Positions 1 to 47,898 of a DNA stretch of 47,898 nt are shown here, in pieces. The position numbers were made by a program, and so were the translations under genes. Source of the stretch: an uncultured Pelagibacteraceae bacterium (GTDB taxonomy: Bacteria > Pseudomonadota > Alphaproteobacteria > Pelagibacterales > Pelagibacteraceae). How positions within the stretch are numbered: position 1 is the stretch's first letter; every line of letters begins with the position of its first letter. The DNA lies in NCBI GenBank assembly GCA_902611175.1, contig CACLYQ010000006.1, forward strand, positions 1 to 47,898. Direction: 5' to 3'. The notes beneath the pieces were generated by a model. That model saw nothing but the letters and a program-made list of their open reading frames with translations. It made no database searches and had not been told where the DNA came from.

Positions 1-102
1 AAAAAAATTATAACAACATCTGTTGATAAGTCTAAACTTGACAACTTGTTTAATAAAAATCTTGATGAAACAAAGACAGAATTAAAGAAAATTAGTTCTT
101 AA
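1..102 (+). CDS. 3' end of an upstream gene, possibly crtE
   Basis: An open frame enters at base 1 and stops with TAA at 100-102, giving 33 residues rich in Lys, Leu and Asn with a helical tail (…LDNLFNKNLDETKTELKKIS). It lies on the same strand, 48 bases upstream of crtI. Retinal clusters often begin with crtE (geranylgeranyl diphosphate synthase), whose C-terminus is helical, so crtE is a reasonable guess from position. No diagnostic motif is in view, and another protein is possible. The reading frame itself is fairly safe; the identity is not. Confidence 0.4.
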   Translation, partial: KKIITTSVDKSKLDNLFNKNLDETKTELKKISS

Positions 103-150
103 ACTAAGATAGTTTATCAAATTTCATAAAAATAATGTAAATTAAGGAAT

Positions 151-1608
151 ATGAATTCAATTGTAATTGGATCAGGCTTTGGCGGTATAGCAGCGGCTCT
201 TAGACTTCGGGCAAAAGGTCATAAAGTTACTTTAATTGAAAAACAAAAAGATTTAGGTGGGAGAGCGAGAGTATTTAAAAGTAATGGGTTTACTTATGAT
301 GGTGGACCAACTGTAATAACTGCTCCTTATTTAATTTATGAAATTTTTAAACTTTTTAATAAAAATCCAGATGATTATATAAAAATAAAAGATTTAGATA
401 CTTGGTACAGATTTGTTTTCGAAGATGGAAGCCATTTTGATTACTCAGCTGATGAAAAGAAAATGGAAGAACAGATTGCAATAATTAATCATAAAGATGT
501 TGTGGGTTACAGAAATTTACTTAAATTTACAAAAAAAATATTTGATAAGGGTTATTCAGAATTATCAGATGTGCCATTTGATAAACCTTCATTTATGTTT
601 AAGCAAATTCCTGCATTGCTAAGTTTAAAAAGTTATAAATCTGTTTATTCTTTGGTTAGTGGTTTTATTGAAAATGAAAAACTAAGAAGGCTATTTAGTA
701 TGCACCCATTATTGGTAGGTGGGAACCCTTTTACTACAACCTCTATATATGGATTAATTTTGTATTTAGAAAAAAAATGGGGAATTCATTATTCTATGGG
801 TGGAACAGGACAAATCATAAAAGGTTTTGAGAAATTGATGTTAGAAGAAGATGTTACAATTATTAAAGGTAAAGAAGTTAAAAACTTGCTTACAGAAAAT
901 AAAAGAGTTGTCGGGGTTGTGACAAGTGAAGATGAGGAAATTAAAGCAGATAACGTAGTTTGTAATGCAGATCCTCCCGGTGTTTATTCAAAAATGCTAA
1001 ATAATCAAAAATATAACACCTTATTTAACTGGAAGATAAATAGAATGGAATATTCAATGGGTTTGTTTGTTTATTATTTTGGAACAAAGAAAAAATACGA
1101 AAATGTTGAACATCATACTATAAAGTTTGGCGATAAGTACAAAGAACACTTGGATGATATATTTGTAAACAAAAAATTAAATAACGATATAAGCTATTAC
1201 CTACATAGACCTACCGCAACAGATTCAAGTATGGCACCAAAAGACCATGATTGCTTTTATGTATTAGTGCCTGTACCTAATAATAAATCAGGAATAAACT
1301 GGTCAATCGAAGGAGAGAATCTAAAAAAACTTGTGATAGAAAAAATGGAAAAAAGTTTATTACCTAACTTAAGAGGAAATATTGTAGATGATTTTTATTT
1401 AACTCCTGATTATTTTGAGAATGAATTAAACACAAAATATGGCTCTGGTTTTTCAATTCAGCCAAAATTTTCTCAATCAGCATACTTTAGATTTCATAAT
1501 AAATCTGAGGTTTATGACGGTTTATATTTTGTTGGAGCGGGCACTCATCCTGGAGCTGGTGTTCCAGGAGTCCTATCATCCGCAAAGGTCTTAGATAAAA
1601 TTTTGTAA
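151..1608 (+). CDS. crtI: Phytoene desaturase CrtI
   Basis: FAD-dependent enzyme that introduces the four double bonds turning phytoene into lycopene; the bacterial family is membrane-associated. The 485 residues are typical in length. The N-terminus holds a Rossmann FAD-binding loop GSGFGG (residues 7-12) followed about 20 residues later by an acidic strand end and GGRA. The C-terminus (459-485) carries the family signature GAGTHPGAGVPGV. The ATG at 151 has an AAGGA ribosome site at 144-148. The stop overlaps the crtB start by one base (TAATG), so translation is probably coupled. It is the first complete gene of the retinal operon. Related amine-oxidase-fold desaturases exist, but crtB, crtY and blh next to it fix the role. 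Confidence 0.95.
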   Translation: MNSIVIGSGFGGIAAALRLRAKGHKVTLIEKQKDLGGRARVFKSNGFTYDGGPTVITAPYLIYEIFKLFNKNPDDYIKIKDLDTWYRFVFEDGSHFDYSADEKKMEEQIAIINHKDVVGYRNLLKFTKKIFDKGYSELSDVPFDKPSFMFKQIPALLSLKSYKSVYSLVSGFIENEKLRRLFSMHPLLVGGNPFTTTSIYGLILYLEKKWGIHYSMGGTGQIIKGFEKLMLEEDVTIIKGKEVKNLLTENKRVVGVVTSEDEEIKADNVVCNADPPGVYSKMLNNQKYNTLFNWKINRMEYSMGLFVYYFGTKKKYENVEHHTIKFGDKYKEHLDDIFVNKKLNNDISYYLHRPTATDSSMAPKDHDCFYVLVPVPNNKSGINWSIEGENLKKLVIEKMEKSLLPNLRGNIVDDFYLTPDYFENELNTKYGSGFSIQPKFSQSAYFRFHNKSEVYDGLYFVGAGTHPGAGVPGVLSSAKVLDKIL

Positions 1609-2459
1609 TGAATGAACAAAATTATTTGTCGATATACGCTAAATCTTTTAATTGGGCAGGTTTCTTTTTACCAAAACAAGTCTACTCCGATTGCTCTAAT
1701 TTGTACGATTTTTGTAGATACATAGACAATATAGCAGATGAAAAAGGTGATCTTGATACGAAATTAAAAAATTTCAATACTTTCAAAGAAGATTTCAAAT
1801 TAAAAAATGAAAATAACCAAATAATTAAAAATATGTGGGCTTTAATAAACAAATTTGGAATATCACAAAAAATAATTGATGATTTATTTGATGGCGTAGA
1901 GGCTGATATAAAATCAAAAGTAGAAATCAACACTGACAAAGATCTATATGTTTATTCATATAGAGTGGCTGGAACAGTTGGATTAATGATGGCAAAAATT
2001 TTAAATGTCAAAGAAAGATCAGCACTTTTAGGGGCGATTGACTTAGGTATTGCAATGCAATTAACTAATATTTCAAGAGATGTTATTGAAGATGAAAGCA
2101 ATAATAGGTTTTATATAAAAAAGAATTTTGATGAAATTAAAAGAATTCTAAAAATCGCTGACAAATTTTATAGTAATTCTTTTATATCAATTAAAAAAAT
2201 TCCATTCTTTTTAAGATTTTCGATTTTGGTTGCAAGACGAGTATATAGACAAATTGGAAATGAAATCTTAAAAAAACGAAACTTAGAAAATTATAATAAA
2301 TCGGGAAAAATTTATGTAAACAATTTGGGAAAAGTCTTGCATACAGTGTTATCTATTGGTGATTTAATTAAATTATATTTTGTAAAAGAAGATAAAAAAC
2401 TTACAATAAAAGAGCATGAGATAATAATGCAAGATATTGAGTATAATGAAAGATTTTGA
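1608..2459 (+). CDS. crtB: Phytoene synthase CrtB
   Basis: Condenses two geranylgeranyl diphosphates head to head into phytoene, the first committed carotenoid step. Both Asp-rich Mg-diphosphate motifs of the squalene/phytoene synthase family are visible: DFCRYIDNIADE at 34-45 and LTNISRDVIEDE around 152-163. The length of 283 aa is slightly short, mainly at the C-terminus, but the catalytic core is complete. The start overlaps the crtI stop by one base, and the 3' end overlaps crtY by 14 bases, so the genes are tightly packed. No odd codon use or frameshift was seen. Confidence 0.95.
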   Translation: MNEQNYLSIYAKSFNWAGFFLPKQVYSDCSNLYDFCRYIDNIADEKGDLDTKLKNFNTFKEDFKLKNENNQIIKNMWALINKFGISQKIIDDLFDGVEADIKSKVEINTDKDLYVYSYRVAGTVGLMMAKILNVKERSALLGAIDLGIAMQLTNISRDVIEDESNNRFYIKKNFDEIKRILKIADKFYSNSFISIKKIPFFLRFSILVARRVYRQIGNEILKKRNLENYNKSGKIYVNNLGKVLHTVLSIGDLIKLYFVKEDKKLTIKEHEIIMQDIEYNERF

Positions 2460-3513
2460 TTACATAATTATTGGAGGTGGCTGTGCAGGTTTAACATTGG
2501 CTTATGAGTTAGAGTATCACGATAAACTTAAAAATAAGGCTTTAGCAATTATTGAAAAAAGAGATGAATATAAAAGAGATAAAACTTGGTCATATTGGAA
2601 AACTGTACCTCACAAGTTTGATGACTGTGTAAAAAAAAGATGGAAAGATTATACAATCAATTTTAAAGGGAATGTTGAATATAAAGATTGTAAAGAAACC
2701 CCTTACGAAAGTATTGATAGTGGACTATTCTACAAAAAAATTTTAAATAAAATCAATAAAAATCCAAATATTCAATTCTTTAAAGATATTAGTGAAGTAA
2801 ATACAGAAAACGCAATTTTATTTAACAGTTTGCCAAATCTTGAGAATAAAGATTCTAATTTATGGCAACACTTTCAAGGTGTTGAGATTGAAACCGAAAA
2901 AGATTTTTTTGACGATCAAATAATGAATTTAATGGACTTTGATTGTGATCAAAAAAAAAGTGTTCATTTTTTCTATACACTACCCTATTCAAAAAAATCA
3001 GCTTTAATCGAAACTACGTGGCTTTCAAAAATGGAAGATGATAGTGAAAAAGATTATGATAAACAAATTACTGATTACATCGAAAACACTTTAAAATTAA
3101 AAAAATATAAAATTAATTATAAAGAAGTTGGGGCCATACCATTATTTTATCCAAAATTTAACAACGACAAAAATACGATTAATATTGGAACTGCTGGAGG
3201 TATGACGCGTTTAAGTACTGGCTATACTTTCCTAAATATTCAAGAACAAGCAGAATATATTACTCAAAATATTGATAAAATAACTCAAACTAGAGCTTTC
3301 AATATAAAAAGTAAGTATAAGTTTTTAGATAATGTTTTTTTGAAAGTCCTAGCTGAAAAGCCAGAGATCATGCCAAATATTTTCTTCAAAATGTTTAAAA
3401 GCAAGTCAAAAACAGTAATAAATTTTCTTTCCAATAAAAGTAATATTTTCGAGGACTTATCCATTATATTAAAGATGCCAAAATGGATTTTTATTAAAGC
3501 TGTATTTAAATAA
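2446..3513 (+). CDS. crtY: Lycopene beta-cyclase CrtY
   Basis: Cyclises both ends of lycopene to give beta-carotene, in a redox-neutral, flavin-dependent reaction. A dinucleotide-binding loop IIGGGCAGL sits at residues 8-16, and the lycopene-cyclase-family strand LPYSKKSALIETTWLS lies near the middle, with an EVGAIPLF segment after it. The ATG at 2446 gives 355 aa and starts inside the crtB 3' end. An in-frame TTG at 2437 would add three residues but is a weaker start. The stop overlaps the blh start by one base (TAATG). Together with crtI and crtB this supplies the substrate for Blh. Confidence 0.93.
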   Translation: MKDFDYIIIGGGCAGLTLAYELEYHDKLKNKALAIIEKRDEYKRDKTWSYWKTVPHKFDDCVKKRWKDYTINFKGNVEYKDCKETPYESIDSGLFYKKILNKINKNPNIQFFKDISEVNTENAILFNSLPNLENKDSNLWQHFQGVEIETEKDFFDDQIMNLMDFDCDQKKSVHFFYTLPYSKKSALIETTWLSKMEDDSEKDYDKQITDYIENTLKLKKYKINYKEVGAIPLFYPKFNNDKNTINIGTAGGMTRLSTGYTFLNIQEQAEYITQNIDKITQTRAFNIKSKYKFLDNVFLKVLAEKPEIMPNIFFKMFKSKSKTVINFLSNKSNIFEDLSIILKMPKWIFIKAVFK

Positions 3514-4406
3514 TGATCAACAAAATAAATTTTTTTCATTCTATTATTTTTTTTAATATCTGTATTTTTTTTTCAGCCTTTGAGGTATTGAGAGATAATT
3601 CGTTTATACTTTTTAGTTTTTTTTTAATTCTAACAATTGGTATCTCTCACGGTGCGCTGGATTATGAAAAGGGTAAAAAACTTTTAAAAATTTATAAAAT
3701 TAAAAATACAGAAGTGTTCTATATAACTTATATAGGTATTGCTATTTTTGTTATTTTAATTTGGATTTTAAGTCCAATATTGCTGCTTTCGCTTTTTTTA
3801 ATAGTTGCAGCATATCATTTTGGCAAAGAGGATAGTGACTTTATCGAAACAAAAAATGCTAATTTTTTAGAAATTTTTTATTTCATTAAAGGATCATTAG
3901 TTATTTCAGCACCCTTACTGTTTCATAAAGCTGAGACAATCGAAATTTTTAAAATATTAAACTTTTCAATAGACGAAAATATTGTGGCTGATAATTTTTT
4001 AATTCCTTTAGTTATATTATCAGTGCTAAGTAATTTTGTTATATATAGAGGCAATAATAATGATTTAAGATCTATTCTTTTTTTAGATAGTTTTTCAATA
4101 ATTATTTTAAACTATTTTTTTAACCCTATATTGGCTTTCACAATTTATTTCTGCTTTCTTCATTCTATAAGACACTCACTAAGTTTAATTAGTGAAATAA
4201 ATAAAAATTTGACGAAAGGATTTCCTATTTTTTTACGAAAAATTATTCCACTTACAGTAATTACAGCAATAATGTATTTAATAGTTTTTTATTTTATTTC
4301 AGAAAAATTTGGTATAGATGAAAGTATTATTAAAATAATGTTTGTTGGATTGGCTTCATTGACCTTTCCCCATATTTTACTTGAATTCATGGTAGAAAAA
4401 AAATGA
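3513..4406 (+). CDS. blh: Beta-carotene 15,15'-dioxygenase, Brp/Blh family
   Basis: Integral membrane, iron-dependent oxygenase that splits beta-carotene into two retinals. It is 297 aa and strongly hydrophobic, with about seven predicted membrane helices. Family histidines that ligate iron or line the site are present: HGALD (H46), AYHFGKED (H102), HSIRH (H217, H221) and FPHILLE (H287). The gene overlaps crtY at its start and shares an ATGA with the next small gene at its end. The presence of blh means the pathway ends in retinal, so a rhodopsin is expected elsewhere in the genome; none is encoded here. Confidence 0.93.
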   Translation: MINKINFFHSIIFFNICIFFSAFEVLRDNSFILFSFFLILTIGISHGALDYEKGKKLLKIYKIKNTEVFYITYIGIAIFVILIWILSPILLLSLFLIVAAYHFGKEDSDFIETKNANFLEIFYFIKGSLVISAPLLFHKAETIEIFKILNFSIDENIVADNFLIPLVILSVLSNFVIYRGNNNDLRSILFLDSFSIIILNYFFNPILAFTIYFCFLHSIRHSLSLISEINKNLTKGFPIFLRKIIPLTVITAIMYLIVFYFISEKFGIDESIIKIMFVGLASLTFPHILLEFMVEKK

Positions 4407-4573
4407 AAAATAAAACTATAAATCTAATTGGATGGATATTGTTCATTATATCTTCAATTGGTTTCATCATCTCAAGTATAGGAAGTTTTTGGGCTATGTT
4501 CGGAAGCCTGTTTTTTTTTATTGCTTGTATAGTATTTTTAATTCCATTTTTTAAAAAGGATGGAAATGAGTAA
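4403..4573 (+). CDS. Small membrane protein between blh and ispH, unknown
   Basis: An open frame of 56 residues, MKNKTINLIGWILF…, begins at an ATG that overlaps the blh stop (ATGA, 4403-4406) and ends in TAA at 4571-4573, eight bases inside ispH. The product is almost all membrane: a short basic start, two hydrophobic stretches (about residues 8-26 and 29-48) separated by a Gly/Ser turn, and a charged tail KKDGNE. Reading-frame overlaps on both sides are those of a translationally coupled operon gene, and the frame fills the whole blh-ispH gap. I do not recognise a family. It could be a helper of the membrane enzyme Blh or simply a lineage-specific small protein. Confidence 0.7.
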   Translation: MKNKTINLIGWILFIISSIGFIISSIGSFWAMFGSLFFFIACIVFLIPFFKKDGNE

Positions 4574-5510
4574 CAAAAATTTAAAAATTTATTTAGCTGC
4601 ACCAAGAGGATTTTGTGCGGGAGTTGATAGAGCAATTGAGATTGTAAAAAAGAGTATAGATAAATTTGGTGCCCCTGTTTATGTGAGACACGAAATTGTT
4701 CATAACAAACATGTTGTAGAAGGGTTAAAGAAGATAGGTGCAATATTTGTTGAAGAATTAGATGAAATCAAAGATAAGTCTAGACCAGTTATTTTTTCGG
4801 CGCATGGGGTTCCAAAATCTGTCCCAGAGGAAGCTTCTAATTTAAATATGCTGTTTGTAGATGCAACGTGTCCTCTAGTATCTAAAGTTCATAGAGAAGC
4901 GGAAAACTTAAATAAACAAGGTCATCATATATTATTAATAGGACACAAAAATCATCCAGAAGTTGTAGGAACTATGGGTCAATTACCAAAAGGTTCAATA
5001 GATTTGATTGAAAATATTGAGGATGCAAATAAGTATGAAAATATTTCAAATAAACAGCTATCTTTCATAACTCAAACAACACTATCTGTAGATGATACCA
5101 AAGATATAATTGCAGCTCTAAAATCTAAATTCCCAGATATTAAAGAGCCCAAAAAAGACGACATATGTTATGCAACAACAAATAGGCAATCAGCAGTTAA
5201 AGAAATAGCAGATAAATGTGATATGTTTTTTGTAATAGGAAGTAGAAATTCATCTAACTCTGTGAGATTAGTTGAGGTTGCTAAAAACTCTGGTTGTAGT
5301 TCTGCTGAATTAATACACTCAGAAAGCCCAGTGCCAATAGATAAAATTAAAGGATGTAATACAATTGGAATTTCCTCTGGTGCCTCAGCACCAGAAATAC
5401 TTGTTGAAAAATTTATTGCAGAGTTAAAAGATCAATTTACAGTCAATATTGAAGAAGTTGAAATCGTAAAAGAAAATATTACTTTTAAAATTCCCGGAAA
5501 ATTAAATTAA
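4566..5510 (+). CDS. ispH: 4-hydroxy-3-methylbut-2-enyl diphosphate reductase IspH
   Basis: Last enzyme of the MEP isoprenoid pathway: an iron-sulfur protein reducing HMBPP to IPP and DMAPP in the cytosol. Visible are PRGFCAGVDRA (first cluster Cys, about residue 17), a HEIVHNKHV histidine stretch, DATCPLVSKVH (second Cys), a GCNTIGISSGASAPE block containing the third Cys, and a TQTTLS strand. I chose the ATG at 4566 because AAGGA at 4556-4560 is correctly spaced from it; the ATG at 4560 would overlap that site. It feeds the carotenoid genes immediately upstream, and ispH-thrB-rnhA is a familiar alphaproteobacterial trio. Confidence 0.96.
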   Translation: MSNKNLKIYLAAPRGFCAGVDRAIEIVKKSIDKFGAPVYVRHEIVHNKHVVEGLKKIGAIFVEELDEIKDKSRPVIFSAHGVPKSVPEEASNLNMLFVDATCPLVSKVHREAENLNKQGHHILLIGHKNHPEVVGTMGQLPKGSIDLIENIEDANKYENISNKQLSFITQTTLSVDDTKDIIAALKSKFPDIKEPKKDDICYATTNRQSAVKEIADKCDMFFVIGSRNSSNSVRLVEVAKNSGCSSAELIHSESPVPIDKIKGCNTIGISSGASAPEILVEKFIAELKDQFTVNIEEVEIVKENITFKIPGKLN

Positions 5511-6475
5511 TGGCTGTTTATACTAAAATTAATAATAAGCAGATAAAATTTATCGAGAGGAAATATAATATTGGAAAAATAGAAAATTATTCAGGTATAA
5601 AAAAGGGTATTGAAAATACCAACTTCCTTTTAAAGACAAAAAAAAATAAATATATTTTAACTATTTACGAAAAAAGAGTTCAGAAAAAAGATCTCCCATT
5701 TTTTGTTAATCTTATGTCTGGTCTATCTAGATTAAAAGTAAAATGTCCAGTACCTATAAAAGATAAAAAGGGTAAATATTTATTTAACTTAAAAAATAAA
5801 AAAGCTTGTATTGTCAGCTTCTTAGAAGGAAGAGATAAAGATCAACTAAATAGTAAAGATTGTTTTATAGTTGGAAAAAATGCAGCACTACTTCATGAGG
5901 CTTCAAAAAAATTAAAATTATATAGAAAAAATTCTCTATCAATTAATTCATGGGGATCAATTCTGAATAAAATAGACAATAAAATTAATAAATTGTCAAA
6001 AAACCTAAAAGATTTAATGAAAGATGATTTGAAAGATCTCAAAAAAAAATGGCCTAAAAAAATGCCAAATGGGATAATTCATAGCGATCTATTTATTGAT
6101 AATATTTTTTTCAATAAAGGTAAATTTCATGGATTTATAGATTTTTATTTTTCAGCTAATGATTTTCTATCTTATGAATTAGCAACCTGCATTAACGCTT
6201 TATGTTTTAAAAAGAAAAATAGAAAATTTGTATTAGATAAAAATAGATCCTCAAATTTATTAAAGGGCTACCAATCCGTTAGAAAATTAACTGAAATTGA
6301 AAAAAGAAATTTAAATACATTATGTAGAGGGTCGGCTTTGAGATATCTTTTGACTAGATCCTATGATTATTTAAATACTCCTAAAAATGCTGTCATTAAA
6401 ATCAAAGATCCAAAGGAGTATATAGATAAGTTAAATTTTCATAGAAATCTGAGCTTATTTAAGGATTATTCTTGA
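5510..6475 (+). CDS. thrB: Homoserine kinase, aminoglycoside-phosphotransferase fold
   Basis: Phosphorylates homoserine, the step before threonine synthase. The 321-aa protein has the APH/choline-kinase fold: an N-terminal ATP lobe with GIENTNFLLKT, the catalytic loop HSDLFIDN at 191-198 (D193, N198) and the metal-binding FIDFY (D211). Many kinases share this fold; the position between ispH and rnhA, typical for the alphaproteobacterial ThrB type II, and a thrC gene 1.6 kb away support the assignment. The start overlaps the ispH stop by one base and the stop overlaps rnhA (TGATG). Very Lys-rich, as are the neighbours. Confidence 0.87.
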   Translation: MAVYTKINNKQIKFIERKYNIGKIENYSGIKKGIENTNFLLKTKKNKYILTIYEKRVQKKDLPFFVNLMSGLSRLKVKCPVPIKDKKGKYLFNLKNKKACIVSFLEGRDKDQLNSKDCFIVGKNAALLHEASKKLKLYRKNSLSINSWGSILNKIDNKINKLSKNLKDLMKDDLKDLKKKWPKKMPNGIIHSDLFIDNIFFNKGKFHGFIDFYFSANDFLSYELATCINALCFKKKNRKFVLDKNRSSNLLKGYQSVRKLTEIEKRNLNTLCRGSALRYLLTRSYDYLNTPKNAVIKIKDPKEYIDKLNFHRNLSLFKDYS

Positions 6476-6897
6476 TGATTAAAATTTACACAGATGGTTC
6501 ATGCATTGGGAATCCAGGAAATGGTGGTTGGGCTGCAATTATTATTGAAAATGGAAAGAAAACTCAAATTAAAGGAAGCAAAAAAGAAACAACAAATAAT
6601 CAAATGGAATTACTTGCCCCCATTAAAGCTTTAAAAAAAATTCCAAAAGGAAGCAAGGTTCAAATATTTACAGACTCTAAATATGTTAAATCTGGAATAA
6701 CTGAATGGATACATAATTGGAAAAAAAATGGCTGGAAAACAGCAAATAAAAAAGAAGTTAAGAATAAAGAACTTTGGACTGAATTAGATAATCTATCAAA
6801 TACTTTTGAAATTAAATGGAGCTGGGTAAAGGCACATTCAACAGACAAACTTAATAATGAAGTGGATTTATTGGCAAGGTCCTCTGCCACAATATAG
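6475..6897 (+). CDS. rnhA: Ribonuclease HI
   Basis: Degrades the RNA strand of RNA-DNA hybrids such as R-loops and primers. At 140 aa it is a normal single-domain enzyme. The catalytic carboxylates are all in place: YTDGSC (D7), NNQMELLA (E45), FTDSKY (D67) and NEVDLLA (D131), with the loop histidine in KAHS (H121). The ATG at 6475 overlaps the thrB stop; a TTG three bases earlier is ignored. It is the last gene of the plus-strand operon, and no hairpin terminator is evident after it. Confidence 0.96.
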   Translation: MIKIYTDGSCIGNPGNGGWAAIIIENGKKTQIKGSKKETTNNQMELLAPIKALKKIPKGSKVQIFTDSKYVKSGITEWIHNWKKNGWKTANKKEVKNKELWTELDNLSNTFEIKWSWVKAHSTDKLNNEVDLLARSSATI

Positions 6898-6970
6898 GTG
6901 CACCTAGCAACAGAGCGCCATTAAATAATTTATTGTCTTTCTATTTCAACGATAATTATTTTTAAAAAAG

Positions 6971-7002
6971 ACTATGTACCTACTATGTACTGACTATGTA
7001 CC
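6971..7002. repeat. Three CTATGTAC(C) direct repeats, left of unknown gene
   Basis: ACTATGTACC at 6971-6980, ACTATGTAC at 6982-6990 and ACTATGTACC at 6993-7002 follow one another with one- and two-base gaps. The same nonamer recurs on the other side of the 7023-7439 gene. The rest of 6898-7022 has no gene, no convincing terminator and no tRNA. Function is unknown; protein-binding sites or remains of a short tandem repeat are both possible. Confidence 0.8.
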
Positions 7003-7022
7003 ATACCTTCAAAACTCAAAAT

Positions 7023-7439
7023 TTACTTTTTCTTAAAATATTCTTTTATGTCTTTTTGAAACAATAGGTAAATACAAGAAATCTGTAATAAAGTATTTAA
7101 AATTAAAATAGATCTTACTGCCAATTCATTAAATCCTATTTCTGGTATAGGTCCATAAGGAGCAGCAAAACTTACATTTATTGCCCCGATTAAATCTAAC
7201 AAACCAATAACATTCCAAGACAGCAAAAGACCCCATAGTATAGTGCTTGGTTTTTTTATAATGTGGTAAACTAAAAATAAAGCAGTTATCCCAATAAAAA
7301 AGTCGCCCACAAAAGGAACTATCCATTCGGATGGTGCCGAACGCTCATTTTCAGTAAAGATCCAAAACAAAAACAAACCTGACCCAACTGCTCTGAATGA
7401 CATCCATCCAGTTACAAAAATAATCCAATTTAATTTCAC
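7023..7439 (-). CDS. Membrane protein of unknown function
   Basis: Encodes 138 residues with four likely membrane helices (about 4-26, 42-60, 66-88 and 108-128) and a basic C-terminus KEYFKKK. I recognise no family. It starts with GTG at 7437-7439 without a clear ribosome site; the first internal ATG would remove most of the first helix, so the GTG is favoured. It lies at the downstream end of the minus-strand oxidase-thrC-peroxiredoxin block but is separated by 150 bases, unusually far for this window, and is flanked by CTATGTACC repeats. That setting suggests an accessory gene gained or lost between strains. Confidence 0.65.
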   Translation of the reverse strand: MKLNWIIFVTGWMSFRAVGSGLFLFWIFTENERSAPSEWIVPFVGDFFIGITALFLVYHIIKKPSTILWGLLLSWNVIGLLDLIGAINVSFAAPYGPIPEIGFNELAVRSILILNTLLQISCIYLLFQKDIKEYFKKK

Positions 7440-7493
7440 TTTAGGATTACTTATCAGAAAAAAACCTCAATTACAAAGTCGTCGCAAAGAAAT

Positions 7494-7524
7494 CATAGTT
7501 TAACTATGTACCCTGCTATGTACC
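7494..7524. repeat. Palindrome plus two CTATGTACC repeats
   Basis: CATAGTT-T-AACTATG at 7494-7508 is a perfect 7-base inverted repeat around one base. It runs into ACTATGTACC (7503-7512), and a second CTATGTACC follows at 7516-7524. These sit upstream of the unknown gene on the minus strand, so they could be operator or promoter elements for it. The remaining gap, 7440-7589, has a GC-rich patch at 7562-7584 and no recognisable gene. Confidence 0.7.
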
Positions 7525-7589
7525 TATTCAAAAAGTGTTTTATTCTGTTACAAGTTGATTTGGGACGGACAACGGAACTGCCGCACTAA

Positions 7590-8075
7590 TTATAATAAAT
7601 CTAAAACACCCTCTGCTGAAGATAAACCGCATTGTTTAGTCTCTTTCTCAACTTGAATATTAACTACTTCTAAGTTTTGAATAACCATCGCATAACGATT
7701 TGAACGAATACCCATTCCTTTTGAATTTCTATCTACTTCAGCGCCAATTGCTTTTGTAAATAACAGATACGGATCTGATAACATTGTAATTTTGCCTCCA
7801 GCATTATTCGCTTCTCCCCAGGCATTCATAACAAATGGATCATTCACAGATAAACAAAATATTTTTTCTATTCCTTTTGATTTAATTTTATCTGCATTAC
7901 CTACATATCCAGGAAGATGGAGTTTTGAACAAGTTGAAGTAAATGCGCCAGGTAATCCAAATAAAATAACTTTACCATTTCCTAAAATATCTCTAATTTT
8001 GCTAGTTTGTGGTTCACCATCTATTAGATGGAAAATTTCTATATCAGGGATTTGATCTTTTATTTTTAATTTCAT
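7590..8075 (-). CDS. Peroxiredoxin, Prx5-like redoxin family
   Basis: Thiol peroxidase that reduces hydrogen peroxide and organic peroxides in the cytosol. The 161-aa thioredoxin-fold protein has the Prx5 active-site segment LPGAFTSTCSKLHLPGY with the peroxidatic Cys at residue 49 and the conserved Thr at 46. It then shows the family segment LSVNDPFVMNAW. A second Cys lies near residue 148 (KQCGL), which could be the resolving Cys of the atypical two-Cys type. The start codon overlaps the thrC stop (ATGA), so it is co-transcribed with thrC and the oxidase genes, a plausible pairing of respiration with peroxide defence. Confidence 0.92.
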   Translation of the reverse strand: MKLKIKDQIPDIEIFHLIDGEPQTSKIRDILGNGKVILFGLPGAFTSTCSKLHLPGYVGNADKIKSKGIEKIFCLSVNDPFVMNAWGEANNAGGKITMLSDPYLLFTKAIGAEVDRNSKGMGIRSNRYAMVIQNLEVVNIQVEKETKQCGLSSAEGVLDLL

Positions 8076-9445
8076 ATGGAATTAATTACATAATCTTTAA
8101 CTTTATTTATATCATTTGATATAACTTCAAATTTTTCTTCTCTATCATAAACATATTTAAGACTATCTGGTAATTCTTCAGTTTTTGAGATGGCATCTTC
8201 TATTGCTTTTGGAAACTTACATGGGTGTGCTGTAGATAAAACAACACAATTTTGTTCTAGTCCAAGTTTTTTTGCAGCACCAATTCCAACTGCAGTATGT
8301 GGATCAACTACAACTTTATATTGTTTATTTATATCTTTTATCATTTGGATAGTTTCATTTTCATCTAACATTTCAGACGTAAAATTCTTTTTTATTTCAT
8401 CTAAGTCACTATTATCAATTTGATAAGTATTATTTTTTATCTTACTCATTACATCTTTTGTAACTTCTGAGTTACAGTCTTTAACATCGTATAAAAGTCT
8501 CTCAAAATTACTTGCTATCTGGATATCCATGCTGGGGGTATTTGTTTCCTCAACTTTCTTTTGAGAATAATCACCACCAGAAATTGCTCTATGAAGAATG
8601 TCATTTTTGTTTGTAGCTACAATAAGTTTATCAATTGGAAGTCCAAGTTTCTTTGCTAAATAACCAGCATAAATATCTCCAAAATTTCCAGTTGGGACAG
8701 AAAAAGACAGAGGCTGTCCACTTCCTATTTTAAAATAAGCATAAAAATAATAAACAGCTTGAGCAACAATTCTTGCCCAATTAATTGAATTAACACCTGA
8801 CATATTAATAGAGCTTGAGAATTTTTCATCATTAAACATTGCTTTAACTAAATTTTGACAGTCATCAAAGTTCCCCTCAATAGCAATATTGAATACATTT
8901 TTTTCTTCATGGATTGTCATCAGTCTTCTTTGCACTGGTGAAATTCTGTTATTTGGATGTAATACAAAAACATTTAAATTTTTTTTTCCTTTTAAAGCAT
9001 CAATAGCAGCTGCACCTGTATCTCCTGATGTTGCTACAATAATATTAATTTTTTTTTGCTCATTTCCTAAGTGATATTGATAGAAATTTCCTATTAATTG
9101 CATTGCAATATCTTTAAAAGCAAGAGTTGGGCCATGATAGAGTTCTAAGACTTTTAAATTTCCTAAATCAGAGATTTTTACAACATCTTCTGCTCTAAAA
9201 TTTGAGTAAGATTTTGATACTGTGGAAATTAACTCTTCCTTAGTCATAAAATCACCGATAAATGGGAAAATTATTTCGGCTGCTAATTCATAGTAATTAA
9301 GACTACTTAGTTTATTTAGTTCATCCTTACTAAGTGGTTTAATTGACTTTGGCACAAAAAGGCCTCCATCATCAGCTAAGCCTTTCAGAAATACGTTTTT
9401 AAATGAAAAATGATCTGAATTATTTCTAGTGCTTATATATTCCAT
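8072..9445 (-). CDS. thrC: Threonine synthase
   Basis: PLP enzyme converting O-phosphohomoserine to threonine. The 457-aa length and the N-terminal YISTRN start fit the long bacterial and fungal-type enzyme. The cofactor lysine is in GPTLAFKD (K111), and the phosphate-binding SGDTGAAA and VPTGNFGD segments follow. The gene overlaps its neighbours by a few bases on both sides: surf1 upstream (ATG inside the TGA context at 9443-9447) and the peroxiredoxin downstream. With thrB at 5510 the window holds both last steps of threonine synthesis, on opposite strands. Confidence 0.96.
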   Translation of the reverse strand: MEYISTRNNSDHFSFKNVFLKGLADDGGLFVPKSIKPLSKDELNKLSSLNYYELAAEIIFPFIGDFMTKEELISTVSKSYSNFRAEDVVKISDLGNLKVLELYHGPTLAFKDIAMQLIGNFYQYHLGNEQKKINIIVATSGDTGAAAIDALKGKKNLNVFVLHPNNRISPVQRRLMTIHEEKNVFNIAIEGNFDDCQNLVKAMFNDEKFSSSINMSGVNSINWARIVAQAVYYFYAYFKIGSGQPLSFSVPTGNFGDIYAGYLAKKLGLPIDKLIVATNKNDILHRAISGGDYSQKKVEETNTPSMDIQIASNFERLLYDVKDCNSEVTKDVMSKIKNNTYQIDNSDLDEIKKNFTSEMLDENETIQMIKDINKQYKVVVDPHTAVGIGAAKKLGLEQNCVVLSTAHPCKFPKAIEDAISKTEELPDSLKYVYDREEKFEVISNDINKVKDYVINSI

Positions 9446-10098
9446 CAGTAATTTTTTTTTCTAAAATATAAATATATTAAAAAAATGGAAACAGCTAATG
9501 AAAACCATGTAAGAGCATACTTTAAGTGGTTGTTTGAAATATTGGCTCCTATTTGTATTGACTTAGGATAAATTCCTTCCTGCTTGCTAATATTGTTTAT
9601 AATGAATGGAGAAAATTCTTTTCCCGTATAGGTCAATAAATCTTCATCTTTAAGGGTGAACCAGTAATTCTTATTTACGTCATTATCTGGCTTGAAATAA
9701 TTAAATTTACTTTTTAATTTTAAAACTCCCTCGAATTTACTTTCATTTGAAACATACTTTTTAGATTTAAGGTCTCTTGGAACCCAACCCCGATTTATTA
9801 AATAGCTTTTATTGTTAATACTTACTGGATTTATAATATCAAATCCTGGCTCTCCCTTTTCATTTAAGGAATATAGATAAATTATTTTTGAATTATCTAT
9901 TATTCCTTCAAATTTGATTTTTTTAAAGTTAATTGGATTACTTCCATTAAATTCTACTGGATCACTTTTTAAAGATTGGTCGATTGAATTTATTAAATCA
10001 AGCTTCCAATTTAGTCTAACAATTTGCCAAGTGCCTAATGCCAAAAAAACTAAAATAAAAAAGTATACAAAAATTGAAAAAGATAACTTATTTTTCAA
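9445..10098 (-). CDS. SURF1-family cytochrome oxidase assembly protein
   Basis: Inner-membrane protein helping insert heme a into oxidase subunit I. The 217 residues have the SURF1 layout: an N-terminal membrane helix (about 7-24), a periplasmic domain and a C-terminal helix (about 192-211). Family marks include LGTWQIVRLNWK after the first helix, the PVSINNKSYLINRGWVP block near the middle, and a C-terminal NNHLKYALTWFSLA stretch. It lies six bases downstream of the subunit III gene and overlaps thrC by three bases, consistent with its role in the cta operon. Confidence 0.92.
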   Translation of the reverse strand: MKNKLSFSIFVYFFILVFLALGTWQIVRLNWKLDLINSIDQSLKSDPVEFNGSNPINFKKIKFEGIIDNSKIIYLYSLNEKGEPGFDIINPVSINNKSYLINRGWVPRDLKSKKYVSNESKFEGVLKLKSKFNYFKPDNDVNKNYWFTLKDEDLLTYTGKEFSPFIINNISKQEGIYPKSIQIGANISNNHLKYALTWFSLAVSIFLIYLYFRKKNY

Positions 10099-10104
10099 GA
10101 ACTA

Positions 10105-10896
10105 TTAACTTCCCCAAATGTAAATAGCTGCAAATAAGAACAACCAGACAACGTCAACAAAGTGCCAGTACCAAGCAGCAGCTTCGAAACCAAAGTGATG
10201 CTCTTTAGTGAAGTGTCCTAATTTACCTCTCCATAAACAAACCGCTAAAAAGATAGTCCCAACTAATACATGGAAACCATGAAACCCTGTGGCCATATAG
10301 AATGTAGCACCATAAATGTGACCTGAAAAACTAAATGTAGCGTGTTGGTATTCGTATATTTGCAATAACGTAAAAAATGCTCCTAAAATTACTGTACAGA
10401 TTAGACCATTTATAAATCCTTTTCTATCATCCTCTAATAAAGAATGGTGTGCCCAAGTTACTGTTGTACCAGATAAAAGTAGGACAAGAGTATTTATAAG
10501 TGGGATGTCCCATGGATCAAAAGTTTCAATATCTTTTGGTGGCCATACATTTCCCATGAATTCATTTGGAAACAAACTTGCATCAAAGTATGCCCAAAAC
10601 CATGCAACAAAAAACATTACTTCAGAAGCAATAAATAATGTCATTCCATATCTATGATGAATTTGAACAACAGGTGTATGATGACCTTTGTGCTCAGCTT
10701 CGATTACAACATCTCTGAACCACATAAAGGCACAATAAATTATAAGTAAAAAACCTAAAACCATTGCCCACATAACTTTACTGTGAAAATAATAAACAGA
10801 TCCAACAGCTGTAACTAGTGTTGCTATAGATGTAGCTAGAGGCCAAGGACTAGGGTCAACTAAATGATAATCATGTTTTTGACCAGATGCAGACAT
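10105..10896 (-). CDS. ctaE: Cytochrome c oxidase subunit III
   Basis: Third core subunit of the aa3-type terminal oxidase, with seven membrane helices; it stabilises the proton-uptake path. The 263-aa protein contains the typical LVDPSPWPL start, WFRDVVIEAEHKGHHT, SEVMFFVAWFWAYF and the FHGFHVLVGTIFL and WYWHFVDVVWLFLF blocks of the family. It lies between ctaG (five-base gap) and surf1. Length and motifs are complete with no anomalies. Confidence 0.97.
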   Translation of the reverse strand: MSASGQKHDYHLVDPSPWPLATSIATLVTAVGSVYYFHSKVMWAMVLGFLLIIYCAFMWFRDVVIEAEHKGHHTPVVQIHHRYGMTLFIASEVMFFVAWFWAYFDASLFPNEFMGNVWPPKDIETFDPWDIPLINTLVLLLSGTTVTWAHHSLLEDDRKGFINGLICTVILGAFFTLLQIYEYQHATFSFSGHIYGATFYMATGFHGFHVLVGTIFLAVCLWRGKLGHFTKEHHFGFEAAAWYWHFVDVVWLFLFAAIYIWGS

Positions 10897-10901
10897 TTAT
10901 T

Positions 10902-11450
10902 TTAACTCTCTTTTTTTTCGTTTTTATAATATTCAGATGAGAAAAAAGTATATGACATAGTAACATCTTCAACTCTAGATGTTTTTGGATCATTTACTAA
11001 TTCTGGATCTAAGTAGAATACTAGGGTGTAACTTGCCTTTTCCCCTGGATCTAGTGTTTGTTTTTCAAAGCAAAAACAGCCTAATTTATTAAAATATGCT
11101 CCAAATGATGATGGAGAAACATTATATGTAGCTACAGCAGATGAAATTTCATCTCCCGTGTTTTCCACTTCAAATTTAATTCTGTATACCTTGCCTGGCT
11201 GAACATCCATTGTTTTTTGATCAACATCAAAATTCCAATCAAGAGCACTGTTAACGTTGGTATCTAACCTTACATTTATTTTTTTATCTAAAACTATATT
11301 AGGAGCCTCTTTGGATATTTGTGTTGTTCCACCAAAGCCAGTTACTCTGCAAAATAAATCATACAAAGGCACAGCTGCAAAAGATAATCCCAACATAAAG
11401 ACAAAAATTCCTGCTAGAATTAGTGGAGTTAAAGTATTTTTTTTAATCAT
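10902..11450 (-). CDS. ctaG: Cox11/CtaG copper chaperone for oxidase
   Basis: Membrane-anchored periplasmic protein delivering copper to the CuB centre of subunit I. One N-terminal helix (about 10-28) is followed by the conserved VPLYDLFCRVTGFGGT segment (Cys34) and the Cox11 copper motif CFCF (C125 and C127). The 182-aa length is normal. The start codon overlaps the stop of the 41-aa gene upstream, and subunit III follows after five bases. All signs point to a working assembly factor in the oxidase operon. Confidence 0.96.
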   Translation of the reverse strand: MIKKNTLTPLILAGIFVFMLGLSFAAVPLYDLFCRVTGFGGTTQISKEAPNIVLDKKINVRLDTNVNSALDWNFDVDQKTMDVQPGKVYRIKFEVENTGDEISSAVATYNVSPSSFGAYFNKLGCFCFEKQTLDPGEKASYTLVFYLDPELVNDPKTSRVEDVTMSYTFFSSEYYKNEKKES

Positions 11451-11572
11451 AGAGGTCTTTCAAATACTCCAATATTAAATAGTGTGAAAATGAATAAGAA
11501 AACTATGAATGCAACCAAACCAACTGCTGTCCATAAATTTTTCTTTTTTAATTTTTGATCTTTGACTATCAT
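11447..11572 (-). CDS. 41-aa membrane protein, CoxF-like
   Basis: Between ctaB and ctaG an ATG at 11570-11572 overlaps the ctaB stop (ATGA), and the frame ends in a TGA that overlaps the ctaG start in the same way. The 41 residues begin with a basic stretch MIVKDQKLKKKN and continue into one membrane helix (about 14-33) ending FERPL. Alphaproteobacterial oxidase operons often carry a tiny one-helix gene (CoxF) at exactly this place, so I assign it by position and shape. It is probably an assembly helper or accessory subunit; the sequence alone does not prove membership. Confidence 0.78.
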   Translation of the reverse strand: MIVKDQKLKKKNLWTAVGLVAFIVFLFIFTLFNIGVFERPL

Positions 11573-12477
11573 AAAACTTTATCCACTAAGAAAAAAACAA
11601 ATATTAAAAATAAGTAAATAATTGAATAGCTGAAAATATGTCTAGCTTTCTTTATATTAAATTTTCCAACTTTATAGTTGTAAAGCTGGAAACAAATTAA
11701 ATTATAATAAAATGTAAGTAGTAAGCTAAGTGTTAAGAATACTTCACCAACAAATCCAATGTAATATGGGAAAACAATTGTAGGTATCATTAGCAAAGAA
11801 TAAATTAGGATATTCTTTTTAGTATCCTGAATTCCATTAGTTACTGGAAGCATTGGAATACCTGCTTTTTTATAATCATCAGCTTTGTATAAGCTTAATG
11901 CCCAAAAGTGTGACGGTGTCCAAAAGAAAATTATTAAGAAAAAAGCAATAGACTCCAATGAAATAGAATTTGTTGCTATTGCCCATCCAATTACTGGTGG
12001 TAAAGCTCCTGACGCTCCACCTATAACAATATTTTGTGGAGTTTTTCTTTTTAACCAGATTGTATAAACAAATACATAAAATAATATTGTAAACAATAAT
12101 AGAGATGCTGATAAAGCATTTGTAACAAAGTATAAGCTCACAACTGAAACAACTGCCATAGATGTTCCAAAATATAATGCTTGGTTTCTATTCAGCTTTC
12201 CTCTTGGAATTGGACGCAGGCAAGTTCTAGACATTAATTTATCTAAGTCAGCTTCATACCACATGTTAAGTGCTCCCGCTGCTCCAGCGCCAAAGGCTAC
12301 AATTAATATTCCAATAACTGATTGTTGAAATGAACCTGAAGTAGGAGCTGTTAATAGACCAACTGCACATGTGAAAATAACAAGAGACATTACTCTTGGT
12401 TTCATTAACTTTAATAATTCAGTAATAATACCTAGTTCGTAATATGATTTTTTTACTTTAGAATACGTCATAGCCAT
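11569..12477 (-). CDS. ctaB: Protoheme IX farnesyltransferase (heme O synthase)
   Basis: UbiA-type membrane prenyltransferase that adds farnesyl to heme b, giving heme O on the way to heme A. The 302-aa protein has about nine hydrophobic helices. The first substrate motif NMWYEADLDKLMSRT (about 76-90), followed by RPIPRGK, is diagnostic, and a WTPSHFWALSLYKADDYKKAG segment carries the second site. A second ATG two codons in is an equally possible start. It sits between ctaD and the small CoxF-like gene. It draws on the same isoprenoid pool that IspH supplies. Confidence 0.96.
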   Translation of the reverse strand: MAMTYSKVKKSYYELGIITELLKLMKPRVMSLVIFTCAVGLLTAPTSGSFQQSVIGILIVAFGAGAAGALNMWYEADLDKLMSRTCLRPIPRGKLNRNQALYFGTSMAVVSVVSLYFVTNALSASLLLFTILFYVFVYTIWLKRKTPQNIVIGGASGALPPVIGWAIATNSISLESIAFFLIIFFWTPSHFWALSLYKADDYKKAGIPMLPVTNGIQDTKKNILIYSLLMIPTIVFPYYIGFVGEVFLTLSLLLTFYYNLICFQLYNYKVGKFNIKKARHIFSYSIIYLFLIFVFFLVDKVL

Positions 12478-12503
12478 TTTAATTTTTATATCTTAAGACG
12501 TTA

Positions 12504-14953
<2,450 letters not shown>

Positions 14954-14977
14954 TTGTTTTCTATATAGATTGAAAAT

Positions 14978-15009
14978 ATTATAAAAAATACTAGAGAATT
15001 CGCGACAAT
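14978..15009 (-). promoter_or_regulatory. Possible promoter for the oxidase operon
   Basis: On the minus strand TATAAT lies at 14983-14978, about 25 bases before the chosen ctaC start, with a TTGTCG at 15009-15004 upstream. The 20-base spacing is longer than ideal, so only the -10 box is persuasive. The 59-base gap between rsmE and ctaC would otherwise be unusually large for this block. Confidence 0.3.
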
Positions 15010-15012
15010 TTA

Positions 15013-15711
15013 TCAATTTTGCAAATAATTAATCACAGATAACGCGGATATAACCGCAGTTTCAGACCTTAAAATGTGATCACTTAGTTTTATCGATTGA
15101 GACCCTTTAAAGTTTAGAATCTTTTTAATTTCACCGGCTGAATAATCCCCTTCAGGACCAATTAAAAGACAATTTGGTTTTGAATTAGAAATTTTAATTT
15201 TTTTATTATTCGTATTTAAATCTCCAAAAATTAAATTCATATCTAAATTGTTAGACAGGAATTTATCTAATGATTGAGGTTTTTCAATTGAAGGAATATT
15301 TATTCTATTACTTTGCTCACACGACTCTATAATTATTTTATTTAATCTCTCATTATTTACTTTTCTAACAATTGTCCTTTCAGAAATAATTGGTAAAAAT
15401 TTTGTTGCTCCAAGCTCAGTTGCTTTTTGTATCATGAAGTTAAAATAATTTGATTTAATGGGTGAGAAGGCTAACCAGATTTCTTGCTCTTTATCTTTTT
15501 GTCTTAATTGTTCAACAACCTTGAAATTTAAGCTGCTTTTTGAAATTTCAGTTACAATTGACTTCCATTCCCCAGATTTATTAAAAACTGAAAAGGTCTC
15601 TCCTTGTTTAATCCTCATTACTTTCAATAAATAATGTGACTGAGACTTACTTAAATTAGTTTCTAAATTAATTGATAATTTTTCTGGATAAAATATTCTA
15701 ATATTGCTCAT
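15013..15711 (-). CDS. rsmE: 16S rRNA m3U1498 methyltransferase RsmE
   Basis: SPOUT-class enzyme that methylates N3 of U1498 in 16S rRNA with S-adenosylmethionine. The 232-aa protein has an N-terminal PUA-like domain (ESQSHYLLKVMR-type segment around 23-35) and the C-terminal knot with LLIGPEGDYSAGE and LSDHILRSETAVISAL, the SAM-binding signatures. The middle ATELGATKFLPI block is also typical. It starts only 17 bases from the divergent HAD gene, so its promoter must reach into that gene or be very compact. Confidence 0.95.
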   Translation of the reverse strand: MSNIRIFYPEKLSINLETNLSKSQSHYLLKVMRIKQGETFSVFNKSGEWKSIVTEISKSSLNFKVVEQLRQKDKEQEIWLAFSPIKSNYFNFMIQKATELGATKFLPIISERTIVRKVNNERLNKIIIESCEQSNRINIPSIEKPQSLDKFLSNNLDMNLIFGDLNTNNKKIKISNSKPNCLLIGPEGDYSAGEIKKILNFKGSQSIKLSDHILRSETAVISALSVINYLQN

Positions 15712-15728
15712 TATATTTAAATTAATTT

Positions 15729-16391
15729 ATGAAAAAAATTAAAGCAATCATATTTGATGCATACGGCACCCTATTTGATGTTAATTCTGCAGCTGAAAAA
15801 TGTAAGGAAAAATTAGGAGATAAATGGGAAGGATTTGCTAATTATTGGAGAACTACACAGCTTGAATATACTTGGCTTAGAAGTTTAATGAGAAGACACA
15901 AAGATTTTTGGCAAATCACTGAAGATAGTTTGGATAAATCTATGGATTTTTACAATATTGATAATTCAATGAGATCAGAACTATTAAATTTATATAAAGT
16001 GCTTTCACCATTTACAGAAGTCGTGGATGCTTTAAAAAAATTAAAACAATCAAATTATAAATTAGCAATTCTATCAAATGGTACACCTGACCTTTTAAAT
16101 GAACTTGTAATTAGCAATCAATTAAAAGATATTTTTGATGATATTTTTTCTGCAGAAGAAGCTGGTATTTTTAAACCAGATTCAAAAGTATACGATCTTC
16201 CAATAAATAAATATAATATTGAAAAGAATGAAGTTTTATTCTTAAGTGCTAATACATGGGATGTTTCTGGTGCAGGGAATTATGGATACAGCACAGTTTG
16301 GGTGAATAGAAATAATAATATTTTTGATAAATTAGATTTTGAACCTAACCAACAAATAAGTAATTTATCAGAATTGCTTGATTTAATTTAG
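15729..16391 (+). CDS. Haloacid dehalogenase type II (HAD hydrolase)
   Basis: HAD-fold enzyme resembling L-2-haloacid dehalogenase, which replaces halogen by hydroxyl via an aspartyl ester. The whole catalytic set of that subfamily can be placed: D10 and T14 in FDAYGTLFD, R41, S116-N117 in LSNG, K149 in FKPD, Y155, and N175 and D178 in SANTWDVSGAG. The length of 220 aa fits. The Asn-x-x-Asp pair instead of the usual Asp-Asp is what separates dehalogenases from HAD phosphatases, so a true dehalogenase or close relative is likely; the natural substrate is not visible. Pirin and quinone reductase genes follow on the same strand. Confidence 0.9.
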   Translation: MKKIKAIIFDAYGTLFDVNSAAEKCKEKLGDKWEGFANYWRTTQLEYTWLRSLMRRHKDFWQITEDSLDKSMDFYNIDNSMRSELLNLYKVLSPFTEVVDALKKLKQSNYKLAILSNGTPDLLNELVISNQLKDIFDDIFSAEEAGIFKPDSKVYDLPINKYNIEKNEVLFLSANTWDVSGAGNYGYSTVWVNRNNNIFDKLDFEPNQQISNLSELLDLI

Positions 16392-16402
16392 ATATATCCT
16401 AT

Positions 16403-17248
16403 ATGAACAACATGATAAATATTGAAGTAGAAAAAATTATAGATCCAACACCAGCATCAGATGGTGCAGGAGTTAAATTAAAAAGAAGTATTGGCGTTGA
16501 ACCAAATTATTATGATCCTTTTTTAATGTTAGATGAATTTGGATCAGAAAATAAAGATGATTATATTGCAGGCTTTCCTCCTCATCCACACAGAGGAATT
16601 GAAACAGTTACATACATGTTAGCTGGGAGTTTCGAACATAAAGATAGTACAGGAGGTCAAGGAAAAATGACTGCTGGAGATGTCCAGTGGATGAAAACTG
16701 GTAGTGGAATAATTCATTCTGAAATGCCAGCTATGAACGATGGAAAACTTCATGGTTTTCAATTATGGATTAATATGCCTGCTAGCGAAAAGATGAGCAA
16801 ACCAGAATACAATTATATAGACTCTGATAAAATGAGCACACATAAAGATGAAGATAAATTTGTAAAAGTAATAGCTGGAAAGTTTGAAAATTCCGAAGGT
16901 CCAATAAAAAAACACAATGTAGATCCAATTTATTTTGATGTAGAATTAAATGAAAGTAAAACTTTTAATCATCAAGTTCCACCCACACACAATTCATTCA
17001 TATATTTAATTGAAGGTGAGATAGAAATTGGAAACAATAAACATGAAAGTGTTAAAGACTCTACTTTAATTTTATTATCTAGAGGTGAAAACTTGAAAGT
17101 AACCGCTTTAACAAACGCTAAATTTTTACTAATATCTGGAAAACCGATAGGAGAACAGATTGCAAGAGGTGGCCCATTCGTCATGAATACCAAACAAGAA
17201 ATACTTCAAGCAATTGATGATTACCATAATGGTAATTTCGTAAAGTAA
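16403..17248 (+). CDS. Pirin family protein
   Basis: Bicupin iron protein. The N-terminal cupin has the metal ligands HPHRGIE (H61, H63) and GIIHSEMP (H105, E107), with the GDVQWMKTGSG strand before the latter. The C-terminal cupin (about 165-235) is followed by the typical GGPFVMNTKQEI end. The 281-aa length is normal. Bacterial pirins include quercetin dioxygenases and modulators of metabolic enzymes; which applies cannot be read from sequence. ATGs at 16403 and 16412 are both possible. It lies 11 bases after the HAD gene and two before the oxidoreductase, so probably one operon. Confidence 0.93.
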   Translation: MNNMINIEVEKIIDPTPASDGAGVKLKRSIGVEPNYYDPFLMLDEFGSENKDDYIAGFPPHPHRGIETVTYMLAGSFEHKDSTGGQGKMTAGDVQWMKTGSGIIHSEMPAMNDGKLHGFQLWINMPASEKMSKPEYNYIDSDKMSTHKDEDKFVKVIAGKFENSEGPIKKHNVDPIYFDVELNESKTFNHQVPPTHNSFIYLIEGEIEIGNNKHESVKDSTLILLSRGENLKVTALTNAKFLLISGKPIGEQIARGGPFVMNTKQEILQAIDDYHNGNFVK

Positions 17249-17250
17249 AT

Positions 17251-18222
17251 ATGAAAGCTATAAGATTTGAAAAGTTTGGAGGTCCAGAAGTCTTAGAATA
17301 CAAGGATATTGAAATTGGTAAACCTGGTCCAAAGGAAGTTCTAGTTAAAAATTTGTCAGTTGGACTTAATTATATTGATGTTTACCATCGAACAGGTTTG
17401 TATCCGATTGAATTACCTAGTGGACTTGGATTAGAAGCATCTGGAGTAGTAGAAGAAATTGGCTCAGAAGTAAGTCTTTTTAAAGTTGGAGATCGAGTAA
17501 GTCATGCATCTGCTCCAATAAGTGGATACTCAGAAAAACAAATAATGCCAGAAGAAAAATTAGTCATGGTGCCAGAAGGTATTTCGGATGAAATAGCTTC
17601 CTGCATTTTATTGAAAGGAATAACATCAGAATATTTATTACATAGGTCATATGCTGTAAAAAAAGGAGATAAAGTTTTATTTCATGCTGCAGCTGGTGGT
17701 GTTGGTCAAATATTATGTCAGTGGGCTAATGCTTTAGGATGTGAAGTCATTGGAACAGTAGGATCTAAAGAAAAAGTTGAAATAGCAAAAAAAAACGGGT
17801 GTCATCATGTCATCAATTATACAGATCATAATTTTGTGGAAGAAGTTGAAAAAATAGTAGGTAAAAACGGAATAGATGTTGTCTATGATGGTGTTGGAGC
17901 AAAAACTTTTGAGGGATCAATAGAATGTTTAAAAATTAGAGGGATGATGGTGGCATTTGGAAATGCATCTGGATATGTTCACACTATAGATGTCAAAAAA
18001 CATATAAATACAAAAGGTCTTTTTTTTACTAGACCGTCAATAATGCATTATACAATTACAAGAGATGAATTAGAAAAATCTGCTAGATTGGTTTTTGATG
18101 CAGTTCTCTCGGGAAAAATAAAAATTGAAGTTTCTAAAAGATATAAATTAAGTGAAGCTAAACAAGCTCACATAGATTTAGAGAATAGGGTTTTAACAGG
18201 ACCAGCAGTTATTATTCCTTAA
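17251..18222 (+). CDS. NADPH:quinone oxidoreductase, zinc-free MDR family
   Basis: Reduces quinones or related enones with NADPH. The 323-aa protein shows the quinone-oxidoreductase pattern: N-terminal GroES-like fold with GLNYIDVYHRTGLYP, the AAAGGVG nucleotide loop at 146-152, and YDGVGAKTF further on. The zinc ligands of alcohol dehydrogenases are missing, as expected in this subfamily. It is the last gene of the HAD-pirin-reductase group. Its 3' end overlaps the convergent DUF2721 gene by 11 bases, so no terminator fits between them. Confidence 0.93.
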   Translation: MKAIRFEKFGGPEVLEYKDIEIGKPGPKEVLVKNLSVGLNYIDVYHRTGLYPIELPSGLGLEASGVVEEIGSEVSLFKVGDRVSHASAPISGYSEKQIMPEEKLVMVPEGISDEIASCILLKGITSEYLLHRSYAVKKGDKVLFHAAAGGVGQILCQWANALGCEVIGTVGSKEKVEIAKKNGCHHVINYTDHNFVEEVEKIVGKNGIDVVYDGVGAKTFEGSIECLKIRGMMVAFGNASGYVHTIDVKKHINTKGLFFTRPSIMHYTITRDELEKSARLVFDAVLSGKIKIEVSKRYKLSEAKQAHIDLENRVLTGPAVIIP

Positions 18223-18619
18223 ATTGATCATCCATATCTGAAAGATGAAGTCTTAACGCTCTAGTAGAGATTTGTATTTCTCTTATAAAAAATATTATTG
18301 ATATCATCATCGATAAACAACAAGAACCAAAAATTATTCTAGCCAAAAAATATGTCTCTAAATAAAGAGCAAAAACAGTAAGCATATTAAATAAAAAACC
18401 AAATGCTGCAAAAAGTATAGTAATCCTTAAATTTTTTACTCTATCATTTAAGTTAATTAACTGCTGCTTCCACTCTGGTGGAGTATGCTTTTCAAAAACA
18501 TATTCGTCGTGTATTTTTCTTATCAAACCACTTAATGTATGAAATCTGTTACTATAAACAGCCATAATAAGAGGAATGGCCGGAAACATTAATGCGGTAA
18601 CAGTGTAATCAATATTCAT
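18212..18619 (-). CDS. DUF2721 family membrane protein
   Basis: The 135-aa protein has an N-terminal hydrophobic segment (about 5-23), a conserved soluble stretch NRFHTLSGLIRKIHDEY, then two more helices (about 67-86 and 90-111) and a polar end. The arrangement, and the RxxxLxxxIR-type stretch after the first helix, match DUF2721 proteins, whose function is unknown. It is transcribed away from ubiA with a 49-base gap and runs into the oxidoreductase gene at its 3' end. No partner is suggested by context. Confidence 0.8.
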   Translation of the reverse strand: MNIDYTVTALMFPAIPLIMAVYSNRFHTLSGLIRKIHDEYVFEKHTPPEWKQQLINLNDRVKNLRITILFAAFGFLFNMLTVFALYLETYFLARIIFGSCCLSMMISIIFFIREIQISTRALRLHLSDMDDQFKE

Positions 18620-18668
18620 GCGAATCAGTTTGATTATGAATCTACGCTTTGTTATTTACAAGTAAATT

Positions 18669-19538
18669 ATGTCTGAAAAGGTTAAAATTTTTATTGAATT
18701 AACAAGACTTAATAAACCAATTGGTTTCATGCTTCTATTTTGGCCATGCGTTTGGGGTTTAACAATTTCATATGATTTTTCTCTTTCTTTAAATACTTAT
18801 TTTATTTATGCTTTTTTATTTTTTTCTGGATCTGTTCTCATGAGATCGGCAGGATGTATTGTTAACGATATAAGTGATAAAAAAATTGATAAGTTGGTCG
18901 AAAGAACAAAAAATAGACCAATCGCGTCAGAAAAAATTTCAGTATTCAATGCTGCAATATATGCTGCAATTTTATGTTTAATTGCGTTTTTAGTTTTGAT
19001 AAATTTTAATAAATTTACTATTTATATGGCTCTTCTTTCAATGCCATTAGCTTTTACATATCCATTGATGAAAAGATTTACTTACTGGCCTCAACTTTTT
19101 TTAGGTATTACTTTTAATTACGGTCTGGTTTTGGCATGGATATCCATTCAAAATGAAGTTTCTATTATACCAATTATATTTTATTTAGGAGCCACATTTT
19201 GGACATTAGGTTACGACACAATATATGGATATCAAGATATTAATGATGATGAAATAATTGGAGTTAAATCAACATCGATTAAATTTAAAAATAACCCAAA
19301 AAAATTTATATCGTTTTGTTACATTATATTTTTAATATCATTGTTTCTTGTTGGTTATAAAATGAATTTTAATTATTTATATTACATTGCTTTAATAGTG
19401 CCTTTAACTCATTTATTAATTTTTCAATCTCTTAAATTGAAAACTGAAAGTGGGAATGACTGCTTAGCAAAATTTAAAAGCAACAATCTTTTGGGTCTTA
19501 TTATTCTAATAATTTTGTTAGTAGGAAAATTAACTTAA
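18669..19538 (+). CDS. ubiA: 4-hydroxybenzoate polyprenyltransferase UbiA
   Basis: Membrane enzyme attaching the polyprenyl tail to 4-hydroxybenzoate in ubiquinone synthesis. The two Asp-rich sites are NDISDKKIDKLVERTKNRPIAS (about 67-88) and YDTIYGYQDINDDEIIGVKS (about 182-201). The start PIGFMLLFWPCVWGL is typical of UbiA. At 289 aa with eight or nine helices it is complete. Its stop overlaps msbA by one base (TAATG). It is the first gene of a five-gene envelope operon, linking quinone and lipid A synthesis. Confidence 0.95.
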   Translation: MSEKVKIFIELTRLNKPIGFMLLFWPCVWGLTISYDFSLSLNTYFIYAFLFFSGSVLMRSAGCIVNDISDKKIDKLVERTKNRPIASEKISVFNAAIYAAILCLIAFLVLINFNKFTIYMALLSMPLAFTYPLMKRFTYWPQLFLGITFNYGLVLAWISIQNEVSIIPIIFYLGATFWTLGYDTIYGYQDINDDEIIGVKSTSIKFKNNPKKFISFCYIIFLISLFLVGYKMNFNYLYYIALIVPLTHLLIFQSLKLKTESGNDCLAKFKSNNLLGLIILIILLVGKLT

Positions 19539-21280
19539 TGAAAAATATCGATATTATAAAAAGATTGTATAATGATTATACAACAAAACATCTTAACAAA
19601 ATAATACTTGCTATAGTGTTTTCTATTTTGGTTGCTGGCGCCACATCAGCAACGGCATGGTTGCTTGACCCTGCGATAGAAAAGATTTTTATAAATAAAG
19701 ATCAAAGTTTAATTTTCATAATTCCACTTTTAATTATAATTGCTTTTGCTACTAAAGGTGTATCTCTATACTTAGCAAAAGTTTTAATGATAAAAACTGC
19801 AGAAGAAGTTAAAAAAAATATCCAAATAGATATGTTATCTTCCTTTATAAAAGCTGACACTGAAAAAATTGAAGATAAACATTCGGGTAAATATATCTCA
19901 AATCTCAACTTTGATGTAAATCAAATAACTGGGATGCTAAGTAATGCGGTTTTAAATTTATTTAAAGATGGCTTAACACTTATTGGTTTATTATTTGTGA
20001 TGTTCTTTCAAAATTGGAGGCTTTCTCTTATAGCTTTAATTATGCTTCCTATAGCTACGATAACTGCAAAAAAATTAGGAAAACGTATTATTAAAGTTGT
20101 CACAGAAGCGCAAGAAAAGTCGGGCGACTTAAATAAATATTTAATTGATCTTTTTAAAAATCATAAAATTATAAAAATTTTTCAAAGAGAAAGTTATGAA
20201 AATGAAAGATCAGAAAAATTTGTAAATGATCTTAAAGAAAAAAATATCAAAATTCATAGTGTCTTTATAAGATCTACTCCAATAATGGAAGTTGTAACTG
20301 GAATAATGATTGCAATATTAATTTTTTACTCTGGAAAGTTAATTATGAATGATGAGCTTAGTATAAACAATTTTTTCTCATTTTTAGCTGCAATGATGCT
20401 TGCTTATCAACCTGTAAAATCTTTAGCAACAGTTAATGTTGCTTTTGGTCAAGGAATTTCTGCTGGAAAAAGAATATTACCTATTATTGATCAGCGAAAT
20501 AAAATTTCAACAAATGAAAATGGAAAAATATTAGATATAAGTAATGCATCAATAAAATTTCAAAATATTAATTTTAGTTACAAATCAAATCTTAAAAACA
20601 TAGTCCTTAAAAATATTAATATTGATATAGCTGGCAGAAAAATGACAGCCTTAGTGGGCCATAGTGGATCGGGCAAATCTACAATATTAAATTTAATACC
20701 AAGAATTTATGATGCGGACTTTGGAGAAATTCTAATTGATAATCAAAAAGTAAATAACCTAAATCTTAAATCGTTAAGAAAAGAAATATCTATTGTTGAT
20801 CAAAATACAACACTTTTTGATGATACTATTTTTAATAATATTAAATATGCTAAGCCAGAGGCGGGTGACGAAGAGATTTTTAAAGCTGCAAAAATATCAA
20901 TGTGTACAGATTTTATAGAAAAATTAGAGAATAAATTTCAAACTGTTATAGGAGAAAATGGAGTAAAATTATCAGGTGGTGAAAAGCAAAGACTTTCGAT
21001 AGCCAGAGCTTTGTTAAAAGATAGCAAAATAATTCTTTTAGACGAAGCAACTTCATCTCTTGATTCTGAAACAGAAGAAAAAATACAAAAAGCTATCGAA
21101 GAGTTAACAAAAAATAAAACAACAGTTGTTATTGCCCATAGACTATCAACTATTCTTAATTCAGAAAAAATTTATGTCGTTGATAAGGGTTCTATAGAAT
21201 CTTCAGGGAAACATGATGATCTAATCAAAAATTCATTGCTTTATAAAAACTTCTACGAGAGACAAATAAAAAATAACTAA
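19538..21280 (+). CDS. msbA: MsbA-type lipid A flippase (ABC exporter)
   Basis: Half-transporter with six membrane helices and an ATPase domain, thought to flip lipid A-core across the inner membrane. The ATP site is intact: Walker A GHSGSGKS (about 374-381), Q-loop VDQNT, signature LSGGEKQR (about 477), Walker B IILLDEATSSLD and switch IAHRLS. The length of 580 aa matches MsbA. Multidrug exporters look similar, but the waaA-lpxK-lpxL genes that follow make the lipid A role the natural reading. It overlaps waaA by one base. Confidence 0.93.
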   Translation: MKNIDIIKRLYNDYTTKHLNKIILAIVFSILVAGATSATAWLLDPAIEKIFINKDQSLIFIIPLLIIIAFATKGVSLYLAKVLMIKTAEEVKKNIQIDMLSSFIKADTEKIEDKHSGKYISNLNFDVNQITGMLSNAVLNLFKDGLTLIGLLFVMFFQNWRLSLIALIMLPIATITAKKLGKRIIKVVTEAQEKSGDLNKYLIDLFKNHKIIKIFQRESYENERSEKFVNDLKEKNIKIHSVFIRSTPIMEVVTGIMIAILIFYSGKLIMNDELSINNFFSFLAAMMLAYQPVKSLATVNVAFGQGISAGKRILPIIDQRNKISTNENGKILDISNASIKFQNINFSYKSNLKNIVLKNINIDIAGRKMTALVGHSGSGKSTILNLIPRIYDADFGEILIDNQKVNNLNLKSLRKEISIVDQNTTLFDDTIFNNIKYAKPEAGDEEIFKAAKISMCTDFIEKLENKFQTVIGENGVKLSGGEKQRLSIARALLKDSKIILLDEATSSLDSETEEKIQKAIEELTKNKTTVVIAHRLSTILNSEKIYVVDKGSIESSGKHDDLIKNSLLYKNFYERQIKNN

Positions 21281-22509
21281 TGTATTTTTTGTATAATATA
21301 TTAGGAATTATTTTTTTTTTAATCTCGCCATTTATATTATTTTTTAGAATAATTAATGGAAAGGAAGACTGGAGAAGAATCTTAGAAAAATACGCTTTTT
21401 ATAAAAAAAAAAAGATTAATACAACTGTATGGTTTCATGGTGCAAGTGTTGGGGAAATCATGAGCATTCTCCCTTTGATAAATAAGTTTGAAAAAGATAA
21501 ATCTATAAAAAAAATTTTACTTACTTCATCTACTTTAAGCTCTGCATCAATAATCGCAAAGAAGCCATTAAAGAAAACAACTCACATTTACTATCCATTT
21601 GATGTTGGATTTATTTGTAATAACTTTTTAAATTATTGGAAACCAAAAATTGCAATATTTGTAGATTCTGAAATCTGGCCCAATATGTATGAAAAAATAA
21701 ATACAAAAAAAATCCCTCTTGTTTTAATTAATGCTAGAATTACGAGTAAAAGTTTTAGAAAATGGCAAACTTTTTCGTCTTTTACAAAAAATGTTTTCAG
21801 TAAAATAACTATTGCTTTACCTCAAAATCAAGAAACTAAAAATTATTTGAAAAGATTGGGTGTTAAAAAAATTAAATTTATAGGAAATTTAAAGTATTTT
21901 AAAAATGACAAACAAAGTTTGAAGAAAAATGTTAAAAAATATTTTAAAAATAAAAAAGTATTCTGTGCAGCTAGCACTCATTATAATGAAGAGAAAATTA
22001 TTGGAAAATTACATTTAAAATTGAAGAAAAAGTTTAAGAATTTAATTACAATATTAGTTCCACGCCACATAAATAGATCTGAGGAAATAAAGCAGGAACT
22101 TAGAAAATTAAAACTGATAGTTGCCGAAAGATCAAGTGGACATAAACCTTCTGATGATTGTGACGTATATATTGTTAATACATACGGAGAAATGTCAAAA
22201 TTTTTAAAACTTTCAAATGTAACATTTATTGGTGGATCTATAGTAAACCATGGAGGACAAAACCCACTAGAAGCTGTAAGAATGGGTAATTATGTGATGC
22301 ATGGTAAGAAAGTAAATAATTTTAAAGAAATATATAAGGAATTAAGAAGTTTAAAAATATCTTCAGAAGTTAAAAATATTGATCAAATGGAAAGGGTATT
22401 TATAAAAAAACATAATCACAAAATATCAAATAGTAAACTTAATAAAATTAATTATTTAGGTGCTAAAATTTTTAAAAATAACGTTAAAGAAATTAAAAAT
22501 TATTTATAA
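21280..22509 (+). CDS. waaA: 3-deoxy-D-manno-octulosonate (Kdo) transferase
   Basis: Transfers Kdo from CMP-Kdo to lipid IVA at the inner membrane face. The 409-aa GT-B protein has a hydrophobic N-terminal anchor, the WFHGASVGEIMSILPL block with the catalytic Glu, the SEIWPNM motif, and the nucleotide-binding FIGGSIVNHGGQNPLEAV block near 325-342. WaaA and the rest of this operon imply a real, if simple, LPS. It overlaps both msbA and lpxK by one base. Strongly Lys-rich but no other anomaly. Confidence 0.95.
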   Translation: MYFLYNILGIIFFLISPFILFFRIINGKEDWRRILEKYAFYKKKKINTTVWFHGASVGEIMSILPLINKFEKDKSIKKILLTSSTLSSASIIAKKPLKKTTHIYYPFDVGFICNNFLNYWKPKIAIFVDSEIWPNMYEKINTKKIPLVLINARITSKSFRKWQTFSSFTKNVFSKITIALPQNQETKNYLKRLGVKKIKFIGNLKYFKNDKQSLKKNVKKYFKNKKVFCAASTHYNEEKIIGKLHLKLKKKFKNLITILVPRHINRSEEIKQELRKLKLIVAERSSGHKPSDDCDVYIVNTYGEMSKFLKLSNVTFIGGSIVNHGGQNPLEAVRMGNYVMHGKKVNNFKEIYKELRSLKISSEVKNIDQMERVFIKKHNHKISNSKLNKINYLGAKIFKNNVKEIKNYL

Positions 22510-23432
22510 TGAAAGTAAAAAGACCCTTTTTTTGGGATAGTTTCAATTTCATATCATTATTACTCTTACCATTAAGTTTGATAACAATTATTTTTAATTT
22601 TTTTAAATCTTTAAGTCTTAAAAGATATTTCAAAATAAAAACAATCTGTGTTGGAAATATTTACTTAGGTGGAACCGGAAAAACACCTTTAGTTTTAAAA
22701 ATAAATAATATGCTAAAATATAAGTTTAAAACTGTATTTATAAAAAAAAAATATACTGATCAAATTGATGAACAGAGAATATTATCAAAATATGGAAGTC
22801 TAATTTGTTTAAATTTTAGAGATATTGCCCTAAGAATTGCTGAGAGAAAAAACTATCAGTTAGCAATTTTAGATGATGGCTTGCAAGATAAAAGTTTAAA
22901 CTATGATATTTCTATTGTTTGCTTTAATAGTTCAGAAATCGTTGGAAATGGATTAGTTTTGCCTGCTGGGCCATTAAGGGAAAGAATTACAAATATTTTA
23001 AATTATGATATTGCATTTCTTAATGGTGAAAAAAATAATAAAATTTTTGAAAAAACTCTAAAGAGATTAAATCCAAATTTAAAAATATTTAGAGCAAAAT
23101 ACTCTCCAAAAAATCTTAGATCTTTTCAATTTAGAAATAACTTTCTAGTTTTTTCAGGCATAGGTAATCCTTTGGAATTTCAACAAACATTAAAAAAATA
23201 TAATTTTAAGGTAAAAAAAATAATGACTTTTCCAGACCATTATAAATATAAAAGCTCAGATATAAGTAATATAAAAAATATAGCTAAGAGTAATAAATTA
23301 AAAATTATAACTACAGAGAAAGACTACAATCGACTGTCAAATTTACAAAAAAAAAATATTCAATTTTTAAAAATAGGATTAAAAATCGATAAAGAAAAAG
23401 AATTTAGAAATTTTTTACTAAAGAAATTATGA
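22509..23432 (+). CDS. lpxK: Tetraacyldisaccharide 4'-kinase LpxK
   Basis: Phosphorylates the 4' position of the lipid A disaccharide. It has an N-terminal membrane helix, the P-loop VGNIYLGGTGKTPLVL (Lys near residue 58), the LDDGLQD catalytic motif (around 120) and LPAGPLRE, all LpxK signatures. TTEKDYNRL occurs near the C-terminus. The length of 307 aa is slightly short for the family but nothing essential is missing. It overlaps waaA by one base and lpxL by four. Confidence 0.95.
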   Translation: MKVKRPFFWDSFNFISLLLLPLSLITIIFNFFKSLSLKRYFKIKTICVGNIYLGGTGKTPLVLKINNMLKYKFKTVFIKKKYTDQIDEQRILSKYGSLICLNFRDIALRIAERKNYQLAILDDGLQDKSLNYDISIVCFNSSEIVGNGLVLPAGPLRERITNILNYDIAFLNGEKNNKIFEKTLKRLNPNLKIFRAKYSPKNLRSFQFRNNFLVFSGIGNPLEFQQTLKKYNFKVKKIMTFPDHYKYKSSDISNIKNIAKSNKLKIITTEKDYNRLSNLQKKNIQFLKIGLKIDKEKEFRNFLLKKL

Positions 23433-24289
23433 GGAATTTTTTTTATTTAATAGAATTTATTTTAATAAAAATATTTTTTTTTATACTAATTATAATTGGT
23501 TATAAAAATGGATCTAATTTGGGGGATTTTATTGGACGCTTGTTTGGTCCAGTATTTAGATCAAAAAAGTTAATTGAAAATAATTTGGAACAATCAGGTA
23601 TTGTGGACAAAAAAGATTACAATAAAATCACCAGCAAAATCTATGGAAATTATGGAAGAATACTTGCCGAATATCCTTTTCTTAAAGCATTTAGAAATAA
23701 CAAGTTAAATAAATTTATTGAAATAGATGGGCTTGATAACTTGTACAAAATTAAGAGAGAAAAAAGACGAGCTGTATTTATATCTGGTCATTTCAATAAT
23801 TTTGAATTGATGGCGCTCCAAATAGAAAAAGCTGGTATAAATTTGTGCGCTATTTATAGACCGCTAAATAACATATTTCTTAACAAAACTATGGAAAAAA
23901 TAAGAGAAAATTTTATATGCAAAAATCAAATTAAAAAAGGACGATCGGGCACACGACAGATTGTTGAAAATATAAAAAAAGGTAACTCAGTCGCTCTAAT
24001 GATAGATCAAAGAGTAAGAGAAGGTATAAAAATTAATTTTTTTGGTAAACCAGCTAGTACTACGACAATACCCGCTCAGTTAATTAAAAAATATAAATGT
24101 GATTTAGTGCCAATTTATATAGAGAGAAGAAAGAATAATTACTTTAAAATGTTCATTTCAGAACCAGTTCAAATTGGGAGTAATAAATCAATCAAAGAGA
24201 TCACTGAACATCTAAATAAGATACTCGAAAAAATGATTTTAAAAAATATAGACCAGTGGATTTGGACACATGATAGGTGGAAAAAATAA
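23429..24289 (+). CDS. lpxL: Lipid A late acyltransferase, LpxL/HtrB family
   Basis: Adds a secondary acyl chain to Kdo-lipid A. The 286-aa protein begins with a membrane helix (about 8-24) and holds the catalytic HFNNFE box (H121, E126) in a GHFNNFELMALQ context, followed by the DQRVREGIKINFFGKPA block and TIPAQLIKKY. It completes the lipid A set with msbA, waaA and lpxK. Whether it adds lauroyl or another chain is not visible. The stop directly abuts the stop of the convergent DUF2093 gene, with no base between. Confidence 0.92.
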   Translation: MRNFFYLIEFILIKIFFFILIIIGYKNGSNLGDFIGRLFGPVFRSKKLIENNLEQSGIVDKKDYNKITSKIYGNYGRILAEYPFLKAFRNNKLNKFIEIDGLDNLYKIKREKRRAVFISGHFNNFELMALQIEKAGINLCAIYRPLNNIFLNKTMEKIRENFICKNQIKKGRSGTRQIVENIKKGNSVALMIDQRVREGIKINFFGKPASTTTIPAQLIKKYKCDLVPIYIERRKNNYFKMFISEPVQIGSNKSIKEITEHLNKILEKMILKNIDQWIWTHDRWKK

Positions 24290-24487
24290 TCAGTCTTTAT
24301 TCATTAAATCTCTTTTCATTGAAGCTTCAACATATGAAAAGTAAGCCTCTTGTTCTTCAACATTCCAATAAGTTAAGTTTTCAAGTGGTATTTTTTTTTG
24401 TGAGATGGCACAAACCACATGATCGCCGTCTTCAATGACTTCAAAATTGTTTGCTAAGTATTTTAATTTAGCTAACTTATTTAACAT
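24290..24487 (-). CDS. DUF2093 family protein
   Basis: A 65-aa soluble protein with the DUF2093 core: ANNFEVIEDGDHVVCAISQKKIPLENLTYWN-type sequence spanning about residues 12-42. The family is small, alphaproteobacterial, and often sits by lipid A genes, as here. The fold seems to be a short beta-rich domain; function is unknown. It is divergent from purD with only 22 bases between the starts. Confidence 0.88.
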   Translation of the reverse strand: MLNKLAKLKYLANNFEVIEDGDHVVCAISQKKIPLENLTYWNVEEQEAYFSYVEASMKRDLMNKD

Positions 24488-24509
24488 ATTTAAGATATAT
24501 ATTTACTAA

Positions 24510-25775
24510 ATGAAAATTGCAATTATCGGTAGTGGAGGACGAGAACATGCTCTAGTTCATCAACTAAGTAAGTCAAAAAAATTAACAAAAATATATTCGA
24601 TACCCGGCAATGCTGGTACTGAAGAAATATCGATAAATATTGATTTAAATTTAGATAATTTTCAAGATTTATATAATTTTATTAAGAAAGAACAAATTGA
24701 ATTAGTAATTGTTGGTCCTGAAAAACCATTAGTTGATGGTTTAGTAGATTTTCTAGACTCAAAAAATATTAAAGTTTTTGGCCCTAGAAAAAAAATTGCT
24801 AAATTAGAAGGTTCAAAAATATTTACTAAAAAAATTTGTAAGAAATTTAATATACCAACTGCTAGATTTAAAATTTGTGAGTCACGAGAAGATTCATTTA
24901 CATTTCTATCATCTTTTAATTTTCCTTTGGTTGTAAAAGCAGATGTGCTTGCCGCTGGCAAAGGAGTTTATATTTGCCAAGATATTGGTGAGGCTAAAAC
25001 TGCTGTTAATGAAATATTCGATGGTAAATTTGGAAAAGCAGATCAATTATTAATTGAGGAATTTCTAGAAGGTGATGAGATGAGTTTTTTTATCATTTCA
25101 GATGGAAATAGTTATAAAACTTTTAATACTGCTCAAGACCATAAAAGAGTTGGTGAAGGTGATACAGGCAAGAATACAGGAGGCATGGGAGCTTATTCAC
25201 CTTCAAGCTTAATTAATAATGACTTAGAAAGTAAAATTTTAAATAAAATAATTGAGCCAACTTTAAAAGCTATCGGAGAAATGAATGAGAAGTACGTTGG
25301 TTTTTTATATGCAGGCTTAATGATAAAAAATGATGAACCATTCCTAATTGAATATAATGTGAGGATGGGTGATCCTGAATGCCAAACTATATTACCTTTA
25401 GTTGACAGTGATTTATTAGAGATAATAGATGCGTGCTGTAATTCTAAATTAGATACACATGAAATAAAATGGAAAAATAAAAAAAGTATGTGCATAGTTT
25501 TATGCTCAAAAGGATATCCTGAGAAATACAACATGAATGTTGAAATCAAAAATTTAAGAAAGTTTAAATCTGACAAAGATAATTTTATTTTTCATGCTGG
25601 AACTAAAAGTTCAGATGAAAAAGTCTTGGCAATTGGTGGTAGAGTAATAAATTTTGTAAATACTTCAGAAAGTTTTTCATACAGTAGAAAAGAAATAATT
25701 AAACAGATTAGAAAATTAAATTGGGAAGATGGATTTTATAGATCAGATATAGGTTACAAAGTAATAAATGAATGA
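24510..25775 (+). CDS. purD: Phosphoribosylamine-glycine ligase PurD
   Basis: ATP-grasp enzyme for the second step of purine synthesis. Typical segments are IGSGGREHAL at the N-terminus (residues 6-15), GPEKPLVDGL (about 69-78), the ATP-binding VKADVLAAGKGV, the DHKRVGEGDTGKNTGGMGAYSP stretch near 210-231, and the metal-binding EYNVRMGDPECQ. The 421-aa length is standard. It overlaps rsmD by four bases (ATGA), so both are likely one transcript. Confidence 0.97.
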   Translation: MKIAIIGSGGREHALVHQLSKSKKLTKIYSIPGNAGTEEISINIDLNLDNFQDLYNFIKKEQIELVIVGPEKPLVDGLVDFLDSKNIKVFGPRKKIAKLEGSKIFTKKICKKFNIPTARFKICESREDSFTFLSSFNFPLVVKADVLAAGKGVYICQDIGEAKTAVNEIFDGKFGKADQLLIEEFLEGDEMSFFIISDGNSYKTFNTAQDHKRVGEGDTGKNTGGMGAYSPSSLINNDLESKILNKIIEPTLKAIGEMNEKYVGFLYAGLMIKNDEPFLIEYNVRMGDPECQTILPLVDSDLLEIIDACCNSKLDTHEIKWKNKKSMCIVLCSKGYPEKYNMNVEIKNLRKFKSDKDNFIFHAGTKSSDEKVLAIGGRVINFVNTSESFSYSRKEIIKQIRKLNWEDGFYRSDIGYKVINE

Positions 25776-26338
25776 GAGTGATAGGCGGAAAACTTAGAGG
25801 AAAATTTATTCATAATCCTACAGATAAAACAACAAGACCATTGAAAGATATGGTGAGAGAATCAATATTTAATATTTTAGAACACTCTAAAAATGAAAAA
25901 ATTAAATTCAAAGATGATATTGTTTTAGATTTATTTTCAGGTTCAGGATCATTCGGAATTGAATGTTTATCTAGAGGTGTAAAAAAAGTTTATTTTTTTG
26001 AAACATATAAACCTTCTTTAAAAGTATTAGAAAAAAATATTAACTATTTAGAACTTAATAAAAATTCAATAGTTAGGCAAATAGACGCCTACGAAATCTC
26101 AAGAGAAAATATAGATAATGAAAAAATTGATTTAATTTATTTAGATCCACCATTTAAAGATACAAATATAAATAAATTATTGAGAAAAATTACAGAGCTA
26201 AAAATTGCTCAGAAAAGTACACTCATAGTAATCCATAGAAATAAGAAATTTAAAGAAAATTTTACAAAAAATTTTAAAATAATTAGAGAAAAAACTTACG
26301 GATTATCAAAAATAGTATTTGGTAAAATATTAGTTTAA
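25772..26338 (+). CDS. rsmD: 16S rRNA (guanine966-N2)-methyltransferase RsmD
   Basis: Methylates G966 of 16S rRNA. The 188-aa Rossmann methyltransferase starts MRVIGGKLRGK and has the RPLKDMVRESIFNIL segment, SAM-binding DLFSGSGSFGIECLSRG (about 54-70) and the catalytic LDPPF (about 124-128). All are family-diagnostic. Its 3' end overlaps pgi, which points the other way, by nine bases. Confidence 0.95.
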   Translation: MRVIGGKLRGKFIHNPTDKTTRPLKDMVRESIFNILEHSKNEKIKFKDDIVLDLFSGSGSFGIECLSRGVKKVYFFETYKPSLKVLEKNINYLELNKNSIVRQIDAYEISRENIDNEKIDLIYLDPPFKDTNINKLLRKITELKIAQKSTLIVIHRNKKFKENFTKNFKIIREKTYGLSKIVFGKILV

Positions 26339-27469
26339 TATTTTTTTTGTCTCAACTTTTATCAGTTCAACAGAAGGCTGATTTAGTGGATTAACTTTTA
26401 AAAAATTTGCTAATAATAAAGTTTCTAAAATAAAAAAGGCAAATAACTCACCGAGAGTCTCCTCATCTCTGTTTAATACCTCAAAACTTCTGAAGTTAAT
26501 TTTTTTTCTTTTAAAAACTAATTGTGTCGCTTTTTTTTGTGCATTAATAATAGAATTAAGTTTGCTATTAACATTTTTTTTTTCATTAACAGAAAAAAAA
26601 GTAAAAAAATTATTTTTTGGTCCATCTAAATAAAGTTGTAATAGGCTATGATTATCTTTTGGCATTGTTGAAACTATAGGAAATAATCCATTGCCGTTTT
26701 TACCAAGGCTTTCGGCTGTCAGTTGCTGATACCATTTGAATAAACTATCTGACTTTTCATCATAATTAAGTATTACTAAGTTTTTTTTACCTTCAATAAT
26801 ATATTTATTTATAGCAAATACATTTTGCACAAGTGAGGACATAAAATTTTTATTTTTTAATAAATAATTGAGCCTTTTAAATTTATTTATATTTAATCCC
26901 ATTAATTGAGCTGGTAACATTCCCACTTCTGATAGAACCGAATATCTACCGCCAATATAATTTTTATGTTCTATCAAATCTGCTTTAAGTTTTTTTGCTA
27001 AATCATATAATTTATTTTTTTTAAATTCAGTTATAAACAAATTTTTATTTTTTGTTTGTTTATTCAAAATATTTTTATAATTTGCAATTGTTTCTAATGT
27101 ATTTCCAGACTTTGAAATTATAATGTTTACTCTTTTGATTTTACTTTTAAAATTTTGATTACTTTGTAAATTGTTAAAAAAAAAAAAATTTCTTTTTATT
27201 TTATGCTTTAAAAAATAATATATACTTTCAGAGCCTAAAGTTGAACCTCCCATTCCAATTAGGTTATATTCTTTATATTTATTAAATTTTTTAAGATTTT
27301 TTTTATTAAAACTATGATCGTAATTAAATTTCAAAGATTTTAAAAAAGGGTATTTTGAAATTAGTTTTTTTTCACTAAATTCAGATAGTATATTTTTTAT
27401 CTTTTTTTTGTTATTATTTTTATTGTATGAAAAATTTATAAAATTTAAATTTTTTGTAAGTTTAATCAT
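26330..27469 (-). CDS. pgi: Glucose-6-phosphate isomerase, short divergent form
   Basis: Interconverts glucose- and fructose-6-phosphate. SIS-fold signatures are clear: LIGMGGSTLGSESIYYF, VNIIISKSGNTLETIANY, IGGRYSVLSEVGMLPA and a C-terminal NPLNQPSVELIKVET. At 379 aa it is about 170 residues shorter than the Escherichia coli type, and nearer in size to the compact bacterial group. The Lys content is extreme. It sits at the end of the ribF-ileS-lspA operon, a slot where other alphaproteobacteria often have a peptidase gene. Activity is likely, but the divergence makes substrate preference less certain. Confidence 0.85.
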   Translation of the reverse strand: MIKLTKNLNFINFSYNKNNNKKKIKNILSEFSEKKLISKYPFLKSLKFNYDHSFNKKNLKKFNKYKEYNLIGMGGSTLGSESIYYFLKHKIKRNFFFFNNLQSNQNFKSKIKRVNIIISKSGNTLETIANYKNILNKQTKNKNLFITEFKKNKLYDLAKKLKADLIEHKNYIGGRYSVLSEVGMLPAQLMGLNINKFKRLNYLLKNKNFMSSLVQNVFAINKYIIEGKKNLVILNYDEKSDSLFKWYQQLTAESLGKNGNGLFPIVSTMPKDNHSLLQLYLDGPKNNFFTFFSVNEKKNVNSKLNSIINAQKKATQLVFKRKKINFRSFEVLNRDEETLGELFAFFILETLLLANFLKVNPLNQPSVELIKVETKKILN

Positions 27470-27780
27470 TCAATTTTTTTTTTAATATCATCTAATAAAT
27501 TAGAACTTTCACTATTCTCTGACGCATTTTCTTTAGCATTTTTTATCTTTAATATTTCTTTAAGACCTTCTTGCTTTTCTTTATTTTTGAGATCATCTCC
27601 TGGAGAAGGCAATTTATCTACATTTGGAGGCATTGATAACGGGTTTTTCTTTTTAACTAAAAATTCATCACTTTCACTAGATCTTTTTTTTCCTTCCAAA
27701 GCGTCTCTAGCTCCCTCACAAGATATTAGTGTAAATAGAAAGATAAAACAAAAAATTAGCTTTATGTTATTATTTCTCAT
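27466..27780 (-). CDS. DUF3035-family lipoprotein
   Basis: A 104-aa lipoprotein with a signal peptide ending in the lipobox LISC (Cys21). The segment SDEFLVKKKNPLSMPPNVDKLPSPG matches the DUF3035 core (PDEF…P-L-PP). The rest is charged and probably disordered. It lies next to lspA, the signal peptidase that would cut it, with an 11-base overlap at its start and four bases with pgi at its end. This lspA-DUF3035 pair recurs in alphaproteobacteria; function is unknown. Confidence 0.85.
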   Translation of the reverse strand: MRNNNIKLIFCFIFLFTLISCEGARDALEGKKRSSESDEFLVKKKNPLSMPPNVDKLPSPGDDLKNKEKQEGLKEILKIKNAKENASENSESSNLLDDIKKKIE

Positions 27781-28264
27781 TGTTAGTTTTATAAATCAAT
27801 AATTCATAAAAAATAAGACTTATTATTCCAAGTGTAATAAAAATATCTGCAACATTAAAAATAAACCAATGATATCCTAAATAATTGAAATCTATAAAAT
27901 CAGGTACTGCTTTATAATAAAGCCTATCAAATAGGTTGCCTAAAGATCCTCCCAAAATTATCATTAAAAAAAATGATTTAATTTTGGTTTCTATGAATGC
28001 AAGATATAATAATATCAAATTTATAATGACAATAATCAAAGTAAATAAGTTATAATAAATATTATCTTCTAAAGAAAATAAACCAAATCCTATACCTGTA
28101 TTCCATACCAAATAAATATTCAAATATTGATTTATATAAAAATCAACTTGACCTTCATTATTTAATATATTTAGAACATAAATTTTTGATAGTCTATCTA
28201 AAGCAAAGCAAATAACTAGAAATATAAAACCAATAAGAAGTTTATTTATTTTTTCATTGCCCAT
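27770..28264 (-). CDS. lspA: Lipoprotein signal peptidase LspA
   Basis: Aspartyl protease with four membrane helices that removes lipoprotein signal peptides. The catalytic region is present as GNLFDRLYYKAVPDFIDF (N-x-x-D-R) and FNVADIFITLG (second Asp). The NTGIGFGLFS loop upstream is typical. The length of 164 aa is normal. Its ATG lies 11 bases inside the 3' end of ileS. A likely client lipoprotein is encoded right after it. Confidence 0.96.
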   Translation of the reverse strand: MGNEKINKLLIGFIFLVICFALDRLSKIYVLNILNNEGQVDFYINQYLNIYLVWNTGIGFGLFSLEDNIYYNLFTLIIVIINLILLYLAFIETKIKSFFLMIILGGSLGNLFDRLYYKAVPDFIDFNYLGYHWFIFNVADIFITLGIISLIFYELLIYKTNNEK

Positions 28265-31001
28265 TTAAATTAAGATGTCCATGCCTTTCACAACTTGACT
28301 CAAAAATTTTCCAACAAACTGGGCATTTTGTTCCCCGAGCTTTTTTTGCAACTACATCAATATTATTTTTTAAATTTTCTTCTTTAATTACAGAAGCAGA
28401 TGAAGTTATACAAATTTCAGCAAAATTTATACTTTTTGCTTTATCATAAAATTCTTTATTTAACTTTATCTCAATCATTGCCTCTAAACTTGAGCCAATT
28501 GATTTTTCAGCTCTCATGTTCTCAATTGAAATATTTGCTATATCTCTAATTTTTTTAACATATTCCCAATCTGAACTTATTTCTTCATTGTTCCAAGAAT
28601 TTGGTACTGAAACAAAATTTTGTAAATGTATGCTTTGGCTGTCTTCTTCTTTTTTAACCAATTGATAAATTTCTTCTGTTGTAAATGATAATATTGGTGC
28701 AAACCATTTAAGGAGACACTGTAAAATAATATTTAAAAGAGTTATGCAGTTCTTTCTTTTATTGGAATTTAAAGCCTCACAATACAAAGTATCTTTCCTG
28801 ATATCGAAATAAAAAGCAGAAAGCTCAACTGTACAAAAATTTAGTAACTCTTTGTACAAATTATGAAAATTATAAACTTTAAAATTGTTTTTAAAATTTT
28901 CATTTATTACATAAATTCTGTGTAGCATAAATTTTTCTAGCGAGTCAAAATTTTCAAATTTAACATTTTCAAAATCAAGATTTTCATGTTGATCTTGGAT
29001 ATTCCCCAAAAGATATCTAAACGTATTTCTAATTTTTCTATATGACTCTGCATGTTGATCTAGAATTGAATAATCAATTCTAAGATCCTCAGCATAATTT
29101 GAGGAAGCAACCCAAATCCTAAGTATATCAGCTCCGTATTTTTTAAGTATATCTTGTGGAGCAATTACGTTACCTGTTGATTTTGACATTTTTAGACCTT
29201 TTCCGTCTACGACAAAACCATGAGAAAGAATACTTTCAAATGGAGCAACACCTCTTGTTCCGCATGACTCTAATAATGAAGAATGAAACCATCCTCTATG
29301 TTGATCTGAACCCTCTAAATACATAGATGCTGGCCATTTTAGGTCATCTCTTTTTTCTAAGACAAAAGAATGAGTGGACCCACTATCAAACCAAACTTCA
29401 ACTATATCCGATAGTTTTTCATAATCTTGCGCTTTATATTTATCTCCAAGAAAAACCTGATAATCTTCATTAAACCAACAATCAGAACCTTCTTTTTCGT
29501 AAATTTTTGCAATATTTTCAAAAACTTCATCATCAACTAAAACATCTCCTGTTTTTTTTGAAATAAAAATCGGTAGCGGCACACCCCAAACTCTCTGTCT
29601 TGATACACACCAATCAGGTCTAGTTTCAATCATTGATTTTATTCTTTCTTTTCCTTTTGAAGGATAAAAATCTGTATTATCGATGGCTTTTAATGCTTTA
29701 TCTCTTAATCCATGGCTTTCCATAGAAATAAACCATTGTGGTGTTGCTCTATGAACCAATGGAGCTTTTGATCTCCAAGAATGGGGGTAAGAGTGAGTAA
29801 GTTTTCCATTTGTAACCAAATTTTTTTGTTCATTTAATTTTTCAATAATTAAACTATTGGCCTTAAAAATATGTAAACCTTCAAAATGTTTTATTTCATT
29901 TGTATATTTTCCATCACCATCAACTGTTTCAATTGCTTTAATATTATTATTTAAACATAGATTGAAATCATCTGGTCCATGACTAGGGGCGCAGTGCACG
30001 ATACCAGTACCTTGTTCAGTAGTAACAAAATTAGCCTCGAGCATTGGTATATCATAATCATATTCCATTTTAGAAAATGGATGACTACAAACTGTTCCTT
30101 TGAATTCTTTTCCCAAAAATTCATTTAAAACTTTGATATTTTCTATAGAGGTATCTTTTTTAAAAGATTCTAATAAATCTTTTGCAATTACAATTTTTCT
30201 ATTAACAAAATTTTTGTTGTCGTTTATTTCAATCAAAATATATTTTAGTCCAGCATTGTAAGCTAAAGCTTTGTTTGCAGGAATAGTCCATGGAGTTGTC
30301 GTCCAAATTATTACATCAGCTCCTTTAATTATATCTAAATTTGAATTTTTCACATTGAATGCTGCATAAATTGTATCTGAAATATGATCCATATATTCAA
30401 CTTCAGCATCCGCTAAAGCTGTTTTTTCAACAGTTGACCAAAGAACTGGCTTGTAACCTCTATAAAGGCTTCCTTCTTTAAGAAATTTTCCAAGCTCTCT
30501 AACTATTTGAGCTTCAGCATCAAATGACATTGTTGAATAGTAATTTTCCCAATCACCGATTACCCCAAGTCTTGTAAATTCTCCCTTATGGACGTTTATC
30601 CATTTATTTGCAAATTCTCTACATTCTTTTCTGAATTCAATAATTGGAACATCATTTTTATTTTTTTTATTCTTTTTGTACTGTTCTTCAATTTTCCACT
30701 CAATAGGCAAACCATGGCAATCCCATCCAGGAACATAAACTGAGTCTTTACCATCCATTTGATGAAATTTTGTAATTATGTCTTTTAAGATTTTATTTAA
30801 GGCAGTACCCATATGAATATTTCCATTTGCATATGGAGGCCCATCATGAAGTACAAATTTTTCTTGCCCTTTACTTTTTTGTCTTAACAAATTGTAAAGG
30901 TCAATTTTCTTCCAAAATTCTATGTAATTTGGCTCCTTGTTTGGCAAATTTGCCTTCATTGAGAATTTTGTTTTAGGTAAATTTATATGTTCCTTGCTCA
31001 T
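28254..31001 (-). CDS. ileS: Isoleucyl-tRNA synthetase, HMGT in place of HIGH
   Basis: Class I synthetase charging isoleucine. The 915-aa enzyme shows HDGPPYANGNIHMGTALNK near residues 53-71, the WDCHGLPIEWK block, the editing domain (TTPWTIPANKAL and HCAPSHGPDD), SDQHRGWFHSSLLES and the KMSKSTGN loop near residue 600. The second His of the HIGH box is Thr (HMGT, codons at 30804-30815). The C-terminal zinc-like motif CPVCW…C…H is shortened and the protein ends soon after. Both may be lineage traits. It is the sole isoleucine enzyme in view and is surely functional. Confidence 0.97.
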   Translation of the reverse strand: MSKEHINLPKTKFSMKANLPNKEPNYIEFWKKIDLYNLLRQKSKGQEKFVLHDGPPYANGNIHMGTALNKILKDIITKFHQMDGKDSVYVPGWDCHGLPIEWKIEEQYKKNKKNKNDVPIIEFRKECREFANKWINVHKGEFTRLGVIGDWENYYSTMSFDAEAQIVRELGKFLKEGSLYRGYKPVLWSTVEKTALADAEVEYMDHISDTIYAAFNVKNSNLDIIKGADVIIWTTTPWTIPANKALAYNAGLKYILIEINDNKNFVNRKIVIAKDLLESFKKDTSIENIKVLNEFLGKEFKGTVCSHPFSKMEYDYDIPMLEANFVTTEQGTGIVHCAPSHGPDDFNLCLNNNIKAIETVDGDGKYTNEIKHFEGLHIFKANSLIIEKLNEQKNLVTNGKLTHSYPHSWRSKAPLVHRATPQWFISMESHGLRDKALKAIDNTDFYPSKGKERIKSMIETRPDWCVSRQRVWGVPLPIFISKKTGDVLVDDEVFENIAKIYEKEGSDCWFNEDYQVFLGDKYKAQDYEKLSDIVEVWFDSGSTHSFVLEKRDDLKWPASMYLEGSDQHRGWFHSSLLESCGTRGVAPFESILSHGFVVDGKGLKMSKSTGNVIAPQDILKKYGADILRIWVASSNYAEDLRIDYSILDQHAESYRKIRNTFRYLLGNIQDQHENLDFENVKFENFDSLEKFMLHRIYVINENFKNNFKVYNFHNLYKELLNFCTVELSAFYFDIRKDTLYCEALNSNKRKNCITLLNIILQCLLKWFAPILSFTTEEIYQLVKKEEDSQSIHLQNFVSVPNSWNNEEISSDWEYVKKIRDIANISIENMRAEKSIGSSLEAMIEIKLNKEFYDKAKSINFAEICITSSASVIKEENLKNNIDVVAKKARGTKCPVCWKIFESSCERHGHLNLNGQ

Positions 31002-31007
31002 GAAATT

Positions 31008-31934
31008 TTATCTTTTGGCAACTTTGATATCTTTTTTTATTTGTTTTTTCAAAGCATCAATATTTTTAAATTTTGTTTCTCCTCTAATAAATTTTGTAAA
31101 ATTAATAGTTAGATTTTTATTATAAAGATTTCCAGAAAATTTAAATAAATTTACCTCTAATAATAATTTTTTTTGATTAAAAGTAGGTCTATACCCAATA
31201 TTTGCTATTCCTTTGATCTTTCTTCTATTTTTTTCGATATAAACATCAACTGCATAAACTCCTACTTTTGGTATTACGTAATTTTTTATATTTATGTTGC
31301 ATGTAGGAAAGCCAATTTTTCTTCCCATCATTCTACCCTTTTCTACAACACCTTCTATTGACCAATTTCTTGATAAAAGTTGATTTGCAATTTTTAAATT
31401 GCCATTTTCAATTAATTTTCTAATTAATGTTGAGGAAATAATTTTATTTTTTTTATATAACGGTTTTGGATTAATTAATTTGTAATTATATTTTTTTTGA
31501 AATCTTTTTAATAAATTTACGTCCCCCTCTCTTCTATTTCCAAATCTAAAATTATTACTAACAAAAATGTAACTTGCACTTAACTTTTTGCATAAAATAT
31601 TTTTAATAAAATTATGGCAAGATATTTTGGAGAATTTTTTATCAAATTTTTTATTTATTAGAAAATCTACGTTATAATCACTAAAATATCTGCTCTTTTG
31701 ATTAAGATTTGAAAGTCGATAATTCGTAATACTTTTATCAAAATACATTTTTGGTATTGGATCAAAAGTCACTACTCCAATTTTTGAATCATATTTTTTT
31801 TTATATTTTTTTGCCTCTTTAAATAATCTTTGGTGGCCTAAGTGTAAGCCATCAAAATTACCAATTAATATCATGGCATTTTGATGTTTTCTTAAAATCT
31901 TGAAATTTTTGTAAATTTTAATTTTGTTCACCAT
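31008..31934 (-). CDS. ribF: Bifunctional riboflavin kinase / FAD synthetase RibF
   Basis: Makes FMN from riboflavin and FAD from FMN. The N-terminal adenylyltransferase carries ILIGNFDGLHLGHQRLF (about 22-38) and a later SSTLIRKLI; the C-terminal kinase has GRMMGRKIGFPTCNI and IANIGYRPTF. The length of 308 aa is normal. It overlaps the upstream HAD gene by seven bases and is followed by ileS after six. FAD is the cofactor of CrtI and probably CrtY in this window. Confidence 0.95.
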   Translation of the reverse strand: MVNKIKIYKNFKILRKHQNAMILIGNFDGLHLGHQRLFKEAKKYKKKYDSKIGVVTFDPIPKMYFDKSITNYRLSNLNQKSRYFSDYNVDFLINKKFDKKFSKISCHNFIKNILCKKLSASYIFVSNNFRFGNRREGDVNLLKRFQKKYNYKLINPKPLYKKNKIISSTLIRKLIENGNLKIANQLLSRNWSIEGVVEKGRMMGRKIGFPTCNINIKNYVIPKVGVYAVDVYIEKNRRKIKGIANIGYRPTFNQKKLLLEVNLFKFSGNLYNKNLTINFTKFIRGETKFKNIDALKKQIKKDIKVAKR

Positions 31935-32743
31935 TTTAATTTTGTTTGAGTGTAATTTACGCTCACTCCATATTTTTTTTCTAATTTATCAATTTTATGA
32001 ATACTTAATTCTTTTTTATGTATACCACTCGTTATTAACAAATTATCAAAATTTTGAATATTAGCTCCTTTTATATCTGTGTTCATATTATCTCCGATAC
32101 ATAAAACATTTTTACCATTTATGTTAGCAGATAAATTATAAACAGGGGGATAAGGTTTTCCAAAGTAAATTACTTTTCCACCAATTTCCTCAAATATTTT
32201 TGCAACTGACCCAGCACAAAACTCCCTAACATCTCCCCTATCAACAATTAAATCTGGATTAGTACACACAAATTTTTTATTTGAAAATTTTTCAAGTAAA
32301 TCTTTATAATAATCAAGTTTTGTATCATGATCTTCAAATAAACCTGTGCAAATAAAATATTCAGCTTGATTAATATTGTTAATTTTATTTTGTTCAAATC
32401 TTTTAAATAAATCAAAATCTCTTTGTGGTCCTATGTGATAAAATTTTGAATTTAGAAAATTGTCCATTAAATATTTTAATGAAGCCTCTCCAGAGGTGTA
32501 TACATCTTCATAAAATTTTTTAAGACCCATTTTTTTTAAAAAATCAATAACTGTAGAATTTGGACGTGGTGCATTGGTAAGTAATACAAATTCTTTGTTA
32601 TTTTTTTTTAAATTTTCCAATACTTCAATAGAGTCCTCAAAAATTTGTAATCCGTTGTGGATTACTCCCCATATGTCGATAAAAAATAATTCGTAACTGT
32701 TTAATTTAGATCTTAATCCATCTTTGTCTAAGTTTTGGGGCAT
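31928..32743 (-). CDS. HAD-superfamily class IIA hydrolase, NagD-like
   Basis: A 271-aa phosphatase-like HAD protein. The nucleophile motif is FFIDIWGVIHNG (about 20-31), motif II LLTNAPRPNS (about 54-63), Lys in YFGKPYP and the acidic motif CIGDNMNTDIKGA. The family (TIGR01459 type) is common in alphaproteobacteria, with an unknown sugar- or nucleotide-phosphate substrate. It is first in the ribF-ileS-lspA operon, divergent from groES with a 122-base gap that holds the heat-shock promoter. A role near flavin metabolism, such as removing phosphate from a riboflavin precursor, is a guess from context only. Confidence 0.88.
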   Translation of the reverse strand: MPQNLDKDGLRSKLNSYELFFIDIWGVIHNGLQIFEDSIEVLENLKKNNKEFVLLTNAPRPNSTVIDFLKKMGLKKFYEDVYTSGEASLKYLMDNFLNSKFYHIGPQRDFDLFKRFEQNKINNINQAEYFICTGLFEDHDTKLDYYKDLLEKFSNKKFVCTNPDLIVDRGDVREFCAGSVAKIFEEIGGKVIYFGKPYPPVYNLSANINGKNVLCIGDNMNTDIKGANIQNFDNLLITSGIHKKELSIHKIDKLEKKYGVSVNYTQTKLKW

Positions 32744-32754
32744 ACTTGAGGTAT

Positions 32755-32770
32755 AGCTTAAAAATAAGCT
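32755..32770. repeat. Short inverted repeat in the HAD-groES gap
   Basis: AGCTTA-AAAA-TAAGCT forms a perfect six-base palindrome with a four-base loop. It lies just upstream of the HAD gene start and 41 bases from the groES -35 box. It could be an operator or chance; it is not the CIRCE element. Confidence 0.45.
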
Positions 32771-32810
32771 TAATTCTTGAGTTTTTTAGACCATAATTTT
32801 TATACAAGAT

Positions 32811-32839
32811 CTTGAAAATTATTAAATATGTCTCTATAT
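32811..32839 (+). promoter_or_regulatory. Heat-shock (sigma-32 type) promoter of groESL
   Basis: CTTGAA at 32811-32816 and TCTATAT at 32833-32839 are 16 bases apart. This closely fits the alphaproteobacterial sigma-32 consensus (CTTGAA, then C-Y-TATNT). The groES ATG follows at 32866, with AAGGAG at 32853-32858. The location upstream of a chaperonin operon makes the assignment strong. Confidence 0.75.
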
Positions 32840-32865
32840 GACTGCTTATTTAAAGGAGAATTCGT

Positions 32866-33159
32866 ATGAAGTTTAAACCGTTACATGACCGTGTTTTAAT
32901 AGAAGTTTTAGATAGCAGCGAAAAAACTGCTGGTGGCATTATTATTCCAGATACAGCTCAAGAAAAACCCCAAGAAGGTAAAGTTGTTGCTGTAGGAGGA
33001 GGTGCAAAAACTGAAGATGGAAAACTAATACCTATGGATGTTAAAGTAGGAGATAAAGTTTTATTCGGCAAATGGTCAGGAACAGAAGTTAAAATTGATG
33101 GTAAAGAGTACAGCATAATGAAGGAATCTGACATTATGGGTATTGCAACCGGTAAATAA
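32866..33159 (+). CDS. groES: Co-chaperonin GroES
   Basis: Lid of the chaperonin cage. The 97-aa protein has the opening [23 protein letters not shown], the mobile loop around 16-32, and the C-terminal strands [20 protein letters not shown]. The strong AAGGAG ribosome site and a sigma-32-like promoter precede it. It is followed after 19 bases by groEL. Confidence 0.98.
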
Positions 33160-33166
33160 ATAATAA

Positions 33167-34834
<1,668 letters not shown>

Positions 34835-34873
34835 TCCCTTCACTTCAAATCATCTAGTTTTCTAGAAAAATTT

Positions 34874-34903
34874 AAAACCCCCGTTTTTAGGGGGTTTTTT
34901 TTT
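34874..34903 (+). terminator. Rho-independent terminator after groEL
   Basis: AAAACCCCC (34874-34882) pairs with GGGGGTTTT (34890-34898) around a seven-base loop, and the T run continues to 34903. It is the clearest intrinsic terminator in the window and separates groESL from the exported PEBP-like gene. Confidence 0.93.
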
Positions 34904-34938
34904 AGTGAATTATCTAAAAATAATAATAAATTAAAAAA

Positions 34939-35334
34939 ATGAAACTATTAATAAAATCAATAATTTTATTGTTCTTATTTTCTATTCCAATCTTAGCTAA
35001 TGAATTTTCATTTAATTTTGAATGGGGAAACTTAAAAAGCTGTACATCTGGTAAACCAAATAAAGTTTCTAATCCAATCTTTGAACTTAAAAATGTACCA
35101 GATGGAACAAAAGAACTAAGATTTAAAATGAAGGATAAAGACGTTCCAGGATATAACCATGGTGGTGGCAAAATTAAGGATTATAATGGAGATCAAACTA
35201 TTCAACCTGGTGCCTTTAAATATAAGAGCCCATGTCCTCCCGATGGTTCTCATACATATGAGTGGACTATAACTGCTATTGGAGACAAGAAAAAAAAGCT
35301 TGGTAAAGCAAAAGCAACCAAAAAATATCCTTAG
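34939..35334 (+). CDS. Exported PEBP-like (YbhB/YbcL family) protein
   Basis: A 131-aa protein with a signal peptide (about 1-20, cut after ILA). Residues that recall the phosphatidylethanolamine-binding fold are the LKNVPDGTKELRF strand, a DKDVPGYNHGGG loop standing where the family has D-P-D-A-P…H, and SPCPPDGSHTYEWTITAI, the ligand-site strand. It is shorter than the usual 150-180 residues. The family binds small anions or lipids; the cargo is unknown. It lies alone between the groEL terminator and typA, on the same strand. Confidence 0.75.
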   Translation: MKLLIKSIILLFLFSIPILANEFSFNFEWGNLKSCTSGKPNKVSNPIFELKNVPDGTKELRFKMKDKDVPGYNHGGGKIKDYNGDQTIQPGAFKYKSPCPPDGSHTYEWTITAIGDKKKKLGKAKATKKYP

Positions 35335-35383
35335 TACTTCGATTCCCTCAAGAATTTTGATTAATTAGTAAGATATATATTTG

Positions 35384-35389
35384 TATAAT
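35384..35389 (+). promoter_or_regulatory. Possible -10 box upstream of typA
   Basis: TATAAT stands in the 127-base gap before typA, 73 bases from the start. No well-spaced -35 box is clear, so this is only a candidate. The rest of the gap, 35335-35461, shows no gene. Confidence 0.3.
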
Positions 35390-35461
35390 TTCTATATTTG
35401 TTGAAAAATATAAATATTTAACTGTTTTCAAATCAAAAAATTAATATATAAGAACGCGCAA

Positions 35462-37288
35462 ATGACAACATCTATACGTAACATCACTATAATTGCCCAC
35501 GTTGATCATGGTAAAACAACTTTGATCGACAACTTGATGAAACAGAGTGGTTCTTTTAGAGAAAATGAAGTTGTTGATGAAAGATTGATGGATTCTGGTG
35601 AGCTTGAAAAGGAAAGAGGTATTACAATTCTTGCCAAACCAGCTTCGATAAATTGGAAAGATTCTAGAATTAATATTATTGATACACCTGGACACAGAGA
35701 TTTTGCTGCAGAAGTTGAAAGAGTTCTTAGCATGGCTGATGGTGCATTATTGTTAATAGATTCAGCCGAAGGGGTAATGCCTCAGACCAAATTTGTATTA
35801 GCTAAAGCACTTAAACAAGGCCTTAAACCAATAGTAGTTATTAATAAATTAGACAAAGCTGACCAAAGGGCTGATGAAGTTTTAAATGAGACCTTTGACT
35901 TATTTGTCAGCTTAGATGCCAACGAGGAGCAATTAGACTTTCCAGTTATTTACGCAAGCGGAAGATCTGGCTGGGCATCTAAAGAAATAGATGGTCCAAG
36001 AGATAATCTAAATCCGTTATTAGATCTAGTAATAGATCATGTTAAGCCAGCAGAATTTGACAAGTCCAAGCCTTTTGCAATGCTTTCGACTCTTTTATAT
36101 GCGGACAGTTTTTTGGGTAGAAGTTTAGTTGGTAGAATTTCTCAAGGTACCGCAAAAGCAAATCAAAAAATCAAGGCAATTAATCTTGATGGAGAAAAAG
36201 TTGATGAGGGACGATTGACAAAAATATTTAGATATGAAGGGACTAAAAAAGTACCAATAGAAGTTGGCGAAGCTGGAGATATTGTAGTTATCGCTGGATT
36301 GGAAAAAGCAAATGTTGCTGATACCATATGTGATACTGAGGTAGATACACCGATCCAGGCAACTCCAATTGACCCTCCAACAATGTCTATTAAGATTACA
36401 GTGAATAGTTCCCCATTAGCAGGAACTGAAGGTAAAAAACTTACAAGCACTCAAATAAGAGAGAGGTTGATACAGGAAGCTCAAAATAATGTAGGAATTT
36501 CTTTTTCAGAAAATGATAACAAAGACTCCTTTGAAATAAGTGGAAGAGGTGAATTGATGTTAGAAATATTGTTAACACAAATGAGACGTGAAGGATTTGA
36601 AATGACAGTAAGCCCTCCTAGAGTTTTATTTCAAAAAAATGAAAATGGTGAAAAATTAGAACCTATTGAAGAAATTACTATGGATCTTGACGAAGAGTTC
36701 TCTTCTAAAGTTATAGACTCCATGAATAAAAGGAAAGGAAAATTAAGAGATCTTAAAGACACTGGAAAAAATAAAAAACGATTAATTTTTCATGCACCAA
36801 CTAGAGGTTTAATGGGATACACCAGTAGATTTCTTACTCTAACTAAAGGAACAGGGGTAATAAACAGAATATTCCATTCTTATGGAAAATTTGAGGGAGA
36901 TATGGAAGGAAGAAGAAATGGTGCATTAATTTCTATGGAACAAGGAAAAGCAGTAGCATTTGCAATTTATAATCTGCAGGCAAGGGGAGAAATGTTTGTT
37001 ACTCATAACGATCCAGTTTATTCGGGTATGATTGTAGGATTGTCACCTAAACCTGGTGATATGATTATAAATGTCATGAAAGGTAAAAAACTTACAAATA
37101 TGAGGACACAAGGAACAGATGAAAATGTTGTTTTAACTCCCGTAAGAAAGATGTCTATTGCTGAACAATTGAGCATGTTAAATTCTGATGAAGCACTAGA
37201 AATTACGCCAAATTCATGCAGATTAAGGAAAGCTGTGCTTGATCCTAACGAGAGAAAAAAGCTCTCTAAATTATCAGAAGCTTCTTAA
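35462..37288 (+). CDS. typA: Ribosome-associated GTPase TypA/BipA
   Basis: Translational GTPase that helps late ribosome assembly under stress. The G motifs are AHVDHGKTTL (13-22), the switch RGITI, DTPGH (about 76-80) and NKLD (about 130-133). The EF-G-like domains follow, with the SGRGELMLEILLTQMRREGFE block and the TypA-specific C-terminus (VRKMSIAEQLSMLNSDEALEITP region). The 608-aa length is normal. Seven bases separate its stop from the convergent membrane-protein gene. Confidence 0.97.
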   Translation: MTTSIRNITIIAHVDHGKTTLIDNLMKQSGSFRENEVVDERLMDSGELEKERGITILAKPASINWKDSRINIIDTPGHRDFAAEVERVLSMADGALLLIDSAEGVMPQTKFVLAKALKQGLKPIVVINKLDKADQRADEVLNETFDLFVSLDANEEQLDFPVIYASGRSGWASKEIDGPRDNLNPLLDLVIDHVKPAEFDKSKPFAMLSTLLYADSFLGRSLVGRISQGTAKANQKIKAINLDGEKVDEGRLTKIFRYEGTKKVPIEVGEAGDIVVIAGLEKANVADTICDTEVDTPIQATPIDPPTMSIKITVNSSPLAGTEGKKLTSTQIRERLIQEAQNNVGISFSENDNKDSFEISGRGELMLEILLTQMRREGFEMTVSPPRVLFQKNENGEKLEPIEEITMDLDEEFSSKVIDSMNKRKGKLRDLKDTGKNKKRLIFHAPTRGLMGYTSRFLTLTKGTGVINRIFHSYGKFEGDMEGRRNGALISMEQGKAVAFAIYNLQARGEMFVTHNDPVYSGMIVGLSPKPGDMIINVMKGKKLTNMRTQGTDENVVLTPVRKMSIAEQLSMLNSDEALEITPNSCRLRKAVLDPNERKKLSKLSEAS

Positions 37289-37295
37289 AAAATTA

Positions 37296-37751
37296 TTATT
37301 CAGATTTATTTTTAGTAAAAGGCAGCCACTTTTCAAATGCTGATTTACTAGGTCCGTCATATGGAATTGAGTAAGAGTTTGTTCTTGTCAATACTTCAAT
37401 ACCTTTAGAGAAAACAAAAATAAAAACTATAACAAAAACAATTGTCATGATTTTAAATGGATCAAAATTTTTTGTCTTAAAAACACTAACAGTTTTTGCT
37501 TCAGCTCTATGAAATTGTTTAAACGTATAATAAACAGCAAATATTAGACCTATATGAGCAACATATGTCCCTGCCCAACCAAATGCAAAAGTGGCATATG
37601 AAAATACATATAAACTAAATACTGTTGTCCATATAAAACTTAAAACTAATAATATTTGTAGTCTCACAGTTTTGGGAAGTGCTCTTAAATCATTTTTACT
37701 ATCGTCAAATAGTATATTCGCTGACTCTTTCATCCAATTTTTTATAGACAT
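37296..37751 (-). CDS. Membrane protein of unknown function
   Basis: The 151-aa product has a polar N-terminus (about 1-30, with KESANILFDDSKNDL), three hydrophobic helices (about 31-52, 60-77 and 101-119) and a polar end with SIPYDGPSKSAFEKWLPF. I recognise no family. It is followed upstream by another minus-strand membrane gene after a 60-base gap, so the two could share a transcript. Conserved-looking aromatic and charged residues in the tail suggest a real protein. Confidence 0.75.
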   Translation of the reverse strand: MSIKNWMKESANILFDDSKNDLRALPKTVRLQILLVLSFIWTTVFSLYVFSYATFAFGWAGTYVAHIGLIFAVYYTFKQFHRAEAKTVSVFKTKNFDPFKIMTIVFVIVFIFVFSKGIEVLTRTNSYSIPYDGPSKSAFEKWLPFTKNKSE

Positions 37752-37811
37752 ATTTTATATTTACAGTTTTTATTCAATATTAACAATCGACTAATTGTCC
37801 ACAAATAACAA

Positions 37812-38459
37812 TTACTTCGTAACTTTATCCACAATATATATTCCTAAAGCTACAGCAGGGCCTATCCCAAATGCAAATATTATAGTACCCAAACCAACAG
37901 TTCCTCCTAAATACCAACCAGATAAAACAGCTGAAATTTCCAAAGTAGCTCGAATTAAAGCAATAGGAAGTTGAGTTTTTTTTGTTAGACCTGTCATCAA
38001 TCCATCTCTAGGACCAGGACCTAAATTTGCAATTAAGTATATGCCACTTCCTAGACCGACAAGCAGAACAGAAAATACAGCAAGAATATATTTTGAAAAA
38101 GTAGTCAAAGGTGGATCAAAGAGAAAAAGTGTCAAATCGATTATAGCTGCTATAATTAAAATATTTAAAATAGTACCAATTCCTGGTTTTTGTTTTAGTG
38201 GAAACCAGATACCTAAAACAACAATGCTTATTATGAGTGTAGATAAACCAATCGAAATATTTAATATGTTTGATAAACCTTCTGCAAGAACAGACCATGG
38301 AGAATTACCAGTAGTGGAAACTAACAAAAGACCCTCTCCTAATCCAAACAAAGATAATCCAACACATAAGAGTATGAAAGTTGTAAATTTAGGTTTTAAA
38401 TTTAAGGGTTTTTCTGAACTCCAAGATTTTGAGGGAATATTTTTAATGGTTAAAAACAT
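37812..38459 (-). CDS. YczE/YitT-like integral membrane protein
   Basis: A 215-aa membrane protein with about five helices. The LFGLGEGLLLVSTTGNSPWSVLAEGLS segment (about 37-63) and LGPGPRDGLMTGLTKKTQLP (about 148-167) are the two internal copies of the motif seen in YczE/YyaS/YitT-type proteins. Function in the family is unknown, possibly transport. It is divergent from the DUF6134-like gene with a 79-base gap. Confidence 0.82.
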   Translation of the reverse strand: MFLTIKNIPSKSWSSEKPLNLKPKFTTFILLCVGLSLFGLGEGLLLVSTTGNSPWSVLAEGLSNILNISIGLSTLIISIVVLGIWFPLKQKPGIGTILNILIIAAIIDLTLFLFDPPLTTFSKYILAVFSVLLVGLGSGIYLIANLGPGPRDGLMTGLTKKTQLPIALIRATLEISAVLSGWYLGGTVGLGTIIFAFGIGPAVALGIYIVDKVTK

Positions 38460-38538
38460 AATTCTTAAGACTATTTATCTTTTAAACATAAAAATTCTAT
38501 ATAAAGTTCTAACAAGTTAATTAAAATAATATGAAATA

Positions 38539-39216
38539 ATGAGAAAATTCTTACTAATTTTATTGGTTTTATCTTCTCTCTTTTTGCAGGCACATACTGA
38601 TCATTATAAAAATTATTCAAACATAGAAATGGAAATTTTTAAAGATGATAAAAAAATTGGAGAAAGCATTTTTATATTTAAAAAAGAAGAAAATAAATTT
38701 ATTGTAAAAAATACAACTAATTTTGAAGTGAAATTATTGGGTGTTACAGTATTCTCTATAAATAGTAGAGGAACTGAAGAATATATTGGAGATCAATTAA
38801 TTTCATTTAATTCAAAAACATTACAAAATAATAAGAAAAAATATGTAAATTTAATTTTTGACGAAAAAAAAGAGAAGTTTGTAATTGATGGATCGTCATA
38901 TAAGGGTGAGGCGGATAAAGAAAATATAATCGGTAATTGGTGGAATCATAGAATTTTGCAAACCGAGACACAAATAAGTCCATTATCTGGAAGTGTAAAA
39001 AAACAAAACATAGAATTTTTAGGAAAGGAAAAAATTGAACTTTATAATAAAGAATATAATGTTGAACATTTTAGACTATTTTCTACTGACCCAAATCTAC
39101 CTGATGATAAAAAATTAAATTTTGAAATATGGTACGATAAGAAAAAAGCATTGATTATAAAAGTAGCTTATAAGAGAATGGGTCTATGGGAATATAGACT
39201 AAAAAAAATTCAATAA
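38539..39216 (+). CDS. Exported protein, DUF6134-like
   Basis: A 225-aa protein with a signal peptide (about 1-18). The mature part is beta-rich: ISNIEMEIFKDDKKIGES-type strands, an IGNWWNHRIL segment near 133-142, and a final strand IWYDKKKALIIKVAYKRMGLWEYRL. The pattern of an NWW motif in the middle and paired strands recalls the DUF6134/DUF3108 group of periplasmic proteins. Function is unknown. Its stop abuts the stop of the convergent tldE without a gap. Confidence 0.7.
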   Translation: MRKFLLILLVLSSLFLQAHTDHYKNYSNIEMEIFKDDKKIGESIFIFKKEENKFIVKNTTNFEVKLLGVTVFSINSRGTEEYIGDQLISFNSKTLQNNKKKYVNLIFDEKKEKFVIDGSSYKGEADKENIIGNWWNHRILQTETQISPLSGSVKKQNIEFLGKEKIELYNKEYNVEHFRLFSTDPNLPDDKKLNFEIWYDKKKALIIKVAYKRMGLWEYRLKKIQ

Positions 39217-40533
39217 TTATTTTCCCGCCACTGTCATTTGATTAATCAACAAAGTAGGAGCATTTGTTGAATACTTCATCTCTAGATCATTTGCCAAAGT
39301 TATATTCTTAAACATTTCCTTAAAATTTCCAGCTATAGTTATTTCACTTACTGGGTAAGTTAATTCTCCATTCTCAACCATAAATCCTGAAGCTCCAACT
39401 GAGTAATCACCAGTAATGATATTGCCTCCATGGCCTATAGTCTCTGTTATATATAAAAATTTTTTTTCTGAATTTAATAAATCCTTAAAACTTAAGGTAC
39501 CGTTTTCAAAGTATAAGTTTGTTGTTCCTCCAGATCTACCATTAGATTTTAAATTTAACTTTTTACCATAATAAGTATCAATTAAATAATTTTTTAAAAT
39601 ACCATTCTCAACTAGTTTCAAAGAATTAGTTTCGACGCCTTCGCTATCAAAGTTTTGGGAGCCTAATGCTTTTTCAATTTTTGGATCATCGATAATATTA
39701 ATTGATTTTGGAAAAACTTCAGAATTGATTTGATCTTTTAAAAAAGAAGTTCCTCTTGCAATAGCACTCGCACTAATTGCACTTGCTAGTGTACTTAATA
39801 TACTTTTGGAAATTCTTTTATCGAATATAACGCCAATTTTTTCACTCTTAATTTTTTTTGGACCTAACTTTTTTATTGCTTTATCGGCAGCTATTTTTCC
39901 AATTTCTTCTGGTTTCATCATATCTTGCAAGAATCTTGTGCTACTGAACTCGTAATCTCTTTCCATTGCACCATTAATTGTTGATACAGCTACACATGAA
40001 GATGAAAAATTTGAGGTTTTGTAACCACCTAAAAAACCATTACTGTTTGCGAGTATAAAATTATTTTTATTTTCGGTAAAACCAGCTTCGGTATTAACTA
40101 TTTTTTCGTCCGTTGACGCTGTCACTTCAACTTTTTTTAAAAATTCAATCTTTTTATCATTTGGATAATGTGTTTCATCATAGAGATTAAGGTCTCTTAT
40201 CTCTTTAGACATTAAATCTTTATCTGGTAACGAATTATTTTCATCTGATGGAGTGATTTTTGTAGCGTCAATGCAACGTTCTATTAGTTTTTCTAAGTTT
40301 GATTTAGATAAATCTGATGAATTAATGCTTGATTTTTTTTTCTCTATATAAGTAGTTAAATTGACAGCAAAACTATCTGCTCTATTTGACTCGTCTAATT
40401 TTTTGTTTCTAAAGCTAACATTTTCTGAGACAGAGTGAATTACTTTTACACCCACATCTGTGGCTCCTAGTTTTTTTGAGTTTTCAATACAATAAGAAGC
40501 TATATCTTTTAAAAATTCCTGTTCCCTTATCAT
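39217..40533 (-). CDS. tldE: TldE/PmbA subunit of the TldD-TldE protease
   Basis: Non-catalytic partner of TldD in the heterodimeric metalloprotease that processes modified peptides. The 438-aa protein has the PmbA layout: an N-terminal domain with VSFRNKKLDESNRADSF, a middle region, and the C-terminal VGASGFMVENGELTYPVSEITIAGNFKEMF block that is family-specific. The TldD zinc-binding HExxxH is absent, as expected. It follows tldD after five bases in one operon. Confidence 0.93.
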   Translation of the reverse strand: MIREQEFLKDIASYCIENSKKLGATDVGVKVIHSVSENVSFRNKKLDESNRADSFAVNLTTYIEKKKSSINSSDLSKSNLEKLIERCIDATKITPSDENNSLPDKDLMSKEIRDLNLYDETHYPNDKKIEFLKKVEVTASTDEKIVNTEAGFTENKNNFILANSNGFLGGYKTSNFSSSCVAVSTINGAMERDYEFSSTRFLQDMMKPEEIGKIAADKAIKKLGPKKIKSEKIGVIFDKRISKSILSTLASAISASAIARGTSFLKDQINSEVFPKSINIIDDPKIEKALGSQNFDSEGVETNSLKLVENGILKNYLIDTYYGKKLNLKSNGRSGGTTNLYFENGTLSFKDLLNSEKKFLYITETIGHGGNIITGDYSVGASGFMVENGELTYPVSEITIAGNFKEMFKNITLANDLEMKYSTNAPTLLINQMTVAGK

Positions 40534-40538
40534 TTAGA

Positions 40539-41951
40539 TTAAAGTTTTGTTCCACCAACAGTCATCTTATTTATTAGAATTGATGGCTGAGCTACTCCTA
40601 CAGGAACACCTTGTCCAGCTTTCCCACATGTTCCAATACCTGGATCTAATTTCATATCATTACCCACTAATGAAACTTCTTTTAAAATTGATGGCCCATC
40701 TCCAATTAATGTAGCACCTTTGATTGGTGATCCAATTTTACCGTTATTGATTTCGTATGCTTCTGTGCAGTTAAATACAAATTTTCCTGAAGTTATGTCT
40801 ACTTGTCCTCCTCCAAAACTTACAGCGAAAATACCTTTATCAACTGAACTTATCATTTCATCTTGCGAATATTTACCTGACAACATCATTGTATTTCTCA
40901 TTCTTGGTAAAACCACATGTTTATAACTTTCTCTTCTTCCGCTACCTGTTGACTTAGTTCCCATCAAACGAGCGTTTAAACGGTCTTGCATATAATTTTT
41001 TAAAATTCCATTTTCTATCAAAACTGTATTTTCAGTAGGCGTTCCTTCATCGTCTATCGTCAAACTTCCTCTTCTTTGATGTAAGGTGCCGTCATCTACA
41101 ATTGTAACTCCTTCGCTAGCTACTTGCTGCCCCATTAAATTATGAAAAGCTGATGTTTTTTTTCTATTAAAATCTCCCTCAAGACCATGTCCGATTGCTT
41201 CGTGAATTAAAATTGCCGGCCATCCTGGACCTAAAACAACTTTCATTTCTCCTGCTGGCGCTGGTTTGCTCTCTAAATTGACATTGGCAATTCTAAAAGC
41301 TTCATCACAAACATCTTTCCAGCTTCCATCTTTTAGATAATCATCATAACTTTGTCTTCCTCCAACTCCATAAACACCTGTTTCTTTTTTTCCATCTTTC
41401 TCTAATACTACGGAAACGTTGAATCTGACTAATGGTCTATCATCTTTCAAAACTTGATTATCAGATCTAATAATTTCTATCGATTTATGTTCACCTAAAA
41501 AATTTGCAGTTACTTGATTTACAATTGAGCCTTTTGATCTTAAATAGTTATTAACACTGTTCAGCAAATCTATCTTTGAGTCGAAGGTCTTGCTTTCAAT
41601 AGGATTAATGTTTTCGTAATATTTGCTATTAGTTTTAGGAATTTCATGATTATAGGTTCCTTTTTTTGACTTTAACGTATCTTTTAAATTCTCACTTGAT
41701 TTTCTTAATGACTCCTTTGAAATATCGTTAGAATGAGAGTAGGCAACAACTTCTCCTGTTACAGCTCTGAAACCATATCCTTGATCAGAGTTATAAGTTG
41801 AGCTCTTTATTTTATTATCATCTAAAACAATAGACTCTGATTTATGATTTTCTAAATATAATTCTCCGTCGTCACAATTTTTTAAGGTTTTGGTAACAAT
41901 TGCTTCAGCTTGTGATGTATCTATATCTGTATTTTTGAAGAAATTCGACAT
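40539..41951 (-). CDS. tldD: Metalloprotease TldD
   Basis: Catalytic subunit of TldD-TldE, a zinc protease cutting unfolded or modified peptides such as microcin precursors and CcdA. The zinc motif HEAIGHGLEGD is present in ILIHEAIGHGLEGDFNR (about 250-266), and the C-terminal GTCGKAGQGVPVGVAQPSILINKMTVGGT fits. The length of 470 aa is normal. No precursor peptide or modifying enzyme lies nearby, so a quality-control role is more likely here than toxin maturation. An 85-base gap separates it from the divergent DCC gene. Confidence 0.94.
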   Translation of the reverse strand: MSNFFKNTDIDTSQAEAIVTKTLKNCDDGELYLENHKSESIVLDDNKIKSSTYNSDQGYGFRAVTGEVVAYSHSNDISKESLRKSSENLKDTLKSKKGTYNHEIPKTNSKYYENINPIESKTFDSKIDLLNSVNNYLRSKGSIVNQVTANFLGEHKSIEIIRSDNQVLKDDRPLVRFNVSVVLEKDGKKETGVYGVGGRQSYDDYLKDGSWKDVCDEAFRIANVNLESKPAPAGEMKVVLGPGWPAILIHEAIGHGLEGDFNRKKTSAFHNLMGQQVASEGVTIVDDGTLHQRRGSLTIDDEGTPTENTVLIENGILKNYMQDRLNARLMGTKSTGSGRRESYKHVVLPRMRNTMMLSGKYSQDEMISSVDKGIFAVSFGGGQVDITSGKFVFNCTEAYEINNGKIGSPIKGATLIGDGPSILKEVSLVGNDMKLDPGIGTCGKAGQGVPVGVAQPSILINKMTVGGTKL

Positions 41952-42036
41952 TTGAAGAATGTAGTAGTGATTATTAATATATCAACTGCTTATTTGGCAC
42001 ATTTGTAAAAATAAAATATTCAAATATAGTTTGATA

Positions 42037-42381
42037 ATGAAGGTTTTTTTTAACAATTCATGCAAAATCTGCAGAGCAGAAATTAATATTTATAAAAAAG
42101 AAAACATAGAAAATTTGAATTGGATAGACATTACTAAAAATAAAAATGCTGAATTAGAAACAAAAAAAACTGATAAAGAGCTTCTAAGAAGACTTCATGT
42201 AGAACAAGATGGAAAAATCTATGTTGGTATTGATGCTTTTTTACTTGTTTGGAAAAGTATTCCAAAATACAAGTTTCTTTATAAATTTTTTAAACTCCCA
42301 GTTATTTACCAATTATTTTATGTCGGATATGAAATTGTAGCGTTCTTTTTGTATTTAAAAAATAGACACCAACTAAACTAA
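42037..42381 (+). CDS. DCC-family (DUF393) thiol-disulfide protein
   Basis: A 114-aa protein of the DCC group. The N-terminal CxxC is in FFNNSCKICRAEI, standing where the family has Y-D-G-x-C-x-x-C. VGIDAFLLVWKSIPKYKF and the final helical stretch are also typical. The ATG at 42037 is preferred to an in-frame TTG six bases before it. Family members are thought to act in redox or thiol-disulfide reactions; the target is unknown. It overlaps the convergent gene by four bases, sharing stop codons in CTAA. Confidence 0.85.
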   Translation: MKVFFNNSCKICRAEINIYKKENIENLNWIDITKNKNAELETKKTDKELLRRLHVEQDGKIYVGIDAFLLVWKSIPKYKFLYKFFKLPVIYQLFYVGYEIVAFFLYLKNRHQLN

Positions 42382-42671
42382 TGTTGAATAGCGTATAAAA
42401 TCTGGGTTAGAAAAGATAAAAATATAAAAAAAGAGAAAAATAAAATAAAATACATAACTGTAACTGCTCTATTTCTCTTTCTTCTTAAAATAACAAATTT
42501 TTTATCATCGAGAAAAGAAATATCTCTATCACCTTGTACTGGATAATCATAACTCCATCTCCATAAAGATGAACCAAATCTTTTATCTAGTTTATTGTAA
42601 TAATTTACCCAAGCCAATGACCACATGAACATTAAAAACAAAAATGTTAATGCTAAAAAAGTTGAGAACAT
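42378..42671 (-). CDS. Small membrane protein of unknown function
   Basis: A 97-aa protein with a membrane helix at each end (about 3-23 and 70-93) and a soluble middle rich in Tyr, Trp and Arg (LWRWSYDYPVQGDRDISF). I recognise no family. It is divergent from the TerB/J gene with 32 bases between the starts, and convergent with the DCC gene. The hairpin topology would place the middle part on one side of the membrane. Confidence 0.7.
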   Translation of the reverse strand: MFSTFLALTFLFLMFMWSLAWVNYYNKLDKRFGSSLWRWSYDYPVQGDRDISFLDDKKFVILRRKRNRAVTVMYFILFFSFFIFLSFLTQILYAIQH

Positions 42672-42703
42672 AAATATATTAAATTATATTAAATTTTTTT
42701 TAT

Positions 42704-43423
42704 ATGTCTATCTGGGGAAGTTTAATTGGTGGGATGATCGGTTTTTCTTTGGGAGGGCCGTTTGGAATGCTATTAGGTTCCTTAATTGGTGGAAAAGTAT
42801 CAAGATCAAGATCATCATTTAAATCTTTTGCACAACCTCAACAAGTTTTTGCATTAGCTCTTATAGTTTTATCAGCTAAACTGAGTAAAGCAGATGGTCA
42901 GGTTAGTAGAGAGGAGTTAATAGCGGTAAAAGATAAACTCAAAATTCCAGAACATGAATTAGATCAAGTTGGAAAAATTTTTAATAAAGCTAAAGAAGAA
43001 AGCACTGGTTACGAACCATATGCTAAACAAATAGCTCAGATCTATCAAGGAAATATAAATGTGTTGGAAGAAGTCATTAATATATTATTTTATATTGCAG
43101 AAGCTGATGGAAATATAAGTGATCAAGAATTTAGAATGATACAACATGTTTCCCAATTATTTGGTCTTAGTGATGCCCAGTTCAATGGAATAGTTGAGGG
43201 TAGGAAATCATCAGATAAACTCAATCCATATGTGGTATTAGAGAGTAAACCCGATGACAATCTTACAGATATTAGAAAAAGATATTTAAAATTAAGTAAA
43301 GAACATCATCCAGATTTACTACTAAGTAAAGGAGTTCCTCGGGAAGTTATTGAGGAAAGTAAAAAGAAAATGAGAGCTATTAATTCAGCCTGGGATCAAA
43401 TTCAAAAGCTAAAGAGTAATTAA
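42704..43423 (+). CDS. TerB/J-domain protein, DjlA-like
   Basis: A 239-aa protein. The N-terminus is a Gly-rich hydrophobic zipper ([22 protein letters not shown], about 9-30). A TerB-like helical domain follows (about 46-155, with [14 protein letters not shown] and [16 protein letters not shown]). The C-terminus (about 170-235) is a J domain with the HPD tripeptide in KEHHPDLL. DjlA uses a real membrane helix and the same TerB-J order, so this is an analogue that works with DnaK. The N-terminal zipper may also insert in membrane. It overlaps aceA by four bases at the 3' end (TTAA). Confidence 0.88.
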
Positions 43424-44694
43424 AATTGCTCAGATTCTGTTGAGCCTTCCATTGCTGTTGTGGAGCTCTTTCCAGAGCTTATTGTATTGGAAACTGCATC
43501 AAAATAAGAAGTACCAACTTCTCGTTGGTGTTTAACACTGGTATATCCATCTTTTTCTCTAGCAAATTCATTTTGTTGTATTCTAGAGTAAGCAGTCATC
43601 CCTTCCTTTTTATATTTTTCTGCTAGCTCAAAAATAGCAATATTTTGCGTATGGAAACCTGCTAAAGTTATAAATTGAAATTTATACCCCATCATTCCAA
43701 TTTTAGTTTGAAATGTTGCAATCTCATCATCAGATAAATGTTTCTTCCAATTAAATGACGGAGAACAATTATAAGCTAACATCTTGCCAGGAAATTTTGC
43801 ATGTATTGCATCAGCAAACTTTTTTGCTTCTTCTAAATTAGGTGTTGCAGTTTCACACCATATTAAATCCGCGTAAGGTGCATAAGCTAACCCTCTTGAG
43901 ATTGCTTGATCAATACCATCTTTTACATAATAGAAGCCTTCAGGTGATCTTTCTCCTGTTAAAAACGGTTTGTCATTTTCATCAAAATCGTTTGTTATTA
44001 GTTTCGCAGCGTTGGCATCTGTTCTTGCAAGAATAATGAGAGGAACGTCGGCAATATCAGCTGCCAATCTTGCTGCTTTTAGATTTCGGACCATGGTTCC
44101 AGTAGGAACAAGTACCTTACCACCCATATGTCCACATTTTTTTTCACTAGCTAGTTGGTCTTCAAAATGAACTCCGGCTGCGCCAGCTTTTATAAATTTT
44201 TTCGTTAGCTCAAATACATTTAACGGCCCACCAAATCCTGCTTCGCCATCTGCAATAATTGGCAACATGTAATCAGTTCTTTCGCTGCTTTTCATATCTC
44301 CATCTGCTATTTCCATATGCTGAATTTGATCAGCTCTAATTAAAGAATTATTCATAGACTCAACTAATTTAGGTGCGCTGTCGTAAGGATATAAAGATTG
44401 ATCAGGATACATTTCACCAGCACTGTTTGCGTCTGCTGCAACTTGCCAACCACTTAAATAGATCGCTTTTAAACCTGCTTTTGCATGTTGAACGGCTTGA
44501 TTTCCCGACAAAGACCCAAGTGTGTTTACATATGGCTCTGTATTTAACAATCTCCAGAGCTTTTGAGATTGCTGTTTACACATTGAATACTCAATTTTAA
44601 TAGATCCTCTTAACCTTTCTACTTCTTCTGGCTTATAATCCCTTTGTATTCCTGCAAATCTTTTCAACTCGTACGAGATTTTCTCGGCTGACAT
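43420..44694 (-). CDS. aceA: Isocitrate lyase
   Basis: Splits isocitrate into succinate and glyoxylate, the entry to the glyoxylate bypass used for growth on C2 compounds and acetyl-CoA. The catalytic KKCGHMGGK is present (about residues 183-191), along with [14 protein letters not shown] and the final region [10 protein letters not shown]. The length of 424 aa is that of the bacterial form. A very strong ribosome site AAGGAGGAG (44705-44697) precedes the ATG. A RamB/ScfR-type regulator is divergent upstream, with operator-like boxes between, so control by acyl-CoA or acetate status is likely. Confidence 0.97.
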
Positions 44695-44696
44695 TA

Positions 44697-44705
44697 CTCC
44701 TCCTT
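44697..44705 (-). promoter_or_regulatory. Strong ribosome-binding site of aceA
   Basis: AAGGAGGAG on the minus strand lies three bases before the aceA ATG. It is the longest anti-16S match I saw in the window, where most genes have only AAGGA or nothing. It suggests high expression. Confidence 0.75.
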
Positions 44706-44720
44706 AAAAACTAATTCCTT

Positions 44721-44882
44721 TTACTTTTCGTTATATTCTTCTGTAAACTCATTCATTCCACTTGATCCCCAATCGCAGTGGTCATCTCTTAAATAAACCC
44801 CTCTGCTTCTATGCTCTTGGTGCTCTTGGTGATTTGTAGTTTGAGAACTAGTTTCAATGTTTTTTATAGTTTTTTTGTCCAT
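44721..44882 (-). CDS. 53-aa protein upstream of aceA, unknown
   Basis: An open frame on the aceA strand begins at ATG 44882 and ends 26 bases before aceA. The 53 residues are polar, with a His-Glu-Gln stretch (NHQEHQEHRS) and GVYLRDDHCDWGSSGMNEF near the end, which looks like real protein rather than random AT-rich translation. A GTG at 44918 would lengthen it by 12 residues and would reach into the first operator pair. I recognise no family. It is likely co-transcribed with aceA and fills what would otherwise be an almost 300-base gap. Confidence 0.5.
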   Translation of the reverse strand: MDKKTIKNIETSSQTTNHQEHQEHRSRGVYLRDDHCDWGSSGMNEFTEEYNEK

Positions 44883-44895
44883 GTAAACTTTATAA

Positions 44896-44912
44896 TTTAC
44901 AATATTTACAAA
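44896..44912. promoter_or_regulatory. Paired TTTACAAA-type boxes, aceA side
   Basis: TTTACAAT (44896-44903) and TTTACAAA (44905-44912) start nine bases apart. They lie directly before the small gene and aceA on the minus strand. The octamer resembles the TTTGCAAA-type sites of RamB/ScfR regulators, one of which is encoded next door. Confidence 0.65.
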
Positions 44913-44954
44913 ATCCACAAAAAATGTTAAAAGTCTAGTAAATACAATAAATTT

Positions 44955-44985
44955 TTTGTAAATAATAATTTACAAAGTTTACAAA
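44955..44985. promoter_or_regulatory. TTTGTAAA/TTTACAAA boxes, regulator side
   Basis: TTTGTAAA at 44955-44962 is followed by TTTACAAA at 44969-44976 and again at 44978-44985. The last two start nine bases apart, as on the aceA side. The last box ends six bases before the regulator ATG, so binding would block its own transcription or translation start; autoregulation is likely. Confidence 0.7.
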
Positions 44986-44991
44986 TAGTAA

Positions 44992-46416
44992 ATGAGTCAA
45001 GTAGAATTAAACATTGGTCCAAAAATAAAAGCTTTTAGAAGACAGTTAGGTATGCAGGCAAACAAACTAGCCTCGCAACTTAACATTTCACCAAGTTATT
45101 TAGCTTTAATCGAGGGAGGTAAAAGAAAAATTGATGGTGAATTACTTTTAAAAATTTGTGAGGAGTTAAGCATCAACATTAGCGATCTAACAAATAAATC
45201 AGATATCAATATGGTTAACACAATTTCAGAATTGCTCGATGATCAACTTTTTGAAGATTTGGATATAGTTGGTCCAGAAGTTAAAGATCTTGCAAATAGT
45301 AATCCAAAAATTGGTAAAGCTCTAATAAGATTAGGAGACATTTTGAAAAAAAAAGATCATGAATTGGTTAACAAAATTGAAAAGCTTTCAGGAAAAATTG
45401 TAGATAATAGAAAAAACTCATTTCCTGGAGAAGTAATTTCAGATTTTTTGCAAGAAAATAGAAATTTTTTTCCAAAACTAGAGGAATTTGCAAATCAAAT
45501 CTTTGAGCAAATAAAACAAAATAATAGAACAAGATATATTGCTTTATGTGATTATTTAAAATCAGAGTATAAAATTGAAGTACAAGATATAATTCCTGAG
45601 GAAGGAAAACCCTTTTCAAAAATTTATGATAAAAAAAATAAAAAGTTGCTATTGTCTGATTATTTGTCTTTGGAAACAAAGAAATTACATGCTGCAGCTC
45701 AAATTGCACAAGAGGGGGCTAGTGACATAATAAATTCTTATCTTGATACTTTTAATTATCCAAATGAAGAATCGAAAAAATTAACGATAGTTGCTTTATT
45801 AAATTATTGTGGTGCGGCAATTTTAATGCCCTACAAATTATTTCATTCTGAATGTAAAAAACTTAAATATGATTTAGAGTTATTGCAAAATACTTTTGCA
45901 ACTTCGTTCGAACAAGTCACACATAGAGTAACATGTTTGAATGATCCAAAATTACCTGGGGTTCCATTTCATTTTTTGAGAGTTGATGTAGCTGGTAATA
46001 TTTCAAAAAGATTTTCATTGTCAGGTATAGAAATACCACGTTATGGTGGTGCTTGTCCTCGATGGAATGTATATTCGGCTTTTTCTAGACCTGGTGTTAT
46101 ACAGGCTGCAGTAAGTAAAATGACTAATGGCGAAAAGTATGTATGTATAGCAAGAACTGTTGAAAAAGGTATAGGAAGATATGGACAAAAAAAAAGTATG
46201 TTATCTATTGGACTTGGATGTGAAGCCAAATATGCAAGAGATTTTATTTATACGGAAAACTTAGATTTGAATGATAAAAAATCAGAGATACCTGTAGGGG
46301 TTTCATGTAGAACTTGTGATAGACTAGATTGTTCTCAAAGAGCTTTTCCACCATTGCATAAAAAATTTGATGTAGACATTAATTCTAGAGGAGTATCTGT
46401 ATATGTCAGTGATTAA
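44992..46416 (+). CDS. RamB/ScfR-type transcriptional regulator
   Basis: A 474-aa regulator. An XRE helix-turn-helix (about 8-66, with GMQANKLASQLNISPSYLALIEGGKR) is followed by a long middle part with an IrrE-like stretch and a C-terminal DUF2083 domain ending in CRTCDRLDCSQRAFPPLHKK (around 443-462). This order is that of RamB and the short-chain fatty acyl-CoA regulators, which control isocitrate lyase or propionyl-CoA genes. The protease-like HExxH of IrrE is not visible. It is divergent from aceA, with octamer boxes in the 297-base space. It overlaps the TPR gene by 14 bases. Confidence 0.88.
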   Translation: MSQVELNIGPKIKAFRRQLGMQANKLASQLNISPSYLALIEGGKRKIDGELLLKICEELSINISDLTNKSDINMVNTISELLDDQLFEDLDIVGPEVKDLANSNPKIGKALIRLGDILKKKDHELVNKIEKLSGKIVDNRKNSFPGEVISDFLQENRNFFPKLEEFANQIFEQIKQNNRTRYIALCDYLKSEYKIEVQDIIPEEGKPFSKIYDKKNKKLLLSDYLSLETKKLHAAAQIAQEGASDIINSYLDTFNYPNEESKKLTIVALLNYCGAAILMPYKLFHSECKKLKYDLELLQNTFATSFEQVTHRVTCLNDPKLPGVPFHFLRVDVAGNISKRFSLSGIEIPRYGGACPRWNVYSAFSRPGVIQAAVSKMTNGEKYVCIARTVEKGIGRYGQKKSMLSIGLGCEAKYARDFIYTENLDLNDKKSEIPVGVSCRTCDRLDCSQRAFPPLHKKFDVDINSRGVSVYVSD

Positions 46417-46951
46417 AAAACATATATGTTTTATAATTATATTTTTATTTGTAAGTACAAATAATGTGTATTCAGACAATTTAAATATATTGTTTAAAGA
46501 ATTGCTTAACGCAAATAATTTACAACAAGCAGAAAAGCTAGAGGATCAAATTTGGAATAAATGGACAAGACACCCAAACAATGATTATCTAACGAACAAA
46601 TTAGAGAACGGAACTTATTCCATGTATCATCAGCAGTATAGAATGGCATTAAAACTATTTACAGACGTGATTAATGAGGACCCAAAATGGGCGGAGGGTT
46701 GGAATAAGAGAGCAACATTACTATTTATATTAGGGGATTATGAGAAATCGTTAGATGATATTGAAAAAGTTTTAGATCTAGAGCCAAGACATTTTGGAGC
46801 ATTATCAGGACGAGCGCAAATATACTTAAGCTTAAAGGAATATGAAAAAGCAGTTGATGACTTGAGAAAAGCGAAATCTATTTATCCATTAATCAAAAGT
46901 GGAGAAAATATAAAGTTAATAGAAAAAATTATCAAAGACCAACAAATTTAA
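46403..46951 (+). CDS. Exported TPR-repeat protein
   Basis: A 182-aa protein with a signal peptide (about 1-24). Two or three tetratricopeptide repeats occupy about 70-165, with AEGWNKRATLLFILGDYEKSLDDIEKVLDLEP as the clearest copy. TPRs mediate protein contacts; the periplasmic partner is unknown. The ATG lies inside the 3' end of the regulator gene, indicating one transcript. Its stop shares TTAA with the convergent coiled-coil gene. Confidence 0.85.
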   Translation: MSVIKKHICFIIIFLFVSTNNVYSDNLNILFKELLNANNLQQAEKLEDQIWNKWTRHPNNDYLTNKLENGTYSMYHQQYRMALKLFTDVINEDPKWAEGWNKRATLLFILGDYEKSLDDIEKVLDLEPRHFGALSGRAQIYLSLKEYEKAVDDLRKAKSIYPLIKSGENIKLIEKIIKDQQI

Positions 46952-47898
46952 TTGTTCTTAGATCTTTTTTTTGCAATCAGCTGGGTTAATGAATCTACCA
47001 TTAAATCTGAGGCTTTAAAAATTTCACTTGGTTTAAATTCATGTGAAATATTTTTTTCTTCATTTGTTTTATCTTCAATTACTATACCTTCATCTGGAGA
47101 ATTATTTTTAATATAAATTAGTATTAACCACTCATCATCAATTGTCTCATCCCATTTTATAAATATCTCTCCAGTTTCGAATCTTCTGTCTATGCATCTC
47201 AAGATAGACATATGTTTAGTTATATATCTTTTGTTAAGTTGAAAAACTAAACTATTCGCACTTCTATAGAAGCTTTCAAGTGCAAACTCAATTTTTTGCC
47301 TAGCTAAAGTATACTCCCTTTCTCTTTGAAGTAATTTTGCTCTATCGTCTCCTTCTTGTGTTTCTACACCAAGCGCCTCGACTCGTTCTCTTATTTTCTG
47401 ATCTCTTATTTGTTGATATTTTAATTTTAGTTTTTCGATACGCTCTTGTAATCCTGAATAATCCTCTCTCTTTTCTCTTAAAGCTAATTTTTCAAGTTGT
47501 TCTAGTTCTTTTACCTCTCTTATTCTAAACTTTTCTATTTGCTTTTCTAATTTTAATTCTTGTAAAAATTTCTTTTGTCTCTCCGCCTGCTCTTTTCTTA
47601 ATATAGCCTGTTCTTTTCTTAAGAATAATTTTATATCTTTTGCTCTTTCTCTTTCTAATTTTTGTTCTTGTTTTAATTGAATTTCTTTTTCTTTTAGAAA
47701 GGCAGCTTCATCTGCTTTCTTCTGTTTTTCAATTTCAATTTTTTCTTTTTCTGCTTGCTCAATTTTCTCTAGTTTAATTTGTCTTTTTTCCTCAGCTCTT
47801 ATTTCTTTAAAACGAATTAATCTAAATTCTATAGTTTGAAAAAATTTTTGTATTAATTTATCAATTGCTAATAAATTAAAACTAAATTTGAAAGAAAA
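46948..47898 (-). CDS. Long coiled-coil protein, 5'-partial
   Basis: An open frame on the minus strand enters at the right edge and runs without a stop to TAA at 46948-46950, giving at least 316 residues. An internal ATG at 47211 would give only the last 87 and should not be taken as the start. The upstream part is a highly charged coiled coil (E, K, R, Q with heptad-like Leu/Ile), starting after a short hydrophobic/aromatic stretch (AIDKLIQKFFQTIEF). The last 110 residues are a folded domain with DETIDDEWLILIYI and KPSEIFKASDLMVDSLTQLI. I recognise no family; the N-terminus is missing. Confidence 0.8.
   Translation of the reverse strand, partial: FSFKFSFNLLAIDKLIQKFFQTIEFRLIRFKEIRAEEKRQIKLEKIEQAEKEKIEIEKQKKADEAAFLKEKEIQLKQEQKLERERAKDIKLFLRKEQAILRKEQAERQKKFLQELKLEKQIEKFRIREVKELEQLEKLALREKREDYSGLQERIEKLKLKYQQIRDQKIRERVEALGVETQEGDDRAKLLQREREYTLARQKIEFALESFYRSANSLVFQLNKRYITKHMSILRCIDRRFETGEIFIKWDETIDDEWLILIYIKNNSPDEGIVIEDKTNEEKNISHEFKPSEIFKASDLMVDSLTQLIAKKRSKNN

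Follow-up and report, generated by a model that had tools for sequence, protein, structure and literature searches.

The 109-bp spacer (44883-44991) between a RamB-type regulator gene and the divergent isocitrate lyase (aceA) side of this Pelagibacteraceae locus holds a rigid array of six TTTAC/GTAAA cores, which is conserved across SAR11 relatives and probably read by one metabolic regulator, the product of the adjoining gene. We consider it likely that the spacer serves as operator for a class-2-like RamB (ScfR) protein, controlling both its own gene and a unit made up of a microprotein gene and aceA; the array in this position is described here for the first time. The first-pass annotation of the window (the whole 47,898-nt stretch analyzed) had listed five octamers, at 44896, 44905, 44955, 44969 and 44978, four of them forming two tandem pairs with 9-base start-to-start spacing, and all five and both pairs were found as given. 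Its placement of one pair beside each gene holds for the right pair, at the regulator gene, but the left pair abuts a 53-aa microprotein gene instead of aceA. The features of the locus are as follows.

43420..44694, minus strand: aceA, isocitrate lyase (424 aa), 3′ of the microprotein gene
44721..44882, minus strand: gene for a conserved 53-aa microprotein with the core Y-x-RDDHCDWGSSG, an ORF lying between the left box pair and aceA
44890..44895, minus strand: TTATAA, directly next to box A1 and a candidate -10 element for the microprotein-aceA unit
44896..44903, plus strand: box A1, TTTACAAT, with conserved columns
44905..44912, plus strand: box A2, TTTACAAA, 9 bp after A1
44935..44942, minus strand: box C1, CTAGTAAA on the plus strand, core GTAAA at 44938-44942; a sixth, degenerate box
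44955..44962, minus strand: box C2, TTTGTAAA on the plus strand, 20 bp after C1
44969..44976, plus strand: box B1, TTTACAAA, 14 bp after C2
44978..44985, plus strand: box B2, TTTACAAA, 9 bp after B1, starting 14 bp before the regulator start codon
44992..46416, plus strand: predicted ScfR/RamB-type regulator (474 aa) with HTH_3, IrrE-like PF06114 and ScfRs C-terminal PF09856 domains

Conservation and restriction of the box array

The spacer measures 109 bp because the 53-aa ORF separates the left box pair from aceA, and its six cores follow one another at 9, 30/31, 20, 14 and 9 bp. Taken singly, the octamers show slight enrichment at most across the window (TTTRYAAA, 39 observed against 31.2 expected, with 9 of 100 shuffles as high; TTTACAAA, 19 against 12.7, with 6 of 100 as high), so that the significant feature is their clustering and spacing. 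Exact boxes reach a window maximum of four per 90 bp, a value attained in none of 300 whole-window dinucleotide shuffles (maximum of one in 236, two in 62 and three in 2). Among 20,000 shuffles of the spacer itself, four exact boxes never occurred, three occurred in 4, and an exact same-orientation tandem pair arose once. The window contains two TTTAC-N4-TTTAC core pairs on either strand, both in the spacer. An Rfam search of the window gave no match, and the five weak matches of a promoter scan, one with its second hexamer within the regulator gene, were set aside.

For comparison we collected 120 SAR11 loci, 114 of which have a small ORF beside the regulator gene, and analyzed 110, omitting L100, L116, L119 and L120 as broken or fragmentary. 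Selection at <95% identity left 57 representatives, of which 52 were counted as Pelagibacter; set apart were four loci from other genera (L112-L115) and L117 (genome G313), which carries the same genus label but is 59% identical and has neither a microprotein match nor the array. The array pattern was found in all 52 Pelagibacter representatives and in 105 of the 110 loci, the five exceptions being these same divergent loci, as well as in all 80 named SAR11 loci taken as the nearest 80 among the matches listed. Box C1 is recognizable from relatives only, 43 of the 52 representatives having CTTGTAAA there, and GTAAA occurs at both C1 and C2 in 52/52 at fixed offsets, in positions that were not used for anchoring. 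Mean entropy was 0.17 for box columns (n=48) and 0.91 for other columns (n=58), in a comparison that used TTTAC to anchor the columns of A and B. The pair A columns rest on 48 of the 52 representatives because the small-ORF start is called too far upstream in L060, L086, L089 and L093, which removes pair A from the spacer used. Beside A1, a single base prevails in 92-100% of 47-48 loci at each of the five nearest columns and in 85% at the sixth. As the relatives share descent, the loci counted here cannot be taken as independent events. The loss of boxes in relatives that the first-pass annotation had named as evidence against its reading did not occur, since the boxes are conserved.

The array is also confined to this locus. 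A four-core pattern, whose match in the window starts at 44938, occurs in 183 of 300 Pelagibacter genomes with one match each and no control matches. The search for strict octamer pairs proposed by the first-pass annotation gave 71 matches in 101 genomes, 70 of them at the regulator-aceA locus and one elsewhere (G028:C21), while the reversed pattern used as a control matched once (G009). Separately, one TTTGCAAA pair was found in G032:C14, and among the matches listed, TTTRYAAA pairs off the locus in relatives were largely mixed forms with TTTATAAA or TTTGCAAA. When two mismatches were allowed in the window's own genome, the regulon search became uninformative, because its 151 matches compare with 135 for the reversed control. 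At the stringency used, RamB would probably have few targets beyond its own gene and the microprotein-aceA unit. With one strict-stringency locus per genome, control of the glyoxylate shunt in SAR11, which is among the most abundant bacteria of the ocean, could be tested using a single protein and a single 109-bp DNA.

The regulator and its proposed mode of control

The first-pass annotation had named the neighboring gene product an ScfR/RamB-type regulator, with which the domain architecture agrees: PF01381 (37.5 bits), PF06114 (36 bits) and PF09856 (199 bits) all score over gathering thresholds. The aceA product was equally clear in profile searches (PF00463, 376 bits; NCBIfam NF011645, 728 bits against a cut-off of 562). 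Strong matches to both proteins occur in 66 genomes, to the regulator alone in 1, to aceA alone in 2 and to neither in 32, a count that omits weak regulator matches in G015 and G050 and weak aceA-like matches. The name-giving RamB is the class 1 regulator of acetate metabolism of Corynebacterium glutamicum, and the SAR11 protein falls far below the class 1 equivalog cut-off (NF038139, 358.6 bits against 700). Its gene adjoins and diverges from the aceA side, as does that of a class 2 RamB.

PDB relatives of the regulator (6cz6, 6cyj and 6cyy; E about 1e-62) are of MtPrpR. Mapping MtPrpR positions from our alignment with these structures, we found cysteines matching C363, C447, C450 and C455 in 52/52 Pelagibacter, 5/5 other family and 40/40 other alphaproteobacterial proteins, so the regulator appears to keep the residues that hold the [4Fe4S] cluster of MtPrpR, the cluster itself being a prediction. 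The acyl-CoA pocket is predicted to be altered, a feature newly described here: the adenine-stacking Phe240 of MtPrpR is Leu in 52/52 Pelagibacter proteins and Phe155 is Gly, while His319 is kept in 52/52, so that the Phe240-His319 combination of an MtPrpR-type pocket is absent. Ligand sensing may therefore differ from that of MtPrpR.

We propose that each 9-bp tandem TTTAC pair serves as a single binding unit, corresponding to one RamB box as published for Paracoccus, and that RamB would bind the array so that pairs A and B, together with C1 and C2 as lone inverted cores, build one rigid complex spanning the entire spacer. Pair A, beside the conserved TTATAA element, would govern the microprotein-aceA unit, and pair B, which ends 6 bp before the regulator start codon, would mediate autoregulation. 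As to sign, we prefer coordinate repression by cluster-loaded RamB, to be released upon a change in iron or in the acyl-CoA signal, because both aceA and a nearby regulator gene are reported to increase when iron is limiting. In those published data, SAR11_1240 (aceA) rose 1.58-fold (P 0.091) and SAR11_1242 ("Transcription regulator") 1.60-fold (P 0.054), both in the "Late" iron-stress cluster and both with P values above 0.05; gene position suggests that SAR11_1242 is the orthologue of the regulator, and the joint rise that we note from these figures is weak. A response of isocitrate lyase to iron has been reported for SAR11, and because the cluster-family cysteines are kept, the regulator is a concrete candidate for mediating it. 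As reported in a study from the Southern Ocean, isocitrate lyase transcripts showed no difference in community share between iron-limited and fertilized sites, and only cell-specific expression differed between them. Further literature drawn on comprised PMC2864753 and PMC6618146, the latter citing Beier 2015.

The strongest competitor keeps the same operator and changes the sign, with RamB activating microprotein-aceA from pair A and repressing its own gene from pair B; we give it somewhat less than an even chance, and our confidence in the two readings overlaps. It is favored by Paracoccus denitrificans, where class 2 RamB is described as an activator of the glyoxylate operon that needs both boxes (PMC10370305), which also counts against our preferred sign, and by pair A lying directly upstream of TTATAA in place of a -35 element, a position that suits an activator. 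That aceA and the nearby regulator gene go up together when iron is limiting, weak as the P values are, is more simply accounted for by joint de-repression, and coordinate repression thus stays only slightly ahead of activation of the aceA unit.

The box code beyond SAR11

The first-pass annotation had likened the boxes to RamB-type sites, and a published class 2 operator does have the same 9-bp tandem cores. Paracoccus RamB is an ScfR protein whose gene diverges from glyoxylate-cycle genes, and its operator, with T[GT]AC cores 9 bp apart, binds RamB in vitro, binding being abolished by mutation of both boxes (PMC10370305). By our own inspection, the published oligonucleotide holds two 9-bp tandem core pairs. 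The paired-box operator is thus shared, while the distance between pairs and their orientation differ: in Paracoccus, two same-orientation pairs 32 bp apart precede malate synthase and isocitrate lyase together (PMC10370305), whereas in SAR11 six mixed-orientation cores precede microprotein-aceA and malate synthase lies elsewhere. The 17-bp site of mycobacterial PrpR/RamB, TTTGCAAA-N-TTTGCgAA, belongs to a regulator of the same family with the cluster cysteines kept and has the same 9-bp tandem spacing, with a TTTGC core in place of the SAR11 TTTAC (PMC6765138).

The first-pass annotation had further suggested that 9-base pairing and the TTTAC form may be specific to the lineage, which we now regard as improbable, and its interpretation is partly supported overall. 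Of the 40 nearest other alphaproteobacterial loci fetched, the 35 with aceA in the flank contain 121 TTTAC cores in their ramB regions against 21.4 expected and 16 instances of 9-bp core spacing against 0.03 expected, and the MtPrpR site shares this spacing (PMC6765138). TTTGC, the earlier reference form, was not enriched over shuffles in the same 35 regions (32 against 39.8 expected) and was somewhat denser near ramB than across the remainder of the loci (3.6 against 2.1 per kb), compared with 13.8 against 0.76 for TTTAC. The basic code of TTTAC core and 9-bp spacing is therefore common to other alphaproteobacteria, for which it offers a simple motif for RamB sites, and both core and spacing contradict a lineage-specific code. 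That idea survives in the array layout only, as the four-core layout was found in 0/5 divergent family loci and 0/40 other alphaproteobacterial loci, and exact tandem pairs beside ramB read TTTAC in 51/52 Pelagibacter loci but GTAAA in 3/4 loci from other Pelagibacteraceae genera.

Binding of RamB in SAR11 is inferred, so another regulator might read the boxes with RamB merely a neighbor. This we hold to be slightly less probable still, since the core pair tracks ramB across alphaproteobacteria, with 24 pairs in the 10.5 kb near ramB, compared with 2 in the other 382 kb of the 40 loci (21 of which lack an exact pair), and the equivalent Paracoccus site binds RamB in vitro (PMC10370305). The notion that the boxes arise as by-products of A+T richness in a promoter or spacer, to which the 16% G+C of the spacer and the at most slight enrichment of single octamers might lend color, is contradicted and very improbable, given that no local shuffle gave four boxes, that the cores are nearly invariant at fixed spacing while neighboring columns vary, and that 300 genomes gave 0 control matches. 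Among the open-licence papers listed in our searches, none dealt with this SAR11 operator, the "ramb" matched in the text of PMC2704228 and PMC5069961 being an author name.

Malate synthase, duplicated HTH domains and the microprotein

The wider regulon anticipated by the first-pass annotation did not extend to malate synthase, which we rejected as a second target after finding the core pair at 0/7 loci examined. A glycine riboswitch was found at four of these seven loci, in line with the published SAR11 glycine riboswitch that controls malate synthase (PMC5069720); like the proposed operator it governs a glyoxylate-bypass enzyme in this clade, the other one, but as an RNA switch and not a protein operator.

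Regulators with a duplicated HTH occur in some lineages, which is new here, with a frequency of 10/65 loci in an unselected draw from the genus; the 25 among the 110 loci are not a frequency, because some genomes were picked for showing a second HTH. The exact C2 box TTTGTAAA is present in 18/19 double-HTH and 8/33 single-HTH representatives. The four independent contrasts (on average 2.3 in the same direction, 0.2 opposite and 1.6 without difference) are too few for a test, and the link was set aside; the domain tree left out one double-HTH protein (L107).

The duplicated HTH and the microprotein may be further parts of the system. A joint reading of all these elements is speculative and, as a whole, unlikely: RamB would be a sensor of iron and acyl-CoA with this one target, closing both promoters over the rigid six-core array when cluster-loaded, iron shortage would open both and send isocitrate into the glyoxylate route, malate synthase would answer separately to glycine, the duplicated HTH of some lineages would supply two reading heads per subunit matched to the 9-bp cores, and the co-encoded microprotein, with its fixed RDDHCDWGSSG core, would act on either isocitrate lyase or the switch. 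The microprotein matched nothing in Pfam or NCBIfam at E values up to 1, and among the open-licence papers listed in a search aimed at it and the double HTH, none contained the terms for these two. Its relatives occur in 66 of 101 Pelagibacter genomes with one match each, DDHCDWGSSG is present in 52/52 representatives, and the median dN/dS over a chosen conserved 20-codon core was 0.08 (572 usable of 780 pairs drawn from 40 of the 52 representatives).

A conserved core array between aceA and the regulator

We examined the divergent region between the isocitrate lyase gene and a putative ScfR/RamB-type regulator (RamB), where the following features lie:

43420-44694, minus strand: aceA (isocitrate lyase)
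44721-44882, minus strand: ORF for a 53-aa microprotein, separating aceA from the left box pair
44883-44991: 109-bp spacer with boxes A1 and A2 (pair A), C1, C2, and B1 and B2 (pair B)
44992-46416, plus strand: regulator, 474 aa

All five octamers reported in the first-pass annotation (44896, 44905, 44955, 44969, 44978) were recovered, and their clustering is far beyond chance level: one 90-bp stretch has four exact boxes, shuffled windows had three at most (in 2 of 300), and none of 20,000 local shuffles of the spacer reached four. Across the whole window single octamers show slight enrichment at most, and the two TTTAC-N4-TTTAC core pairs found in its 47.9 kb (9 bp start-to-start) are both inside this spacer. 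The length of the spacer is unusual for the SAR11 group because the median given for intergenic spacers of Ca. P. ubique is 3 bp (PMC2704228). The left pair had been placed directly beside aceA, a position that the intervening microprotein ORF contradicts.

Loss of the boxes in relatives that keep the genes, which would have spoken against a control region, did not occur: the core array (TTTAC or its reverse complement GTAAA) matched a regular expression in all 52 Pelagibacter representatives (chosen at <95% identity) and 105 of 110 loci, versus 0 of 40 loci from other alphaproteobacteria. Distances were constant at 20 (C1-C2), 14 (C2-B1) and 9 bp (B1-B2), with A2-C1 at 30 or 31 in the 48 representatives used, those with pair A inside the spacer; every one of the 52 had GTAAA at C1 and C2, at constant positions that had played no part in anchoring. 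The four-core pattern GTAAA-15-GTAAA-6-TTTAC-4-TTTAC was present in 183 of 300 Pelagibacter genomes (one match per entry; control pattern, 0 matches in the same 300), including 38 of the 44 at least 90% complete. All 80 named SAR11 loci, the nearest among the matches listed and a set overlapping the other Pelagibacter genomes, had it too, with pair A upstream every time. A genome-wide search for strict octamer pairs with 9-base spacing, as the first-pass annotation had suggested, gave 71 matches, spread over 60 genomes out of 101, with 70 of the matches at the regulator-aceA locus, compared with one match for the reversed control.

Regulator matches occurred in 69 of these 101 genomes (two weak), and strong regulator and aceA matches were concordant in 98 (both in 66, neither in 32); in two of the three discordant genomes (G017 and G002) the gene lies at the end of a contig. 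The regulator was not matched in G128, G153, G174 and further Pelagibacter genomes with a completeness of 95% or more, so part of the genus lacks the switch. Gene order (regulator, microprotein gene, aceA) was retained in SAR11 loci with sufficient flank except L117 (genome G313) and L114, neither of which had a microprotein match. The L117 regulator (contig G313:C3) is 59% identical to that of the window with an altered recognition helix (ITPAYLSLIESNQR), and its spacer has repeated TTAAC and no TTTAC pairs; code and reader have possibly changed together.

A shared code in a different layout

Judged from its sequence, we regard the spacer as a real, strongly conserved operator of an already-known type with new variant features. 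The first-pass reading of an aceA-regulator control region stands in the main and its lineage-specific extension does not, as both the 9-base pairing and the TTTAC form are enriched at ramB in other alphaproteobacteria. In 35 such ramB regions that have aceA nearby (directly adjacent in 24, more distant in 11), TTTAC cores reached 5.7 times the shuffled expectation and core spacing peaked at 9 bp (16 seen versus 0.03 expected), with minor peaks at 8, 17 and 40-42. TTTGC was not enriched over shuffles in these regions; its density in the other-alpha loci was 3.6/kb near ramB versus 2.1/kb in the remainder. Of the core pairs in the 40 other-alpha loci, 24 lay upstream of ramB, a total of 10.5 kb, and 2 in the remaining 382 kb; 19 loci from 12 of 21 families had a pair.

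What looks specific to Pelagibacter is the layout of the cores, not the code. The pair beside ramB is TTTAC-TTTAC in 51 of 52 Pelagibacter representatives and TTGAC-TTTAC in the other, versus GTAAA-GTAAA in 21 of 24 pairs from other alphaproteobacteria and in three of four loci from other Pelagibacteraceae genera. By inspection, the published Paracoccus operator oligonucleotide has TGACA followed 9 bp on by TTACA, and TGACA followed 9 bp on by TGACT, and a double mutation in it eliminated RamB binding (PMC10370305); the site of MtPrpR, a mycobacterial relative, has two octamers with one base between, which gives the same 9-bp spacing (PMC6765138).

The microprotein and the regulator protein

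Microprotein relatives were detected in 66 of 101 Pelagibacter genomes, with a single match per genome, and 522 of 531 stretches from a pattern search of genome contigs encode one; the best 80 of the 522 were all titled Pelagibacteraceae or Pelagibacterales. Pfam and NCBIfam searches gave no matches. DDHCDWGSSG is present in 52 of 52 representatives. Mean majority identity in a 20-codon core was 0.93, 0.97 and 0.71 at codon positions 1, 2 and 3, and its median dN/dS of 0.08 (572 usable of 780 pairs, 40 of 52 representatives) is low relative to the whole microprotein, since the core was picked for conservation. Around the fixed Y-x-RDDHCDWGSSG both ends vary. Loci L112, L113 and L115, from other genera, retain a looser version, and a second small-ORF type with an NCVS..DD..C-like motif lies between aceA and the regulator in L113 (56 aa), L114 (78 aa) and L117 (36 aa).

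The regulator carries HTH_3, IrrE-like and ScfRs domains, each above its cut-off; its match to the NCBIfam RamB equivalog is far under cut-off, and its closest PDB relatives are MtPrpR. The four cluster cysteines and His319 (MtPrpR numbering) are retained in 52 of 52 Pelagibacter representatives. At the Phe240 position all 52 have Leu, versus Phe in 39 of 40 other alphaproteobacterial relatives; all 52 have Gly at the Phe155 position, which varies in the others (2 of 40 have Phe), and this Gly by itself does not set Pelagibacter apart from them. Changing either Phe to Ala abolished the propionate response of MtPrpR (PMC6765138); SAR11 RamB may therefore have a different ligand or a different mode of ligand binding.

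Of 110 loci, from genomes chosen in a way that favours this form, 25 carried a second, N-terminal HTH in the same frame, as did 10 of 65 loci of an unselected draw:

L044, L048, L050, L051, L055, L057-L061, L091-L099, L101, L102, L106-L109: double-HTH regulators

These proteins are 562-566 aa long (19 representatives), and Pfam found two HTH_3 stretches in each of three tested; the window's regulator has the single-HTH form. The extra domain likely arose by a single duplication because 18 extra domains form one branch (100/98) in an HTH tree of only 75 columns. The protein-body tree requires at least four changes between single and double states, indicating repeated loss or exchange.

Proposed control of aceA and the glyoxylate bypass

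Each 9-bp core pair would most likely be one RamB binding unit. Pair A adjoins a conserved TTATAA element and, in the window, pair B ends 6 bp upstream of the regulator start codon; RamB would thereby regulate itself and the microprotein-aceA unit. Because the spacing of the cores is fixed, one protein complex might extend across the whole spacer.

Conserved boxes next to aceA, malate synthase or acyl-CoA genes had been named as support for the first-pass reading; the array stands in the aceA region of 52 of 52 representatives, and a core pair was present at none of seven malate synthase loci examined. A glycine riboswitch occurs at four of the seven, the window's own genome not among them, and at the Rfam gathering score it is absent from L241, L243 and L244 (the last from the window's own genome). 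Thus, from the missing core pairs and the riboswitches at malate synthase, the bypass enzymes appear to be controlled separately from each other.

As to the sign of control, Paracoccus RamB is an activator (PMC10370305). The late iron-stress cluster of Ca. P. ubique includes aceA (SAR11_1240, up 1.58-fold, P 0.091) and, two tags away, a "Transcription regulator" (SAR11_1242, up 1.60-fold, P 0.054) (PMC2864753). A Southern Ocean study reported greater cell-specific expression of SAR11 isocitrate lyase at the iron-limited site and no difference between sites in the community share of isocitrate lyase transcripts, and iron sensing was proposed as a role for the MtPrpR cluster (PMC6765138). Coordinate repression by cluster-loaded RamB would be weakly consistent with these iron observations. 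In the table of PMC2864753, the iron transporter genes sfuABC are contiguous with aceA (SAR11_1236-1242).
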